A DNA stretch of 64,000 nucleotides, taken from Changchengzhania lutea (GTDB taxonomy: Bacteria > Bacteroidota > Bacteroidia > Flavobacteriales > Flavobacteriaceae). The notes under the pieces were generated by a model. The model made no database searches and had not been told where the DNA came from. It saw only the letters and a program-made list of their open reading frames with translations. The DNA is taken from the NCBI RefSeq assembly GCF_006974145.1, contig NZ_CP039456.1, positions 248,001 through 312,000 of the forward strand. The letters are read 5' to 3'. The position numbers were made by a program, and so were the translations under genes. Positions 1 to 64,000 of the stretch are shown here, in pieces (position 1 is the stretch's first letter; the number at the start of each line of letters is the position of its first letter).

Positions 1-1110
1 TATCTTTGGTTTGGTTGATAAGATTTGAAATTTGCCTTCAGAATAATCAATTAGTAATTTTTCTTTATGTTCATTGGTTTGAGAACCATAAACAGATTTT
101 AAAACCACATCTTTATTACATCGCTTTTCTATGGCCACACGTTCAGCTTCGCGATGATGCCAAAGTATTACATTTGAATAAGGGAATTCATTTTCAATAA
201 TTTCAAAAGCCTTGTTAACACGTAAATCTATGGTTTCAGATTTCTCTCGAGATGTATCAATAAGACTTTTAGTAACGTCTTTAAACATCACTAATTTACC
301 ACCTTTGTTGATAATGGGCTTATTGCTTAAATTTTCAACCTCTATTTCGTGGATGTGCATTTTAGGTAAATCATACCCATCATCGCTATAACCTAAATCA
401 CTTGGCTTATTTATAAAAACAGCCCAACTGCTCACCCATTTCCAAAAGTCCTCGCGCTGTGTATCATTTAGTTTTAAGTTACCTGCTTTTTTAGGATCAC
501 GTTTAAAGAATTGAGTAAGTGCATGACCTCGATCAATAACACCTAAAAATTGCGCATAGTTTAATATCTCTATGTAATTATTAGGTGTAGGCGTGGCTGT
601 GAAAACAAATCGATAAGGTACTTTAGAAAAATGCTTGAGCACATAATTTGTGGTTTCGGTTTTTAAGTTTCTTAGAACAGATGCTTCATCAAAAGAAATC
701 CCACCAAATTTTGAGGCATCGATATCTCCTTTACGGATCCGTTCGTAGTTTGTTAGATAAATGATTGGTTTAATGTCTTCAATGCTATCAGTATCGGTTA
801 TGTATATAATTTCAATTCCGTTATTAAGCATTTCATTATCGCGCTTAAATTCACCAATAACACCCAACGGTAAACCGATTAAAAAAGGCTTTTTAGTTTT
901 CTTAATTATCTGTTCGGCAATAGCTAATTGCATGACGGTTTTACCTAAACCAAAGGATGCAAATACAGCTCTACGACCTCCTTCTAAACTCCATTTAGTG
1001 ATGTCTTTTTGATGGTCCATAAGTATTTTAGGCAGTGCATTGCTTTTTACCTTAAAACCGTAAGATTCTGCGATAATTATTTTATCTTTTATAAAATTAT
1101 TGTAACTCAT
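1..1110 (-). CDS. SNF2/DEAD-like phage helicase, N-terminal part (cut by window edge)
   Basis: Open frame from the ATG at 1110 to the left edge, 370 codons without a stop, so the C-terminus is missing. The translation shows a Walker A segment (GLGKTVMQLAIA, about residues 44-55), a DEAS motif II (SFDEAS) and a TATPTPN motif III, the order of a superfamily 2 DNA-dependent ATPase of the SNF2/phage type. Such proteins remodel or unwind DNA during phage replication or recombination. It lies 12 bp downstream of the recombinase gene on the same strand and is probably co-transcribed with it. Family assignment is from motifs only; the substrate is unknown. Confidence 0.8.
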   Translation of the reverse strand, partial: MSYNNFIKDKIIIAESYGFKVKSNALPKILMDHQKDITKWSLEGGRRAVFASFGLGKTVMQLAIAEQIIKKTKKPFLIGLPLGVIGEFKRDNEMLNNGIEIIYITDTDSIEDIKPIIYLTNYERIRKGDIDASKFGGISFDEASVLRNLKTETTNYVLKHFSKVPYRFVFTATPTPNNYIEILNYAQFLGVIDRGHALTQFFKRDPKKAGNLKLNDTQREDFWKWVSSWAVFINKPSDLGYSDDGYDLPKMHIHEIEVENLSNKPIINKGGKLVMFKDVTKSLIDTSREKSETIDLRVNKAFEIIENEFPYSNVILWHHREAERVAIEKRCNKDVVLKSVYGSQTNEHKEKLLIDYSEGKFQILSTKPKI

Positions 1111-1122
1111 TTATTAGAAGTA

Positions 1123-1929
1123 TTAAATAGCTTGTCTTATGGTTTTTAATGAATTATTTGAAACGTGGTAATATATTTCCGTGGTCTTTGTGTTTTGGTG
1201 CCCCATTGATTTTGAAAGTGGAGCGAGTTCAGTTCCGTTGTCAAGGGCGTATGTAGCGAAACTATGCCTAAGAAAATGGAAAGATGCTTTTTGGTGTATG
1301 TGCTTTTTAACGATTCGCTGAATACTTGATTGAGAGTATTTATTTTTAAACTGTCCATTAAACACATAATCTTTAGGTTTATATTGCTTCCAATATTCTG
1401 TTAACAGATCAATCATGTTGTCGTTTAGAATGGTTGTACGGTCTTTTCGTCCTTTTCCGTTGATTACAGTCAAGGTGTTTCTTTTCCGGTCAAGGTGCTC
1501 CCATTTTAGATTTATGACCTCGGATATGCGCAACCCACAGCTTAGACCAAGAGATAAAATAGCCTTATGTTTTAAATTATTTATTTTGTTTATTTTTTCT
1601 GCTAATAATTCAGCATCAATAATCTTTGGCAACTTCTTTTCTTTCCTGGGTCTGACAATGTTTAAAGTATTTAACTTTCTGCCAACAACATTTATATAAA
1701 GAAATTTAACTGAACTAATAATTTGGTTTTGTTGCGATATCGAGGTGTAAGGATATGATTCTAAATAATTTTCAGCTTCTTTAACCGAAATATGATATAC
1801 ATCCTTATTGAAACTAATTAAGAACTTTTCAGAGTAACTAAGATAAGTTTTTATAGTCTGTTCAGAATAGTTTCTAAACCTCAATTTTTTTTCTAACTTT
1901 TCGAGAGTTGACTTGCTTTTTTTGTTCAT
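1123..1929 (-). CDS. Tyrosine recombinase (XerC/IntI-like)
   Basis: 268 aa with an N-terminal SAM-like core-binding domain (about 1-85) and a C-terminal catalytic domain. The catalytic set is visible: Arg134 in GLRISEV, HxxR at 218-221 in FHFLRHSFAT, Gly-His at 243-244 and the nucleophile Tyr253 or Tyr254 in EIYYHVS. Before the catalytic domain is the stretch RPRKEKKLPKII, which resembles the equivalent part of integron integrases, but the extra helix insert that marks true IntI is not obvious and the protein is shorter than IntI (about 320-340 aa). It sits one gene downstream of the attC-like cassette array, so it could act on those sites; it could equally be the island integrase or a phage resolvase. 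Confidence 0.9.
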   Translation of the reverse strand: MNKKSKSTLEKLEKKLRFRNYSEQTIKTYLSYSEKFLISFNKDVYHISVKEAENYLESYPYTSISQQNQIISSVKFLYINVVGRKLNTLNIVRPRKEKKLPKIIDAELLAEKINKINNLKHKAILSLGLSCGLRISEVINLKWEHLDRKRNTLTVINGKGRKDRTTILNDNMIDLLTEYWKQYKPKDYVFNGQFKNKYSQSSIQRIVKKHIHQKASFHFLRHSFATYALDNGTELAPLSKSMGHQNTKTTEIYYHVSNNSLKTIRQAI

Positions 1930-1979
1930 AATCAGTTATTTAAGTTATATGGTTGATATATAATAGTTACCTGCAAGTG

Positions 1980-3059
1980 CTAAGTTCCTGTTTCAATCAA
2001 AGGTTCGTGCATTTTATCCGTAACAATATTTTTTTTCTTCCCTTCTTTTTTCTCACTCATACCTTTTAAAATATGCGTAATAACATCTACAGTCCAACCA
2101 TTACCAATCATTTTATAACGTTGGCTATTGCTTACGTGGTTTGTGTAATTATCTGGTACTGTTTGTAATCTTTCACATTCAATCGGTGTTAGTTTTCTAA
2201 ACCAATCATTTGTTACTTTACATAAGTTTTGAGAAGAAGCAGTTAAACAATTACTTTTTTCTAACATTAAACGTCCTCGTCTTGTTTTGCTTTTTATAAA
2301 AGTCAAGTCAATACATTGTCCTGGACCTACTTCAACAAATCCTTTTTTAGTTGCTTCTGGTATTACCCAAACAATTTGCCTTCTACTTTTAGAAATATAT
2401 TGAGAAGCATTAGTGCCTTTAAAATAATTTGCATCAATACAATAAGCCTTATCTCTATCAACTTCCCCAGATTCTAAAATTGTTTCTAATAAAATACCTT
2501 TGTCTTTTGGCACTTCAACACCTGGTATATTAGTCCAATAAAGCCTATCTCTTGTTTGCCCAGAAACTAATTTAGAGTTTATTCTAATTGGCTCAACACC
2601 TAAAGCATCTGTAATTACATCTTGCCACTCTTGTTTCATCTTTACGTTTTCTAACAAGAATAATAAATTAGGGTTTTCGCTTTTCAAGTCTTTTAGAAGT
2701 CTTACATATTCCCAAAACAATCTACTTTTACCATCAAACCCAGATTGATCACCACCTCTACTAAAACTTTGGCAAGGACTACCGCCTGCAAATAATTGTA
2801 TCTTATTAGAGCCAAATGTTTGTTTTGTAATAAACTCAATATTACCTAATTGTATAGTGTTTGGATAATTTGCTTGCGTTACTTTCATTGCGTATTTATC
2901 AATTTCAGAAGCAAAATACTTATTTATTGGTATTCCTAATTTATCAAGTGCAATCTGCAAACAACTCATTCCATCAAAACAAGACAGTACGTTTAGTTTT
3001 GCTTCCTGCGTCAGCAATTTGCCATCGCTCAAAAAAATATTATTACTAATTTTAGTCAT
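1980..3059 (-). CDS. DNA (cytosine-5-)-methyltransferase
   Basis: 359 aa. Motif I (SCFDGMSC, residues 26-33) binds S-adenosylmethionine, GGSPCQSFS carries the catalytic Cys96 (motif IV), ENV at 137-139 is motif VI, and a GNGWTVDVI motif X lies near the C-terminus. It would methylate cytosine at C5 in a short DNA target, most likely protecting phage DNA from host restriction. No partner restriction enzyme gene is visible nearby, so I call it an orphan methyltransferase. It is the first gene beyond the last attC-like site and its leader begins at the recombination point of that site, so it may itself be cassette cargo. Confidence 0.93.
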   Translation of the reverse strand: MTKISNNIFLSDGKLLTQEAKLNVLSCFDGMSCLQIALDKLGIPINKYFASEIDKYAMKVTQANYPNTIQLGNIEFITKQTFGSNKIQLFAGGSPCQSFSRGGDQSGFDGKSRLFWEYVRLLKDLKSENPNLLFLLENVKMKQEWQDVITDALGVEPIRINSKLVSGQTRDRLYWTNIPGVEVPKDKGILLETILESGEVDRDKAYCIDANYFKGTNASQYISKSRRQIVWVIPEATKKGFVEVGPGQCIDLTFIKSKTRRGRLMLEKSNCLTASSQNLCKVTNDWFRKLTPIECERLQTVPDNYTNHVSNSQRYKMIGNGWTVDVITHILKGMSEKKEGKKKNIVTDKMHEPLIETGT

Positions 3060-3099
3060 TATTCAAAGTTTTGTTATTATCAATCGCACCAGTCAGGTA

Positions 3100-4954
3100 A
3101 TTGAGTAGACGGGTGACGACTTAAAAGTCGTCACTGCGCCTCTCACACCACCGTACGTACGGGTCTCGTATACGGCGGTTCACCAAATTGAAGTTTGCGT
3201 ATTATTAATGTAATCTAACAAAGGTTTATACCCTTTTCGTTTAAGTCTAGAGACTGTAATAGTAGTCTTTAGAATAGGACTTTGAGCAACTGCCCAGCCT
3301 CCCATTCTTGTTCTACTCCAAGCATAGGCTTGTCCGATTTCTATACCTAATTGAATTAGGTTTTTACGTTTCCGTTCTAGTTTCTTCCAATCGTGCCAAA
3401 TACAATAGCGCAACCGATTTCTTAGCCACTCATCTAGCTTTTTACTTTTTGCATAGATGTTGGTTAAGCGGTAATTGTTCATCCAGCCTCGGCAGACTTG
3501 ATTAAGTCGTTCGAGTCGTTCTAACAACGACATGGGTTTGGTTTTCTTGGTTATACTTTTTAGGTTACGTTTAAACTTTGCCCAACTTTTATTGGCTACC
3601 ACTAGTACATATTGTCCTTTTACACCCTTTTTATAGATGGGTACAAAACCATGCCCGAGTAACTCAAAGTTTACAGGTCTGCGGATGCCACTTTTGGCTT
3701 TGTTTATAGGTAATTTAAGTTTATCTTTTAAGAAGACAAACAGTCTATTTCCTATTTGTTTAGCCTCGCTTTTGCTTTTGGCGTAAACGCTAAAATCATC
3801 AGCGTAGCGAACATAACGCAAGCCCATGCTTTTCATTTCTTTGTCCAAAACATCTAACATAATATTAGATAATAAGGGACTAATTGGACTGCCTTGCGGG
3901 ATGCCTTTTCTGCGCTTTTGGAGTTTTCCATCTATTAATATGGGAACTCTAAGCCATTTTCGGATTAATCGCAAAGTGGTCGGACATTTTACCTTGTGGT
4001 AAATAAGTTGCAGTAAGATACAGTGGTCTACTTGGTCAAAGAATCCTTCTAAATCAATATCTACAATATCTTGATAACCAGAATTGATATACGTTTGAGC
4101 TTGTAATACTGCTTTTTGGATGTTCTTTTGTGGACGGAAACCGTAACTAACGGGTTCAAAATCATATTCAAAATGAACCATTAATTGTTGACTTACCGCT
4201 TTTTGAAGCCACCTATCGACTACAGTTGGTATTCCTAATAGTCGGGTTTTACCCTGTCCTTTTGGAATGGTTACTCCTAATATTGAATTTGGATTATAGC
4301 TGTTTGTGCGAATAGTCGATAGTATAGTCGAACGGTTTTCTAATATATAAGCGGAAAGCTCCGTTGTTTTCATACCATCTACACCGCTCGCGCCTTTATT
4401 GCGCTCCACTTGTCGTGTTGCTTTAAAAAGGTTTGTTGCTGATAATACGTTTTCAATCATAGGTTTAATAATTCGTGTACTCCTGTTGGTTTAAAACTAG
4501 GCTAGCTAGGCATCCTAATCGAATTCCAACGTAATTTAATGTTCTGTCCTTCCCTACTTGTGAGACCATCTGAGGTATTGCCTCAACTCGTTTCCCGTAG
4601 GTACTATGACCTCTGCTGACTTCTCCAAATAACCAACTCGTAGTTTTGGAGACCTCCCCAGGTAATGACATCTTCTTTCTCTCAATCACTGCCGTATCTA
4701 CATATTTACCCTTTTGGTGTTCGTTGGGCGTTACAATGATGTGCTTGCTTACCCAAGTAAATATGCCTCTGTATACGATTTCTGTTCGTCAGTACCGAGT
4801 TTTGTAGTTCCGCTTCCTTCAGATAGAACCTCACGGTTTTCACCCTTGCGACTTACTAATGCTTCAAGACGTTACTCCTGTACATAAGGGACTTGCACCC
4901 TCTAGATTAATTATTTACCTTTCCGTAAATAAAAGATGCCCATGCTGGGCACAC
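3100..4954 (-). mobile_element. Group II intron, class IIC-like, copy 1 (1,855 bp)
   Basis: On the minus strand the intron starts GTGTGCCCAGC, fitting the GUGYG 5' consensus, and ends CTACTCAAT, fitting the AY 3' end. Boundaries were set by comparing the flanks of three copies. Domain V lies at 3147-3179: two 9-nt arms, a 2-nt CG bulge and a 4-bp upper stem, with catalytic triad CGC before CGTAT, as in class IIC rather than the usual AGC. The hairpin at 3115-3132 is domain VI. It is inserted in the R' core (GTGT^TACC) of an attC-like site in the leader of the methyltransferase gene, so splicing would restore that leader. Confidence 0.9.
3180..4460 (-). CDS. ltrA: Group II intron reverse transcriptase/maturase, copy 1
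   Basis: 426 aa. The reverse transcriptase domain spans about residues 10-300, with YGFRP at 106-110, PQGSPISP at 188-195 and the catalytic YADD at 219-222; the maturase (X) domain follows at about 325-420. There is no HNH endonuclease domain, as in class IIC proteins, which rely on single-stranded or hairpin DNA targets. The protein would help the intron RNA splice and copy it into new DNA sites. The stop codon abuts domain V. Its sequence is identical to copies 2 and 3, indicating very recent spread or homogenisation. Confidence 0.95.
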   Translation of the reverse strand: MIENVLSATNLFKATRQVERNKGASGVDGMKTTELSAYILENRSTILSTIRTNSYNPNSILGVTIPKGQGKTRLLGIPTVVDRWLQKAVSQQLMVHFEYDFEPVSYGFRPQKNIQKAVLQAQTYINSGYQDIVDIDLEGFFDQVDHCILLQLIYHKVKCPTTLRLIRKWLRVPILIDGKLQKRRKGIPQGSPISPLLSNIMLDVLDKEMKSMGLRYVRYADDFSVYAKSKSEAKQIGNRLFVFLKDKLKLPINKAKSGIRRPVNFELLGHGFVPIYKKGVKGQYVLVVANKSWAKFKRNLKSITKKTKPMSLLERLERLNQVCRGWMNNYRLTNIYAKSKKLDEWLRNRLRYCIWHDWKKLERKRKNLIQLGIEIGQAYAWSRTRMGGWAVAQSPILKTTITVSRLKRKGYKPLLDYINNTQTSIW

Positions 4955-5008
4955 ACACGGTATATAATGCATTGCGAAAAGCAACGCACCATATACCAAT
5001 ACGTTAGC
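4955..5008 (-). other. attC-like recombination site D (split by intron 1)
   Basis: Read on the minus strand: outer box GCTAACG, then inner arm GGTATATGGTGCGTTGC, a 5-nt loop, inner arm GCAATGCATTATATACC and the core GTGT, where intron 1 interrupts; the core continues as TACC at 3096-3099. The inner arms are complementary apart from a few mismatches, and TAAC pairs with GTTA. This is the RYYYAAC / GTTRRRY layout of integron attC sites. It follows the ORF ending at 5016. Assigned by eye; a covariance-model search is needed. Confidence 0.65.
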
Positions 5009-5015
5009 AGTAATA

Positions 5016-5268
5016 TCACAAACCACCGTTTTTAATTTCATCAAATCGTTCTTTAGAAACTATTATCTCTTGCCTTAATGTTCCACTTTTAATAAGGTCT
5101 GTGAGGTGTTTTTGCTGATTAGATTGCATTACTATAATTTGTTCAAGTATTTTATAAACGTCACCACCTCTTAACAAGTGTTCTATGCAATTAGCAAAAA
5201 CGGCATTATTCTGGTATAATTCCAAACCATTGTCAAACTTGGCAAGTAAGGTATTAATACTACTGCTA
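5016..5268 (-). CDS. 3' exon of an intron-split small ORF
   Basis: Encodes the C-terminal 83 codons, from SSSINTLLAKF to DEIKNGGL, of a helical protein that I do not recognise. No good start codon lies between the intron end and the body of the gene; the apparent start upstream is inside the intron. If intron 2 is removed with the boundaries I derived from the other copies, this frame joins exactly in phase to the ATG at 7248 and gives a 125-aa protein. Its sequence begins with the R' core TTAGCA of site E and it is followed after 8 bp by site D, so it occupies one cassette. Confidence 0.6.
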
Positions 5269-7123
5269 ATTGAGTAGACGGGTGACGACTTAAAAGTCGT
5301 CACTGCGCCTCTCACACCACCGTACGTACGGGTCTCGTATACGGCGGTTCACCAAATTGAAGTTTGCGTATTATTAATGTAATCTAACAAAGGTTTATAC
5401 CCTTTTCGTTTAAGTCTAGAGACTGTAATAGTAGTCTTTAGAATAGGACTTTGAGCAACTGCCCAGCCTCCCATTCTTGTTCTACTCCAAGCATAGGCTT
5501 GTCCGATTTCTATACCTAATTGAATTAGGTTTTTACGTTTCCGTTCTAGTTTCTTCCAATCGTGCCAAATACAATAGCGCAACCGATTTCTTAGCCACTC
5601 ATCTAGCTTTTTACTTTTTGCATAGATGTTGGTTAAGCGGTAATTGTTCATCCAGCCTCGGCAGACTTGATTAAGTCGTTCGAGTCGTTCTAACAACGAC
5701 ATGGGTTTGGTTTTCTTGGTTATACTTTTTAGGTTACGTTTAAACTTTGCCCAACTTTTATTGGCTACCACTAGTACATATTGTCCTTTTACACCCTTTT
5801 TATAGATGGGTACAAAACCATGCCCGAGTAACTCAAAGTTTACAGGTCTGCGGATGCCACTTTTGGCTTTGTTTATAGGTAATTTAAGTTTATCTTTTAA
5901 GAAGACAAACAGTCTATTTCCTATTTGTTTAGCCTCGCTTTTGCTTTTGGCGTAAACGCTAAAATCATCAGCGTAGCGAACATAACGCAAGCCCATGCTT
6001 TTCATTTCTTTGTCCAAAACATCTAACATAATATTAGATAATAAGGGACTAATTGGACTGCCTTGCGGGATGCCTTTTCTGCGCTTTTGGAGTTTTCCAT
6101 CTATTAATATGGGAACTCTAAGCCATTTTCGGATTAATCGCAAAGTGGTCGGACATTTTACCTTGTGGTAAATAAGTTGCAGTAAGATACAGTGGTCTAC
6201 TTGGTCAAAGAATCCTTCTAAATCAATATCTACAATATCTTGATAACCAGAATTGATATACGTTTGAGCTTGTAATACTGCTTTTTGGATGTTCTTTTGT
6301 GGACGGAAACCGTAACTAACGGGTTCAAAATCATATTCAAAATGAACCATTAATTGTTGACTTACCGCTTTTTGAAGCCACCTATCGACTACAGTTGGTA
6401 TTCCTAATAGTCGGGTTTTACCCTGTCCTTTTGGAATGGTTACTCCTAATATTGAATTTGGATTATAGCTGTTTGTGCGAATAGTCGATAGTATAGTCGA
6501 ACGGTTTTCTAATATATAAGCGGAAAGCTCCGTTGTTTTCATACCATCTACACCGCTCGCGCCTTTATTGCGCTCCACTTGTCGTGTTGCTTTAAAAAGG
6601 TTTGTTGCTGATAATACGTTTTCAATCATAGGTTTAATAATTCGTGTACTCCTGTTGGTTTAAAACTAGGCTAGCTAGGCATCCTAATCGAATTCCAACG
6701 TAATTTAATGTTCTGTCCTTCCCTACTTGTGAGACCATCTGAGGTATTGCCTCAACTCGTTTCCCGTAGGTACTATGACCTCTGCTGACTTCTCCAAATA
6801 ACCAACTCGTAGTTTTGGAGACCTCCCCAGGTAATGACATCTTCTTTCTCTCAATCACTGCCGTATCTACATATTTACCCTTTTGGTGTTCGTTGGGCGT
6901 TACAATGATGTGCTTGCTTACCCAAGTAAATATGCCTCTGTATACGATTTCTGTTCGTCAGTACCGAGTTTTGTAGTTCCGCTTCCTTCAGATAGAACCT
7001 CACGGTTTTCACCCTTGCGACTTACTAATGCTTCAAGACGTTACTCCTGTACATAAGGGACTTGCACCCTCTAGATTAATTATTTACCTTTCCGTAAATA
7101 AAAGATGCCCATGCTGGGCACAC
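5269..7123 (-). mobile_element. Group II intron, class IIC-like, copy 2 (1,855 bp)
   Basis: Same length as copy 1 with the same ends (GTGTG at the 5' end, CAAT at the 3' end), offset by 2,169 bp throughout, and I saw no base differences. Domain V is at 5316-5348. It is inserted at GGTGT^TAGCAG, the core of attC-like site E, which here lies inside an open frame: the 125 nt of 5' exon from the ATG at 7248 and the 253 nt of 3' exon sum to 378 nt, a whole number of codons. The host frame would therefore be rebuilt by splicing. Confidence 0.9.
5349..6629 (-). CDS. ltrA: Group II intron reverse transcriptase/maturase, copy 2
   Basis: 426 aa, identical in sequence to the proteins at 3180-4460 and 7647-8927: reverse transcriptase with YADD at 219-222 followed by a maturase domain and no endonuclease domain. 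It is encoded inside intron copy 2, starts about 490 nt from the intron 5' end and ends at domain V. With three intact copies any one can supply protein for the others, so maturase supply does not limit mobility. Confidence 0.95.
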   Translation of the reverse strand: MIENVLSATNLFKATRQVERNKGASGVDGMKTTELSAYILENRSTILSTIRTNSYNPNSILGVTIPKGQGKTRLLGIPTVVDRWLQKAVSQQLMVHFEYDFEPVSYGFRPQKNIQKAVLQAQTYINSGYQDIVDIDLEGFFDQVDHCILLQLIYHKVKCPTTLRLIRKWLRVPILIDGKLQKRRKGIPQGSPISPLLSNIMLDVLDKEMKSMGLRYVRYADDFSVYAKSKSEAKQIGNRLFVFLKDKLKLPINKAKSGIRRPVNFELLGHGFVPIYKKGVKGQYVLVVANKSWAKFKRNLKSITKKTKPMSLLERLERLNQVCRGWMNNYRLTNIYAKSKKLDEWLRNRLRYCIWHDWKKLERKRKNLIQLGIEIGQAYAWSRTRMGGWAVAQSPILKTTITVSRLKRKGYKPLLDYINNTQTSIW

Positions 7124-7248
7124 ACACCGTGTATATCACATTGCTTGGCTCCGTGTTTTTTAAGTAAGTCCATTTTTTCTTGTATTTTATTTACTAGTTT
7201 AGTATTAGATTCAATCCTATCGCTTATCTCTTTGTCCGTGAAACTCAT
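7124..7248 (-). CDS. 5' exon of an intron-split small ORF
   Basis: ATG at 7248, 41 codons plus 2 nt up to the intron 2 insertion point. The encoded peptide is charged and helical (MSFTDKEISDRIESN at its start, CDIHG at its end). It joins in phase with 5016-5268 through a GT^T valine codon. The exon lies between the two inner arms of attC-like site E, so either the ORF begins in the loop of the site and reads into the next cassette, or a phage gene has become part of the palindrome. Function unknown. Confidence 0.55.
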
Positions 7249-7307
7249 TGTTTATTTATTAAGGTTAGTATTTAATTCAGCAACGTGGCATACACGCATT
7301 ACGTTGT
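7124..7307 (-). other. attC-like recombination site E (split by intron 2)
   Basis: Minus strand: outer box ACAACG (7302-7307), inner arm GTGTATGCCACGTTGC (7280-7295), a loop of about 135 nt, inner arm GCAATGTGATATACAC (7129-7144), then GGTGT at the intron border, continuing TAGCAG at 5263-5268. The inner arms are complementary at 13 of 16 positions and the core GTTAGCA fits GTTRRR. The loop is long, comparable to large attC sites, and contains the 5' exon described separately, which makes this the weakest of the three intron-bearing sites. Confidence 0.5.
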
Positions 7308-7324
7308 AAACAATTAAAATATGC

Positions 7325-7549
7325 CTACATTCCGCCTATCCAATCAGCTAGTTTTTCACCATCATTTAACACCTCGTTTAATTCCTTGTTTTCTAACCTA
7401 AGTTTTTTAACTTCTTTTTCAATCCGTTTAAATACCTCGTTTTTATCTTCAGATTTACCTTGTTTCAACCCAGCGTTATAGGCTTTTTCCGCAACTATTT
7501 TAAAGTTCAATGCTAAATCATAGCGTTTAGCGTATTGTTTTGCCGTCAT
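7325..7549 (-). CDS. Small coiled-coil protein, unknown function
   Basis: 74 aa starting at ATG 7549 (MTAKQYAKRYDL). Residues 30-65 are rich in Lys, Glu and Leu with heptad-like spacing, predicting a coiled coil. I do not recognise the family. The gene starts 17 nt after the core of site A (GTGT^TGTAAATC, interrupted by intron 3) and is followed by site E, so it is the only gene of one cassette. Its leader would be restored by splicing of intron 3. Confidence 0.7.
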   Translation of the reverse strand: MTAKQYAKRYDLALNFKIVAEKAYNAGLKQGKSEDKNEVFKRIEKEVKKLRLENKELNEVLNDGEKLADWIGGM

Positions 7550-7566
7550 ATTTTAAAAGATTTACA

Positions 7567-9421
7567 ATTGAGTAGACGGGTGACGACTTAAAAGTCGTCA
7601 CTGCGCCTCTCACACCACCGTACGTACGGGTCTCGTATACGGCGGTTCACCAAATTGAAGTTTGCGTATTATTAATGTAATCTAACAAAGGTTTATACCC
7701 TTTTCGTTTAAGTCTAGAGACTGTAATAGTAGTCTTTAGAATAGGACTTTGAGCAACTGCCCAGCCTCCCATTCTTGTTCTACTCCAAGCATAGGCTTGT
7801 CCGATTTCTATACCTAATTGAATTAGGTTTTTACGTTTCCGTTCTAGTTTCTTCCAATCGTGCCAAATACAATAGCGCAACCGATTTCTTAGCCACTCAT
7901 CTAGCTTTTTACTTTTTGCATAGATGTTGGTTAAGCGGTAATTGTTCATCCAGCCTCGGCAGACTTGATTAAGTCGTTCGAGTCGTTCTAACAACGACAT
8001 GGGTTTGGTTTTCTTGGTTATACTTTTTAGGTTACGTTTAAACTTTGCCCAACTTTTATTGGCTACCACTAGTACATATTGTCCTTTTACACCCTTTTTA
8101 TAGATGGGTACAAAACCATGCCCGAGTAACTCAAAGTTTACAGGTCTGCGGATGCCACTTTTGGCTTTGTTTATAGGTAATTTAAGTTTATCTTTTAAGA
8201 AGACAAACAGTCTATTTCCTATTTGTTTAGCCTCGCTTTTGCTTTTGGCGTAAACGCTAAAATCATCAGCGTAGCGAACATAACGCAAGCCCATGCTTTT
8301 CATTTCTTTGTCCAAAACATCTAACATAATATTAGATAATAAGGGACTAATTGGACTGCCTTGCGGGATGCCTTTTCTGCGCTTTTGGAGTTTTCCATCT
8401 ATTAATATGGGAACTCTAAGCCATTTTCGGATTAATCGCAAAGTGGTCGGACATTTTACCTTGTGGTAAATAAGTTGCAGTAAGATACAGTGGTCTACTT
8501 GGTCAAAGAATCCTTCTAAATCAATATCTACAATATCTTGATAACCAGAATTGATATACGTTTGAGCTTGTAATACTGCTTTTTGGATGTTCTTTTGTGG
8601 ACGGAAACCGTAACTAACGGGTTCAAAATCATATTCAAAATGAACCATTAATTGTTGACTTACCGCTTTTTGAAGCCACCTATCGACTACAGTTGGTATT
8701 CCTAATAGTCGGGTTTTACCCTGTCCTTTTGGAATGGTTACTCCTAATATTGAATTTGGATTATAGCTGTTTGTGCGAATAGTCGATAGTATAGTCGAAC
8801 GGTTTTCTAATATATAAGCGGAAAGCTCCGTTGTTTTCATACCATCTACACCGCTCGCGCCTTTATTGCGCTCCACTTGTCGTGTTGCTTTAAAAAGGTT
8901 TGTTGCTGATAATACGTTTTCAATCATAGGTTTAATAATTCGTGTACTCCTGTTGGTTTAAAACTAGGCTAGCTAGGCATCCTAATCGAATTCCAACGTA
9001 ATTTAATGTTCTGTCCTTCCCTACTTGTGAGACCATCTGAGGTATTGCCTCAACTCGTTTCCCGTAGGTACTATGACCTCTGCTGACTTCTCCAAATAAC
9101 CAACTCGTAGTTTTGGAGACCTCCCCAGGTAATGACATCTTCTTTCTCTCAATCACTGCCGTATCTACATATTTACCCTTTTGGTGTTCGTTGGGCGTTA
9201 CAATGATGTGCTTGCTTACCCAAGTAAATATGCCTCTGTATACGATTTCTGTTCGTCAGTACCGAGTTTTGTAGTTCCGCTTCCTTCAGATAGAACCTCA
9301 CGGTTTTCACCCTTGCGACTTACTAATGCTTCAAGACGTTACTCCTGTACATAAGGGACTTGCACCCTCTAGATTAATTATTTACCTTTCCGTAAATAAA
9401 AGATGCCCATGCTGGGCACAC
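7567..9421 (-). mobile_element. Group II intron, class IIC-like, copy 3 (1,855 bp)
   Basis: Third copy, offset 4,467 bp from copy 1, with the same length, ends and domain V (7614-7646); I saw no base differences. The insertion point is GGTGT^TGTAAAT, again the core of an attC-like site whose inner arms form a hairpin directly upstream, as class IIC introns require. A candidate EBS1 (AACACC, near 9183-9188 on the plus strand as ggtgtt) could pair with the 5' exon GGTGT; copies 1 and 2 carry the same sequence. Confidence 0.9.
7647..8927 (-). CDS. ltrA: Group II intron reverse transcriptase/maturase, copy 3
   Basis: 426 aa, identical to the other two intron-encoded proteins in this window. Reverse transcriptase motifs are intact, including YADD at 219-222 and PQGSPISP at 188-195, followed by a maturase domain rich in Trp and Arg; no endonuclease domain. 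The intact frame in all three copies argues that they arrived recently or are kept identical by recombination between the 1.85-kb direct repeats. Confidence 0.95.
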   Translation of the reverse strand: MIENVLSATNLFKATRQVERNKGASGVDGMKTTELSAYILENRSTILSTIRTNSYNPNSILGVTIPKGQGKTRLLGIPTVVDRWLQKAVSQQLMVHFEYDFEPVSYGFRPQKNIQKAVLQAQTYINSGYQDIVDIDLEGFFDQVDHCILLQLIYHKVKCPTTLRLIRKWLRVPILIDGKLQKRRKGIPQGSPISPLLSNIMLDVLDKEMKSMGLRYVRYADDFSVYAKSKSEAKQIGNRLFVFLKDKLKLPINKAKSGIRRPVNFELLGHGFVPIYKKGVKGQYVLVVANKSWAKFKRNLKSITKKTKPMSLLERLERLNQVCRGWMNNYRLTNIYAKSKKLDEWLRNRLRYCIWHDWKKLERKRKNLIQLGIEIGQAYAWSRTRMGGWAVAQSPILKTTITVSRLKRKGYKPLLDYINNTQTSIW

Positions 9422-9548
9422 ACACCGTATAAAAACAAAAGCTATTAATTGCCTTTTCGGTGTTTGGTTATTATTTATTTAGTTCCATCATTATAAATGA
9501 GGTTATTATTTTATTTATCCGCTTCAATTTTTATACTAAACGTTAGAG
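9422..9548 (-). other. attC-like recombination site A (split by intron 3)
   Basis: Minus strand: outer box CTCTAACG (9541-9548), inner arm GTATAAAAATTGAAGC (9521-9536), a loop of 78 nt, inner arm GCTTTTGTTTTTATAC (9427-9442), then GGTGT at the intron border and TGTAAAT beyond the intron (7560-7566). The arms pair at 13 of 16 positions. It follows the 62-aa ORF ending at 9585. Spacing between outer box and inner arm (4 nt) matches site D. Confidence 0.65.
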
Positions 9549-9584
9549 GTCATTGTGCAAGCACCATAAATCAAACCAGTAAAA

Positions 9585-9773
9585 TTATCCACGAGTGATA
9601 GAAAATCCTAGCTTATTTAGAGCAGACAGTACACATCTCAAATCACCTGTATCAATTCTATTATTGGGAGTTTCTAATCCAATGGATTTTCTATAACTCT
9701 TAATGTAGTTATTGCTTTGCAACTTTAATTTCAATAACTCAAATTCTTTTACTTCTAATTTTGTTTCTGCCAT
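9585..9773 (-). CDS. Small cassette protein, unknown function
   Basis: 62 aa from ATG 9773 (MAETKLEVKEFEL), ending with LNKLGFSITRG. A longer version with a TTG start at 9803 is possible, but that codon lies 2 nt from the core of the upstream palindrome, so I prefer the ATG. The N-terminal half is helical and charged. I do not recognise it. It is flanked by site F upstream and site A downstream, the pattern of a single-gene cassette. Confidence 0.6.
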   Translation of the reverse strand: MAETKLEVKEFELLKLKLQSNNYIKSYRKSIGLETPNNRIDTGDLRCVLSALNKLGFSITRG

Positions 9774-9804
9774 AATTTTAATAGTTTCTAAAGATTTATT
9801 CAAT

Positions 9805-9846
9805 GACCTCTAACTCGCAACGTATGTCTACGCATCAACTAAGGTC
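9805..9846 (-). other. Short attC-like palindrome F
   Basis: Minus strand GACCT ... AGGTC outer arms enclosing GATGCGTA and TACGTTGC, with the core GAGTTAGAGG that fits GTTRRRY. At 42 nt it is shorter than typical attC sites (about 55 nt or more) and the inner pairing is imperfect. The segment between it and site B (9847-9890) has no ORF, so this would be a gene-less micro-cassette or a remnant. Confidence 0.35.
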
Positions 9847-9890
9847 TTTTCTTATTTATTATTTTGTTTGAGTACTAGCTTACAAAACGC

Positions 9891-9975
9891 CATCTAACAC
9901 AGTTTATACTTCATAGATGCACAGCCATAGCTTCTTGTGTGTATGCTGCGCATCCACGAAGCATAGACGTTGACC
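9891..9975 (-). other. attC-like recombination site B (intact)
   Basis: Minus strand: outer box GGTCAACG (9968-9975), inner arm GTCTATGCTTCGTGGATGCG in 9945-9968, a 19-nt loop, inner arm ending GAAGTATAAAC (9902-9925) and core TGTGTTAGATGG. The 24-nt arms pair along their whole length with a few G-U and mismatched positions. The core GTTAGAT fits the integron consensus GTTRRRY exactly. No intron is present, so this is the best site on which to test the assignment. It follows the two-gene cassette ending at 10059. Confidence 0.75.
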
Positions 9976-9980
9976 GTTCT

Positions 9981-10005
9981 AGAGAATAAAAATAAAAAAT
10001 AGGCG
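9981..10005. repeat. Inverted repeat bordering the two-gene cassette, left copy
   Basis: The plus-strand sequence AATAAAAATAAAAAATAGGCG and its flank is nearly the reverse complement of 10511-10534, so the pair brackets the two genes at 10059-10480. A related T-tract (on the minus strand GCGCCC followed by TTTTTTATTTTT) also precedes site C at about 10591-10608. This may be a terminator-like or processing signal carried by the cassettes. Confidence 0.5.
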
Positions 10006-10058
10006 ACTCACGGTTGCGGCTGTATGGGTACGCAACGCTTCATAGACTCGTCTATAAA

Positions 10059-10253
10059 TCATAGCGCACTTATATATTTTCTATTTGTAAACTCCGTTAC
10101 ATAGGTATTAACCATTTCTTTTTCATAAAGTGATTTCAAAGATTTACCTACGTGCATTTGCCCATAAGAACCTCCAAGTTCCCACGCTATCTGTGAGCAA
10201 GTTTTATAATCATCTTTGATTATTTCTAATACTCTCTTTTGAAAATTTGTCAT
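10059..10253 (-). CDS. Small winged-helix-like protein
   Basis: 64 aa (MTNFQKRVLEIIKDDYKT start). The pattern of helix, CSQIAWELGGSYGQMHVGKSLKSL recognition-like helix and a short hairpin ending in RKYISAL resembles a winged-helix DNA-binding domain of phage regulators; this is a fold guess. Its ATG overlaps the stop of the upstream gene by 4 nt (ATGA), so the two are translationally coupled. It is followed by attC-like site B. Confidence 0.65.
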   Translation of the reverse strand: MTNFQKRVLEIIKDDYKTCSQIAWELGGSYGQMHVGKSLKSLYEKEMVNTYVTEFTNRKYISAL

Positions 10254-10480
10254 TTTACCCTGTGTTTAATAAGAATCCAACTGCCAGATACATCCTCTAC
10301 TAGTAATTTTGTAGTTGACGTAATATGTAAAGTTGCCGTTTCGGTTTTTATCGATAAATTATTGCAGTCACCTATACTTTCAACCCTCCCTTGCCATCCT
10401 GCATAAGCAGTAACGCCAAATCCTAAATGATTAGGGTTTCTATCTGACACCATTACTTTATCTCCTATTTTTATTTCCAT
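10250..10480 (-). CDS. Small SH3-like beta-barrel protein
   Basis: 76 aa (MEIKIGDKVMVSDRNPN start). The GDKVMV opening and the alternating beta pattern with WQGRVESIG are typical of KOW/SH3-like small barrels; no specific family recognised. First gene of a two-gene cassette with 10059-10253 (ATGA overlap). The leader holds the right copy of the inverted repeat at 10511-10534. Confidence 0.65.
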   Translation of the reverse strand: MEIKIGDKVMVSDRNPNHLGFGVTAYAGWQGRVESIGDCNNLSIKTETATLHITSTTKLLVEDVSGSWILIKHRVK

Positions 10481-10510
10481 ATCTCTCTAAATTTGTCGGC
10501 TGTGCCGCCA

Positions 10511-10534
10511 CGCCTATTTTTTATTTTAACTCTC
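10511..10534. repeat. Inverted repeat bordering the two-gene cassette, right copy
   Basis: On the minus strand this reads GAGAGTTAAAATAAAAAATA followed by GGCG; it matches the reverse complement of 9981-10005 over almost its full length. It lies between the core of site C and the first gene of the cassette. Confidence 0.5.
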
Positions 10535-10590
10535 AAGAACACAGTATATAAATCAGCAGAAAAAACCGCTTCATATACTTATTCGTTACC
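10533..10590 (-). other. attC-like recombination site C (intact)
   Basis: Minus strand: outer box GGTAACG (10584-10590), inner arm GTATATGAAGCGG, a short T-rich loop, inner arm CTGCTGATTTATATAC and core TGTGTTCTTG. Inner arms pair with a small asymmetric bulge, the extrahelical feature that gives real attC sites their strand polarity. It is 58 nt long, within the known attC range, and follows the small gene ending at 10613. Confidence 0.6.
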
Positions 10591-10612
10591 AAAAATAAAA
10601 AAGGGCGCTCAC

Positions 10613-10978
10613 TCATACGTAATCAAGGCATACTAATTTACCTTTTAGTAATCCAAAGTTTTCTTTTTTATTATCAGTTCCACATAATGGTTTGTAAAAT
10701 TCTTTTTCTTGTTCTGTTAGGTTTTTTAAATAAGGTTCGCAACGCTTCTGCACTTGTATTAATCCAAACCAAGAACAGAATAAAGATGGTGCAACCCATT
10801 CATACATATTGCCATCATACTTTGCGTTTTTAAAGTTTTTACAATATTTTCTTTCAGACCAATTAGCCACGCAGCCTTGTAAAAAATGGTCGTGGTCGTA
10901 TTTAAAATTCGGTATTTTAATAGCGTACTTGCCAACTAAAAACACAATCCTTGTTATTCCTTTTAAATCTATTTTCAT
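10613..10978 (-). CDS. Small kinase-fold-like protein
   Basis: 121 aa from ATG 10978 (MKIDLKGITRIVFLVG). A longer frame reaches a TTG at 11053, but that segment reads through the attC-like core at 11028-11035, so the ATG is preferred. It has a beta-strand with a KYAIKIP segment that resembles the ATP-binding lysine region of kinase folds, and near the C-terminus KKENFGLLKGKLVCLDY, which resembles the N...DY catalytic/metal-binding part of kinase-like phage proteins. It is too short for a full kinase, so it may be a minimal or inactive version. Single gene of its cassette. Confidence 0.6.
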   Translation of the reverse strand: MKIDLKGITRIVFLVGKYAIKIPNFKYDHDHFLQGCVANWSERKYCKNFKNAKYDGNMYEWVAPSLFCSWFGLIQVQKRCEPYLKNLTEQEKEFYKPLCGTDNKKENFGLLKGKLVCLDYV

Positions 10979-11018
10979 ACCATTGCTTATTTGCCCTCGT
11001 ACCTCACGCACGCCATTT

Positions 11019-11630
11019 TTAACTATTGGTAACACCGTGTATAACCCAACCAATACCAGTTAAATCAATGTTTTTAATTTCGCTCAATTGTGGTTCTATA
11101 CTTAAAAATAAGTTTCCGTTCACTTTTTTAAGCATTGGCACAAGGTTTCCAAATGTTTTTTGGTCAACAGGAGAGCAACCAAACCATACATTTTTTGGTG
11201 GGTTAATTTCCCAATCAAATGGTATGTATTTATTTATATTACTTGGTCTTTTAGTCAAAAACAAAAAGGTTAAGTTGTTGTATTTACCATCAGAAATTCT
11301 ACTAAACAATTCGTCTCTTAAATCGCCTGTATTTTCAGCTAATAAAGTTTTGTTAGATATTGGTTTTGGTTTTTCAAAAATATCCATCATAGAACCAACA
11401 AAAACTCTAACATTAATTCCTTTTTGTTCAGCTTCTTTTTGGTATTTATTCAAATCACTAAAAGAAGATTTTATTCGTTTTCGGTCTTTTCCTTCGCCCC
11501 AAATATCATTTCCCCATCTATGAGATAAAGTTTCCGCATAACAATTATCGCATCCAGCGTGTACTTTTGTACAGCCCCACCATAAATTAACAGTATGGTC
11601 TGTCCATTCAATTTTACTGTTCTTTGCCAT
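11019..11630 (-). CDS. DUF5131 (phage Gp37/Gp68) family protein, probably C-terminally truncated
   Basis: 203 aa. The N-terminal KIEWTDHTVNLWWGCTKV followed by GCDNCYAE is the cysteine-rich signature of the DUF5131 phage family, which has a radical-SAM-like cysteine pattern and unknown activity. Family members usually continue after a WVI strand with a GGESG-type segment; here the sequence changes to HGVTNS and stops. The change coincides with the attC-like core GGTGTTACC at 11028-11037, so the array seems to have been inserted into this gene and replaced its end. 12 bp upstream of it lies the next phage gene. Confidence 0.85.
   Translation of the reverse strand: MAKNSKIEWTDHTVNLWWGCTKVHAGCDNCYAETLSHRWGNDIWGEGKDRKRIKSSFSDLNKYQKEAEQKGINVRVFVGSMMDIFEKPKPISNKTLLAENTGDLRDELFSRISDGKYNNLTFLFLTKRPSNINKYIPFDWEINPPKNVWFGCSPVDQKTFGNLVPMLKKVNGNLFLSIEPQLSEIKNIDLTGIGWVIHGVTNS
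11028..11047 (-). other. Half attC-like site at the array border (site G)
   Basis: Minus strand GGGTTATACACGGTGTTACC. It matches the inner-arm end and core of sites D and E (TATAC, then GTGTTACC), but I found no complementary partner arm or YAACG box upstream within the DUF5131 gene. This is what insertion of a cassette at a GTT-type secondary site would leave. It also shows the unoccupied form of the intron target (GGTGT^TACC). Confidence 0.45.
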
Positions 11631-11641
11631 AGTTTTGTTTG

Positions 11642-12001
11642 TTATAATAAATCATCGTGTAATTCAAGCATTTTAACAAGTCTGTTTCGTTCTTTTTCTG
11701 TTTGAGATTCTGCGCTCATAAGAACTTCATATGCATTTAAGACAGTTTCATCTTGGCTACCACATTCAGGACAATGAGAATCCATATAGTCGATTATGTG
11801 TAAGCAGTCTAAGCATTGGTAATAACTTCCTGTAAATTCCATTTTTATTTGTTTAAGTTTTCTATTAATCATGTATTTCCATTGTTTTCGGGCTTTTTCT
11901 TCATGGTCTGAAACTAAATTCAAATATTGCAAACCATAAGGGAGTTTGTTGTTCTTCATCTTTTTACCAACATATCTGCCTACGTATTCATATTCGGTCA
12001 T
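11642..12001 (-). CDS. Phage protein with zinc ribbon
   Basis: 119 aa from ATG 12001, which overlaps the upstream stop by 4 nt (ATGA); the longer frame to 12025 is less likely. Central CLDC and CPEC pairs (QCLDCLHIIDYMDSHCPECG) form a four-cysteine zinc ribbon. The N-terminal part is basic and helical. Probable nucleic-acid-binding phage protein of unknown role in the leftward early operon. Confidence 0.7.
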   Translation of the reverse strand: MTEYEYVGRYVGKKMKNNKLPYGLQYLNLVSDHEEKARKQWKYMINRKLKQIKMEFTGSYYQCLDCLHIIDYMDSHCPECGSQDETVLNAYEVLMSAESQTEKERNRLVKMLELHDDLL

Positions 12002-12156
12002 TTTATTTGTTTTTTTACTGCACACACCAAGAAACTATCTAATTCACGTCCGTTTGTAGAATTAGGGTTAAAATAAAACCTATCTCCAGTTTCATTTTCT
12101 AAGTAATGTTTAAATGGGTCTTCAATATTTAATATCAGTTCTATTTTTAATTCCAT
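11998..12156 (-). CDS. Small phage protein, unknown
   Basis: 52 aa from ATG 12156 (MELKIELILNIEDPFKHYL), ending SFLVCAVKKQIK. The open frame extends upstream into the preceding gene, but this start gives a 13-nt gap to it and a normal arrangement. Coupled to the next gene by an ATGA overlap. No family recognised. Confidence 0.55.
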   Translation of the reverse strand: MELKIELILNIEDPFKHYLENETGDRFYFNPNSTNGRELDSFLVCAVKKQIK

Positions 12157-12169
12157 TCTGATTAATTTT

Positions 12170-12688
12170 TTAGCAAATACAATTTCTAATATTAGTTCCG
12201 CACGATTCACAGATTCCACCACTAAAGTATTCTGGATTTTTTCTTTTATATGCGTAATGTTTTGTTTCAATATCATCTTTTTGTTTTATCAAAGTTTCAA
12301 CTTGTGTAAATAAGGCTTCGTTTACTTCCTTTAATTTGTCCATTTCTCTACTTTTAATTTCGTCTTGGTCATTTGAACCAATTACATATGCTGTTATTAC
12401 ATCGCCTTTATATGTCTTAGGATCTATATTCACGTTTTTTACATAATTTTCAGCCCTATTGTCAATATCATTTTCAAGTTCTTCAATGCTATCGTAATAT
12501 TTAATTCCCATTTCCCCACGACAATCATTCATATAACACGCTTGGTCGTAGTCCTCAATTAAAATACCCTTTTTGCCATTTTGGCAAACATCACAAGTGC
12601 ATTTTAAATCACATCTATAAACAGTCTTACCTATCCTGTCAGTAAACCATTTTCTTTGTTCTAAATACTTTTTTTCGCCTTCGGTCAT
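12170..12688 (-). CDS. Phage protein with cysteine-rich ends
   Basis: 172 aa. N-terminal CDLKCTCDVCQNG and C-terminal CESCGTNIRNCIC clusters could bind zinc, and residues 110-145 form a likely coiled coil. I do not recognise the family. It sits in the early operon between 12706-12990 and 11998-12156 with short gaps, indicating co-transcription. Confidence 0.7.
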   Translation of the reverse strand: MTEGEKKYLEQRKWFTDRIGKTVYRCDLKCTCDVCQNGKKGILIEDYDQACYMNDCRGEMGIKYYDSIEELENDIDNRAENYVKNVNIDPKTYKGDVITAYVIGSNDQDEIKSREMDKLKEVNEALFTQVETLIKQKDDIETKHYAYKRKNPEYFSGGICESCGTNIRNCIC

Positions 12689-12705
12689 TTTATTTGTTTA
12701 TCTAG

Positions 12706-12990
12706 TTATTGGGGATTAATGATATTCATCAGTTCAGCTTCCCATTTTTTTATTGTAGCTGATGCTTTTTTAGGGTCGTACATACTTCCTTGATAGTAAA
12801 GGTATTCAGCAAAAATTGGATCATCGTTTCGTTTTTTGCATATTCCTAAATAGATCCAGTCAACATGCCCGGTCAGCTCAAACCAAACATCATATTCATC
12901 ATTTGTGTTGGCGGAAATTGCCAATCCAAACAAATTGTTAAGCTTCTTTTTAAGAGCCACAGTGGGCTTGCTTGTCGATATCGTTCTCAT
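12706..12990 (-). CDS. Small phage protein, unknown
   Basis: 94 aa (MRTISTSKPTVALKKKLNN). Mixed alpha/beta with several Trp residues (VWFELTGHVDWIYLG). No family recognised. The start overlaps the end of the YopX-like gene by 4 nt (ATGA), so the two are probably translated together. Confidence 0.65.
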   Translation of the reverse strand: MRTISTSKPTVALKKKLNNLFGLAISANTNDEYDVWFELTGHVDWIYLGICKKRNDDPIFAEYLYYQGSMYDPKKASATIKKWEAELMNIINPQ

Positions 12991-13346
12991 AATATTTTTT
13001 TTATTAGGGTTATCCTCTTTTTTTTATACCAATCTGGCTTGTTAAAAACAATATCTCCGTCAACTAAAAGTTCAACACCTGTTAACTGGATAGGTATTTG
13101 TTTGTTCCCACCGGTTGTTTTTGTAAACGGCAACATATAAGACCCTTCCCCGTATTCTTCCGTTGGCATTGGTCTTTGTGCGATAACATCCTCGATATGT
13201 ACCCCTTTCCAGAATTCACCGACTTTCCATATAATTTTGTACATGTAATGTTTTTTTCGTCTAGCTCCGGTAAAGTGGTAAACCTTGACAAGAGAGCCAT
13301 GGGTAATATCTTTTCCGTTTTTGTCAGTGTAAAATTGTGTTTTCAT
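12987..13346 (-). CDS. YopX-like phage protein
   Basis: 119 aa from ATG 13346 (MKTQFYTDKNGKDITHG). The opening DKNGKDITHGSLVKV and the later VELLVDGDIV resemble the YopX family of small beta-rich phage proteins of unknown function. A longer frame starts at 13427, but it overlaps a plausible small gene, so the internal ATG is chosen. Confidence 0.65.
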   Translation of the reverse strand: MKTQFYTDKNGKDITHGSLVKVYHFTGARRKKHYMYKIIWKVGEFWKGVHIEDVIAQRPMPTEEYGEGSYMLPFTKTTGGNKQIPIQLTGVELLVDGDIVFNKPDWYKKKRITLIKKIL

Positions 13347-13357
13347 GATGTTAGTTT

Positions 13358-13465
13358 TTAGTTTATCATCCAAATGCCTCCAGGGTTTTCTTTTGGTCGA
13401 TATGGTGGATTTGGTAATTCCATCCAATGAGTAATGGTGTGAAATTCATTTATACAAATCTTCAT
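13358..13465 (-). CDS. Very small phage ORF (35 aa)
   Basis: ATG 13465, one base after the stop of the metallo-beta-lactamase-fold gene, 35 codons rich in Pro and Trp (THWMELPNPPYRPKENPGG). It fills the gap between two real genes and has natural spacing to the next start at 13346. No homologue known to me; support is positional only. Confidence 0.4.
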   Translation of the reverse strand: MKICINEFHTITHWMELPNPPYRPKENPGGIWMIN

Positions 13466-13466
13466 T

Positions 13467-14198
13467 TTAAAATGGGTGTACATTAAATTCAATAGTAACG
13501 CCTGCATCTGCAATCGTGACCGTTTTTTGTGTTGCTTTGGTAATGCGATCTTTAAAGGCTAAGGCATCACTATTACTATCGGAAAGATGTATCAATACAA
13601 TGTTGTTAACCTTAGATAAATCGTTTGCTAAAAGCGTGCTCTCACAGGTATCAATACTCATGTGGTTCTTAATGATTCTGTTTCTAAGGAATTCCATATC
13701 GTTAAGTTTTCGCTTGGCAATCGCTTCATCGTAGTTGGCTTCGATAATAATGTTGTGAAGGTTTGGAAAGGTGTACTTGCAGAAAATTAGATCTGTAATA
13801 AACAGTACGTTTCCGCATTCTGGATGATAGATATGAAAACCGCATGGCTCAACAGCATCGTGTAACACATCAAAGGCCATAATTTTAAATTTGCCTAACT
13901 GAAACATCTTGTGATACTCAAAAGACTTAGCGCGATGATTTGATGATGTTTGCAGTGCTGCATGTGTGCCTCTAGTGGCATGCACATCTATCCCGTAATT
14001 CATTACGTCTTTTACAGATTTTGCGTGATCAAGGTGTTCATGTGTGACAATGGCACCTACCAATTTTGAAAAGTCGAAATTGAAAGCGTTCTTTATATCG
14101 CTAAAACGTACGCCACATTCTATGAGCAATGCTTCATCTTGGGATTGTAAGATGTAAGCATTGCCTTTAGAACCGCTATTAACTATTTTTAGTTTCAT
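13467..14198 (-). CDS. Metallo-beta-lactamase-fold hydrolase (YycJ/WalJ-like)
   Basis: 243 aa. THEHLDH at 52-58 is the metal-binding HxHxDH motif, and FITDLIFCKY, EANYDE and LIHLSDSN provide the later metal-binding positions. Phage members of this fold are thought to act on nucleic acid, as 5' exonuclease- or nuclease-like enzymes. It lies 1 bp after the recT gene, in a block with an SbcC-like ATPase, so a role in recombination or DNA end processing is likely. Confidence 0.85.
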   Translation of the reverse strand: MKLKIVNSGSKGNAYILQSQDEALLIECGVRFSDIKNAFNFDFSKLVGAIVTHEHLDHAKSVKDVMNYGIDVHATRGTHAALQTSSNHRAKSFEYHKMFQLGKFKIMAFDVLHDAVEPCGFHIYHPECGNVLFITDLIFCKYTFPNLHNIIIEANYDEAIAKRKLNDMEFLRNRIIKNHMSIDTCESTLLANDLSKVNNIVLIHLSDSNSDALAFKDRITKATQKTVTIADAGVTIEFNVHPF

Positions 14199-14199
14199 A

Positions 14200-15240
14200 C
14201 TAGAATCCTGGACTAGATGCTTTAGTAGTTTCCTTTTCAGCTTCTATAGCTTCATTGTGCAAAGCTTCAAATTCCTTATCCTTAGATTCTGTAAGTGATT
14301 TAGTTTCATCTTCCTGAATCACACCATCGGCATCAATAGTAATCTCTTGCCCGTTGGCTTGGGTTTGAATGAGTTCTTGAATCTCTCTATCATTTGCCTG
14401 AGCTTCGTTTTCTAAAGTGCGCGATAAGAAATCATCAATCTTATTAGAATCGATATTCACTTTATCCCAACAATGGCGCTTCAATGTTTTCATAAACATC
14501 TCTTCTTCCCATCCTTCAATAGTTTCCTTTCCAGATTTTTTGCCATTGACCCACTTATCCTTTTCGCCTCCCCAAAATTCAGGAGATGCATATTTGGGTT
14601 TACGCTTTTCAATCTGACCTCTAGTCATTACAACCAGCTTATTCTTTTCAGGATTATCGCTGTACATTTGGTAATAGAAGCCACCTTCTAATTCGCCACG
14701 ATCAAAATCGTTTATGATATCAAACTCATAACCTTCAACTTTGCGTTCAGAGTTTTTCTTTAAGGACTTAAAGTGATCTGTAGAATATTTAAGTTCAAAG
14801 ATTACTTGATCCGGAACATCAAATCCATACTTACGAGCTTTTAATTCTAAACCGTTAAAACCTTCCATTAAATTAATGTCGTATTTATCGGTTTTGTTAT
14901 TCTTGTAAGGAATTGGGCTGATGTGATTCTTCTGCATAGGATCTAATCCGATGCTAGAATATGCAACCACATCTAATGCGAGCTTGTGCATGTTTACATT
15001 TGCCCAAGTTAAAGGCAACGCATCGCGATACTGTTCTGTCTTTGCCAGGCGTTTAGTTTCGGCTTCACCTAAAACAGAATCTACCTTTATAAAATAGTTC
15101 TGAATTAGTTTTCTCTGAAACGATGTAAGCTCTACAGCTTCACTGTTTAATCCTGTTGGAAATTCTTTGATTACGGCTTGTGTAAACCGTTCTGATGGTG
15201 TAGCGTTTTTCATTGTTGCTACTGCGTTTTTTGTACTCAT
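14200..15240 (-). CDS. recT: RecT-family single-strand annealing protein
   Basis: 346 aa. The central region (PLTWANVNMHKLALDVVAYS, then GLDPMQKNHISPIPY and the EGFNGLELKARKYG segment) matches the RecT/Redbeta-like annealase core, with an acidic, disordered C-terminal tail from about residue 285. It would pair single-stranded DNA during phage recombination. The exonuclease partner is not obvious; the adjacent metallo-beta-lactamase-fold protein or the SbcC-like ATPase may fill that role. Confidence 0.85.
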   Translation of the reverse strand: MSTKNAVATMKNATPSERFTQAVIKEFPTGLNSEAVELTSFQRKLIQNYFIKVDSVLGEAETKRLAKTEQYRDALPLTWANVNMHKLALDVVAYSSIGLDPMQKNHISPIPYKNNKTDKYDINLMEGFNGLELKARKYGFDVPDQVIFELKYSTDHFKSLKKNSERKVEGYEFDIINDFDRGELEGGFYYQMYSDNPEKNKLVVMTRGQIEKRKPKYASPEFWGGEKDKWVNGKKSGKETIEGWEEEMFMKTLKRHCWDKVNIDSNKIDDFLSRTLENEAQANDREIQELIQTQANGQEITIDADGVIQEDETKSLTESKDKEFEALHNEAIEAEKETTKASSPGF

Positions 15241-15266
15241 AGTTATTTTGATTTATAGATTATTTA

Positions 15267-15575
15267 TTAATGTGTTGAAGGCATTACTACCTTATAAGAA
15301 TATTCCCTTTCATTTATCTTTTTAAATTCTGTGAAGTAGGTCTGAAAATGAGCATCAAAAGAGTCTTTTTTCAATTCATTTCTTTTTTCAGCAGAAATAG
15401 CGGGTTTCAAAAAACCAGTGCAAAATGATTTAATAACATGCTCAGAGTAATCAATTTCAGAATTATTTTTTATTGTGTAGCTGTAATAACTATCACCATA
15501 TCTTCTTCTTTGACCAGCCTCATGGTTGATAACTTCAAAAATATATGTCTTAGGTTTTGGTAAATAATTATTCAT
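15267..15575 (-). CDS. Phage protein, unknown
   Basis: 102 aa (MNNYLPKPKTYIFEVINHEAG). Beta-rich N-terminus with RRRYGDSYYSYT, followed by helices. No family recognised. It starts 2 bp after the stop of the SbcC-like ATPase gene and precedes recT, so it is part of the recombination block. Confidence 0.7.
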   Translation of the reverse strand: MNNYLPKPKTYIFEVINHEAGQRRRYGDSYYSYTIKNNSEIDYSEHVIKSFCTGFLKPAISAEKRNELKKDSFDAHFQTYFTEFKKINEREYSYKVVMPSTH

Positions 15576-15577
15576 AA

Positions 15578-17650
15578 CTACGCTGTTTGAAGTTCTTTAC
15601 TAAGTTTATACTCTTCATAAGTTTGAGGCACATCCGACACGCGTAATTCAATATCTGGCTTAGACACGATCAAATTAACAACCTGAGATTCCGTATCTAT
15701 CAATTCAGAGACACTCTCACGGTTATCGATAAATATTGGTGCTGTGACTTTGTAATGCTGGCAAAGCGTGTTAATAATATCTACACCTGCATTAATACGA
15801 CTTGCATTATTGGCATCGCTAAACGGCACACCTTTAATTAATGCTTTACACGTTGGTACTTCACCACCGTTAATCTGCGTTTCAAACAGTTTAAAGTCTA
15901 CATACTTAAAGCGTTGGTTAACGGAATTCTCTATACGTGTAGATTTTTCCTTTTCGAAAGCTTCCATTGTAAAGAGTTCTTTTTCTAGATCTGCAATAGA
16001 TTGTGCTAGTTGAGTTTCTTCTTTTGAAAGTTCTGCGATACGCTTATTAGAAGCTTCAATCTGTTGCTCTTTTTGAAGCTGTGATTTAATTTCGTCGCGT
16101 TCAGCATTCAGCCTATTTAATTCTTCTTTAAGTTCTGAAGTGTCCACCTTTGGCCTGTTGGCTAAGGATTCTCTTTTGGTAGCGATATCTGAGGTTTTAG
16201 AATCAAAAAATAGTTTTTCAGAGTTCATTAAATCAGCATAGATTTCTATCTGCGTTTTAGAGGTTGAAGATGCTTTAAGTTGTTCTGATAAATCGGCACG
16301 TTTTTCCCAGGCAATTTTATTGCTTTCCTGAAGCATTCCTAATTCCTTCGTCAATTCAAGTAAATTATTTTCTAAGGTCATTTTTTGACCAGATAAGGAT
16401 TGACCTCTATCGGTAATGCTTTTTAGTTTTGCATTTTTGTTGCTGGTAAAATGTTCTTGAAGGTCTTTCTTTTTATCCTCAATATCTGAGGCTTCAAAAT
16501 CTCTTTTGCAAGTAGGACACGCACAATCTGCATCGTCCATTTTAAATACCTTAGCATTCTCAACTTCCCATTGCGCTCTTAAATCTTTAATGCTTTTATC
16601 AAGATCACCTATCTGATTAGCATAACTCGATGTCTTAGAGTTGTTAATTGAGATTGCAGAATCATTGGATTTTATCTCATGGTCCACAGCATCAATTTTG
16701 CGCTGAATTTCTCTAGGTAAATTTTGAGACTCATTAAAATCTGCTGATGCCTTTTGGTTAATCTCATGCTTTTTATTACTGATTTCAGTCTCAATAGCAT
16801 GGATTTCTTTTTGGATGACAGACTGTGAATCTATATCGGCCTGCTGTGCCTTTAGTTTGTCTGAAACTTTATCGTTAACCGATTCAATAGCCTTGGTCTT
16901 TATCTCTAAATCTGCCTTTAATTTGGTAAAATCTAAATCTACAGGTTTACTTCTTTCAACTTCATCGATACGAGTTGGTAAGGTTTGCAGTTCTTTTTTT
17001 GATTTTAGAACTTTAGAGTTCAACTCTTTTTTATATTCATCAATAGACTTACTAGAGTTTAGAACGTTGGTTAACTTTAATACTTCAGATTTGTTTTCAA
17101 TATTTGAAATGGCATCTAAAACTTCAATGTCAGATATATTTCCAGCCATATCTATCAAAACATCTCTTTGCTTTAACCAATGCAAACTATTAAATGCTGT
17201 TGTGCTAGTGATCATTTTAAAAATGTTTTCATCGACGATTGCATTAATTTTAGATGAAAATTCAGATGCTTTCATGGGTACGCCATTCCACTCATAAACT
17301 GTATTATTCCCTTTCAAAACAGCAATTAATGAACCTTTTGGTTTAGTCCAGTCTTGACGCATAATTCTTGTAAGTTCTACTCGCTCGCCATCTACATGAA
17401 GTATAGAAGTAACCTGCACTTCAAGTTTTGGTATAACATTATTTTTTAAGTCCAATCTTTGAACCTCAAAAGATTTTCTGTCCGTACTGTCCTTTCCAAA
17501 AAGAAGCCATATAAAAGCATCGAAAACCGATGTTTTACCAACAGCATTGGCACCGTAAATAAATGTTTCTTTGGAAAGCTCGTTTAATTCTAGGCTACGA
17601 ATCCCCTTAAAATTCGTTAGCTTTAATGATTTGATTCTGATTGTTTTCAT
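15578..17650 (-). CDS. SbcC/Rad50-like AAA ATPase
   Basis: 690 aa. Walker A GANAVGKT at 33-40, a long coiled coil (about 195-540) interrupted by a CPTC zinc hook at 378-381, and a C-terminal lobe with a SRINAGVDI segment near the ABC signature position and the Walker B-like PIFIDNRE. This is the architecture of SMC-like DNA repair ATPases; at 690 aa it is shorter than SbcC (about 1,000). It probably works with RecT and the metallo-beta-lactamase-fold protein on DNA ends. Its start is preceded by the repeated leader motif TGATTTATAGATT (plus-strand reading). Confidence 0.85.
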   Translation of the reverse strand: MKTIRIKSLKLTNFKGIRSLELNELSKETFIYGANAVGKTSVFDAFIWLLFGKDSTDRKSFEVQRLDLKNNVIPKLEVQVTSILHVDGERVELTRIMRQDWTKPKGSLIAVLKGNNTVYEWNGVPMKASEFSSKINAIVDENIFKMITSTTAFNSLHWLKQRDVLIDMAGNISDIEVLDAISNIENKSEVLKLTNVLNSSKSIDEYKKELNSKVLKSKKELQTLPTRIDEVERSKPVDLDFTKLKADLEIKTKAIESVNDKVSDKLKAQQADIDSQSVIQKEIHAIETEISNKKHEINQKASADFNESQNLPREIQRKIDAVDHEIKSNDSAISINNSKTSSYANQIGDLDKSIKDLRAQWEVENAKVFKMDDADCACPTCKRDFEASDIEDKKKDLQEHFTSNKNAKLKSITDRGQSLSGQKMTLENNLLELTKELGMLQESNKIAWEKRADLSEQLKASSTSKTQIEIYADLMNSEKLFFDSKTSDIATKRESLANRPKVDTSELKEELNRLNAERDEIKSQLQKEQQIEASNKRIAELSKEETQLAQSIADLEKELFTMEAFEKEKSTRIENSVNQRFKYVDFKLFETQINGGEVPTCKALIKGVPFSDANNASRINAGVDIINTLCQHYKVTAPIFIDNRESVSELIDTESQVVNLIVSKPDIELRVSDVPQTYEEYKLSKELQTA

Positions 17651-17666
17651 GATTTATAGATTTAAT

Positions 17667-17903
17667 TTATTTAAGTGCTTTTTCGATTGCAATTCTTGCT
17701 TTAGCTTGATTGCCAATTGAATTATATTCTACTAATTCTTGTAATGCTTTTAAAAGTTCTGGAGCTGCAGCAATTAGTTTCATGTCATTAACTTGTTCAG
17801 TACTCATAGCAACAGGATAACTAACAATATGTGTTTTTCCAGCCCAAACCATTGTGCCGTTTCCATTTAAACCCCATTGCCCTTTAGTTCCTTTAAATTC
17901 CAT
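17667..17903 (-). CDS. Small phage protein, unknown
   Basis: 78 aa. The segment KGQWGLNGNGTMVWAGKTH followed by DMKLIAAAPELLKALQEL resembles a common short phage or plasmid protein whose conserved part is the KLIAAAPELL helix; function unknown. It lies upstream of the SbcC-like gene in the same operon. Confidence 0.75.
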   Translation of the reverse strand: MEFKGTKGQWGLNGNGTMVWAGKTHIVSYPVAMSTEQVNDMKLIAAAPELLKALQELVEYNSIGNQAKARIAIEKALK

Positions 17904-17905
17904 AT

Positions 17906-18046
17906 CTAAGCCGTTTTATTTTTCAATTTATAGTGCTTAATCAGGCCGTTCATTATTATTTTTTCTCGAGTGTTTAAATCGTTATAGGTTTTTCCTTTTA
18001 AGGTGATGCGGCCTTTGTTCACCTCAAGACTTAGATCAACTTTCAT
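17906..18046 (-). CDS. Very small phage ORF (46 aa)
   Basis: ATG 18046, 46 codons (MKVDLSLEVNKGRITLKGK...), lysine-rich, ending NKTA. Its start lies inside the last codons of the upstream gene, in another frame (11-nt overlap), and its stop is 2 nt before the next ATG at 17903. The gap-free packing with its neighbours supports it; no family recognised. Confidence 0.5.
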   Translation of the reverse strand: MKVDLSLEVNKGRITLKGKTYNDLNTREKIIMNGLIKHYKLKNKTA

Positions 18047-18293
18047 GGCTTACAAAAATTTGTTTTTGCATTTCCAAATACACAGGATTTACATCCATGC
18101 CCGTAGAATAAGATATCATGGCATAGGTTATTTTTTCAGCCACCTCACTACCTTCAACGCAGCTTAAAAGGTGGTGATAAAAGTTAGCCAGATCTTCATC
18201 GGTTTTAGTTTCCTGATGTGCATCATAAAGATTAAATAACCCTAAATTGATGAGTGGGTTTCCTACTTCGATTTTTTTTAGTAAATTTGACAT
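18036..18293 (-). CDS. Small phage protein, unknown
   Basis: 85 aa, helical (MSNLLKKIEVGNPLINLG). No family recognised. The leader (18301-18332) carries two copies of the TGATTTATA motif also found before the SbcC-like and recT genes. Confidence 0.65.
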   Translation of the reverse strand: MSNLLKKIEVGNPLINLGLFNLYDAHQETKTDEDLANFYHHLLSCVEGSEVAEKITYAMISYSTGMDVNPVYLEMQKQIFVSHES

Positions 18294-18333
18294 ACGATTC
18301 TGATTTATAATTAGATTCTGATTTATAGATTAA

Positions 18334-18358
18334 GCCATTCCCCTAGAATGGCTTTTTT
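18334..18358 (+). terminator. Hairpin followed by T-run, plus direction
   Basis: GCCATTC, loop CCCTA, GAATGGC, then TTTTTT. The T-run is on the plus strand although neighbouring genes are on minus, so it would stop transcripts coming from the left; on the minus strand it is only a hairpin overlapping the end of the 39-aa ORF. Confidence 0.5.
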
Positions 18359-18462
18359 CGTTTATGGGCTTTATAAATAGCCTCACAAGCTGTATAGATA
18401 GCCGAAGTAACCACTATGGTTAGTAAAACTTCGTAAATTGTAATTTGGGTAATATCTATCAT
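18343..18462 (-). CDS. Very small membrane-like ORF (39 aa)
   Basis: ATG 18462, 39 codons with one hydrophobic stretch (YEVLLTIVVTSAIYTACEAI) and a basic tail (KAHKRKKPF). The ATG overlaps the stop of the upstream 45-aa ORF (ATGA). Possible single-pass membrane protein; no family recognised. Confidence 0.5.
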   Translation of the reverse strand: MIDITQITIYEVLLTIVVTSAIYTACEAIYKAHKRKKPF

Positions 18463-18596
18463 GCTATTTTGTTTTTAAAGTAATTTCCTTGTAAAAGCTG
18501 TTTCTCATAGTAATTTTCCAATAGTGAAAATTCTGGGTCTGTTTTAACAACAGGCTCATACTCTACACCGTTAATGACTATGATTTTTGCGTTCAC
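18459..18596 (-). CDS. Very small phage ORF (45 aa, GTG start)
   Basis: GTG 18596 overlaps the stop of the upstream gene (GTGA), 45 codons with the pattern NAKIIVINGVEYEPVVKT, and it ends overlapping the next ATG (ATGA). The double overlap makes a coupled three-gene chain. Beta-rich, function unknown. Confidence 0.5.
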   Translation of the reverse strand: MNAKIIVINGVEYEPVVKTDPEFSLLENYYEKQLLQGNYFKNKIA

Positions 18597-18829
18597 AGCG
18601 CTTGAACTTTTTCATTTTTATTTTTTATCTCTTCGGTAATTTCATCTGAGACGGTTTTAACATCAGATAAAAGCGATTGAATAACGCTCTGGTCTTTTCT
18701 TCCATTTTTTAAAATAGAAGCAACATTTTGGTTGGTATGACCAAAATCATTGTAAAGCCTGTTTTTTGCACCAGGCGGCATGCTATCCCATGCTTCTTTC
18801 AATTTTTCAAGGCTTGTTTTTTCTTTCAT
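18593..18829 (-). CDS. Small phage protein, possible HTH
   Basis: 78 aa. The region KNRLYNDFGHTNQNVASILKNGRKDQSVIQSLL looks like a helix-turn-helix of the type found in small phage regulators. First of three genes linked by 4-nt overlaps. The role is likely early regulation, but this is a guess from the fold. Confidence 0.6.
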   Translation of the reverse strand: MKEKTSLEKLKEAWDSMPPGAKNRLYNDFGHTNQNVASILKNGRKDQSVIQSLLSDVKTVSDEITEEIKNKNEKVQAL

Positions 18830-18850
18830 TATATATTGTAAATTTTATGT

Positions 18851-19204
18851 TTATGCAGTTATCTGATATCTTGCTCTATTTGTCATAGAACGCGATACTC
18901 TTACCGTTTTCCTTTGACGTTGTTCTACATTTATTTTTCTTGGCATAAGAATTAAACATTGTGCAAATACAAATAATATTACTATCATAATTTTATAAAA
19001 CCCTTTAGGATTTTCCAAAGACAAAACAAACATTGCTGATAAATGAGCTAATGTTCTTGCACCAGATTTTTTTTTACTTTTTTTAATATGCGTATCAACA
19101 GTCGATGGAGATATAAATAATCTAGTTGCAGCTTCTTTAACCGTATATCCTTTAGATATTTCGGCAACAACTTCATTTTCTCTGTTAGTTAATAGTTCTA
19201 TCAT
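18851..19204 (-). CDS. LuxR-type HTH protein with a transmembrane segment
   Basis: 117 aa. Residues 1-50 are a LuxR/GerE helix-turn-helix (LTNRENEVVAEISKGYTVKE, then STVDTHIKKSKKKSG). A hydrophobic segment at about 69-87 (FYKIMIVILFVFAQCLIL) follows, then a very basic tail. It begins 146 bp from, and divergent to, the XRE repressor, the position of a lysis-lysogeny or early activator. DNA binding from the membrane would be unusual. Confidence 0.75.
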   Translation of the reverse strand: MIELLTNRENEVVAEISKGYTVKEAATRLFISPSTVDTHIKKSKKKSGARTLAHLSAMFVLSLENPKGFYKIMIVILFVFAQCLILMPRKINVEQRQRKTVRVSRSMTNRARYQITA

Positions 19205-19236
19205 ATCCCTTATTTTCGGTATTTACAGGAAACCAT

Positions 19237-19287
19237 TTTGTAACATTCATAGTTTTTTGTTACTTTGGTTTGTAATACAATACAAAT
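19237..19287 (+). promoter_or_regulatory. Promoter and operator of the XRE repressor
   Basis: TTTG (19237-19240), 20-nt spacer, TACTTTG (19261-19267), a good Bacteroidota promoter. Positions 19255-19287 are identical to 20804-20836. The palindrome TTTGTAATACAATACAAA lies over the expected start site and is a likely repressor operator shared by both promoters. Confidence 0.65.
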
Positions 19288-19296
19288 ATAAAATCA

Positions 19297-19335
19297 ATTG
19301 CATTATTCTGCAAGTTTTTATTGCAATATTTTGCA
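19297..19335 (+). promoter_or_regulatory. Two direct repeats in the repressor leader
   Basis: ATTGCATTATTCTGCA (19297-19312) and ATTGCAATATTTTGCA (19320-19335), 23 bp apart. The shared TGCA-spaced-TGCA layout suggests an autoregulatory operator between promoter and start codon. Confidence 0.45.
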
Positions 19336-19350
19336 TTTAAATTTAAAATA

Positions 19351-19788
19351 ATGTTTAATAGGCTTAAAATCAAGGAAATAAGAGAAGCTAAAAACTTAAC
19401 TCAAGATGATATCGTTAGGCTTTCTGGTATACCAAAACGAAGTTATAACGATTATGAGAGCGGAAAAACAGACATACCATCCTCAAGGTTGCAGCATATT
19501 GCAAAAGCCTTAGATGTAACGGTCGGTGTTATTTTTGGATTTAGTGATCCAGAAACTAGAGAAGGGTATGAGGATATGGTTTTTAAAGATTTCAATAAAT
19601 ATAAACCTGTTTTAGTTGATGATAGTAAAGCAAGCCTTAAGCATAGTGAAGATATACAAACAATAGATGATATGGTTTACTTAAAAGTTTTAGAAGTATT
19701 AAAACCGTATTTAAATAAAATCGAATTACAAGACGCTAAATTAGCAGAACTAGTTACTAGGTTGGGGTTGGTCGAAGAAAAAGTTTAA
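19351..19788 (+). CDS. XRE-family phage repressor
   Basis: 145 aa from ATG 19351 (MFNRLKIKEIREAKNLTQDD). A classical HTH_3 domain covers residues 4-60 (LTQDDIVRLSGIPKRSYNDY, then the ESGKTDIPSSRLQHIAKALD region), followed by a helical C-terminal half without a LexA-type peptidase signature. It is transcribed divergently from the leftward early genes, the normal place for a CI-like repressor. The two operator types upstream suggest it controls itself and the promoter at 20786. Confidence 0.85.
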   Translation: MFNRLKIKEIREAKNLTQDDIVRLSGIPKRSYNDYESGKTDIPSSRLQHIAKALDVTVGVIFGFSDPETREGYEDMVFKDFNKYKPVLVDDSKASLKHSEDIQTIDDMVYLKVLEVLKPYLNKIELQDAKLAELVTRLGLVEEKV

Positions 19789-19949
19789 TCGTTTACTTTG
19801 TCAATAGATTCTATAAAAACAGAAGTTAGTATTTTAATTTTTTCTGAACATTGAGTTAATAATCCTTTTCTAATTGTGTTTCTTTCTTCGGTCGTAAATT
19901 TATCTTTATTCTCCTCAAACCAAATAGCTTTTTTAAGTAAGTTACTCAT
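19785..19949 (-). CDS. Small ORF (54 aa), unknown
   Basis: ATG 19949, 54 codons, helical and charged (MSNLLKKAIWFEENKDKFTT). It overlaps the end of the upstream membrane gene by 8 nt and converges on the repressor gene with a 4-nt overlap. Probably part of a three-gene minus-strand unit with the membrane protein and lipoprotein; no family recognised. Confidence 0.45.
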   Translation of the reverse strand: MSNLLKKAIWFEENKDKFTTEERNTIRKGLLTQCSEKIKILTSVFIESIDKVND

Positions 19950-20346
19950 ATTTGGTCCCCTTTCTTTTTAAATAAAAATAAAGTAGTATAATTAAAAAAA
20001 CTATACCAAAATTCACTAATACTTTTACACTAACACCATTAACAGCATGTTTTCGATTATTTAAAATATTAATAAACAATTGAAAAACTAACATAATTAA
20101 AGGCGCTAACATTACAAACCTGTACTGCTTTCCTTTACTATTAATAAATGCAAAAATCCAACCTGAAATAGCTACAACATACATTGAGACGAAAAACAAG
20201 CCCATACGAAGAGAAGAATAACCACTAAAGCCATCCTTCTCATTAAAAAAAGTAAAATCGTGTATATAAGGTAAAAACGATATTAGAACTATTAATATCG
20301 CTATTAATAAATTATATATCCGTTTCTTTTGGTTCGTCTTTTTCAA
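19942..20346 (-). CDS. Four-helix membrane protein, unknown
   Basis: 134 aa with four hydrophobic segments (about 10-27, 48-68, 76-95 and 107-126) and a basic tail. No family recognised. It lies inside the immunity region on the opposite strand to the repressor, with a lipoprotein gene in front, which suggests a lysogenic conversion or superinfection-exclusion role; that is inference from position. Confidence 0.65.
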   Translation of the reverse strand: MKKTNQKKRIYNLLIAILIVLISFLPYIHDFTFFNEKDGFSGYSSLRMGLFFVSMYVVAISGWIFAFINSKGKQYRFVMLAPLIMLVFQLFINILNNRKHAVNGVSVKVLVNFGIVFLIILLYFYLKRKGTKYE

Positions 20347-20446
20347 TCTGAACTTCTTCTTGATTTAAATCTTGTTTAGTACAAGAAGTTAATCCAATTG
20401 CAAAAACCATTAAGGTTAATGCAAAAACTTTTGTAAGCTTTTTCAT
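20312..20446 (-). CDS. Small lipoprotein (44 aa)
   Basis: ATG 20446. Signal peptide and lipobox are clear (MKKLTKVFALTLMVFAIGLT, then SC), giving a mature peptide of only about 22 acidic residues. It overlaps the start of the membrane protein gene by 35 nt in another frame. A tiny surface lipoprotein encoded in a prophage immunity region is often linked to exclusion, but nothing in the sequence proves it. Confidence 0.6.
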   Translation of the reverse strand: MKKLTKVFALTLMVFAIGLTSCTKQDLNQEEVQIEKDEPKETDI

Positions 20447-20785
20447 TTGATAAAAATTTAAGGTTAATAGATTCCTTTGTTTACCAAATAACTTTACTTA
20501 AATATGTTCGTTGGATTAACTACTTTATTGCTATTAATTATTACAAAGAGGGAATAATTATAAAGCATTTAATACTTTATAAATCTAGGAAATATTCTTT
20601 TAACAAAACTGTGGTTTAACCACAATATTTTCTGTGGTTAAACCGTATTTAATCCAATAATAGAGAAATAACCGACAAACTATACAACTTTCTTACATTT
20701 TTTCGATGAAATACACCTTTTTTAACAATGTTCATATAACATTTGATATCATCATCCCTTTTTTTAGGTATTTTATGTTTCCCGT

Positions 20786-20836
20786 TTTGTTTAGAAACTA
20801 TTATTTTGTTACTTTGGTTTGTAATACAATACAAAT
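20786..20836 (+). promoter_or_regulatory. Second copy of the repressor-type promoter
   Basis: TTTG (20786-20789), 20-nt spacer and TACTTTG (20810-20816), with 33 nt (20804-20836) identical to the repressor promoter, including the palindromic operator. It drives the gene at 20842 with a leader of only about 20 nt. The 380 bp to its left hold no convincing gene, only AT-rich DNA with a TGTGGTT/AACCACA repeat near 20610-20650. Confidence 0.65.
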
Positions 20837-20841
20837 GTACA

Positions 20842-21372
20842 ATGAAAAGAATTTTGTTATTCTTTGTGATTCCTTTTTTTATTTTAAGTTCTTTCGTTTC
20901 TTATTGCCAAAATGAAGGATTTTATTACCCTAATGGTGATTTAATTTCTAAAAACATTGATCAATCAATTAACAGTATTTTAGAATTACACTTTCCAGAC
21001 ATAAATCAGATAACAGTTCATTCAAAAAGCTGTGATAATTATGAGGTGGTTTTTAAAAAATTTACTGAAACAACGCTATTTGTTTTAGGGGAATTCCCTA
21101 AATCTAAACGATCATTAAAAAAGTGCATTGAAGCCTATAACGTTATTAATGATTACTCAAGAGAATCTTTTAAGTCAACTCTTGATGATCTAATAGAAAA
21201 AAGCGAAGGCAGCAAACAAGTGTTCAATATATTTGGAAACCCACAAAGAGAAACAATATATAAAGAGTTAGGAAGTGAAATAACAATTTATAATTACAAC
21301 AAGTATTATGGAACCGTGAAGTTTGATCTAATATTTGAGAATGATAAACTGATTAGATATATAAAATATTGA
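20842..21372 (+). CDS. Secreted protein, unknown (prophage immunity region)
   Basis: 176 aa from ATG 20842 (MKRILLFFVIPFFILSSFVS signal peptide, cleavage probably before QNEG). A longer frame from 20743 passes through the promoter and is rejected. The mature part has two Cys residues and a mixed alpha/beta pattern; family not recognised. Because its promoter carries the repressor operator, it is likely co-regulated with the repressor and expressed in the lysogen. Confidence 0.7.
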   Translation: MKRILLFFVIPFFILSSFVSYCQNEGFYYPNGDLISKNIDQSINSILELHFPDINQITVHSKSCDNYEVVFKKFTETTLFVLGEFPKSKRSLKKCIEAYNVINDYSRESFKSTLDDLIEKSEGSKQVFNIFGNPQRETIYKELGSEITIYNYNKYYGTVKFDLIFENDKLIRYIKY

Positions 21373-21373
21373 T

Positions 21374-21688
21374 ATGGAAAATCAAATAGACTCTAAAATC
21401 TACATAAGTGACGAGCGCATGCTCTTGTTGATTGACATATTAAAAGCAAATAGCATTATCCGTTTTGATTCGGACTTTTGTGATTCTATCGGTTTACTAA
21501 GGCAGACCTTAACCAAAATTAAAAAAGGCGAGAAGCATTTTACTCCAGATCATATTAGAAATGTCATATTAGTTTATAAAGCTGATGCGAACTGGATATT
21601 CGGAATTGGAGACCAGATATTTTTAAACAAAAATTACAACAAACAGCATACTAAACCGAATACAAAAGATAAAATTTTAACCAATTAA
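21374..21688 (+). CDS. Small HTH-like protein
   Basis: 104 aa, 1 bp after the secreted protein gene and therefore co-transcribed. Residues 30-75 (SDFCDSIGLLRQTLTKIKKG, then HFTPDHIRNVILVYKADANWIFG) resemble an XRE-like helix-turn-helix without a strong canonical score. Last gene before the attachment site. Confidence 0.65.
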   Translation: MENQIDSKIYISDERMLLLIDILKANSIIRFDSDFCDSIGLLRQTLTKIKKGEKHFTPDHIRNVILVYKADANWIFGIGDQIFLNKNYNKQHTKPNTKDKILTN

Positions 21689-21725
21689 TCAACGTAAACA
21701 CCGGCATTTTTAAGCGGTTATTAAA

Positions 21726-21770
21726 TTCATAACCCGGAGGTCGGGGGATCGTGCCCCCCTCTCGCTACCA
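21726..21770 (+). tRNA. tRNA 3'-end fragment, putative attachment site
   Basis: TTCATAACCCGGAGGTC resembles the anticodon loop and 3' anticodon stem of initiator tRNA-Met (CAT), followed by a GGGGG/CCCCC T-arm and TCTCGCTACCA acceptor end with encoded CCA. The 5' half is absent and the T-loop (ATCGTGC) lacks the usual TTCGA, so this is a non-functional copy. Integration at a tRNA 3' end leaves such a fragment at the far border; the intact tRNA should lie left of the window. Confidence 0.55.
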
Positions 21771-21784
21771 TTAAATACAGTACA

Positions 21785-21811
21785 AACCGAAGATTACTCT
21801 TCGGTTTTTTT
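21785..21811 (+). terminator. Rho-independent terminator after the tRNA fragment
   Basis: AACCGAAGA, loop TTAC, TCTTCGGTT, then a T-run. This is the natural terminator of the tRNA unit and marks chromosomal DNA. Two GGTACAAC repeats follow (21818-21825, 21829-21836). The rest of 21,837-22,134 holds no supported gene. Confidence 0.7.
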
Positions 21812-22134
21812 ATTACAGGTACAACATAGGTACAACAAATGACTTTTTTATAAGGATAGTTATCAATATAAATCATTTAAAACTAAATCCTATTAATTTC
21901 ATATCTAGGCTACCTTGTTTAGTTTCTTGATTAAGAAAAACCACAGGTATGTTTCTTATTTGTTAAAGGTCGACTTTATAGGTGCATTTTTATGAAATAC
22001 TTCTATTTTCCTTTTAAAAATTATATTTATTAGTAGCACGAAACTTAAACCACTAACCTACTTAGTTATAAATTTATTGACTTTAGCTTAATATTAACTA
22101 ATTAAAATTCATCAATTGCGTTTTATTATTAATT

Positions 22135-23259
22135 ACTGATGTTACGCACAAAATTATTAAATTTCATTTATGAATGTTAATAACCTTTTAGACTTATATA
22201 CTGACTATTTGTTGGTGACGCCCACTTATAGTACAGCAACAGGTTTGTCATTAGTGACAGATAATAGTGTTGGTCATGACCAAATAACACGGTTGTTATC
22301 TAGTAAAATAGACTCAAGAACCTTATGGCTAGAAGCTAAAGCTATGGTTCAAGAAATTAAGTCATCAGATGGATTGTTAATTATTGATGATTCCATTGAA
22401 CCCAAAAAACACACAAAAACCAATCCTTTAATAAATTGGCACTACGACCATTGCAGTGGTAAAAGCGTTAAAGGCGTAAATTTTATAAGCTCCTATTATT
22501 ATAGTCCTAAGTATGATATGGGTCTTCCTGTAGGTGTTGAGTTTGTAAAGAAAGATGTAGCCGTTTTAGGCAAGCATGGAAAACCTTCTTTTAAAAGTAA
22601 AGAAACCAAGAATGAAATGATGCGTCGCATGGTAGTCCAAGCAAACTACAACATAGGTTTTAAGTATGTTTTGGTAGACAGTTGGTTTTCATCATCAGAG
22701 AATATGAGCTGTATCGCACAAGACTGCAATTCAGATTTTATAATGGCCCTTAAACCAAACCGGGTCGTAGCATTAAGTGAAGAAGATAAAGCACAAGGCA
22801 TTTATCAAAGTATTGAATCTTTAACGCTGGAAGAGCGTACTATGTCAGTTTATTTAAAACAATATAGCAACCCTATATTGATAACTAAGCAAGTCTTCAA
22901 AAACGGAGAAGGTAGTACTGGTACGCTTTATCTAGCTACAAGTGATTTAAACTTAGATTGCCAGAGTCTTACTGCAATCTATCAAAAACGGTGGAAAGTA
23001 GAGGGATTTTTTCGCTCCATTAAAAACAACACCGCTTTTGCCAAAGCACCAACGAAAACAATACAAACACAACAAGCTCATTTTACAGCATCTATGATAG
23101 CGTATATGAAACTTGAACGGTTAAAAATTAGAAACAGTAAAAATCATTATGCAATGAAAAGCGAAATATGGCTTACCGTTACTAAAGCAGCTTGGAAACA
23201 ATTAGAAGAGTTATCAACATCAAATAGCAATTTCAAGAAAATTGCTGCGTAACATCAGT
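22135..23259 (+). mobile_element. Insertion sequence, IS4/IS701-like (about 1,125 bp)
   Basis: Bounded by the perfect inverted repeats ACTGATGTTACGCA (22135-22148) and TGCGTAACATCAGT (23246-23259). One transposase fills the element and its stop codon lies in the right repeat. I could not see a convincing target duplication (flanks AATT and TAAG). The transposase is intact, so the element may be active. Confidence 0.8.
22170..23252 (+). CDS. DDE transposase, IS4/IS701 type
   Basis: 360 aa. The three acidic residues are visible: LLIIDDSIEPKK (first Asp), LVDSWFSSSEN (second Asp) and YQKRWKVEGFFRSIK (Glu, with the YREK-like Y, R, E and K). This order and spacing fits IS4-superfamily transposases of the IS701 branch common in Flavobacteriia. 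It catalyses excision and insertion of the surrounding IS. Confidence 0.85.
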   Translation: MNVNNLLDLYTDYLLVTPTYSTATGLSLVTDNSVGHDQITRLLSSKIDSRTLWLEAKAMVQEIKSSDGLLIIDDSIEPKKHTKTNPLINWHYDHCSGKSVKGVNFISSYYYSPKYDMGLPVGVEFVKKDVAVLGKHGKPSFKSKETKNEMMRRMVVQANYNIGFKYVLVDSWFSSSENMSCIAQDCNSDFIMALKPNRVVALSEEDKAQGIYQSIESLTLEERTMSVYLKQYSNPILITKQVFKNGEGSTGTLYLATSDLNLDCQSLTAIYQKRWKVEGFFRSIKNNTAFAKAPTKTIQTQQAHFTASMIAYMKLERLKIRNSKNHYAMKSEIWLTVTKAAWKQLEELSTSNSNFKKIAA

Positions 23260-23538
23260 TAAGTAAAAGAAAATGCTATCAATTATATTTTGAAATATAG
23301 TTATTAGTACTACTTTTAGACTATTACAATTTACTAGTCTTAAATTCGCGCTTAAAAAACAATACTTTTTAAATCTAAATTATTTGTTTAGTTTTCAAAT
23401 TAATGACTTAAAGAGGTTTTTTTAAGAATATTATATTTCTTTGTATTTAATTGGGTTAAAAATATATCTAAAAATCAAATTTTTTACAAAATAATTCTTA
23501 ATCGGTTTTTTACAAGTTGATATATAACACCGTTTTTA

Positions 23539-26322
23539 ATGAAACATTTTATATATATAAAGTTAATAACAACTATTATTTTAGTCTTTACAATTTACAA
23601 TGCGGATGGACAAGAAATCCCTCCATTAGTGAAATTCACTCCTGAAAATTACGGCGGTGATAAACAAAACTGGTCAATTTCCCAATCATCAAATAAATTT
23701 ATATATGTTGCAAATAACGAAGGCCTTTTAGAATATAATGGAGCTAAATGGACCATATTTCCTTCTCCAAATAAAACAATTATAAGGGCGGTTCTTGTTG
23801 TTGGTGAGAAGATCTATACAGGCTGTTACATGGAATTTGGGTTTTGGGAAAAAGACAAGTTTGGAAAATTACAATATACCTCATTAGTTCCAAAGTTGAA
23901 AGAACCCATGATTGAAGATGAACATATTTGGAATATTATCACATATGATCAATGGATTGTTTTTCAAACTCATAATAGAATTTATTTTTATAACACTGAT
24001 AATGAAAAATATACCATTATCAATTCTAATAATATCATTACAAAAATTTTTAATGTTGAAAATGTTATTTATTATCATGTGAGTAATGAAGGCGTATATA
24101 AAATTGAAGAAGGAAAATCTAAACTAATTCTTGAAGCTCCTATGTTTAAAGACGATAGGGTAATAAATATATTTTCAACTCAAGAAGGGCAACTTATCCA
24201 AACAAGAGAGTCAGGTTTTTACACATTAATAAACGACAATGTGTCTTTATGGCAAATCCCTGCAAAGGATACTCTTCAAAACATAAATGTTTTTAACAGT
24301 ATTCAACTTCAAGACAAAAGCTTTATACTAGGTACAATAAAAAAAGGTGTTATTTATTTAAGCAAAGATGGAGAAATTGAATATCGAATTGACCGTAGTA
24401 ATGGACTTAGTAACAATACAGCATTATGCTTATTTGAAGACAAAGATAATAACATATGGGTTGGACTAGATAACGGAATTGATTGTATTAATATAAAATC
24501 TCCAATAAGTGTTTTTAATGATGATAAAGGTAATATAGGTACGGTTTATGCATCAACTGTTTTTAACAATATATTATATTTAGGTACTAATCAAGGGTTG
24601 TTTTATAAAAAAGCTGAAGGACAAGAATCATTTAAATTTATTGAAGGCACTGCAGGACAGGTCTGGAGTTTATTTTCGTTCAATGACGAGTTATTTTGTG
24701 GTCATCATTCTGGGATATTCATCGTAAATAATACTACAGCACGTCAAATATCTAATGAGCCCGGTACTTGGGGTTTTAGACCAATTCCCAACAAAAAAAA
24801 TGAATTACTATTTGGCAATTATGGAGGCTTGAATGTTTTATCAAAAAATCAAGGAATTTGGAAATTAAAGAATAAGATTCAAGGATTTAATAGCTCTGCT
24901 CGACATTTTGAAATAGGTAAAGATAATGATGTTTTTATAAGTCATGGCTATAAGGGATTATTTAGGCTTACACTTAATAAAGATTTCACATTGGTAAAGA
25001 ACTTATTTTTAGACTCCTCAATTCCCATTGGCAATAATTCAAGCCTCATAAAATATAAAGAACGTATTTTATACACATTCGAGGGAGGTATTATGGCTTA
25101 TGATGATTTTAAGAGTCGTTTTATAAAAGATTCTATACTTAGTCCTCTTATTACAGATTTACAATATACAACTGGAAAACTTGTTGTGGACAAAACACAG
25201 AAACTATGGTCTTTTTCTGAAGACAATATTAGCTACGTAAGTTCAAATCCCATTACCAACGAATTCAAAATCAATAGGATTGCTATTCCTTCAAGGTTAA
25301 GAAAAGGACAAATAGGATATGAAAATATTTCACTAGTTGAAAATAATAAATACCTATTAGGTCTTACCGATGGATATATAACTATAGATATTTCCCAGTT
25401 TAATCAACAAACAAATGAATCTGAAATAGAATTAAACTCAATCAGCCTAAGAGATGTTGATGCTAACAATACAAATGTAAATTTGAATGATTTTGGAGAT
25501 TTTGATTATAGCTATAATACTGTAGCATTTAATTATAGTGTTCCAGAATACAATAAATATGAAATAGTAAAATATCAATACAAACTCGTAGGAAGATATA
25601 ATAAATGGAGTGATTGGATAGAAACATCCGAAATTATTTTTGAAAATTTAAGTTTCGGCAACTATAGTTTCATTGTTAGAGCCAAAATAGGTAATAAATT
25701 AACCAATAATACAATAAGCTATGATTTTAAAATTAATCGACCATGGTATTTATCAAATGTTGCTTTGTTATTATATTTATTTAGTTTATTTACTATCTCA
25801 TTTATTATCCACAAGGCTTATAAGAATTACTATAAAAAACAACACGAACACAAATATCTAGAGAGAGAACAATTAATTATCAGAATTAAAAACGAAAAAC
25901 TAAATGAGGCTATAGAAAATAAAAATAGAGAGCTGGCAATTTCTACTATGAGTATCATTAAAAAAAATGAAGTGTTGAGTAGCATAAAAAAAGAATTAAA
26001 AAATACAAAAAAACCCAATAACGAGTCAGTAATAAAATTAATTGACAGTAACATAAATAATAATAAAGATTGGAAATTTCTTGAAGAAGCCTTCAATAAT
26101 GTTGACAAAGATTTTTTAGACAAAGTAAAAAATGCCTACCCGGAAATGACACCCAATGATTTACGCTTTTGTGCCTATTTGCGATTAAACCTTACTTCCA
26201 AAGAAATTGCACCATTACTTAATATATCTGTAAGAAGTGTTGAAACAAGACGTTACAGACTTAGAAAACGAATGAATTTGCCACATGACACTAGTTTAAC
26301 TGACCACATCTTAAAAATTTAA
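23539..26322 (+). CDS. Sensor-regulator with Y_Y_Y-like domain and LuxR HTH
   Basis: 927 aa. Signal peptide (1-24), a periplasmic beta-propeller region built of Reg_prop-type repeats (about 40-630), a Y_Y_Y-like beta-sandwich (about 650-730), a transmembrane helix (about 738-757), a cytoplasmic coiled coil and a C-terminal LuxR-type HTH (FCAYLRLNLTSKEIAPLLNI, then SVETRRYRLRKR). It lacks histidine kinase and receiver domains, so it couples ligand sensing directly to DNA binding. It lies 271 bp upstream of susC on the same strand and is most likely the local activator of this locus. Confidence 0.88.
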   Translation: MKHFIYIKLITTIILVFTIYNADGQEIPPLVKFTPENYGGDKQNWSISQSSNKFIYVANNEGLLEYNGAKWTIFPSPNKTIIRAVLVVGEKIYTGCYMEFGFWEKDKFGKLQYTSLVPKLKEPMIEDEHIWNIITYDQWIVFQTHNRIYFYNTDNEKYTIINSNNIITKIFNVENVIYYHVSNEGVYKIEEGKSKLILEAPMFKDDRVINIFSTQEGQLIQTRESGFYTLINDNVSLWQIPAKDTLQNINVFNSIQLQDKSFILGTIKKGVIYLSKDGEIEYRIDRSNGLSNNTALCLFEDKDNNIWVGLDNGIDCINIKSPISVFNDDKGNIGTVYASTVFNNILYLGTNQGLFYKKAEGQESFKFIEGTAGQVWSLFSFNDELFCGHHSGIFIVNNTTARQISNEPGTWGFRPIPNKKNELLFGNYGGLNVLSKNQGIWKLKNKIQGFNSSARHFEIGKDNDVFISHGYKGLFRLTLNKDFTLVKNLFLDSSIPIGNNSSLIKYKERILYTFEGGIMAYDDFKSRFIKDSILSPLITDLQYTTGKLVVDKTQKLWSFSEDNISYVSSNPITNEFKINRIAIPSRLRKGQIGYENISLVENNKYLLGLTDGYITIDISQFNQQTNESEIELNSISLRDVDANNTNVNLNDFGDFDYSYNTVAFNYSVPEYNKYEIVKYQYKLVGRYNKWSDWIETSEIIFENLSFGNYSFIVRAKIGNKLTNNTISYDFKINRPWYLSNVALLLYLFSLFTISFIIHKAYKNYYKKQHEHKYLEREQLIIRIKNEKLNEAIENKNRELAISTMSIIKKNEVLSSIKKELKNTKKPNNESVIKLIDSNINNNKDWKFLEEAFNNVDKDFLDKVKNAYPEMTPNDLRFCAYLRLNLTSKEIAPLLNISVRSVETRRYRLRKRMNLPHDTSLTDHILKI

Positions 26323-26492
26323 CACTACTACATAGCTATTATTCACTACGACATTACTACTACAATCCAATTTTAGGTTAGTTGTTTTTTTTTCTTAAAA
26401 ATTTAATATTTTAAATATTCTATTGTTATTACTGAGATACCCGATAAATTAATGAGTGCTAAATTATGAGAATGAGTTTTTGTAGTAGTGTT
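26321..26492 (+). promoter_or_regulatory. Inverted repeats upstream of susC
   Basis: AACACTACTACA (26321-26332, starting at the regulator stop codon) is the exact reverse complement of TGTAGTAGTGTT (26481-26492), and ATTACTACTACAA (26353-26365) is a third, related copy. Candidate binding sites for the upstream regulator, or arms of a terminator-like fold. The 271-bp gap holds no gene. Confidence 0.45.
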
Positions 26493-26593
26493 TTTTATTA
26501 ATATGGCAATTTTTGAAGTTAAATTTACAAAATATCTTAACTATTCAAACAATAAGTTAGGATATCAATAATTTAAACTAAACTCAATAATTT

Positions 26594-29581
26594 ATGAAAT
26601 TAGAATTACCCTCAAAAGGAGTAAAACTGCTTTTTTCGCTTTTTGTACTCTTAAATTTTGGGATTGTCACAGCACAATCACAAAAAACAGTCACAGGCAC
26701 GGTATTATCTTCTGAAGATAACATGCCATTACCCGGAGCTTCCGTCTTAATTAAAGGTACTAATAATGGAACGTCAACAGATTTTGATGGCAAATTCATA
26801 TTAAATGTAACTTCTGACTCTGCAACATTAATAATTTCTTATATAGGTTATCAAACTCAAGAAGTTACAGTATCCAACGAACCACTGATAATTAAACTAT
26901 TGACAGATGCAAATGCTCTAGACGAAGTTGTAGTAGTAGGATATGGTACTCAGAGAAAGAGTAATCTAGTTGGCTCTGTTGCAAGTGTAGATTTGGATGA
27001 AGCTACGGTTGTTCCAACCACCAATGTTGCGGAAATGTTAAGAGGTAGGGCAGCTGGTGTTCAAATTAATTTAGCTGATGCTCGACCGGGTGGAAATTCA
27101 GAAATTTTAATCCGTGGCAAGGTATCTTTAGTAGGAAATGAGCCATTAATTATTGTGGATGGGGTCCCATTTGACAATATTAATGATGTAGCGTCTGATG
27201 ACATCTCTTCTATCGAGGTCCTAAAAGATGCGGCTTCTACCGCAATTTATGGCGCTAGAGCAGCAAACGGCGTCATACTTATTACTACTAAGAGAGGTAA
27301 AGAAGGTAAAATAAATGTGAATTACCATGGTTATACAACCACGCAGCGCTTAACTAAAAACTTTGACCTATTTAGTGGTGAAGAATTTGCTGATTTAAGA
27401 AGAGAGGCAAATCGGGATCGAACTACAGGTGAATTTCTGTCTGATGACAATATCTTTAGTGAATTTGAACTAGAAGCCATAGCTAATGGAAATTTCGTGA
27501 ATTGGGAAGATCTAATTTTACAGGACGCCGTTTTACAAAGCCACTCTTTAAGTGTTTCCAGTGGTACAGAATCGACTAAAATTTATTCAAGTCTTAACTA
27601 TTTTAAACAAGATGGTTTAATTCCTAGTTCTAGTTTTGAGAGAGGAACTTTAAAACTTAACATTGATCAAAAGATTAGTAAAAAGCTAAGTATGCAGGCA
27701 AATGTAAATTTCCAAACTAACACACAAGACAATGAAAGTAGTTCAATAGGCTTTATTTCTATCTCTCCTTTAGCCATCCCTTTTGATGAAAATGGTGATT
27801 TGGTTCAAAGACCTTTAGGAGAATCCCATTTTCAAATAAACCCTTTATGGAATATTAGAGAATCTACAAACGAAACGAGAACAACTCTTACTGATATCAA
27901 TCTTACAGCGACATACAATTTCATACCGAATTTGTCTTATAAGCTAAATGCATTTTTAAGAAATAGAAATGCTGAGCAAGGTATTTATCGTACACGTCTG
28001 CATTCACAAGGGGATGAAGGTATTGATGGATTTGCCACTATAGCTACTAAACTTTATAAAGAATATTTAATTGAGAATATTGTAAACTACAATCCACAAT
28101 TAAACGAATCCCACAACTTAGACTTTACATTTGTAAATGCGATAAGTGAGCGAAAAACCAACACCACTAGCATTGATAAATCAGGTTTTGCTAATGATAA
28201 CCTTAGTTATAATGGTGCTGCAACAGTTTTATCTGATCCAATAAGAAATGTGGAACGGAGAAGATTAGTTTCTTTTTTAGGTAGAGCAAGATATAGTTTT
28301 TTAGACAAATATTTATTTGAATTAACCACTAGAGCAGATGCGTCATCTGTTTTTGCAGAAGATAATAAATGGGGATACTTCCCTGCTGCAGCTTTTGCTT
28401 GGAAAATGCATGAAGAATCATTTTTAAAAGATAACGAAAGTATTAACGAAATGAAATTTAGAGTCACTTACGGATCTACGGGTAATGAAGGGATAGATCC
28501 TAGAGAATCACTCGGTGTTGCTGATAATTTGCCTTATGTGTTTGGTGGGGTTACATCTGGGGGGTTTGCAGCTTCAACCAGATTACCTAATCCTAATCTT
28601 CAATGGGAAACCACCACCACTTTTAATGTAGGACTGGATTTTGGTTTATTCAACAATCTGCTTAGTGGTACCTTAGAATATTATAAAGCCAACACCAAAG
28701 ATTTTTTATTAGACCGTTTTGTTCCAGGGATTACTGGTTTCTCTGTAACACGTTTTAATATTGGTGAGGTTCAGAATGAAGGTTTTGAAGCAACTCTAAA
28801 TACGAATATTATTAAAAAAACTGACTTACAATGGTCAGTAGGAGTCATATTTTCAACCAATGACAATAAAGTGCTAAAATTGACAGGTGAATTGGATGAA
28901 GATGGTATACCGCTTGAACTTCCATACACGGGGCCAAATTTCCAACAATTACGTTTAAAAGTAGGTGAGCCTATAAATAATATTTGGCTACCTCAATTTG
29001 ATGGTATTTGGCAAGTAGGTGATGATCTAACAGTCATCTCTCCAAACCCTTTACCTGGAGATGTTAGGGTAATCGATCAAAATGGCGATGGTATAATTGA
29101 CCAAAAAGATAATATTTATACAAGCCAAGATCCAGATTGGTTTGGTACCATTACAACAAACTTTAATTACAAAGGCTTTGAATTATTTGTAGACTTTTAT
29201 ATTGTAGAAGGTGCAACAAAACGAAATCCTTTCTTTTCGAATGGCGAGTTTTTTAAAGGAGCTATTAATGGGATAAGAATACCATATTATACTCCTGAAA
29301 ATCCTTCGACTGTATATCCAAGACCAAGGGCAGATACCGCTTCTCAGCTTTTCCCTTTTTCAATTAGAGATGCTTCATATTCGAGACTTAGAACCTTAAC
29401 ATTGGGGTATAATATCCCAGAAAATGTAGTGAGCAAAATAGGTTTAAAAAGTGCTAAGATATATGGTACGGCTACAAACTTATTTACAATAACGGATTAC
29501 AAATCATATAGCCCGGAAAATAATCCGAATGAGTTTCCAGATTCAAAAGGCTTAACATTGGGTGTTAAATTAGGATTTTAA
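26594..29581 (+). CDS. susC: SusC-like TonB-dependent outer membrane transporter
   Basis: 995 aa. Signal peptide (1-28), a carboxypeptidase-regulatory-like domain (TVTGTVLSSEDNMPLPGASV onward, to about 105), plug domain with the SusC signature DEVVVVGYGTQRKSNLVGSV, and a beta-barrel ending in the C-terminal aromatic LGVKLGF. It imports oligosaccharides released at the cell surface and pairs with the SusD protein 16 bp downstream. Confidence 0.95.
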   Translation: MKLELPSKGVKLLFSLFVLLNFGIVTAQSQKTVTGTVLSSEDNMPLPGASVLIKGTNNGTSTDFDGKFILNVTSDSATLIISYIGYQTQEVTVSNEPLIIKLLTDANALDEVVVVGYGTQRKSNLVGSVASVDLDEATVVPTTNVAEMLRGRAAGVQINLADARPGGNSEILIRGKVSLVGNEPLIIVDGVPFDNINDVASDDISSIEVLKDAASTAIYGARAANGVILITTKRGKEGKINVNYHGYTTTQRLTKNFDLFSGEEFADLRREANRDRTTGEFLSDDNIFSEFELEAIANGNFVNWEDLILQDAVLQSHSLSVSSGTESTKIYSSLNYFKQDGLIPSSSFERGTLKLNIDQKISKKLSMQANVNFQTNTQDNESSSIGFISISPLAIPFDENGDLVQRPLGESHFQINPLWNIRESTNETRTTLTDINLTATYNFIPNLSYKLNAFLRNRNAEQGIYRTRLHSQGDEGIDGFATIATKLYKEYLIENIVNYNPQLNESHNLDFTFVNAISERKTNTTSIDKSGFANDNLSYNGAATVLSDPIRNVERRRLVSFLGRARYSFLDKYLFELTTRADASSVFAEDNKWGYFPAAAFAWKMHEESFLKDNESINEMKFRVTYGSTGNEGIDPRESLGVADNLPYVFGGVTSGGFAASTRLPNPNLQWETTTTFNVGLDFGLFNNLLSGTLEYYKANTKDFLLDRFVPGITGFSVTRFNIGEVQNEGFEATLNTNIIKKTDLQWSVGVIFSTNDNKVLKLTGELDEDGIPLELPYTGPNFQQLRLKVGEPINNIWLPQFDGIWQVGDDLTVISPNPLPGDVRVIDQNGDGIIDQKDNIYTSQDPDWFGTITTNFNYKGFELFVDFYIVEGATKRNPFFSNGEFFKGAINGIRIPYYTPENPSTVYPRPRADTASQLFPFSIRDASYSRLRTLTLGYNIPENVVSKIGLKSAKIYGTATNLFTITDYKSYSPENNPNEFPDSKGLTLGVKLGF

Positions 29582-29597
29582 TAAAAAAATAAAAAAC

Positions 29598-31199
29598 ATG
29601 AAAAATTTATTTAAAAATAGAAAGTGCATATTGTTAATATGCACTTTGTTTATCCTCGGATCTTGTCAAGAATTTCTTGAAGACGAGCTACTTTCTGAAA
29701 CCTCGGTCAATTTCTTATACAGCACCCCTGAAGGGCTTGAAACTGGTGTCATAGGACTATATACACTAAACCGAGGACTATATGAGCAAACCTTTTGGAA
29801 TGGCGCCATTCCGTTAATAGTACAATCAAAATCAGATTTGGTTTTTGGTAGAGGCGGAGAAATATCTCTATTTAGCAGATTGGCATGGGGTGCAACTCTT
29901 GGTGATACGGGAGTTAACGGGGGCCATGGTAATTATTGGACACATTACTACAAATTGGTGGACAGAGCCAACGGCATTATAAAAGGTGCCGAAAATTTAA
30001 CAGGGATTGATAAAGCTCAAAAAAATAGAATAATTGCAGAAGCTAAATGTATGCGAGCCAATTCATATTTTACCCTTTATAGATTGTTCAACAATATTTT
30101 TATTTCAACAGAGCCTACAACTCCAGAAAATGCTTTTGATAAACCAGATAATAAGTCTTCAGAAGAAGAAATATTTGCACTTTTAAGAAGCGATCTTGAT
30201 TTTGCCATTGCTAATTTAGAATGGACAACTCCAGAGTTTGGTAGGTTTACACAAGCGTCGGCAAGACATATTAGAGCTAAAGTAGCCATGTGGGAAGGAG
30301 ATTGGAGTGAAGCTGCGGCACAAACTGATGCTATAATTAATAATGGTAGTTATAGTCTAGAGCCAAATACTGCGGAAGTATTTAAAGGTGGTTTAAGCAG
30401 AAATGAGACACTTTTTGCTATTCAATATGAAAGAGACGTAATTGGCGGCGGAGGTCGTAATTTCATGAACTGGAGTAGTGTTGCTAATTGTGCTTTAGCA
30501 CCTGGAGTTTTAAAATCTCTTGAAAACGGAGGTAGTGGTGCAGCTTTTATGACGTTGAACAAATATGTAAGAAACCTTCTTACTGAGGATCCAAATGATA
30601 CCAGAACTAAAAACACCTATTATATATTCCAATATTTCTTTAATGATCCAGCTACTTTACCTGCTGGAAAGAATATAGGTGACCCTTTAGATTTATATGA
30701 TGAGAATAGTACAGATAGAAATGAATTTACAAGGTTTTATCAAAGGCAAAATCCAGGGGTTCTTAAATTTCTTGATGAAGAGGCAGAACCTACAGATCGA
30801 AATCATATAAAAAATATCATGGTTTATCGTTTAGCGGAAACTTATTTAATTGGTGCAGAAGCGCATATGAGAAGTGGTAATAATGCAAAAGCTTTAGAAT
30901 ATATCAATATTGTTAGAAATAGGTCAAATACGGCAAGTATTTCAACTATAGATCAAGAAGCAATTTTGGATGAAAGAGCAAGGGAATTAGCTTTTGAAGG
31001 ACAGCGCTGGTACACACTTAAAAGAATGGGAGTATTGTTAGAGTACCTACAAGATCATATGGGCAATGATAATTATAATCAAACCTATGCTACTGGAGAT
31101 CCTCGTCTATTAATACAGGAGCACATGAAAAACTGGGTTATTCCTGAAGCTCAAATTAATCTTTTGGGACCTAATTATCCTCAAAATGATGGGTATTAA
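29598..31199 (+). CDS. susD: SusD-like surface glycan-binding lipoprotein
   Basis: 533 aa. Lipoprotein signal peptide with lipobox LGSC (about residues 21-24), then the TPR-rich SusD/RagB fold; the C-terminal AFEGQRWYTLKRMG segment is typical of the family. It captures the glycan and closes over SusC as a lid. Translationally close to susC, so one operon. Confidence 0.93.
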   Translation: MKNLFKNRKCILLICTLFILGSCQEFLEDELLSETSVNFLYSTPEGLETGVIGLYTLNRGLYEQTFWNGAIPLIVQSKSDLVFGRGGEISLFSRLAWGATLGDTGVNGGHGNYWTHYYKLVDRANGIIKGAENLTGIDKAQKNRIIAEAKCMRANSYFTLYRLFNNIFISTEPTTPENAFDKPDNKSSEEEIFALLRSDLDFAIANLEWTTPEFGRFTQASARHIRAKVAMWEGDWSEAAAQTDAIINNGSYSLEPNTAEVFKGGLSRNETLFAIQYERDVIGGGGRNFMNWSSVANCALAPGVLKSLENGGSGAAFMTLNKYVRNLLTEDPNDTRTKNTYYIFQYFFNDPATLPAGKNIGDPLDLYDENSTDRNEFTRFYQRQNPGVLKFLDEEAEPTDRNHIKNIMVYRLAETYLIGAEAHMRSGNNAKALEYINIVRNRSNTASISTIDQEAILDERARELAFEGQRWYTLKRMGVLLEYLQDHMGNDNYNQTYATGDPRLLIQEHMKNWVIPEAQINLLGPNYPQNDGY

Positions 31200-31207
31200 T
31201 TAAACTA

Positions 31208-31638
31208 TTGAAGTTGTCATTTCATTGCAATTCTTTCTTTATTTTAATTATTACATTAAGTTCTTTTACATAAGCTCAAAAATATGAATACAAATGGCAA
31301 AATGATATAAACATAGGATAGCCTGAACGGAGGATTCCCCTTGCAAAAGGGGATTCTTTTTACAGGAAGTTCGTCAAATAGATTTTGGAAAGATCCTACC
31401 AAAGATTTGAAAAATGACAGTATTTTAAACAGAAGTTTTGGTGGTTCAAAAATTAAAGGTCTAATAGAAAAATTCAATCAGGATATTTTAAAATTTCAGC
31501 AAAAAAACATTAGTCATTTATTCTGGCAACAATAATGTACAAGACGGTAATTCTTTCGAAAATGTTTACTGAGAGTTCTTTTACACTATATGCACTATTA
31601 AAGCAAAATCATCAAACAAATCTCGAAAAAAGAAGTAG
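31208..31638 (+). pseudogene. Decayed SGNH/GDSL-type hydrolase
   Basis: Reading the three frames in turn gives a signal-peptide-like start broken by a TAA, then QKYEYKWQNDINIG, then after a stop and frameshift ILFTGSSSNRFWKDPTKDL and NRSFGGSKI, then after another shift VIYSGNNNVQDGNSFENVY. In order these are the conserved blocks of SGNH hydrolases (GSSS, GFGGS, YSGNND). At least two in-frame stops and two frameshifts, so inactive. It sits between susD and the GH2 gene and probably once encoded a deacetylase or esterase of this locus. Confidence 0.65.
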
Positions 31639-31664
31639 AAGTATAATTTTAAAAAAATACAATT

Positions 31665-33485
31665 ATGATAAAGTCCTTTATAATAAAGGCATTACTGTTA
31701 TCCCCTATTATTAGTGTATCGCAAGACTTAATAATTAATACTTTAAACAGGAATGTAACAACCTTAAACGGTACATGGAACTATATTGTAGACCCTTACG
31801 AAACTGGTTACTATAATTATAGATATCAACCATATGATCAACTACCAGAAAAAAATAATTCAGCGTTTTTCAATAATTACCACGCAAAAGACAAATTAGA
31901 ATTAGTTGAGTACAATTTTGATAAATCTCCTACGCTTACTGTTCCTGGTGATTGGAATTCGCAAAATGATAAATTGTTTTATTACGAAGGTACTATTTGG
32001 TATAAACGATCTTTTGATTATAGTCTCTCAGACAAAAACAATCGTTTATACCTTTATTTCGGAGCCATAAATTATAAAGCGGAAGTTTATTTAAACGGAA
32101 CAAAACTTGGTACTCACGAAGGTGGTTTTACACCTTTCAATTTTGAAGTTACATCTGTAATAAAAGAAAAAGACAACTATTTAGTTGTTAAAGTAGATAA
32201 TACCCGATTTAAAGAAGCTATCCCAACTATAAATACAGATTGGTGGAATTATGGGGGTATTACCAGAGACGTTAAAATAATTGAAGAGCCATCTACCTTT
32301 ATTAAGGACTACAGCATTCAACTCAAAAAAGATAAAAACAAAATAATCAATGGCTATATTAAATTAGACGATTCTAAAAGCAATGAAAATGTAACCCTTT
32401 CTATCCCTGAATTGCATATTAATAAATTATTAAAGACTGATGCTAGTGGTAATGTGCAATTTGAAATATCATCAAACAAAATAAACTTTTGGTCTCCAGA
32501 GTCGCCCAAACTCTATGACGTATACATTAAAACAGATTATCAAACACTAAAAGACGAAATAGGATTTAGAACTATTGAAACCAAAGGACCGGATATTCTT
32601 TTAAACGGAAAATCGATTTTTCTAAAAGGCATTTGTATTCATGAAGAAAATGCCATGCGTGGCGCCAGAGCCTATAATGACGCAGATGCATTGGTAGCAC
32701 TAAATTGGGCTAAAGAATTAGGTTGTAATTATGTAAGATTGGCACATTACCCACATAATGAGCATATAATAAAGCTTGCCGACAAAATGGGGCTAATGGT
32801 TTGGGAAGAAATACCAGTGTATTGGACAGTAGATTTTACCAATAACAACTCATTAAACAATGCTAAAAACCAGTTATCAGAAGCCATTACACGAGACAAA
32901 AACAGAGCCGCTATTATAATCTGGTCAATGGCGAATGAAACACCTCCATCTGGCCCTAGAAACACATTTTTAAAGTCCTTAATAAGTCATACTAAAAGTA
33001 TGGATACAACCAGACTTATTAGTGCTGCTTTAGAAAAACATAATATAGATGGTGTAAATATATTGGATGATGAAATAGGTAATTATTTAGACATAGTAGC
33101 TTTTAACCAATACACAGGATGGTATGGAGGTTCATTAGAAGAAGCACCAAATGCAAAGTGGGATATCAAGTTTAATAAACCCGTGGTAATTTCAGAGTTT
33201 GGCGGTGGCGCTTTACAAGGGCTTTATGGAACAATAAAAGAACGTTGGACTGAAGAATATCAGGAATATTTATACCAACAGAATCTAAAAATGATTGAGA
33301 AGATTCCAAATATAAGAGGTACAAGCCCATGGATTTTAAATGACTTTCGATCACCTAAAAGAGTGCTTCCAGATATTCAAGATGGCTGGAATAGAAAAGG
33401 ACTGATTTCGAATCATGGCATTAAAAAGAAAGCTTTTTATATCATGCAAGATTTTTATAAAAAAATTAAAAAGAAATATGAATAA
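31665..33485 (+). CDS. Glycoside hydrolase family 2 enzyme
   Basis: 606 aa with signal peptide (1-19). N-terminal jelly-roll (GTIWYKRSFDYSL... DNTRFKEAIPTINTDWWNYGG), an immunoglobulin-like domain, then the TIM barrel with NYVRLAHYPHNE, the acid/base in MANETPP and the nucleophile in VISEFGGGALQG. This layout is that of beta-glucuronidase/beta-galactosidase family GH2; the substrate cannot be set by eye. It would trim side residues or oligosaccharides in the periplasm or at the surface. Overlaps the next gene by 8 nt. Confidence 0.9.
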   Translation: MIKSFIIKALLLSPIISVSQDLIINTLNRNVTTLNGTWNYIVDPYETGYYNYRYQPYDQLPEKNNSAFFNNYHAKDKLELVEYNFDKSPTLTVPGDWNSQNDKLFYYEGTIWYKRSFDYSLSDKNNRLYLYFGAINYKAEVYLNGTKLGTHEGGFTPFNFEVTSVIKEKDNYLVVKVDNTRFKEAIPTINTDWWNYGGITRDVKIIEEPSTFIKDYSIQLKKDKNKIINGYIKLDDSKSNENVTLSIPELHINKLLKTDASGNVQFEISSNKINFWSPESPKLYDVYIKTDYQTLKDEIGFRTIETKGPDILLNGKSIFLKGICIHEENAMRGARAYNDADALVALNWAKELGCNYVRLAHYPHNEHIIKLADKMGLMVWEEIPVYWTVDFTNNNSLNNAKNQLSEAITRDKNRAAIIIWSMANETPPSGPRNTFLKSLISHTKSMDTTRLISAALEKHNIDGVNILDDEIGNYLDIVAFNQYTGWYGGSLEEAPNAKWDIKFNKPVVISEFGGGALQGLYGTIKERWTEEYQEYLYQQNLKMIEKIPNIRGTSPWILNDFRSPKRVLPDIQDGWNRKGLISNHGIKKKAFYIMQDFYKKIKKKYE

Positions 33486-34314
33486 GTACTTTTTTGAAAA
33501 TATTAATAAAGTTAATTTGTTTTTTATTAGTTTGAGCAGTTTGATTCTGCTGTTTTCATGCCATAAAAGCAAGAAAGCAGCAGTTTTCACAAAAAAATAT
33601 GAATTGGTCTGGGCTGATGAGTTTGAAGGTAACAGTATTAATTTAAATAATTGGTCTTTCGTTGTATGGAACGAAGGTAAAGTAAACAATGAATGGCAAA
33701 AGTATGTTGAAAGCGCCGATAATTATAAAGTAGAAAATGGAATCCTTTCTATAATTGCAACCAAAACAGGTGAAAACAAAAAGGATGGTTATACATCTAC
33801 ACGATTGTCGAGTCAAAAAAAACAAGAATTCAAATATGGTCGCATTGAATTTAGAGCAAAAATGCCATCTGGAACAGGGACTTGGCCTGCGTTGTGGATG
33901 CTAGGTTCAAATCGCAATGAAGTTGGTTGGCCTAAATGCGGAGAAATTGATATTATGGAATATGTTGGATACCAACCAAATACTACACATTCTAATATCC
34001 ATACCCAAAATGATTATGGATATACAGATAATAAAGTATCCATTAACTTAAAAACGGCTGAAGAAGAGTTTCACAACTATGGCATTATTTGGACGGAAGA
34101 TGCAATTCAATTTTATATTGATTCACCTCATAATATAAAAAACACTTATTCTCCAATTAATAAAACCCCAGACAATTGGGCTTATAGCCAACCCTTTTAC
34201 TTGATTATGAATTTTGCTGTTGGTGGTACTTGGGGAGGTAGAGAAGGTGTAGATAAAACTATTTGGCCTCAAATCATGGAAGTAGATTACGTTAGAGTTT
34301 ATCAATTAAGATAA
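33478..34314 (+). CDS. Glycoside hydrolase family 16 (laminarinase-like) lipoprotein
   Basis: 278 aa from ATG 33478, which lies in the last codons of the GH2 gene; the longer frame from 33415 is not used. Lipobox-like LLFSC near residue 24. The GH16 core shows WPALWMLG and the catalytic GEIDIMEYVG (ExDxxE), with the extra Met typical of beta-1,3-glucanases (laminarinases). It would cut beta-1,3-glucan internally at the cell surface to feed SusCD. Confidence 0.93.
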   Translation: MNKYFFENINKVNLFFISLSSLILLFSCHKSKKAAVFTKKYELVWADEFEGNSINLNNWSFVVWNEGKVNNEWQKYVESADNYKVENGILSIIATKTGENKKDGYTSTRLSSQKKQEFKYGRIEFRAKMPSGTGTWPALWMLGSNRNEVGWPKCGEIDIMEYVGYQPNTTHSNIHTQNDYGYTDNKVSINLKTAEEEFHNYGIIWTEDAIQFYIDSPHNIKNTYSPINKTPDNWAYSQPFYLIMNFAVGGTWGGREGVDKTIWPQIMEVDYVRVYQLR

Positions 34315-34319
34315 ATTGA

Positions 34320-35174
34320 ATGACAAAATATTTATTAAGCACATTAATAATAGTGATACTTGCTGGCTGTAAGTCATCAGCTGAATTAAATTTTTCAGTT
34401 ATGACCTATAATGTTAGGCATGGTTCAGCAGACGATAGAGAAAACTCATGGGAATATCGTAAAGACAATTTATCATCATTAATAAAAAAACACAATCCAG
34501 ATTTTTTAGGAACTCAAGAAGGCTTACCGTTTCAAATAGATCATATAAACTCAGCATTACCAAATCATAGTTTTACAGGTGAAGACAGGGACGGTAATGG
34601 TAAAGGAGAATATTCTGCTATTTTTTTTAATCAACTTAAATATAATGTTTTAAAGCAACATACTTTCCGGCTGTCTCCTACCCCAAATACAGTTTCAAAA
34701 GGATGGGATGCAACGTATCCAAGAATTTGTACTTACGGATTATTTAAAGACAAAAAGACCAATATTCAATTGTGGGTTCCTAATACACATTTAGACCATA
34801 TAGGAGTAATGGCTAGAGAACAAAGTGTACCAATGATATTGAATAAAATAAAAGAAATTAACACAGAAAATTTACCGGGTATTTTTATGGGAGATTTGAA
34901 TGTAGAACCAGAAAGCACACCTATTCTAACCTTAAAGTCTTCATTAGACGACTCAAAAGAAATTTCTATTGAAAACCCTTTGGGTCCAGAAGGCTCTTTT
35001 AATGCATTTCAATTCAATGTTCCTGTTAACAAAAGAATAGATTACATATTCGTTTCTAAAAACAAAAAACTAAAAGTCAAAAAATATGCAGTATTGAGTG
35101 ATCCAATAGATTTAAAATACCCTTCAGATCACTTCCCTTTTTACACAGAATTAACAACAAATACTAGTCAATGA
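34320..35174 (+). CDS. Endonuclease/exonuclease/phosphatase-fold lipoprotein
   Basis: 284 aa, lipobox LAGC at about 14-17. EEP-fold motifs: MTYNVRHG, the metal ligand Glu in LGTQEGLP, NTHLDH, MGDLNV and the final SDHFP. Secreted members of this fold are common in glycan loci but their substrate (phosphodiester or phosphosugar) is unknown. Stop overlaps the next start by 4 nt (ATGA). Confidence 0.85.
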   Translation: MTKYLLSTLIIVILAGCKSSAELNFSVMTYNVRHGSADDRENSWEYRKDNLSSLIKKHNPDFLGTQEGLPFQIDHINSALPNHSFTGEDRDGNGKGEYSAIFFNQLKYNVLKQHTFRLSPTPNTVSKGWDATYPRICTYGLFKDKKTNIQLWVPNTHLDHIGVMAREQSVPMILNKIKEINTENLPGIFMGDLNVEPESTPILTLKSSLDDSKEISIENPLGPEGSFNAFQFNVPVNKRIDYIFVSKNKKLKVKKYAVLSDPIDLKYPSDHFPFYTELTTNTSQ

Positions 35175-37471
35175 AAAATATTAACCAAATATTAATACTT
35201 ACCTTATCAATTGCCTTTTTATTTAATTGTGAAAACAAGAACAAAAAAGGAAACAGTAATACTAATGATATAATTGAACAACAAGTAGATTCTGTTTTGG
35301 CCTTAATGACTCTTAAGGAAAAGGTAGGACAAATGAACCAATTTAATGGTAGTTGGGATTTAACAGGTCCTGCATCAAACGTTAGCAACCAAGAAAAGTT
35401 AGAAAGACTTAAAAATGGTGAAGTTGGTTCAATGCTTAACGTGTTATCGGTAAAAGCAACTAGAGAAGCTCAAAAACTAGTTATGGATAATTCACGATTA
35501 AAAATTCCTTTAATTATTGGCTATGATGTCATTCATGGTTATAAAACCATATTTCCAGTTCCATTAGGAGAAAGTGCTAGTTGGGATTTAGATATCATTA
35601 AAAAATCTGCTGAAATAGCCGCTAACGAAGCATCCGCGGCTGGTGTAAACTGGACATTTTCTCCAATGATAGACATTTCCCGAGATGCGCGTTGGGGTAG
35701 AATTATGGAAAGCTCTGGAGAAGACCCCTTTTTAACAGCAAAAATTGGTGTAGCAAAAGTACAGGGATACCAAGGAGGTGATTTATCTAAAAACAATACC
35801 ATTGCTGCTTGCGCTAAACATTTTGCAGGCTATGGCTTTGCAGAAGCTGGTAGAGATTATAACACAGTAAACATTGGTGAATATGAACTACACAACACTG
35901 TTTTACCACCATTTAAAGCAGTTGCAGAAGCTGGAGTAGCCACTTTTATGAATTCATTTAATGAAATTGATGGTATTCCTGCTACAGGTCACAAAGAAAT
36001 TCAAAGAAACGTTTTAAAAGGCGATTGGAATTGGGATGGGTTTATCGTTTCTGATTGGGGCTCGATTGGGGAAATGATTACACATGGTTATGCAAAAGAC
36101 AAAAAACATGCTGCTGAAATAGCAGCCAACGCAGGTAGCGATATGGATATGGAATCTTATGCTTATGTGGGCTATTTAGAAGAATTAGTAAACGAAGGCA
36201 AAGTTAATATTACTTTAATAGATAATGCTGTTAAAAGGATATTAAGGGTGAAATTCAGATTGGGATTATTTGATGACCCATATAAATACTGTAATGAGGA
36301 ACGTGAAAAGAATGAAATTTACACAGAAGAAAATCAAGCATTCTCACGTGAAGTTGCAAAAAAATCTATCGTTCTACTAAAAAATGAAAATAACATCTTG
36401 CCATTAAGTAAAAACATAAAAAACATTGCAGTAATTGGACCTTTAGCAGACGATAAAGATACGCCTATTGGAAATTGGAGAGCCAAAGGAGGCAGAGATA
36501 CCGCAATCTCATTGTTAGAGGGTATTAAAAACGCAGTGCTACCTTCAGCCAAAGTAACTTATGCTAAAGGTTGTGACATTGTAATTAATAAAGAAATCGG
36601 GCGTACATTTTTATTACCACTAAAATTTGCCAATACAGATAAATCTGGTTTTCCTGCCGCTGTAAACACTGCAAAAAATGCGGATGTAGTTATTCTGGCT
36701 ATTGGTGAAGTTGCATTACAAACTGGAGAAGGGAGAAGTCAGACCAATATTGGTTTTGCAGGTGTCCAACAAGATTTGTTAGAAGTAATTTTAAAGGTAA
36801 ATAAAAATGTAGTTATTACCTTAATGAATGGTAGGCCAATGGATATTTCTTGGGCTTCAGAAAACGTACCGTCCATATTAGAATGCTGGCAATTAGGATC
36901 TCAATCGGGGAATGCCATTGCTGATGTTTTATTTGGCGATTACAATCCATCAGGGAAATTACCTGTTTCATTTCCCCACAATGTAGGGCAAGAGCCATTA
37001 TATTACAATCAAAAGATGACCGGAAGACCTTTCAATCCAACTCATGTTACTTTTTCTGCCTATAGAGATGCACCAAAAACAGCTCTGTACCCTTTTGGTT
37101 ATGGCTTGAGTTATACAACTTTTGAATACAAAAACTTAACCTTAGATAAAAACGAAATTCTGGCTGATGGGGAAATAAAAGTTTCTGTTGATGTAATTAA
37201 CACTGGAGATAGAGATGGAGAAGAGGTTGTTCAATTATACATTCGAGATTTGGTTGGAAGCTTAACCCGACCAATAAAAGAATTAAAAGGGTTTGAAAAA
37301 ATTATGCTAAAAGCTGGAGAGACAAAAACCATTAATTTTACTATAAATGGAGAATTGTTACAGTTTTATACCATTAATAAAATATGGGAAGTTGAACCAG
37401 GTGATTTTGAACTTTGGGTTGGTGGGGATTCAACAACAAAATTGAAATCAAACTTTGCGGTTAAAGAGTAA
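35171..37471 (+). CDS. bglX: Glycoside hydrolase family 3 beta-glucosidase
   Basis: 766 aa, Cys at residue 20 suggests a lipoprotein (LFNCENK). The (beta/alpha)8 domain contains KHFAGYG and the nucleophile in GFIVSDWGS, followed by an alpha/beta sandwich and a C-terminal fibronectin-III-like domain (VQLYIRD, KGFEKIMLKAGE). This is a BglX-like exo-beta-glucosidase that would release glucose from the oligosaccharides made by GH16. Last gene of the locus. Confidence 0.93.
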   Translation: MKNINQILILTLSIAFLFNCENKNKKGNSNTNDIIEQQVDSVLALMTLKEKVGQMNQFNGSWDLTGPASNVSNQEKLERLKNGEVGSMLNVLSVKATREAQKLVMDNSRLKIPLIIGYDVIHGYKTIFPVPLGESASWDLDIIKKSAEIAANEASAAGVNWTFSPMIDISRDARWGRIMESSGEDPFLTAKIGVAKVQGYQGGDLSKNNTIAACAKHFAGYGFAEAGRDYNTVNIGEYELHNTVLPPFKAVAEAGVATFMNSFNEIDGIPATGHKEIQRNVLKGDWNWDGFIVSDWGSIGEMITHGYAKDKKHAAEIAANAGSDMDMESYAYVGYLEELVNEGKVNITLIDNAVKRILRVKFRLGLFDDPYKYCNEEREKNEIYTEENQAFSREVAKKSIVLLKNENNILPLSKNIKNIAVIGPLADDKDTPIGNWRAKGGRDTAISLLEGIKNAVLPSAKVTYAKGCDIVINKEIGRTFLLPLKFANTDKSGFPAAVNTAKNADVVILAIGEVALQTGEGRSQTNIGFAGVQQDLLEVILKVNKNVVITLMNGRPMDISWASENVPSILECWQLGSQSGNAIADVLFGDYNPSGKLPVSFPHNVGQEPLYYNQKMTGRPFNPTHVTFSAYRDAPKTALYPFGYGLSYTTFEYKNLTLDKNEILADGEIKVSVDVINTGDRDGEEVVQLYIRDLVGSLTRPIKELKGFEKIMLKAGETKTINFTINGELLQFYTINKIWEVEPGDFELWVGGDSTTKLKSNFAVKE

Positions 37472-37780
37472 GATCTTGAGTATTAAAAAGATTGTATTAT
37501 CTATACTAATAACATGTTCTTTAACAATAAAAAATTTCTTGAAACCGACTATTCTCGAGGCAAAGCCATAGAGGTATTTCGCCGGTTTCATTTTGGTCTT
37601 TGGGCCAAAAACCGAAATTTTGTATTTTACCTCACCCGGAACTGCCAAAAAGCAGTTTCGACCTCTCCGAAGGAGAGGTAAAGCGGAAACCCCGTAGAGC
37701 CGTCGGGGAATTATTTAGATTAAAACTATTCAAAATTCATTTATTATGGTTTTAACACTTATTGAACTAAAATTACAATG
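37472..37780. other. Intergenic region with hairpins, convergent gene ends
   Basis: After the GH3 stop a TTG frame at 37476 starts like a signal peptide (SIKKIVLSILITCSL) but stops near 37571, possibly the remnant of a further gene. Three compact hairpins follow: AACTGC/GCAGTT, CCTCTCC/GGAGAGG and CCCCG/CGGGG (about 37,640-37,712). They could end transcription from both sides. Confidence 0.45.
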
Positions 37781-39085
37781 TTACAAATTAAATAAATTTG
37801 GTAAATACATTGAAATCTCTGGAATATAAGTGATTAAAAGCAACACTATTACCATAATTAATAAAAATGGCAATAAGGGCTTAACCACTTGAGAAACCGA
37901 TACATTCGCTATTCCGCTCCCAACAAAAAGTATGGTGCCAACTGGTGGTGTACAGAGTCCTATACATAAATTAAGCACCAATACGATTCCAAAATGCACA
38001 GGATGCATTCCCAATGCGACTACAACAGGTAAGAAAATAGGCGTAAAAATAAGTACTGCAGGCGTCATATCCATAAACGTTCCAATAATCAACAACACCA
38101 AGTTAATAACCAAAAATATAACGATTTTATTACTGAACTGCTCTAATAAAAAGCCGCTAATAAGCTCTGGAATCCCTTCAAAGGAGAACAGCCAGGACAT
38201 CGCCATCGATGTACAAATCAAAAACATCACCACAGCTGTTGTTTTTGCACTGGTCAATAAGATATCTGAAAAATCCTTAACCTCTACGTCACCATAAATC
38301 AAAGCCAAAACCGCAGCATACAAAACAGCAATAGCTGAAGCTTCCGTTGCTGTAAAAATACCGGCAACAATACCCCCCACAACAATCACCAATAACAATA
38401 AACTAAAAAATGCCTTTCTAAAATAGGTCCAAATCAATCCTATAGGCGCACGACTTCCTTTTGCAAATTTTCGAGTTATCGCTACAAAAGCGATATAAGC
38501 CATAATAGCAACCCCTAACAAAATACCAGGCAAATAACCTGCTATAAATAAAGCCGCTACAGATGCCGTACCTCCACTTGCAAGAGCATAAACGATTAAT
38601 ATATTACTTGGTGGAATTAACAATCCCGTGGTTGATGATGTTATATTTACAGATGCACTAAATTCTCTAGGGTAACCTTCTTCTTCCATTCTATCGGTCA
38701 TGATACTTCCAATTGCAGAGGTTGCTGCAATGGCCGAACCAGAAATGGCACCAAATAACATAGATGCTAACACATTGACATAAGCTAAACCTCCTGGTAA
38801 ACTTGCCACTAAAGATTTAGCAAAATTTATCAATCTGTTGGCGATACCACCACGTTTCATAATTTCTCCTGCCAGTACAAAAAACGGAATCGCTAATAAT
38901 GCAAAACTATCTATTCCTGTTGTCATCCGCTGTGCAATGGTAGTTATTCCAGGTAGGTTATCAATATTAAGTAATAAACTTATCGTTGTAGAAATGCCAA
39001 TACTATAAGCTACTGGAACTTTTAACATTAACAATGTAAAAAAACTTGCAAATAAAACGATGATACTTATGACTTCTATACTCAT
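37781..39085 (-). CDS. dctM: TRAP transporter large membrane subunit (DctM)
   Basis: 434 aa, about 12-13 hydrophobic helices, with the DctM-family features of a long hydrophobic protein starting near a PVAYSIG segment and the conserved GGIANRL and SGSAIAATSAIG regions. It is the sodium-driven translocation channel of a tripartite transporter. 2 bp from dctQ. Encoded in the uronate operon, so a uronate or unsaturated uronate product is the probable substrate. Confidence 0.93.
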   Translation of the reverse strand: MSIEVISIIVLFASFFTLLMLKVPVAYSIGISTTISLLLNIDNLPGITTIAQRMTTGIDSFALLAIPFFVLAGEIMKRGGIANRLINFAKSLVASLPGGLAYVNVLASMLFGAISGSAIAATSAIGSIMTDRMEEEGYPREFSASVNITSSTTGLLIPPSNILIVYALASGGTASVAALFIAGYLPGILLGVAIMAYIAFVAITRKFAKGSRAPIGLIWTYFRKAFFSLLLLVIVVGGIVAGIFTATEASAIAVLYAAVLALIYGDVEVKDFSDILLTSAKTTAVVMFLICTSMAMSWLFSFEGIPELISGFLLEQFSNKIVIFLVINLVLLIIGTFMDMTPAVLIFTPIFLPVVVALGMHPVHFGIVLVLNLCIGLCTPPVGTILFVGSGIANVSVSQVVKPLLPFLLIMVIVLLLITYIPEISMYLPNLFNL

Positions 39086-39087
39086 GT

Positions 39088-39579
39088 TTAGTCGGTTATT
39101 TTATTAGCATTAATTTTTGATAAATGATATATGGAGAAACACATCATTAAAAGACCACTTAAAGGCATAATAGCATAGATACAACCAAGAGGAATTCTTA
39201 ATGTACCAGATAGTTGACCTAAGTGAAGCGTTGTATAAACTAAATTAAAACCACCGATGACCATAACTACTAGTGCAAAAAGAAAAATACATAGCTCAAT
39301 AAAGATCAAGGCTTTCTTTTGGTTTTTTCTTGAAAACTTTTGAAAAAGGAAATCCATGGATAAGTGCTGCCGCTTTGCACTTAAATAAGCTGCCCCTAAA
39401 ATAGATAGCCATATTAACGAAAATCTTGCCAACTCTTCTGTAAAAGCAAAAGATGTATTTAATATATACCTAGAAAACACCTGACCTAATACATCTATAA
39501 CCAATAGACCAAAAATAGATATCAAGAAAATTTCCATGATTCTACATGCCTTATTGAAAAGAACATCTGCTAGCTTCAT
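39088..39579 (-). CDS. dctQ: TRAP transporter small membrane subunit (DctQ)
   Basis: 163 aa with four hydrophobic segments and the typical DctQ pattern FTEELARFSLIWLSILGAAY around helix 2. Works with DctM in the inner membrane. Its ATG overlaps the end of dctP by 4 nt (ATGA). Confidence 0.9.
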   Translation of the reverse strand: MKLADVLFNKACRIMEIFLISIFGLLVIDVLGQVFSRYILNTSFAFTEELARFSLIWLSILGAAYLSAKRQHLSMDFLFQKFSRKNQKKALIFIELCIFLFALVVMVIGGFNLVYTTLHLGQLSGTLRIPLGCIYAIMPLSGLLMMCFSIYHLSKINANKITD

Positions 39580-40568
39580 AATGATTGATTTTTAATTTTA
39601 TTGATAATGGCACTCATTTCTGGATGCTCTTTCATAAAGGTCTCTAAAACAGATTTCGATTGTTCTTGAAATAGTGATTTGTCTGGAATAATAATTTCAA
39701 CCCCAGCTTTTTTGGCTGTAGCCATTGATTTTTCCACAGATTCATTCCAAAATTGCTTTTGGGCTTGTGAAGATTCGTCTGCAGCTTCTTGAACCCAAAC
39801 TTTTTCTTGATCGGATAATGTATCCCAATATTTTGTGCCAATTAAAAGTACATCTGGCACCGAAGAGTGTTGGTCCAAGGTATAATATTTACTGACTTCA
39901 TAATGATTTGAAGACACAAACGAAGGCGGGTTATTTTCTGCACCATCAACCACACCTTGTTGTATTGCGGTATATAATTCACCATAAGCCATAGGCGTTG
40001 CTGAACCTCCCAACGCATTAACCATGTTTATCGCCATTTGGTTGTTCATTACGCGAATCTTAAGCCCTTTTAAATCTTCTGGAATGCGAATGGGCTTGGA
40101 ACTCGTATAGAAGCTACGACTCCCTGCATCATAATAACACAAGCCTCTTAACCAAAATTTTTCACCTTTTTGCAAAATAGACTTTCCAACTTCACCTTCT
40201 AAAACATCGAATTGATGCTGTTTGTCCCTAAATAAATAAGGAATGCCCAAAACATGGTATTCGGGCACAAAGTTGGATAATGTTGCAGCACTCACTTTGG
40301 TAATGGCAACGCTCCCTATTTGAAGTAATTCTAAAACCTCTCTCTCTGAACCTAGTTGGCCATCGGGAAATATTTTGACTTTTAAAGTTCCTCCAGATTT
40401 TTGTTCTAATGATTTCTGAAATTCAAGTATTCCTTTATGTACAGGATGTGTTTGAGGTAAGGTATGCCCTAAATACAAAACCTTTGTTCCATCATATTTT
40501 TTACATGAACTTAAACTTGCAACAAATACAGCTAAAAGAATTAATTTATATTTCATTTTTTTGTTCAA
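39576..40568 (-). CDS. dctP: TRAP transporter substrate-binding protein (DctP), lipoprotein
   Basis: 330 aa (a second start at residue 5 is possible). Lipobox LSSC near residues 19-22, so it is membrane-anchored rather than free. The LKGLKIRVMNN segment with the conserved Arg that binds the substrate carboxylate, and QGVVDGAENNPPSF, are DctP hallmarks. It captures an organic acid, most likely a hexuronate given the operon. Confidence 0.92.
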   Translation of the reverse strand: MNKKMKYKLILLAVFVASLSSCKKYDGTKVLYLGHTLPQTHPVHKGILEFQKSLEQKSGGTLKVKIFPDGQLGSEREVLELLQIGSVAITKVSAATLSNFVPEYHVLGIPYLFRDKQHQFDVLEGEVGKSILQKGEKFWLRGLCYYDAGSRSFYTSSKPIRIPEDLKGLKIRVMNNQMAINMVNALGGSATPMAYGELYTAIQQGVVDGAENNPPSFVSSNHYEVSKYYTLDQHSSVPDVLLIGTKYWDTLSDQEKVWVQEAADESSQAQKQFWNESVEKSMATAKKAGVEIIIPDKSLFQEQSKSVLETFMKEHPEMSAIINKIKNQSL

Positions 40569-40647
40569 TTATATTTATGAACTCATCTTGACTTTTTATA
40601 TCTAAACTTAAAATAGAAATAATAAAAGTCCTGTTCCGAATTGGTCT

Positions 40648-41316
40648 TTATTTTCTAACTGCTTTTATAATAGCCAAAGCCTTTTTTACATCTTGCTCTA
40701 ATTTGGGGTAATCTTTACTGGCAATAATATCTTTTGAAATCAATTGCGACCCCATACCAACACAGGTAACACCTGCATCAAACCAGCCTTTTAAATTTTC
40801 CGCTGTAGGCGAAACTCCCCCTGTGGGCATAATGCTTGTCCATGGTTGTGGCCCTTTAATGCCTTTTACAAATTTTGGTCCGTACAGATCGCCTGGAAAT
40901 AATTTGACGATCTCACAGCCTAATTCCTCGGCTCTTGCTATTTCAGTTAAACTACCACAGCCCGGAGACCATAATACTTTTCTACGGTTACAAGCAATAG
41001 CAATATCTTCCCTTAATACTGGGGTGACTATAAAATTTGCTCCCAAGGCCATATATAATGAAGCTGCTGCCCCATCGGTTACCGAGCCTACGCCCATGAT
41101 CATACCCGGTAATTCTTTAATGGCATACTTGGTGAGTTCTCCAAAAACTTCATGAGCGAAATCACCACGTGCCGTGAACTCCATTAAACGTGCCCCACCG
41201 TCATAACAGGCTTTTAAAACATTTTTGCTCAGTTCTATATCACTATGGAAAAACAAAGGAATCATCCCTGTGTCTTTCATAGTTTGTGCCACTTCCATTC
41301 TTGAAAATTGTGCCAT
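40648..41316 (-). CDS. eda: 2-keto-3-deoxy-6-phosphogluconate (KDPG) aldolase
   Basis: 222 aa, class I aldolase. Conserved parts: the ARLMEFTARG region with the Glu/Arg pair, and KLFPGDLYGPKFVKGIKGP with the Schiff-base Lys. It splits KDPG into pyruvate and glyceraldehyde 3-phosphate, the last step of the uronate pathway. It lies 87 bp after kdgK. Confidence 0.93.
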   Translation of the reverse strand: MAQFSRMEVAQTMKDTGMIPLFFHSDIELSKNVLKACYDGGARLMEFTARGDFAHEVFGELTKYAIKELPGMIMGVGSVTDGAAASLYMALGANFIVTPVLREDIAIACNRRKVLWSPGCGSLTEIARAEELGCEIVKLFPGDLYGPKFVKGIKGPQPWTSIMPTGGVSPTAENLKGWFDAGVTCVGMGSQLISKDIIASKDYPKLEQDVKKALAIIKAVRK

Positions 41317-41403
41317 TTTTCTAATTCTTTAATCGTTGATTTGTGTAGTTGCTAAACTGTTAAACCCATAAACGATTCAACAGATCAACATTAATCATAT
41401 ATA

Positions 41404-42450
41404 TTATCTCGCTACGCGTCCTGAAGCATCGCCTCCCATGAGCTTTTCTACTTCTGATACCGTTACTAAATTTGCATCGCCTTTTATCGTGTGTTTTAAA
41501 CATGAGGCTGCTACCGCAAAATCCAAAGCGTTTTGATCATCTTCCGGATATTTTAACAAGCCATAGATCAAACCTCCCATAAAAGAGTCTCCTCCCCCAA
41601 CGCGGTCTACAATGTCTGTAATTTGATATTGTCGTGTTTCATACATATCTTTTCCATCGTATAAAACGCCTGCCCAAGTATTGTGTGATGCCGAAATAGA
41701 GCCTCTCAAGGTGGTAATGACTTTTTTGGCCCTTGGGAATTTTTCCATCATTTGCTTACAAACCGAAAGAAACGCTTCGGCTTTTACATCATGACCATGT
41801 TTGTGAACGTCCAATCCTTCAGGATGAATACCAAAATGCTTTTCGGCGTCTTCTTCATTTCCTAAAATAATATCACAATAAGACGTTATTTCAGTCATTA
41901 TCTTTTCCCTGTGAGCATCATCACAATATTTCCATAATTTTGCACGATAATTTAAATCTGTAGAAATAGTAATACCTTTTGCGCTTGCGGCTTTAACAGC
42001 TTCTAAACAAACATCGGCAGCACCTTGAGAGATCGCAGGAGTAATACCTGTCCAATGAAACCATTCTACACCTTCAAATACAGCATCCCAATCTATCATG
42101 CCCGATTCAATTTCTGCTATTGCAGAATGGACCCTATCATATACCACTTTAGACCCTCTAGATACGGCTCCCGTTTCTAAAAAATAGATACCTAAACGGT
42201 CTCCACCCCAAACAATTTTATCAACACCAACCCCTCGCTTACGCATTTCCATCATGGCACATTCTCCAATATCATTTTTTGGTAAACGTGTTATAAAATC
42301 TACATCAACACCGTAATTTGCTAATGATACTGCTACGTTAGATTCGCCTCCTCCATAAATAACATCAAAATTATTTGCTTGCGAAAATCTTAAAAATCCT
42401 TGTGGAGCTAATCTTAACATGATTTCTCCAAACGTGACTACTTTACTCAT
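41404..42450 (-). CDS. kdgK: 2-keto-3-deoxygluconate kinase
   Basis: 348 aa, PfkB family. The GGGESNVAVSLANYG N-terminal signature, STDLNYR, and the C-terminal DRVGGGDSFMGGLIYGLL with the catalytic Asp are visible. Phosphorylates 2-keto-3-deoxygluconate to KDPG, feeding the aldolase gene that follows. 11 bp from uxaC. Confidence 0.92.
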   Translation of the reverse strand: MSKVVTFGEIMLRLAPQGFLRFSQANNFDVIYGGGESNVAVSLANYGVDVDFITRLPKNDIGECAMMEMRKRGVGVDKIVWGGDRLGIYFLETGAVSRGSKVVYDRVHSAIAEIESGMIDWDAVFEGVEWFHWTGITPAISQGAADVCLEAVKAASAKGITISTDLNYRAKLWKYCDDAHREKIMTEITSYCDIILGNEEDAEKHFGIHPEGLDVHKHGHDVKAEAFLSVCKQMMEKFPRAKKVITTLRGSISASHNTWAGVLYDGKDMYETRQYQITDIVDRVGGGDSFMGGLIYGLLKYPEDDQNALDFAVAASCLKHTIKGDANLVTVSEVEKLMGGDASGRVAR

Positions 42451-42461
42451 TTTTATATTTA

Positions 42462-43868
42462 TTAATTTGAAAATTTGAAATATGCTTTTGCATTATTATA
42501 GCAAATGTCCTGAACCATTTTTCCTAAAAACTCTATATCATTTGGCACAAGACCTTGATTTACATCTTCAGCTAATAGATTACATAAAATACGCCTAAAA
42601 TACTCGTGTCTTGGGAATGATAAAAAACTTCTACTGTCTGTTAACATACCAACAAACCGACTTAATAGCCCCATGTTTGATAAGGTATTAAGCTGTTTTT
42701 CCATACCATCCCTTTGGTCTAAAAACCACCACCCAGAACCCCATTGCATCTTTCCAGGAATTCCAACTTCACTATAATTTCCCATCATAGTAGCAAAAAC
42801 TTCATTTTGTGATGGATTTAAATTATACGTAATGGTTTTACTTAAGGCATTATTTAAGGTTAATTTGTTGAATAATTTTGACATCGATTCTGCCTGTGAA
42901 AAATCACCAATAGAATCAACTCCCGCATCTAAGCCAATAGTTTCCATTAACTTGCTATTGTTATTTCGCAAAGCGCCTAAATGAAACTGTTGAACCCAAC
43001 CTTTTTCATGATACATTTTACATAATTTGTACAAAATACATGATGCAAACACATTAGATTCGTCTTTGGAAATAGCTTTATCATTCAACCGCTTTTTGAA
43101 AATTGAATTAGCTTCATCTTCAGTAAAATCAAAGGCATAAATTTGCTCTAAACCATAATCTGAAAGTCGGCAACCTAAATCGTTAAAATAATCGACTCTA
43201 CTTTGAATGGCATTAAATAATTCAGATACATTTGAAATTTTAAACCCAACACATTTTGCTAGTTTCTCAATATAATTTGAAAAGCTTTCCTTTTCAATTA
43301 AGATTAAAGCATCAGGGCGAAACGTGGGCAATACTTTAGTGAAAATATTTTGTTTTGCAATTGTCTTATGATGCTCTAAAGAATCGATTGGACCATCAGT
43401 TGTACAAATAACTTCCACCTTCATTTGCTCTAATAACTGGGCAGGTGTTTTATCCTTTAAAATAGTATTTGCTTTTTTATAAATAGCTTCGGCTGTATTT
43501 GGACTAAGCATATCATCTATATTAAAATAGCGTTTTAACTCTAAGTGTGTCCAATGAAACAAAGGATTTCTTAAAGTATACGGTACTGTTTCTGCCCACT
43601 TAAAAAACTTTTCTTTTTCTGATGTTTCGGATCCTGTAATATACATTTCATCTATCCCATTGGCTCGCATTGCTCTCCACTTATAATGATCACCATTAAG
43701 CCATGCTTTGGTTATGTTTTGAATAGGTAAACCTTCAGCTATTTGTTTTGCTGATAAATGATTATGATAATCTATTATAGGTAAATTTTTTGCATAGCTA
43801 TGATATAGCGTTTCCGCAATTTCAGATTGCAATAAAAAATTATCGTTTATGAAATGTATTGAATTCAT
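42462..43868 (-). CDS. uxaC: Uronate isomerase
   Basis: 468 aa, the usual length. N-terminal DYHNHLSAKQIAE holds the metal-binding HxH, WTHLELKRYF follows, and the C-terminal MLTDSRSFLSFPRHEYFRR is highly characteristic. Converts D-glucuronate to D-fructuronate and D-galacturonate to D-tagaturonate. Confidence 0.96.
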   Translation of the reverse strand: MNSIHFINDNFLLQSEIAETLYHSYAKNLPIIDYHNHLSAKQIAEGLPIQNITKAWLNGDHYKWRAMRANGIDEMYITGSETSEKEKFFKWAETVPYTLRNPLFHWTHLELKRYFNIDDMLSPNTAEAIYKKANTILKDKTPAQLLEQMKVEVICTTDGPIDSLEHHKTIAKQNIFTKVLPTFRPDALILIEKESFSNYIEKLAKCVGFKISNVSELFNAIQSRVDYFNDLGCRLSDYGLEQIYAFDFTEDEANSIFKKRLNDKAISKDESNVFASCILYKLCKMYHEKGWVQQFHLGALRNNNSKLMETIGLDAGVDSIGDFSQAESMSKLFNKLTLNNALSKTITYNLNPSQNEVFATMMGNYSEVGIPGKMQWGSGWWFLDQRDGMEKQLNTLSNMGLLSRFVGMLTDSRSFLSFPRHEYFRRILCNLLAEDVNQGLVPNDIEFLGKMVQDICYNNAKAYFKFSN

Positions 43869-43877
43869 AAATATGCC

Positions 43878-45056
43878 TTAATTAAAAGTAATTGTTAGTG
43901 GTGTATTAGCTTTTAAAATGAAATTATTTAAGTAATTTTCCCATACCTCTTTTGTTGTAAACTCTCCAGCCTCTTTCCATCCAAAACCTGAGTAAAATGT
44001 AGCTATTCCATTTTCAACCTCGACTTCTGCATATAAATTGCTTCTGTCTTTTAAGGTTGTTATATATAATTCAGAACTTAGCATATTATGGTTTGGAACT
44101 ATAATAGCTGTACCTAATTCTGATTTGCCGTGAGGTTGCCAATATGAAATCCAACCGGCTTCTTTATTCTGATTAGTTTCACCATCATTTTCGTGTAATG
44201 TTAATCCAGTATATATAGAATTTACTCCCGAAACTTCTATATCGAACTTAGATAAATTGCTGCCATAATCTAATGTAATATGTTTCTTTTCTGAAATAAT
44301 TTGACCGTTAGCATCCCAATCACCATAATCTAAAACAAAACTAGTTCTAATAGGCCCTGTAGTTATCGTTTTCCAATTTATAAAATTCTTAGAAATATAA
44401 AACGTGGTATCTTGCTTTATAGCTATTCCTCCAATACCTCTACTAGAGCCTACATGAAAATTATCAAGACCTTCACCAGTATCCTCATGATAAGTTCCTG
44501 TTTTTTCTGTATATTTTTTATACCATGAATTAATAATAGAATAATCCACTCTTTTCAACCAGGCATCAATTCCACTAGAAAGTGTTCCTTCTTTAAGGTT
44601 GTTTTCAAATCTATATTGCGCATTTGGCCCGTAAGTTCTAAACCCTACTTTATTATTTTCCCAAGCGTAATCATCGGTTCTTTCTGGCACAAATCTGGAG
44701 TAACAATATTCGATGACTTCTGGCTCAGTAACTTCTTCTGAAAAAACCAACTCAAATTCCTTTGTTGATTTTGCACCTATTTCTGGTTGAAATAATAATA
44801 CATCTACTTCTCCATCTAAATCTTCATCAACAAATTGCGATACTAAAACTGTTTTCGTCTTTATATCTCTAACAGCAAAGTTCTCAAAAGGTTCACCTTC
44901 CTTTAATTTTAAGTCTGATTTATGTATTTCTACAGTTTCAAAAGCACGTGGCACGTCAAGTGAATTTTCAATTGTTAGTCTGTAATTTGGTTTTTGTGCA
45001 CAACTTAATGTTAGGAAAAAGACTGCTAAAACAAATGGCAATAGTGCATTTTTCAT
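43878..45056 (-). CDS. DUF4861-family lipoprotein
   Basis: 392 aa with a lipoprotein signal (LAVFFLTLSCAQ, Cys about residue 19). The beta-rich body with RFVPERTDDYAWENNKVGFR and LDNFHVGSSRGIGG fits DUF4861, seen in Bacteroidota uronate and pectin/ulvan loci; the catalytic role is not known to me. Its place between kduD and uxaC suggests action on a uronic-acid-containing substrate outside the inner membrane. Confidence 0.75.
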   Translation of the reverse strand: MKNALLPFVLAVFFLTLSCAQKPNYRLTIENSLDVPRAFETVEIHKSDLKLKEGEPFENFAVRDIKTKTVLVSQFVDEDLDGEVDVLLFQPEIGAKSTKEFELVFSEEVTEPEVIEYCYSRFVPERTDDYAWENNKVGFRTYGPNAQYRFENNLKEGTLSSGIDAWLKRVDYSIINSWYKKYTEKTGTYHEDTGEGLDNFHVGSSRGIGGIAIKQDTTFYISKNFINWKTITTGPIRTSFVLDYGDWDANGQIISEKKHITLDYGSNLSKFDIEVSGVNSIYTGLTLHENDGETNQNKEAGWISYWQPHGKSELGTAIIVPNHNMLSSELYITTLKDRSNLYAEVEVENGIATFYSGFGWKEAGEFTTKEVWENYLNNFILKANTPLTITFN

Positions 45057-45057
45057 A

Positions 45058-45852
45058 TTAATTTTCGTTAGATGGTTTTCCTATAGTTGCTAAAATTCCG
45101 CCATCAACATATAAAATATGTCCATTAACAAAATCACTAGCTTTTGATGATAAGAATATCGCTGCACCAGCTAAATCATTTGGATCACCCCATTTAGCTG
45201 CGGGTGTTCTATTAACTATAAAATCGTTAAACGGATGCCCTTCAACTCGTATTGGTGCCGTTTGAGACGTTGCAAAATACCCTGGTCCAATACCGTTAAC
45301 TTGAATATTATGCTTTGCCCATTCGGTAGCCATGTTTTGGGTTAGCATTTTTAATCCGCCTTTTGCTGCGGCATAAGCCCCAACGCTATTTCTCCCCAAC
45401 TCACTCATCATAGAGCAGATATTAATCACCTTCCCTTCTTTTCTGGAAATCATGCCTTTTACAACATGCTTAGATACTATAAACGGACTTACTAAATCGA
45501 TATCAATTACTTCTTTAAAATCTGCAACTTCCATCTCTATTAAAGGCGTTCGTTTTATGATGCCTGCGTTGTTAATCAAAATATCAATTTGACCAACTTC
45601 AGCTTCAATCTTAGTAATAGCAGCAATAACATCCACTTCATTGGCTACATTAAATTTATAACCTACGGCGCTGATACCTTCTTTTTGATATTCTGTGACA
45701 GCCTTATCAATTTTTTCTTGTGAAGAATTACCGTTAACAATAATGGTTGCTCCTGCAAGACCTAAACCTCTTGCCATAGCCATTCCCAAACCATGGGTAC
45801 TTCCTGTTACTAAAGCGTTTTTACCTTTTATATCAAACAATGATGCACTCAT
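45058..45852 (-). CDS. kduD: SDR dehydrogenase, KduD/gluconate 5-dehydrogenase-like
   Basis: 264 aa classical short-chain dehydrogenase: TGSTHGLGMA cofactor motif, NNAG, Ser/Tyr/Lys catalytic set with YAAAKGG. Adjacent to kduI (3-bp gap), so its likely reaction is reduction of 2,5-diketo-3-deoxygluconate to 2-keto-3-deoxygluconate. The C-terminal VNGHILYVDGGI is standard for the subfamily. Confidence 0.88.
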   Translation of the reverse strand: MSASLFDIKGKNALVTGSTHGLGMAMARGLGLAGATIIVNGNSSQEKIDKAVTEYQKEGISAVGYKFNVANEVDVIAAITKIEAEVGQIDILINNAGIIKRTPLIEMEVADFKEVIDIDLVSPFIVSKHVVKGMISRKEGKVINICSMMSELGRNSVGAYAAAKGGLKMLTQNMATEWAKHNIQVNGIGPGYFATSQTAPIRVEGHPFNDFIVNRTPAAKWGDPNDLAGAAIFLSSKASDFVNGHILYVDGGILATIGKPSNEN

Positions 45853-45855
45853 AGC

Positions 45856-46695
45856 TTATCTTAATTCTGTTATTTTAGCGACATCCATATCGCCGTAATC
45901 TAAATTCTCACCTGCCATTCCCCAAATAAAAGTGTAACTAGATGTACCAGAACCTGAATGAATTGACCATGGCGGAGAAATAACGGCCTGATCATTTTGC
46001 ATCCAAATATGACGCGTTTCTTGCGGTTGCCCCATAAAGTGACATACAGCTTGGTCTTGTGGAATGTCTAAATAGTAGTAAATTTCCATTCTACGGTCGT
46101 GTACGTGTGCTGGCATGGTATTCCAAACACTACCCGTTTTAAGCTCTGTCATTCCCATTTGAAGTTGACATGTATCAACAATACCGCCAATTATCATTTG
46201 GTTAACCGTACGATGGTTAGCAGTTTCTAATGATCCTAATTCTATTTTATTAGCTCCAGCCTTACTTACTTTTTTTGTTGGATACGTTTTATGTGCTGGT
46301 GCTGAGTTTAAATAAAATTTTGCTGGATTATTTTTATCATCACTTTTAAAAACAACATCCTTACTTCCACTACCTATGTATAATGCATCTTTTAGTGTTA
46401 ATTGGTATACTTTACCATCAACTTCTACAGTGCCATCGCCTCCTACGTTGATGATTCCTATTTCTCTTCTTTCTAAAAAATAACTTGATTTTAAAGGATC
46501 AATGGTTTCTAATTTTATATGCGCTAAAGGCACCGCTGAACCAGCCATATATCTATCATAATGTGTATAAACCAAGACTAACTGGTCTTCTTGCATTAAA
46601 TTCTCAATTAAAAATTCTTCTCTTAATTGAGTTGTATCGTATGCTTTTACTGCTTTTGGACTTGACGCATATCGTGTTTCATAACTTGTTTTCAT
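45856..46695 (-). CDS. kduI: 5-keto-4-deoxyuronate isomerase
   Basis: 279 aa, full length for KduI. Cupin-type metal motif in MPAHVHDRRMEIYYYLD, then HFMGQPQETRHIWM and SPPWSIHSGSG, all typical. Isomerises 5-keto-4-deoxyuronate, the product of lyase digestion of polyuronates, to 2,5-diketo-3-deoxygluconate. Confidence 0.95.
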   Translation of the reverse strand: MKTSYETRYASSPKAVKAYDTTQLREEFLIENLMQEDQLVLVYTHYDRYMAGSAVPLAHIKLETIDPLKSSYFLERREIGIINVGGDGTVEVDGKVYQLTLKDALYIGSGSKDVVFKSDDKNNPAKFYLNSAPAHKTYPTKKVSKAGANKIELGSLETANHRTVNQMIIGGIVDTCQLQMGMTELKTGSVWNTMPAHVHDRRMEIYYYLDIPQDQAVCHFMGQPQETRHIWMQNDQAVISPPWSIHSGSGTSSYTFIWGMAGENLDYGDMDVAKITELR

Positions 46696-46715
46696 ATCTA
46701 ATTAATACTTTAAAT

Positions 46716-47891
46716 TTATATACTTTGTTTAATACCGTACTCTAAACCTCGTAATTCTGCTAAACCTCTTAATCTACCAATACCCGAATACCCTGGGTTT
46801 GTTTTTTTATTTAAATCGTCAAGCATTTGGTGTCCGTGATCTGGTCTTACAGGAATAGCAAAATCTGCATAACCTTTTGCTCTTCTTCTTTTTTCTTCTT
46901 CTAAAACTGCTTTAACAACGCTATACATATCTACATCGCCTTCTAGATGATTGGCTTCATAAAAATTACCATCTTCATCTCGCTTGGTACTCCTTAAATG
47001 TAAAAAGTGCACTCTATCTGCAAAACGTTTAAATATTTGAACCAAATTATTATCAGCTCTAACCCCTAATGAACCAGTGCAAAACGTAATACCATTAGAA
47101 CGATTTGGAACATTATCAAATAAATACGCATAATCAGCCTCTGTACTAACCACCCTAGGCAAACCTAAGATAGGATAAGGCGGATCATCTGGGTGAATAC
47201 ACATCAACGCCTTATTTTGGGATGCTACAGGAATAATTTCCTTCAAGAATGACACAAGGTTTTCTCTTAATACCGAAGCATCAACATTCTTATAAGTATC
47301 TAAAATAGTTTGAAATTGCTCTAAAGTGTAACCTTCTTCAGCACCTGGCAAACCTGCAATAATATTATTTATAAGTTGTGTTTTATTATCTTCTGAAAGA
47401 TTATTAATATAAATTTTAGCTGCTTTTTGTTGCGACTTCGAATAGCTATTTTCTGCACCAGGGCGTTTTAATAAATAGAGTTCGAAGGCTGCAAAAGCAA
47501 TGACATCAAAACGTAAGGCTTTGGAGCCATCTTCTACTTGAAACCCTAAATCGGTACGTGTCCAATCTAAAACTGGCATAAAATTATAACAAACAATGCT
47601 GATGTTGCATTTTGCCAAATTCTCTATACTTTGCTTATATCTTTCAATATAAGTTTGAAAATTACCAGAACGGGTTTTTATATTTTCATGAACAGGGATG
47701 CTTTCCACTACACTCCAAGTTAATCCAGCACTTTCAATAGTGTTTTTCCGTTTCTGAATTTCTTCAACAGTCCATACTTCCCCATTAGGAATATGATGTA
47801 AAGCAGAAACAACTCCTGTTGCACCTGCTTGCTTTATATCTGATAAGGATACTGGGTCATTTGGTCCGTACCATCGCCATGTCTGTTCCAT
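46716..47891 (-). CDS. uxuA: Mannonate dehydratase
   Basis: 391 aa from ATG 47891 ([20 protein letters not shown]), chosen because it matches the family N-terminus and leaves a 17-bp gap to the upstream stop; the longer frame from 47939 overlaps that gene. [19 protein letters not shown] and [12 protein letters not shown] are signature regions with metal-binding His/Asp residues. Dehydrates D-mannonate to 2-keto-3-deoxygluconate. Confidence 0.95.
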
Positions 47892-47907
47892 AAAATAAGT
47901 TATAATA

Positions 47908-48735
47908 TTAAACGCCGCTATATGCGCTAAATCCACCATCGATAGGAATAACTACTCCTGTAACAAATGATGCGCCTTCTCCACACAACCACAATGTTGT
48001 TCCTACTAAATCTTCAGGTTCTCCAAATTTACCCATAGGAGTTTGTTCTATAATTTGATTTCCTCGTGGTGTTAAACTTCCATCAGATTTAGTTAACAAA
48101 CTTCTATTCTGGTCAGTTAAGAAAAACCCAGGCGCTAATGCATTAACACGAATACCTACTTTAGAAAAGTGTACAGCCAACCATTGTGTAAAGTTTGACA
48201 CAGCAGCTTTAGCGCCACTATATGCCGGTATTTTTGTTAAGGGTGTAAAGGCATTCATGGATGAAATATTTAAAATACTACAACCTTCTCTACCTACCAT
48301 ATCCATTGCAAAAACTTGTGTTGGCAACAACGTTCCAATAAAATTTAAGTTGAATGTAAATTGAATTCCATTGACATCTAAATCAAAAAATGTTTTAAAC
48401 CCTTCTGTTTTATTTACTAAATCTGAAGCTTCTAAATATGGGTTGCTAGTTGTTCCAAGAGGGTGATTTCCTCCTGCTCCATTTACTAAGATGTCGCATT
48501 TACCTAGTTGGCTATTTACAATCCCTTTTGCTGAATCTAAAGATTCTTTTTCTAAAACATTAGCAGCAACACCAATGGCTGTTCCTCCTGTTGCGTTTAT
48601 TTCATCGGCAACTTTATCAGCAGCTTCTTTTCTTAAATCTAATACCGCAATTTTGTAACCCTCTTTAGCTAAAGCCATTGCTAATGTGCTACACAAAACC
48701 CCGCCTGCACCTGTTAAAACTACTACTTTACTCAT
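47908..48735 (-). CDS. SDR-type fructuronate reductase / mannonate dehydrogenase
   Basis: 275 aa short-chain dehydrogenase ([32 protein letters not shown]). It is the first gene of the operon and directly precedes uxuA, so it most likely does the job of UxuB, reducing fructuronate to mannonate; classical UxuB belongs to another fold family. Transcribed from the promoter at 48785-48832. Confidence 0.85.
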
Positions 48736-48784
48736 TTTTTAGTTTCTTACTTAATTATAATAATTTAAAAATAATAGCGTTTTC

Positions 48785-48832
48785 GTGTACGCACACACAA
48801 ATATAACAAAAAATATAGTGTACGCACACAAA
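48785..48832 (-). promoter_or_regulatory. Uronate operon promoter with two LacI-type operators
   Basis: On the minus strand TTTG (48829-48832), a 23-nt spacer and TATATTTG (48798-48805) form a promoter. GTGTACGCACAC (GTGT...ACAC halves around a central CG) occurs twice, at 48818-48829 in the spacer and at 48785-48796 just past the -7 element, where bound repressor would block transcription. Confidence 0.7.
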
Positions 48833-48886
48833 AAACCCAAAAATAATTATTAAATTGCTTGAAATTATTAGTTACATCAAATCTAT

Positions 48887-49936
48887 ATGATTACAATAAA
48901 AGATATTGCTAAAGAGGCCAAAGTATCTGAAGGCACTGTAGATAGAGTTTTACATAATCGAGGTGGTGTCTCAAAAAAAACAGAAGCAAAAATTAAAGCA
49001 ATTCTTGAGTATCATAACTTTAGCGTAAACCCAGTTGCAAGTGCTCTTGCAATGAAAAACAAATACTGCATAGCAGCTTTAATTCCAGAATACAATGAAT
49101 CAGATTTATTTTGGAAATCTCCTTATTTAGGAATTTTAAAAGGTGCGGATGATCTAAAAACCTTTGGTATTCAAGTAAATAGTTTCTCTTTTAATCAATA
49201 TAACCCAGATTCTTATTTAAATACGTTTAAAACTTTATTAAAGACAAAACCTGCAGCAGTTATAATGGTGCCCAATTTCTCAAAAGAAACTAAAAAAATT
49301 GTTAGTGAACTGGAGGCTCTTAATATTCCCTATTTATTTTTGAACATTGACATAAAAGGCTTCAACAATACTGCTTTTGTAGGACAAGACTCGTATATGG
49401 CTGGTTATATTGCCGGCAAACTTATGCACTTAAGTTTACCTAAACCATCCTCCTTTTTAATTATACAAGCTCGATATAATATCACAAAAAATAATGCGGT
49501 TTCAAAAAGAATTAAAGGTTTCAATGATTATTTTAATAAAAATAATATTAACTCAAAAACCCAAACTTTAAAAATTGAAAACTTAAATAACTCGTCTGAA
49601 ACAAAAGCAAAAATAAGTTTATATTTAAAGGAAAATCCAGAAATTAAAGGTGTTTTTGTTCCTTCAAGTAGAATTTATATTGTTGTTGATTGCTTAGAAA
49701 ACAAGTACATAAAAAATCTAGAACTGATTGGTTTTGATAATACACCACAAAACATTGCGTGTTTGCTAAACGATTCAGTTTCGTTTTTAATATCTCAAAA
49801 ACCGTTTGATCAAGGGTACGAAGCCATAAGATTATTGGCCGATTATTTACTACAAAATAAAATCCCAAACCAAAAAAATTACCTTCCTATAGATATTCTG
49901 ACAAAAGAAAATGTAAAGTATAATGAGCGCAAATAA
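48887..49936 (+). CDS. LacI-family transcriptional regulator
   Basis: 349 aa. N-terminal LacI HTH and hinge (TIKDIAKEAKVSEGTVDRVL, then NRGGVSKKTEAKI and NPVASALA), then a periplasmic-binding-protein-like effector domain. Divergent from the uronate operon with the paired operators between them, so it is the probable repressor, released by a pathway intermediate such as 2-keto-3-deoxygluconate (inferred). Confidence 0.93.
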   Translation: MITIKDIAKEAKVSEGTVDRVLHNRGGVSKKTEAKIKAILEYHNFSVNPVASALAMKNKYCIAALIPEYNESDLFWKSPYLGILKGADDLKTFGIQVNSFSFNQYNPDSYLNTFKTLLKTKPAAVIMVPNFSKETKKIVSELEALNIPYLFLNIDIKGFNNTAFVGQDSYMAGYIAGKLMHLSLPKPSSFLIIQARYNITKNNAVSKRIKGFNDYFNKNNINSKTQTLKIENLNNSSETKAKISLYLKENPEIKGVFVPSSRIYIVVDCLENKYIKNLELIGFDNTPQNIACLLNDSVSFLISQKPFDQGYEAIRLLADYLLQNKIPNQKNYLPIDILTKENVKYNERK

Positions 49937-50060
49937 GATCAGTGTTTCTTGAAGTTTAATTTGAAACAAAAAATTACTAATTAAATGTAACTATAATTAT
50001 ATCAAATGGGTTTAAATAATATTAATTGAACTAAAACTTTATTCTTTTAATATTGAAATA

Positions 50061-50092
50061 AAAAAAGCTTCCAATTCTTTGGAAGCCCTTTC
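50061..50092. terminator. Hairpin terminator between regulator and adhesin remnant
   Basis: GCTTCCAA, loop TTCT, TTGGAAGC (50067-50086), with a run of A on its left and CTTTCTTT on its right, so it may work both ways. The rest of 49,937-50,324 contains no gene I can support. Confidence 0.6.
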
Positions 50093-50324
50093 TTTACTAA
50101 TATCGGGAATTGGAATCAAACCAGTGAGTTATGAGCTTGACGATTATTTATTGAAGCAATTCATTGTATTTATACATTCAGAATATTTTTTATGTATTAA
50201 TATATTAAAACTAAAAGTTAATAACCTTATCTAGTAAGCATCCGAGCAACTACATCTTTCTTAACTTTAGCCTCTGACATACCTTTGTTGCAAACAAATA
50301 TATTGTTATGACAAAAAAAGATAC

Positions 50325-51269
50325 GGCATCACGGATGCGCAAGTAACAATTACAGCTTCTGATGTCAATGATGGAAGTAGTGTTGGAAATTTATCAATTG
50401 ATATTTCTAGTTTTACCTGTGCAAACCTTGGAACAAACAATGTAACTTTAACGGCTACAGATCCAAGTGATGCTGGAAATACTGATACTTGCGTTGCTGT
50501 AGTAACAGTTATTGATAACACGCCTCCTGTGGCAGATGTGGCTACTTTAGCGGATATCACAGCGCAATGTCAAGTAACAGCCTTAACGACTCCAACAGCT
50601 ACAGTCAACTGTGGTGGATCGGTAACCGTAACAAAAGATGCAACACTTCCAATCTCAGCTCAAGGAACAACAGAAGTAACTTGGACTTATGATGACGGTA
50701 ACGGAAACACATCAACGCAAACCCAAAACGTTATGATTGATGATACGATCTCGCCTGTTGCTATATGCCAAAATATTACAATACTACTTGATGCTACAAA
50801 TAATGCAAGTATTATAGCTAGTGATATTGATACTGGTTCTAATGATAATTGCGGTTCTGTTAGTTTAAATGCTAGCCAAACAACTTTCACAACAAGTGAC
50901 ATTGGAGATGTAACAGTAACACTTACTGCTACAGACGTTAATGGAAGCATAAACACTTGCGATGCCATTGTTACAGTGGAGGATAATAACTTAGCGATTG
51001 ATGATTTCAGCCTTACAAATGTTACGATTACACCGAACCCTTTTAACGATATCATTCATATTAAACTTCCACTAAGTTTTAATAATAGTACGTTTGATAT
51101 AAAAATATTTGATTTAAATGGACGGTTAGTTTTTGAAAAACAATACTCGAGCATTGGTAGCGCTATAAACGTATCTGATTTAAATAAACTAGAACAAGCT
51201 ACATATCTGCTTAAAATTACGAGTAGAAAAACTGGATATAATCTCATGAAAAGATTGATAAAATTCTAA
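50325..51269 (+). pseudogene. 5'-truncated HYR-repeat adhesin with type IX secretion domain
   Basis: An uninterrupted frame begins at 50325 (GITDAQVTITASDVNDG) with only a short non-homologous stretch above it and a stop at 50268. It holds two to three HYR/Ig-like repeats (TLTATDPSDAGNTDTC, VIDNTPPVAD, IDDTISPVAIC) and a C-terminal type A sorting domain (VTITPNPFNDIIHIKLP, DLNGRLVFEKQ). There is no signal peptide, so the long N-terminal part of a large cell-surface protein has been lost. An internal GTG at 50529 could start a short product. Confidence 0.7.
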
Positions 51270-51296
51270 AGCTTTACTGATTTAATCAATCCAACC

Positions 51297-51341
51297 AACA
51301 ACTAAGAGTTGAGTTATTTAATAACTCAACTCTTAGTTGTT
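51297..51341. terminator. Perfect 22-bp hairpin
   Basis: AACAACTAAGAGTTGAGTTA and its complement form a near loop-less stem directly after the adhesin remnant. It resembles a strong bidirectional terminator, though only a short T-run follows. Confidence 0.6.
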
Positions 51342-51456
51342 TAAACAAATTCAAAAAACTATCTGTAACTCATATTAAATCATCTAATTAGTCATAATAA
51401 AAAAAAAACTAAAAGGTAAGCGTATACAATAATTATTGTGCATTTCATCGATTTTA

Positions 51457-51488
51457 TTTGCATTTCATGGAGTTATGATTTACATTTG
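51457..51488 (+). promoter_or_regulatory. Promoter of the LamG protein gene
   Basis: TTTG (51457-51460), 20-nt spacer, TACATTTG (51481-51488): both elements match the Bacteroidota consensus. The start codon is 40 nt downstream. Confidence 0.65.
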
Positions 51489-51527
51489 ATGATTAAAGAA
51501 TTAGTCCCAAACTAAACTTAACCTCTT

Positions 51528-54500
51528 ATGAAAAAAATTACTTTTTTATTAAGGTCTAGTATACTTATTTTAGGTGTATTACTCTCTACAAATATGTTTT
51601 CAATTCAAGATCTACCTCCATCATATACTGCTTACTATGAAAATTTTGATTCTAGTAATGGTGGCTGGTCTTTAATAACTTCAACTAATGGATCATGGGC
51701 ATGGACTAATAGTTTTACAACAACTGATGAAATGGGTGAAGGAAGTTTTTGGAGAAATACTAATTATAATTCTTATAATAGTAACACCAATATTGTTATA
51801 GAAAGCCCTCAATTAGATCTTACAGGCTTACAAAATTTAAAACTTAGCTTAGATATAAAATATAATACTGAAAATGACACAGATGGGATGCGTATTTTAT
51901 ATTCTGTTGCCGGAGGGGCTTACACGCTTCTGGGGGCAAGCGGATCCGGCACCAATTGGTACGAAGATACTGTAAGTGCATTAGGTTCTGATGGATGGAA
52001 TGATGATGGACACTCGTCTTCTCCATCCTTTACACCACATAGTCAATTTAGAAGATCTTCATTAAATTTATCTGATGCTACGTTCTCAAATCAAAGTAAT
52101 GTAAAATTTAGAATTGAATTCAGTTCAAATAGTTCTACTGAACAAGAAGGCGTTGCTTTCGATAATTTTCTACTGGAAGCAGATCCAACTACGGTATTAA
52201 ATGATGCTACAACGGCACCTGCAAATATTACAAGTAATCTTAGACTTTGGCTAAAAGCGAATACTGGAATTGCGGTTGCAGATGGTGCTGCTTTAACTAA
52301 TTGGGAAGATCAGGCTTATGATACAACGCTAGATAAAGAAGATGCCTATGCGGCTTCTTCTCTAGCTCCAACCTATAGAGATAATGCTACTAGAAACATA
52401 AACTTTAATCCCGTTGTGGATTTTGACCATAATAATACGGAATACATGAACGGTAAAGGGGGATATTATGCTAAAGAATATTTTGTAGTTATGCATAGTG
52501 ATGATGTGGTTGATACACAAACAGGAAGTATGAGTCCTGGAAGACAATTTGGTATTGGTGGTCGGTATTCTGATGATTCATTCCACGAAGATCCAACAGG
52601 TCTAGGTTTAGGTAGTACATCTTCTAGATATTCAAACGAAATTATATCTCATAACATTAGTTCTTTTCCTAATGGTAATGCTCCTAATGCTGAATCTTGG
52701 GGTAAAGCATACACAACCACTACAGATTCCTATCAAAATCATCCATTAATTATAAATGTAAAAACCAACTCTGTTGGAAACTCCACTGAAATATACAAGA
52801 ATGGAAAACGTATTGACAATACGACGGCATCAACTAGTTTCAATGGTGGTACAGATTTAAATTTTAATGAATTTAGTAATCTTCAATATTTAATTGGTGC
52901 AGGACGAAGTGGTATTGCAGGTCGTACTACCTCGCAAATGAATGGTATGATTACAGAGGTTATTTCTTATTCATCACCTAATTCAACTATTAATCAACAA
53001 AAAATTCATTCTTATTTAGGTATAAAATATGGAACAACATTGCAAGATCCTGCATCAGCTTTAACAGATCATAGATTAAACGATGTTGATTATATTGATT
53101 CCCAAGGCACTGTTATTTGGGATACAAGCGCTGATTTTTCTACCTATAATTATGATATAGCAGGTATTGGTCGTGATGACGCCTCTGTTTTAAATCAAAA
53201 ACAATCAAAAAGTCAAAATATAGAATCAGATGGAACAGATCCTGTTTTTGGTGGTCCAACTTTAACAAGTGGTTTTCTAACTATTGGTTTAACCAATATT
53301 TATGATACCAATAATGATAACATCAGTACAAACCCTACTACATTTAGTGATAGAGCGTTTTTAACTTGGGGAAATAATGGTGCTGATATAAATTTAGCTG
53401 CGACCTCAGTAGCGGTTAATATGAGTGCAGGTATTACTTTACCAGCACCTTTGTCAACATCTGTATCATTTGTAGCAATGCAGCGTATATGGAAAGTAGT
53501 TGAAACTGGTGGAGATGTACCTTCTGCCAAAGTAAGAATCCCACAAAATGCCATTCGTAATATTACACCTCCAGGTAGCTATTTAATGTTTATTTCGGAC
53601 ACCGGTGTTTTTGATCCTACCGCAGATTATAGAGTTATGACTCCTGATGGCAGTGGAAATTTAGAAGCAGATTATAATTTTAATGCGACCAAATATATAA
53701 CCTTTGGATACGCCCCACAAATTATTGCAGAACGTTCTGTTTATTTTGATGGCATGGTAGATTATATTGATGTAGAAGATAATTTAGATTTAAACACTAC
53801 AGAATTTACAATATCTGCATGGATAAAAAGAGATACAGGCACAACTAATGCTTCAGTACTTTCAAAAAGAAATTTCACCAATACCGAAGGCTATGATTTT
53901 AGAATTAACAGTACTGGAAGAATACAGTTTGTTATAAACGGTGGGGCAGCGACAATAACATCATCAGTAGCCATCCCAGAAAATGAATGGCATCAAGTGT
54001 CTATTATTTATAGTAGTGGAAACGCCACATTATATATTGATGGTGTAGCAGATACATCTGCTACATTACCAGCTCCAGTAGCTACATCTCAAAAATTCTT
54101 AATAGCAGCTGCAGATGGTTTTGACCCTAATACAACCGATTATTTTGCAGGTAATATTGATGAAGTACGCGTATGGGACATAGCACTTACTGGTGATCAA
54201 TTACGTTACATTATGAATCAAGAAATTGTAGATAAAAGTATTACTACCGGATTATCACCTTTACCACTAATACAAGGCTATATACTTCCTACAACAATTA
54301 CCAATAATGAAATAAGTGCCATTCCTTGGACTGATTTAGCAGGCTACTACCCACTTTCTGTATTCACCTATACCAATACGAACGATATGTCTGGTAATGG
54401 TAATCAAGGTGCTTTAAGGAATCTGGATACTGTTGATTACCAAACAGCTCCATTACCTTATGAATCTCAAGGAGCTGGTTCTTGGGATGAAGATGCTACT

Positions 54501-56369
54501 TGGTTAAATAATACGGTACAAACGCTACCAAACGATTTTTCCATTATCGATGGCACCACACCTATCGATTGGAATATAGTTGAAATTAATAACGATGTTT
54601 ATTTAGGCGCATCACCAACTGGTGTGAGAGCAAGAGGTTGTTCGCTACAAGGTTTAATAATAAACAGTGGCGATTTACAAGTTAATGGAGACACAGCATT
54701 AAATGATGGTATTGGTTTAACAGTAACACATTATTTAAAGCTTGATGGCACCATTGATTTAGAAGGAGAGTCACAATTAATTCAAACAGATCTAAGTGAT
54801 TTTGACCCTACAAGTTCAGGTACTGTGCAACGCGATCAACAAGGTACGCCGAACACTTATATTTACAACTATTGGTCCTCGCCTGTTGGGCAAACAAATG
54901 CTTTAACAAATAATAACGATTATACACTTCCAGATGTGGTTAGCGGCGTTAGCTTTTTAACCTCAGGATATAACGGAACCTCTGCTCCTGCTGTGGCAGA
55001 TTACTGGATATGGAAATATGCCAATAAAATTGGAGATACCTATTCACAATGGGAACATGTGAGAAGTACCGGTACTTTACTACCGGGCGAAGGGTTTACC
55101 ATGAAAGGTCCTGGCACGGTTAATCCAAATCAAAATTATGTTTTAACAGGTAAGCCTAATAATGGTGATATCACATTACCTCTTGCCCCTGGAAACGAGT
55201 ATTTAGTTGGTAATCCTTATGCTTCAGCTTTAGATGCCGATAAATTTATTCTAGATAATATAAGTGTTAACGACGGTGGTACCAATCCCAATACTACGGG
55301 TAATGTTATTAACGGTGCCCTTTATTTTTGGGATCATTTTTCCGATAATACCCATGTATTGGCTGAATACCAAGGTGGTTATGCGACCTATACCTTAATA
55401 GGTGGCACAAAAGCCATTTCTAACGACTCAAGAATAAATGCAACCGGAGTAGAAGGCACCAAAATTCCTGAGCGCTATATACCCGTAGGCCAAGGCTTCT
55501 TTGTGTCGTCCATTATTGATCCAAGCTTGGTTGATGACGGTATTACCCTGCCAGTAGTTGGTGGCGATATCCTATTCAAAAATAGTCAACGGGTATTCAA
55601 GAAAGAAAATGTGTCTGGTTCAAATACGGGTTCTGTGTTTGTGAAAAATGGATCTAAAACCAAATCAAAAAATAATAATACCGATGTAGATGCAAGACCA
55701 AGAATACGTTTAATGTTTGACTCACCTGATGGTTATCATAGAGAATTATTAGTTGGTGCAGATGTGAAGGCAACAGAAGGTTTTGATTTAGGCTATGATG
55801 CGCCTATAGCGGAATCTAATAAAGAAGATATGTATTGGCAATTTGAAAACACTAATTTTATCATTCAAGCCATAGATAATTTTAATCCAGAAAAAGTATT
55901 GCCTTTAGGTGTTAAAATCAATAAAGAAGGTATGGCGACAATTAAGATTGAAGCCTTAGAAAACATCGAAGATAATTTTAAGATATATCTTCATGATAAA
56001 GCGCTTAACATTTATCAGGATTTGAGAGCATATAATTACGATGTGTATTTAAATGCTGGTGAATTCACGGATCGATTTGAAATCACGTTTAGCAAAGGAC
56101 TTTCATTGGACACCGAAACCCAGAATTATCTGGGCTTAGAAGTCTATTTTTCAAATGAAAAGAATAGTATCATTATCCACAATAAAGAGTTTAAAACTAT
56201 TGAATCTGTAGAATTACTGAATATTTTAGGACAGTCTCTTTACAGGTCTGATAAAGACACGTCTATAGATTATATAGAATATCAACTAGACCAGATTAAA
56301 ACTGGCGCCTATATTATTAGTATAAAAACCAATACTGGAGAAGTGTCTAAAAAGGTATTAATAAATTAG
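51528..56369 (+). CDS. Large secreted LamG-domain protein with type IX secretion signal
   Basis: 1,613 aa. Signal peptide (1-25), a MAM-like beta-sandwich (about 35-225), a concanavalin-like region (about 235-510), a LamG-like domain (about 735-905; [31 protein letters not shown]), further beta-rich domains and a C-terminal type A sorting domain ([15 protein letters not shown], ending KKVLIN). Surface-exposed or secreted, perhaps in adhesion or glycan binding. A strong promoter lies upstream and a terminator downstream, so it is monocistronic. Confidence 0.85.
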
Positions 56370-56430
56370 TTAGTTTTAGTTAGTTTGTAGAATCCCAAAT
56401 CTACATGTTTATTAGCTATGCTTTGAGGAG

Positions 56431-56457
56431 GTCCCGAATATAATTCGGGACTTTTTT
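56431..56457 (+). terminator. Rho-independent terminator
   Basis: GTCCCGAA, loop TATAA, TTCGGGAC followed by TTTTTT, 60 bp after the LamG gene stop. A textbook terminator for the plus strand. Confidence 0.85.
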
Positions 56458-56528
56458 ATAATTTTAAATAATTTAAACAACCGGTTATTAAATTATTATG
56501 ATGATTTTTAAAGAAGAGACGAAGAAAT

Positions 56529-57908
56529 TTAGGATACTTTTTTTATATGCTTTACCAAGGTCTCAAAGTTCACTTTAAACTGGTCGCCAGTAAGCATTTC
56601 TTTTAAACTGTAGGTATTTGAAAATAGTTCCTCTTCCCCAACTAAAACCACATAAGGTATCTTCCGCCTATTGGCATGGTTCATTTGTTTTTTCATTTTA
56701 GCCGAATCCGGATACAACTCGGCATGGACACCTTGGGCACGTAATTGCTTAATAGCTTTTAGACAGAATAAAGCTTCCTTATCACCAAAATTAATAAACA
56801 ATACATCCACGGTTTTAGTCACGGTTTTTGGGAATAATCCCAAAGCCTCCAACACGATATAAATCCGGTCCAAACCAAAGCTAATCCCCACGCCACTCAT
56901 ATCCTTCATGCCAAAAACACCCGTTAAATCATCGTATCGCCCACCACCACCAATAGATCCCATGGGTACGGTTTCTGGTGCGGACACTTCAAAAATAGCG
57001 CCTGTATAATAGTTTAAACCTCTGGCAAGAGTCACATCCAATTGCAATGAGGCCGTTTGCAAACCAAGTTCTTTAACTGCGGCATCGATGAATTGTAATT
57101 CTTCTATGCCTTTTAATCCATCTTTGGATATATTTAAAATACTCTTCAAACTGTCAATTTGAGATTCAAATGAGCCAGATAGCGTAAATAATGGTTGTAG
57201 TTTATCAATACCCGATTGTGAGATCCCTTTACTTAGCATCTCTTCTTTAACTTTAGCCTCACCTATTTTATCCAGCTTATCAAGGGCTACGGTGAAGTCA
57301 ATCAACTTATCACTGGCACCAATAACTTCTGCAATTCCAGAAAGGATTTTTCGGTTATTGATTTTGATGGTAACGCCTTCTAATTTCAATGTCGAAAAAA
57401 CGGCATCATAAAGTTGAATAAACTCGACTTCCTGCCATAATGAAGCACTCCCCACCACATCGGCATCACATTGGTAAAACTCTCTAAAACGCCCTTTCTG
57501 TGGCCTATCTGCTCGCCAAACAGGTTGTATTTGGTAACGTTTAAACGGGAATTCTATTTCGTTTTGGTGTTGTACGACATAACGTGCGAAAGGGACGGTT
57601 AAGTCGTAACGGAGGGCTTTTTCCGAGATACTTGAAGTTAATTTATTAGAATCTTTATTATCATAAGCAGCATGATCTGCTTTGGATAAATAATCCCCAG
57701 AATTCAAAATCTTAAAAATCAAGCGATCCCCTTCATCACCATATTTTCCCATTAGGGTGTCAGAGTTCTCAAAACTTGGAGTTTCGATCGGTTGAAATCC
57801 GAATGATTGAAAAGATGCTTTTATAACTGAAAATATATAATTACGCTTCGCAACTTCTTCTGGATTAAAATCTCTGGTGCCTTTTGGAATACTTGGTTTT
57901 TGAGCCAT
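56529..57908 (-). CDS. hisS: Histidine--tRNA ligase
   Basis: 459 aa class II synthetase. N-terminal [12 protein letters not shown], motif 2 with [13 protein letters not shown], the His-specific [15 protein letters not shown], motif 3 [16 protein letters not shown], and a C-terminal anticodon-binding domain. Charges tRNA-His. An essential housekeeping gene, so this is stable chromosomal DNA. Confidence 0.97.
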
Positions 57909-57914
57909 ATCAAC

Positions 57915-57939
57915 TACCTGCGGAAGCAGGTATCTTTTT
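57915..57939. repeat. Short palindrome in front of hisS
   Basis: TACCTGCGGAAGCAGGTA with a GGAA loop and a following TCTTTTT. It lies in the leader of hisS; it would be a terminator only for the plus direction. Similar palindromes are frequent between flavobacterial genes. Confidence 0.45.
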
Positions 57940-58130
57940 AAGGATTATTAATTCTTTTTTACAGATTCCATATCATGCCATTTAAAACGTGATTGTACAA
58001 TGCGGAATAACAAAAATAATTAATGCAATCGTCATAGTGAGGGTTTTCATTAGAAAAAAGTGTGACCATCTTTAAATTGCAACTTTATAGTTTAAATATA
58101 GTTTTTAAATTTAAGTTTAGGTGGATTATT

Positions 58131-58166
58131 AACAGATTGCCACGTCCTACGTCCTCGCAATGACGT
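58131..58166 (-). repeat. REP-like repeat, copy 1
   Basis: AACAGATTGCCACGTCCTAC and flank; nearly the same sequence returns at 58544-58575, and a shorter inverted version is at 58218-58243 (CGTCATGGCAAGGTACGAAG). The reverse complement (CGTCATTGCGAGGACGTAGG) is a familiar intergenic palindrome type in Bacteroidota. Confidence 0.6.
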
Positions 58167-58217
58167 TTAAAATAGAGTCTAAAAGTTAAAATTATATAGT
58201 TAAGTAAAATTCAGATT

Positions 58218-58243
58218 CGTCATGGCAAGGTACGAAGCAATCT
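58218..58243 (+). repeat. REP-like repeat, inverted copy
   Basis: CGTCATGGCAAGGTACGAAG followed by CAATCT, complementary to copy 1 about 50 bp to the left, so the two could form a large stem in RNA. Degenerate compared with the direct copies. Confidence 0.5.
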
Positions 58244-58268
58244 TTTGAATTGAAACTGAATTAAAAAC

Positions 58269-58492
58269 CATTGTTGTCCGATTAAAAATAGTTCGTTTAA
58301 AAAAAACCTTTGCGAACACAGGGTTTTCAAGGCTTATAAAAAAGATGGGCTTGCTTTTTGCTATTACTGAAAAATTTTATTTTTTAGAAAGTTACGAATT
58401 TAAAGATTACTGTTTATCAATTAGTTACAATCAAGTCTTTGTTCTTGGTTCTAACAGCAAAGCGGTCTTGATTCTTTAATCGGACAATAATG
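58269..58492. mobile_element. MITE (224 bp) with 18-bp inverted ends and 9-bp target duplication
   Basis: Ends CATTGTTGTCCGATTAAA and TTTAATCGGACAATAATG match in 17 of 18 positions as inverted repeats. Both sides carry the identical 9-mer ATTAAAAAC (58260-58268 and 58493-58501). The interior has no ORF. This is a non-autonomous element mobilised in trans by a transposase not found in this window; the IS at 22135 has different ends. Confidence 0.8.
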
Positions 58493-58543
58493 ATTAAAAA
58501 CAGTAAATAAACGAACAGATTACCATGACTTACCAAACCAACC

Positions 58544-58575
58544 AACAGATTGCCGCGTCCTACGTCCTCGCAATA
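58544..58575 (-). repeat. REP-like repeat, copy 2
   Basis: AACAGATTGCCGCGTCCTAC and flank, differing from copy 1 by a few bases. It abuts the stop codon of the DUF6495-like gene. Together with copy 1 it flanks the MITE as direct repeats 413 bp apart. Confidence 0.6.
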
Positions 58576-58578
58576 ACC

Positions 58579-59046
58579 TTAGTTAATCAACTTTTCAAAA
58601 TACCTGAACAAATCGCCTTTGGTAATGACAGCGCCTTGTTCGATCATTTTAAATTTATCTAGATTTTTGTCATCACTATACGCTTTATCTGCTTGTAAAA
58701 ACTCCACTTGGTCATCCATTAGGTTTTCACGTAACCAAGCATAGCCTTCATCAGTAGTAATATCTACATCATTTTTTAAATTCAATATGATGGCTTGCAT
58801 GTTGTTTTCTCCAAGAAAAAACAAATACATGTGTTGCGGTGAGATATGTTCCAAATATTCAGCTTTATTTAAGACACCTTCCCAAATTAAATCACTAAAA
58901 ACATCCAGCTCCATTTCTGCTAAGTCGGGCTTGTTCTCTTTTAAGTTTGTCCATTCCTCAGCCGTTACAGATTGCGTAGCTAAAAAATTTATAAACTCTT
59001 GGTGTAATTCTTCAAATTGCTCTTTGGTAAGTCTACTGTACTTCAT
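58579..59046 (-). CDS. DUF6495-like conserved protein
   Basis: 155 aa, acidic, helical. The KYSRLTKEQFEELHQEFINF start and the WEGVLNKAEYLEHISPQHMY segment match a protein family conserved across Flavobacteriia and of unknown function (DUF6495 from memory). No signal peptide, so cytoplasmic. It is separated from the receptor gene by 77 bp. Confidence 0.75.
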   Translation of the reverse strand: MKYSRLTKEQFEELHQEFINFLATQSVTAEEWTNLKENKPDLAEMELDVFSDLIWEGVLNKAEYLEHISPQHMYLFFLGENNMQAIILNLKNDVDITTDEGYAWLRENLMDDQVEFLQADKAYSDDKNLDKFKMIEQGAVITKGDLFRYFEKLIN

Positions 59047-59123
59047 AATATTAAATAAAAAATGCGCCCCTTTATTAGGAGCGCAAATTTAAGAATATAT
59101 CTTGTTTTATCTTAGAACTCATC

Positions 59124-62100
59124 TTAGAAAATATAACGTAATCCAAACTGCATTTGCCATCTTGATGCTAAACTAGAATCAAAACCAAAAGTTTTGGCAT
59201 CTGGTCCACCGTTAAAGGTATAAACTGGTTCGCTACCCGAAGTATCGACACCAATTGGAGATAAGTTATTCGGCTGCTCTACCACGCCCCAATCAGAATT
59301 GATTAGGTTTCCTATGTTTAAAATATCTAAGCTTAATTGCAAAGTGTTTGTTTTATCGCCACTCACTTTAAAGTTGAAATCTTGTAGAATTTTAACGTCC
59401 CAACGACTTCTCCATGGTGCCAAAGCACCGTAACGATCCATATATTGTCCTCTATTCTCACTCAAATAATCGTCTTGTTGAATGTAGCTTTCAAAATCGT
59501 TTGCCATAGCCGCACCTCCTGAAAACTGCATTTGTGTAACTTCTGAAGGCGTAGGAATATAAATAAGATCGTTATTTTGGAATGAGCTATCGCCATTTAT
59601 ATTACCTGCATAGGTATAGTTAAAACGACCGCCTTGAGCATATTCAAAAAACGTAGAAATCGTAGTTGCCCACTTATCACTGCCATAAGTCCATTTTTTA
59701 CTTCCTATCCCAATAAATCTGTGTGTATCACCATATTTAGAATATGAAAGTACATCATTATTAGCATTACCAGAAACGGGATTGAAATCAAATGCATCTC
59801 CTGTAATTTCAGCTTCGATGGAGTTGACATCTTTCGCATTTAAATAATTATATGCTAAACTTGTATAAAACCCGTTATTAAACGTTTTTTGAGCTTTTAG
59901 GGTTGCATTCCAGATTCTACCTTTATCAGAATTTGTAAATACATAAGCATTTGTAGGTTCGCCAAACTGGTTTAACGATCGGTCTCCTGCGGTATATACC
60001 GGCCTGTTATCGCCTGGTGCATTAAGTGTTCCAGAGGGTGCGTTTAAACCCCAGTTTTGCACGTGTGCCCCATTAATATCTTTAGTGTAAGACAGGTCTC
60101 CCGTTAATATAAGTCCGCTATCAAATTTGTGGTCTGCTCCAATATTTGTGCGCCATACTTGAGGCCATTTAAAATCTGGATCAACAACTTGATAAAAGAA
60201 GAAATCTACACCTTGTACTTGATTTCCTAACCAAACAAAAGGAAAACGTCCTGTAAAAACACCTGTACCTCCTCTAATTTGTGTTTTCGATTCGCCATTT
60301 ACATCCCAGTTAAATCCAATTCTTGGAGATACTAGAATATCATTTGATGGTAAATTTTCTGAATCTAGCATGGTTGGTTCTCCAGTTGCTGGATCGTAAT
60401 AGGTAATGCTTGGGGTGTATGTTCCACCAGAAAAATCACTCGTGTTAAACACACCTCCTTTACGTTGAATATTTTCTCTAATTTTATCCTTCGTATCAAA
60501 ATAAAGCGGTTTATCAAATCGAACGCCGTACGTTAATTTAAAGTCTTCAGTCACATTCCATTCATCCTGTAAGTAGAATGCGAGTTGCCCAACGTTAGTT
60601 TCGGCTAAGCCAAACCCTCCTGGATTTCCAGTTCCAGCGCTGCCTAGACTAGCATTTGCTGAAATGGCATCATTAAATAAGCCTTGATAGAAGGCGACTA
60701 GGTCTGCTTCTCCTGTAGCGTCCAAATCTCTAAAAGAAGAAATGTCTCCTGTCGGGAAAAACACCCCTTGTGCGCCATAAACCCCTAAGTTAAAAGAGTT
60801 ATCGAATTCGAATTTTTCAAAAGAAAAACCAACCGTAAAATTATGGTCACCATGTAGGAAGTTCAAATTATTCGTGAACTGAAACACCTTCTGATCTAGT
60901 CTGTTATTAATAGAAAAAGGCTCATGTCCAGCAATAATATAATTTTGACCAGCATCTTGAATAGTTATAGATGGTGCTGGTGTTGATAGTGGATTTCTAA
61001 AATCGTCAAAATGTGTAAATCCTACCTGAAGTTTGTTAGTAACCGCATCTGATAATTTAGAATTAAGCTCTAATTGAATGGAATTCAATTTATTATTAAT
61101 TTCATATCCTGCATTTTCAAATTGCAAGGTATTGAAATTTGGACCTCTTACACCTAATGCCGTTGGATGTGCAGGTTTCTCTTTTGAAGCGTTTAAAAAA
61201 TTATAAATAACCGCTAGACGGTTATTATCGTTAATATTCCAATCCAATTTAAAAATACCTTTTGTCGATTCAGAACCATAAGTAAACCCTTGAATTCGTC
61301 CAGGATTATAAGTTTGACCGTCACCAATATTAACCTGTCTTAAAATTCTATCCACGGCATTAAAGTCTGATAACAGTACGTTACTTTCATTCACTGATCC
61401 TGTTCCGGTATTAGGAACAAAACCATTAGAACCTAAATCGGTACGATCATCTTTTTCAAAATTCGCAAAGAAAAATAACTTATCCTTTACAATAGGCCCA
61501 CCAATACTCAAACCATATTGTGTTTGCTCTAATTTTGGCTTCACAACATCTTCACCGTTCACTTTTCCGCCAGTTAAATCTTCATTTCTAAAAAAGCCGT
61601 ATACAGTTCCATGAAACTCATTCGTTCCACTTTTTGTAACAGCGTTTATCGAAGCGCCTGTAAATCCAGACTGCGTAACATCGTAAGGCGCATTAGATAC
61701 TGAAATTTGGTCTATCGCATCTAACGAAATGGGTTGTGCATCGGTTTGTCCTCCAACTGTTGGAGCATCTAACCCGAAGGGATTATTAAATATGGCACCA
61801 TCCAGTGAGAAGTTATTATATTGATCATTTCTACCACCAAAGGAGTTGCCACTTGCCGAAGGTTCTAATCTTGTAAAGTCTGCGGCTGATCTTGAAATGG
61901 ATGGTAAGCGCGTAAGCTCTCTTCTACCAACACTAGTTTCAGACCCTGTTCTATCACTACCAAAAGTACCCGTTCCGCCAGAACCTTGAATAACGATAGC
62001 ATCAAGTTGCTCACTATCGGAAATTAAAGTGACATCTAAATTAAATGTTTTACCTAGTGTTAAATAGACATCATTGAATGTTTGCGTTTGGTAACCTACG

Positions 62101-62342
62101 TAACTAATGGTAATTGTGTAAGGTCCTCCAACGCGAAGGTTTAACATGTTATAACGTCCGTCAATGTTCGACGCAGCACCATCTTTGGTTCCCGTTGGTG
62201 TATGAACGGCCACAACGTTTGCTCCAGGTAAAGGAACAGACGCATCATCTAAAATAAGCCCTTTAATGTTTGACGTAGTCACTTGTGAAAAAGCAAGCAA
62301 TCCGAAAAACAGAAAAAGCATGGAAAGTGTAGTTTTTTTCAT
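59124..62342 (-). CDS. Oar-like TonB-dependent receptor
   Basis: 1,072 aa. Signal peptide (1-19), carboxypeptidase-regulatory-like domain (NIKGLILDDASVPLPGANVV, to about 110), plug with GSDRTGSETSVGRRELTRLP, GRNDQYNNFSLDG and a long beta-barrel ending in the aromatic-terminated WQMQFGLRYIF. This is the Oar type, not SusC: no SusD neighbour is present. Probably imports peptides or another large ligand. Monocistronic, minus strand. Confidence 0.88.
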   Translation of the reverse strand: MKKTTLSMLFLFFGLLAFSQVTTSNIKGLILDDASVPLPGANVVAVHTPTGTKDGAASNIDGRYNMLNLRVGGPYTITISYVGYQTQTFNDVYLTLGKTFNLDVTLISDSEQLDAIVIQGSGGTGTFGSDRTGSETSVGRRELTRLPSISRSAADFTRLEPSASGNSFGGRNDQYNNFSLDGAIFNNPFGLDAPTVGGQTDAQPISLDAIDQISVSNAPYDVTQSGFTGASINAVTKSGTNEFHGTVYGFFRNEDLTGGKVNGEDVVKPKLEQTQYGLSIGGPIVKDKLFFFANFEKDDRTDLGSNGFVPNTGTGSVNESNVLLSDFNAVDRILRQVNIGDGQTYNPGRIQGFTYGSESTKGIFKLDWNINDNNRLAVIYNFLNASKEKPAHPTALGVRGPNFNTLQFENAGYEINNKLNSIQLELNSKLSDAVTNKLQVGFTHFDDFRNPLSTPAPSITIQDAGQNYIIAGHEPFSINNRLDQKVFQFTNNLNFLHGDHNFTVGFSFEKFEFDNSFNLGVYGAQGVFFPTGDISSFRDLDATGEADLVAFYQGLFNDAISANASLGSAGTGNPGGFGLAETNVGQLAFYLQDEWNVTEDFKLTYGVRFDKPLYFDTKDKIRENIQRKGGVFNTSDFSGGTYTPSITYYDPATGEPTMLDSENLPSNDILVSPRIGFNWDVNGESKTQIRGGTGVFTGRFPFVWLGNQVQGVDFFFYQVVDPDFKWPQVWRTNIGADHKFDSGLILTGDLSYTKDINGAHVQNWGLNAPSGTLNAPGDNRPVYTAGDRSLNQFGEPTNAYVFTNSDKGRIWNATLKAQKTFNNGFYTSLAYNYLNAKDVNSIEAEITGDAFDFNPVSGNANNDVLSYSKYGDTHRFIGIGSKKWTYGSDKWATTISTFFEYAQGGRFNYTYAGNINGDSSFQNNDLIYIPTPSEVTQMQFSGGAAMANDFESYIQQDDYLSENRGQYMDRYGALAPWRSRWDVKILQDFNFKVSGDKTNTLQLSLDILNIGNLINSDWGVVEQPNNLSPIGVDTSGSEPVYTFNGGPDAKTFGFDSSLASRWQMQFGLRYIF

Positions 62343-62413
62343 TTTTGAGTTAGTTTATAGTTGTTTTAAATCGTGTTATTATGCAAGCATAATATAGTTT
62401 AGGTAAAAATAGC

Positions 62414-62444
62414 ACAAAAAAAAGCCACTCTCGAGGAGTGGCTT
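62414..62444 (-). terminator. Terminator of the rpsF-rpsR-rplI operon
   Basis: Stem AAGCCACTC / GAGTGGCTT with loop around TCGA; on the minus strand it is followed by a T-run of eight. It lies 40 bp after the rplI stop. Confidence 0.8.
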
Positions 62445-62483
62445 CAATTAAATTTAAGCTTTTATTAACTATTTGTTAATACT

Positions 62484-62936
62484 TTAGTTTGCTTGTGCGA
62501 TAACTTCGAAAGGTAAATCTACAGATACCTCTCTATGTAAACGTACTACGGCTTCGTATTTACCTGTGCGTTTTACATTACCACCAATTACCGTGATGTA
62601 TTTTTTATCAATAGTCTGACCTTCTTTTTCTAGAGCTGCTGCCAAATCGATATTATTAACAGATCCGAAAAGTTTATCACCTGAACCTACTTTAGATGGT
62701 ATTTTAATTTCTAAAGCTTTTAATGCTTCAGCTGTTTTATTAGCCTCGTCAACTATTTTCTTTTCTTTATAAGCACGTTGCTTTAAATTTTCTGCTAATA
62801 CTTTCTTTGCAGAAATTGTAGCTAAAACAGCTTGCTTTTGAGGAATTAAAAAATTTCTACCATAACCGTTCTTAACTGTTACAACATCGTCTTTAAATCC
62901 TAAATTTTCAACGTCTTGTTTTAATATAAGTTCCAT
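62484..62936 (-). CDS. rplI: 50S ribosomal protein L9
   Basis: 150 aa, full length. MELILKQDVENLGFKDDVVT and VKNGYGRNFLIPQKQAVLAT are the conserved rRNA-binding N-terminal domain, followed by the connecting helix and the C-terminal domain. Third gene of the operon, 15 bp after rpsR. Confidence 0.97.
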   Translation of the reverse strand: MELILKQDVENLGFKDDVVTVKNGYGRNFLIPQKQAVLATISAKKVLAENLKQRAYKEKKIVDEANKTAEALKALEIKIPSKVGSGDKLFGSVNNIDLAAALEKEGQTIDKKYITVIGGNVKRTGKYEAVVRLHREVSVDLPFEVIAQAN

Positions 62937-62951
62937 TGTTATCGGTATTTT

Positions 62952-63251
62952 TTATTTTAATAAATCTGCTACATAAGGCATCAATGCTAAGTGACGTGCT
63001 CTTTTAACTGCAACAGACACTTTTCTTTGATACTTTAATGAAGTTCCTGTTAAACGTCTTGGTAAAATTTTACCTTGTTCGTTTACAAATCTTAATAACC
63101 AATCTGCATCTTTATAATCTACATATTTGATTCCAGATTTCTTGAAGCGACAATACTTCTTAGCTTTGTTAGTTTCAATATTAAGCGGAGTTAAATATCT
63201 AATTTCTCCGTCTTTTTTTCCTTTAGACTGTTGTTCTATAGATGTTGCCAT
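62952..63251 (-). CDS. rpsR: 30S ribosomal protein S18
   Basis: 99 aa. Core [39 protein letters not shown] and [11 protein letters not shown] are S18 signatures. 2 bp from rpsF, translationally coupled. Confidence 0.97.
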
Positions 63252-63253
63252 GA

Positions 63254-63592
63254 TTACGCTTTTTGTTTTAGTTTAGCTCTTCTTCGCTCTGCCCAAGAAA
63301 TAGCATGTTTGTCCAATGTCACAGTTAAATAACGCATAAAACGCTCATCACGTCTAAATTCTACTTCTAGAGGGTTGATCACTTCACCATCTACAGTGTA
63401 TTCAAATAAGTGATAAAAACCACTTTTCTTGTTTTGAATAGGGTAAGCTAATTTTTTTAGCCCCCAATCTTCTTTAGCTATCATCTTAGCGCCGTTAGAA
63501 ACAAGAAAATCTTCGTATTTCTGTACTGTTTCCTTTATCTGATCTTCAGATAAAACGGGATTTAAGATGAAAACAGTTTCATAATGATTCAT
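63254..63592 (-). CDS. rpsF: 30S ribosomal protein S6
   Basis: 112 aa. [20 protein letters not shown] start, the [20 protein letters not shown] strand pair and [13 protein letters not shown] are S6-specific. It pairs with S18 in the platform of the 30S subunit. First gene of the operon. Confidence 0.97.
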
Positions 63593-63623
63593 AAAAATCT
63601 ATTTTATTGTTAAAAATTGGGTG

Positions 63624-63657
63624 CAAAAATAATTAAATTTTATGTATATTACAACAT
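63624..63657 (-). promoter_or_regulatory. Promoter of rpsF operon
   Basis: On the minus strand TATTTTTG (63624-63631) fits the -7 consensus, with a TTG about 20 nt upstream as a weak -33 element. The ATG is about 30 nt downstream. Confidence 0.5.
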
Positions 63658-63791
63658 TATTCCCTCTCTTATTTAGCATAAAAGGATATTGTTAATATTA
63701 TGTTAAAACAAACACTTTACCGATGATTTTTGGTTTTTAGCGGAAATTTTCGTACTATTGTCGATATCTTAACCGAAATAATATAAATGTT

Positions 63792-64000
63792 ATGACTTTA
63801 AATTGTGTAGTAGTAGACGACTCAGCGATACAAAGGCTCTCCATTGTTAAATTAGTAGAGAATCACCCCTCTCTCAATTTAATTGCAGAGTACAGTAGCG
63901 CACTTGAGACTAAAAATGGTCTAAATTCACATCAAGTTGACCTCATCTTTTTAGACATTGAAATGCCAGTGTTAAATGGATTTGAACTATTAGATGTATT
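63792..64000 (+). CDS. Response regulator, N-terminal part (cut by window edge)
   Basis: 69 codons visible from ATG 63792. CVVVDDSAIQRLSIVKLVEN begins a receiver domain, with the acidic pair at DD, the phosphoacceptor Asp in LIFLDIEMPVLNGFELL. The type is that of LytTR-family regulators common in Bacteroidota, but the output domain lies outside the window. Divergent from the ribosomal operon. Confidence 0.85.
   Translation, partial: MTLNCVVVDDSAIQRLSIVKLVENHPSLNLIAEYSSALETKNGLNSHQVDLIFLDIEMPVLNGFELLDV

What the first reader, a model, noticed from the sequence alone, without database searches (positions are those of the whole stretch)
19237..20836. Identical 33-bp promoter/operator duplicated in the immunity region
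Seen: 19255-19287 and 20804-20836 are identical and both are preceded by TTTG at the same 20-nt spacing, before the repressor gene and before a secreted-protein gene. The palindrome TTTGTAATACAATACAAA covers the expected start sites. Inferred: one regulon, with the secreted protein expressed under the lysogenic control circuit.
Basis: partly seen in the sequence, partly recalled or inferred. Interest (0 to 1): 0.6.

Follow-up and report, generated by a model that had tools for sequence, protein, structure and literature searches.

The report
Duplicated repressor promoter in a prophage
A dormant virus in a flavobacterial genome carries two copies of the promoter of its own "stay dormant" gene, the second placed before a gene for an exported protein, which suggests that this protein is made while the virus sleeps, as a similar gene next to the repressor seems to be in many related viruses.

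Summary
19255-19287 and 20804-20836 are identical over 33 bp, share a TTTG at the same upstream distance, and their core occurs only twice in the 4.13-Mb genome. They are two copies of one Bacteroidota-type promoter core (TTTG-N19-TTACTTTG) with a palindrome over the predicted start, at the attR end of a ~55.8-kb tailed prophage in a tRNA-Met gene. Homology between the copies covers about 100 nt, but only the -33 box and the -7/start block are identical.

Lysogenic control of the exported protein gains independent support: in related phages repressor, exported protein and a small HTH protein ("HTH2") are neighbours on one strand. 26 of 31 ORFs between repressor and HTH2 look exported, against 9 of 169 elsewhere in the same loci. 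In the window a three-gene cassette separates repressor and exported gene, and the exported gene has its own promoter copy.

That the XRE repressor reads the palindrome is not established. XRE's likely operators are TTGCA-N6-TGCAA, found in the leader of copy 1 and not near copy 2. The binder may be XRE or the divergent LuxR-type protein. New variant of a known kind (lambda cI-rexAB).

The parts
19237..19240 (+). -33 TTTG of P_RM (repressor promoter)
   Evidence: sequence; same offset in copy 2
19260..19267 (+). -7 box TTACTTTG of P_RM, predicted start about 19272
   Evidence: -7 consensus TAnnTTTG at -12 to -5 in F. psychrophilum (PMC9723704)
19255..19287 (+). 33-bp repeat, copy 1
19269..19286 (.). 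start-site palindrome TTTGTA-N6-TACAAA, copy 1
19283..19290 (-). -7 box TATATTTG of the leftward lytic promoter P_R, opposed to P_RM at 15 nt; predicted start about 19278
19311..19314 (-). -33-like CTTG of P_R, 20 nt from its -7 box
   Evidence: sequence; a CTTG overlapping an operator candidate also in L012
19298..19313 (.). XRE operator candidate TTGCATTATTCTGCAA
   Evidence: counterparts in L012
19321..19336 (.). XRE operator candidate TTGCAATATTTTGCAT (1 mismatch)
19351..19788 (+). CI-like XRE repressor, 145 aa, HTH_3; no S24 domain among the Pfam matches
   Evidence: (4.5e-12)
18851..19204 (-). LuxR/GerE-type protein with a hydrophobic C-terminal segment (by eye), first gene of the leftward operon (Cro position)
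   Evidence: 1.5e-11; relatives
19785..20446 (-). three-gene convergent cassette (54 aa, 129-aa membrane-type protein, 44-aa lipoprotein-like)
   Evidence: 67% DNA identity of 19698-20587 to L014
20786..20789 (+). -33 TTTG of copy 2 (P_sec)
20804..20836 (+). 33-bp repeat, copy 2; -7 box 20809-20816, predicted start about 20821
20818..20835 (.). start-site palindrome, copy 2
20842..21372 (+). exported protein, 176 aa, signal-peptide-like N-terminus, orphan
21374..21688 (+). HTH2, 104-aa small HTH-like protein, 1 nt after the exported gene
21733..21770 (+). attR: 3' part of tRNA-Met; attL at G000:C1:213983-214020

Best explanation
The two 33-bp copies are the core of one prophage maintenance promoter (P_RM), duplicated. 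SHOWN: copy 1 stands before the XRE repressor gene, copy 2 before an exported-protein gene followed at 1 nt by HTH2. Both keep TTTG-N19-TTACTTTG and a palindrome over the predicted start. SHOWN: in many related phages repressor, exported protein and HTH2 are neighbours on one strand. INFERRED: in the ancestor one P_RM transcribed repressor, exported protein and HTH2. A module (repressor tail plus a convergent three-gene cassette, shared with the element in L014) entered and cut the operon, and a retained or copied P_RM keeps exported protein and HTH2 on in the lysogen. INFERRED: the palindrome is an operator that lets one phage regulator turn both lysogenic promoters down together. The binder may be the divergent LuxR-type protein in Cro's position or XRE as a weaker third site; I now rate them equal (0.38 each). 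XRE probably holds the lytic promoter P_R through TTGCA-N6-TGCAA sites that copy 2 lacks. The exported protein probably acts at the envelope, for example in superinfection exclusion (inferred; no assay).
For: Duplicate core unique in the genome. In the ~100-nt homologous segment the differences spare the -33 box and a 33-nt block: spacer outside the block 4 of 14 identical, -33 4 of 4, block 33 of 33. Prophage with att sites, integrase, major head, portal, terminase, tape measure and endolysin. Gene order in relatives: L042 repressor-exported-HTH2-int; L052 repressor-HTH2-exported-int (its HTH2 matches the window's at 26%, 2e-6); G255/L063 repressor-exported-int. In 31 viral loci found by HTH2, 26 of 31 ORFs of 80 aa or more between repressor and HTH2 are signal-peptide-like against 9 of 169 elsewhere in the same loci (28 of the 31 loci used, L088, L089 and L091 left out as the same phage type as L087; L075 is the L042 contig). 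Module exchange: 19698-20587 matches L014 at 67% (3e-64), ending before copy 2; 19283-19504 matches L065 at 66% (1e-8). XRE operators.
Against: No expression or binding data. TTTG is a common word. Both copies could also be kept identical by gene conversion. The exported protein has no relative in 299 family genomes (E 1e-5), the phage collection or viral contigs at the sensitivities used, and is not detectably homologous to the L042 protein beyond the signal peptide, so the slot, not the protein, is conserved. Exceptions: order differs in L052; L093 and L105 carry no exported gene; the L087 type is ambiguous; RAP44 has a protein without a signal peptide in the slot (by eye); G002 has membrane-type proteins (by eye). 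No duplicated P_RM in five other loci with a long repressor-cargo gap. No LuxR remnant was found beside copy 2.
Confidence: 0.62

Rival explanations
1. One reading: the XRE repressor binds the palindrome at both promoters, as an OR3-like site, and so directly co-regulates repressor and exported protein.
For: TTGTA-N6-TACAA has the same 5-6-5 geometry as TTGCA-N6-TGCAA with one symmetric change. All 4 exact TTG[CT]A-N6-T[AG]CAA sites of the prophage lie in the immunity region; 0.73 expected over 55.8 kb.
Against: The combined motif was defined after seeing the sites, two of the four are the duplicate itself, and a third lies inside the XRE gene where conserved residues LQxIA may explain it. L012, with the related XRE, has no TTGTA-N6-TACAA with up to 1 mismatch. 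L100, whose repressor is of another type, has TTGTA-N7-TACAA at the same place.
Confidence: 0.38
2. The LuxR/GerE-type protein encoded divergently (Cro position) binds the palindrome and shuts P_RM and P_sec when the lytic operon is on.
For: TGTA-N6-TACA is the core of lux-box sites (recalled). L100, with a LuxR-type neighbour and another repressor, has a similar palindrome. The opposed -7 arrangement is found in 5 of 5 relatives whose LuxR-type gene is next to the repressor (L042, L052, L057, L100, L104) and in 4 of 23 HTH2 loci without a LuxR hit (p 0.001).
Against: TGTA or TACA between the opposed boxes: 6 of 7 switches with a LuxR-type gene, L104 being the miss, against 1 of 4 without (Fisher 0.09). 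An earlier count (6/6 against 1/5, 0.015) had placed L104 wrongly, because its LuxR gene was found only. Post hoc, related phages, no common long motif; the repressors are not all different (L057 and L100 are alike). The protein has a hydrophobic C-terminal segment and may not bind DNA freely.
Confidence: 0.38
3. The repeat is only a recombination joint (boundary sequence) between modules, without regulatory meaning at copy 2.
For: Both copies sit near edges of modules shared with other elements.
Against: Conservation follows promoter boxes rather than a continuous stretch, and copy 2 stands at a sensible distance before an ORF.
Confidence: 0.12
4. Chance similarity in AT-rich DNA.
For: None beyond AT richness.
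Against: 33 bp exact against a maximum of 17 in 300 simulated regions; 0 matches in 100 shuffles.
Confidence: 0.01

Closest known systems
Lambda cI-rexAB and Gordonia phage CarolAnn genes 43/44 with repressor 45
   Same: Accessory genes expressed with the repressor in lysogeny; CarolAnn 43/44 are co-expressed with the repressor and give defence (PMC6426606, passages).
   Different: Here the accessory gene encodes an exported protein and has a second copy of the repressor's promoter; no defence shown.
Gordonia phage Sbash genes 30/31
   Same: Lysogenic accessory genes with their own promoter (PMC6426606).
   Different: In the passages I saw no statement that Sbash's promoter is a copy of the repressor promoter.
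Phage P2 / 186 face-to-face repressor and early promoters (recalled)
   Same: Two opposed promoters at the switch with overlapping starts.
   Different: Here sigma-A boxes of the Bacteroidota type, 15 nt apart; relation of the proteins not tested.
P22 sieA, prophage-expressed exclusion (PMC10883804, start of abstract in a search listing)
   Same: Prophage-expressed superinfection exclusion, the likely kind of role.
   Different: No homology tested; function here is inferred from position only.
Hankyphage RepC of Bacteroides (PMC12135933, passages)
   Same: CI-like master repressor of a Bacteroidota temperate phage.
   Different: Transposable phage; no duplicated promoter in the passages I saw.

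Membership tests
Bacteroidota sigma-A promoter | -33 TTTG, about 19-20 nt, -7 TAnnTTTG | tested here: met
   TTTG-N19-TTACTTTG at both copies; 5 of the 6 fixed -7 positions match, A at position 2 does not; -7 consensus in PMC9723704, the -33 box recalled
Bacteroidota sigma-A promoter | transcription start 5 nt after the -7 box | not testable with these tools
   no RNA data
Repressor-linked lysogenic accessory operon (cI-rexAB type) | accessory gene next to repressor, same strand | tested here: met
   relatives L042, L057 and most HTH2 loci, L052 with HTH2 between; in the window same strand but separated by a convergent cassette
Repressor-linked lysogenic accessory operon (cI-rexAB type) | expressed in the lysogen | not testable with these tools
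   no expression data
Superinfection-exclusion protein | blocks superinfecting phage | not testable with these tools
   no Pfam match above cut-off, no PADLOC and no NCBIfam match at E 0.1
   one relative only: L012 shares TTGCA-N6-TGCAA, not TTGTA-N6-TACAA
P2/186-like face-to-face switch | opposed repressor and early promoters with overlapping starts | tested here: met
   by sequence: T...TTTG-N14/15-CAAA..TA only at 19260 and 20809 on the plus strand of 124 kb; 18 of 20,000 simulated 150-mers
P2/186-like face-to-face switch | homologous C/Cox or CI/Apl proteins | not tested
   no comparison with P2 or 186 proteins made

The most novel reading that the evidence does not exclude
Bacteroidota temperate phages share an unrecognised lysogeny operon, repressor - exported protein - HTH2, whose middle slot is a hot spot for envelope-acting exclusion or conversion proteins. 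In this prophage the operon was cut by an incoming module and kept under lysogenic control by a duplicated P_RM, with a LuxR-type, possibly membrane-anchored protein in Cro's place reading the start-site palindrome of both promoters.
Probability: 0.26. Interest if true: 0.7.

Novelty: new variant of a known kind. Interest (0 to 1): 0.5.

Why it matters
It turns a raw repeat into a testable rule: in these phages the gene slot between the repressor and HTH2 usually holds an exported protein, expected to be expressed in lysogens. That points to a set of uncharacterised exported prophage proteins, including the DUF4468-bearing one of L052, that could be screened for superinfection exclusion. It also gives a concrete case of promoter duplication that would keep an accessory gene in the lysogenic programme after module exchange, and a LuxR-type candidate for Cro's role.

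Tried and rejected
Operator elsewhere: the 18-mer with up to 1 mismatch has 28 places in 26 of 397 family genomes, the query's own two included, against 15 places for the reversed control pattern, and exact hits in 6 viral contigs. Of the 32 places outside the window, 8 form a T[AT]nnTTTG box with the pattern's own TTTG and one of these (L035) also has one just before. I did not annotate the genes behind them; nothing marks them as repressor promoters, and I treat them as unrelated, which is a judgement.

Sigma-70 scan: 20 sites against 21 expected, uninformative for this phylum.

Sequence relatives: XRE in viral contigs none, in genome contigs one locus by the C-terminal tail only, in 299 family genomes one besides itself at E 1e-12, in phages 8 weak HTH-type matches. 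Exported protein: none. Membrane protein of the cassette in viral contigs: none. HTH2 in 299 family genomes: only its own at E 1e-6.

AlphaFold of the exported protein: mean pLDDT 40, not used, no fold search made. A BamE-like C-terminus that I suspected by eye had no Pfam match for that part and is not claimed.

LuxR remnant left of copy 2: none. Promoter duplication in other phages with a repressor-cargo gap of about 200 nt (L079, L081, L085, L102, L103): longest shared words 9-11 nt, so none.

For that reason I lowered the LuxR reading from 0.45 to 0.38, raised XRE from 0.35 to 0.38, and lowered the novel case from 0.30 to 0.26. L058's LuxR gene is not next to its repressor: a 93-aa ORF and a 49-aa ORF lie between. 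L076's repressor start is uncertain, so its negative counts little.

Literature: searches listed no paper whose title or abstract start describes this operon or a duplicated P_RM in Bacteroidota. Five papers were opened, by passages only: PMC9723704, PMC7761591, PMC7077304, PMC12135933, PMC6426606. The library lacks most subscription journals.

Full report
Observation. The 33-bp identity at 19255-19287 and 20804-20836 is exact; its core is found twice in the window and twice in the genome, and is far beyond chance for the region (longest repeat 33 against at most 17 in 300 simulations). A TTTG stands 19 nt before TTACTTTG in both copies. With the flavobacterial -7 consensus TAnnTTTG at -12 to -5 (PMC9723704, passages seen), starts fall at about 19272 and 20821, inside TTTGTA-N6-TACAAA. 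In register, the copies are 22/32 identical upstream, 4/4 at the -33 TTTG, 4/14 in the part of the spacer outside the block, 33/33 in the block and 17/33 after it. Over 100 nt with 26 differences, 29 of 200,000 permutations give a run as long. The first difference after the block falls on an unconstrained position of the leftward -7 box (CAAATATA against CAAATGTA). This pattern is what two working copies under selection would leave; gene conversion is not excluded.

Setting. ARAGORN finds a tRNA-Met at C1:213944-214018. Its 3' part recurs with 1 mismatch at C1:269733-269770, window 21733-21770, which bounds about 55.8 kb. An integrase gene overlaps and follows the tRNA, and the interval holds endolysin, tape measure, major head, portal, terminase and DnaB-type helicase genes. 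The finding is about 1-2.5 kb from attR. To the left a LuxR/GerE-type gene starts the leftward operon; to the right lie the XRE repressor, a convergent cassette of three small genes, the exported-protein gene and HTH2.

The switch. Leftwards a TATATTTG box (19283-19290) faces P_RM's TTACTTTG at 15 nt, with CTTG at 19311-19314. The pattern T...TTTG-N14/15-CAAA..TA occurs on the plus strand only at 19260 and 20809 in the 124 kb searched (window, L003-L005) and in 18 of 20,000 simulated 150-mers. It is present in L042, L052, L057 and L058 and absent in L073, L053, L012, L014 and RAP44. Among 26 of the 31 viral HTH2 loci (L088, L089, L091, L093 and L105 not tested) 7 have it: L075 (the L042 contig), L090, L092, L094, L096, L100, L104; L076's repressor start is uncertain. 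Where a LuxR-type gene lies next to the repressor it is present in 5 of 5 relatives (L042, L052, L057, L100, L104), against 4 of 23 HTH2 loci without a LuxR hit (p 0.001). Where the LuxR-type gene lies further down the leftward operon, L058 has it and L053 and L073 do not. So it is a recurrent but not general face-to-face design. Copy 2 keeps both opposed -7 boxes but has no TTG at the -33 position for leftward transcription (read).

Which protein reads what. The XRE of genome G265 is 55% identical over the HTH region and 44% over the alignment, with GIPKRSY conserved; its DNA matches 19283-19504 at 66%. Both leaders carry TTGCA-N6-TGCAA sites (0 or 1 mismatch): the window at 19298 and 19321, L012 at 1700, 1723 and 1745, spaced 22-23 nt. 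In both a CTTG at the -33 place of the promoter that reads away from the repressor overlaps one site. L012 has no TTGTA-N6-TACAA with up to 1 mismatch. The palindrome differs from these sites by one symmetric base per half, so XRE may still bind it; all four exact sites of the widened motif lie in the immunity region, 0.73 expected in the prophage, but that motif was defined afterwards. Against XRE: L100, with another repressor type but a LuxR-type neighbour, has TTACTTTG-TTGTAATAACAGTA-CAAATATA. TGTA or TACA is found between the boxes in 6 of 7 switches with a LuxR-type gene (L104 is the miss) and in 1 of 4 without (Fisher 0.09). My first count was more favourable because L104's LuxR gene was not yet seen. 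I rate the LuxR-type protein and XRE equal, 0.38 each.

Why the exported gene has this promoter. HTH2 led to L042, where repressor, exported protein, HTH2 and integrase are adjacent. A LuxR search gave L052 (repressor, HTH2, exported protein, integrase; HTH2 match 2e-6) and G255 (repressor, exported protein, integrase). G408 has a lipoprotein-like gene as second gene after the repressor, and G265 one on the same strand after the XRE gene. G002 has a 103-aa and a 221-aa protein, membrane-type by eye, and RAP44 a protein without signal peptide in the slot. An HTH2 alignment found 31 viral loci. In 28 of them (L088, L089, L091 dropped as the same phage type as L087), 26 of 31 ORFs of at least 80 aa between repressor and HTH2 pass a simple signal-peptide rule, against 9 of 169 elsewhere in the same loci (p 3e-20). 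The rule is mine, not SignalP; the intervals were set by hand; loci are related, so the p-value overstates independence. L093 and L105 have no such gene, and the L087 type has small proteins that I regard as ambiguous. In the window the stretch 19698-20587 (repressor tail and cassette) is 67% identical to a contig of an Algibacter MAG, L014, whose repressor matches the window's only over residues 100-145. It ends about 170 nt before the homologous promoter segment of copy 2. The simplest story is that this module entered between repressor and exported gene, and that a second P_RM kept the exported protein and HTH2 in the lysogenic programme. The order of events is inferred.

Function. The exported protein is an orphan: nothing in viral contigs or phages and nothing in 299 family genomes besides itself, no Pfam match above cut-off, no NCBIfam or PADLOC match, an unusable AlphaFold model. 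Position and signal peptide suggest an envelope role such as superinfection exclusion or conversion, as for repressor-linked or prophage-expressed genes in other phages (PMC6426606, passages; PMC10883804, abstract start in a listing).

Verdict. Observation confirmed; lysogenic co-expression likely; the identity of the DNA-binding protein open. New variant of a known kind.

Noticed in passing
L005 7862-10015 (G000:C1:235862-238015), minus strand: A 717-aa minor-head-like protein seems to carry an intein-like insertion with an endonuclease-like part (read by eye; no family search made).
   Followed up: no
window 3180-4460, 5349-6629, 7647-8927, minus strand: Three identical 426-aa reverse transcriptase ORFs (group II intron type by eye; one copy searched, phrog_1423 4e-82) inside the prophage's early region.
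   Followed up: partly
window 1123-1929, minus strand: A second tyrosine recombinase of 268 aa inside the prophage, far from the att-side integrase.
   Followed up: no
window 20608-20644: Inverted repeat GGTTTAACC/GGTTAAACC upstream of the cassette (terminator-like); a similar GGTTAAACCGTA is seen upstream of the cassette in L014 around 5970.
   Followed up: partly
window 19489-19504; L012 1554-1569: An exact TTGCA-N6-TGCAA also inside both XRE genes, at codons for LQHIA and LQNIA; may be protein conservation or a real operator.
   Followed up: partly
L079, L081, L085, L102, L103: Related phages with a gap of about 200 nt between repressor and exported gene and no promoter copy in it; the spacer might hold another promoter or an RNA.
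   Followed up: partly
L014 2867-4444 and 4446-5147: A contig of an Algibacter MAG with a transposase-like ORF (by eye) has a repressor whose tail matches the window's while the N-terminal part does not: likely domain swap in a repressor.
   Followed up: partly
L039 and L040 (genomes G006 and G321): A one-mismatch copy of the 18-mer stands in a similar context before what looks by eye like the same host gene in two genera; unrelated to the prophage as far as I can tell.
   Followed up: no
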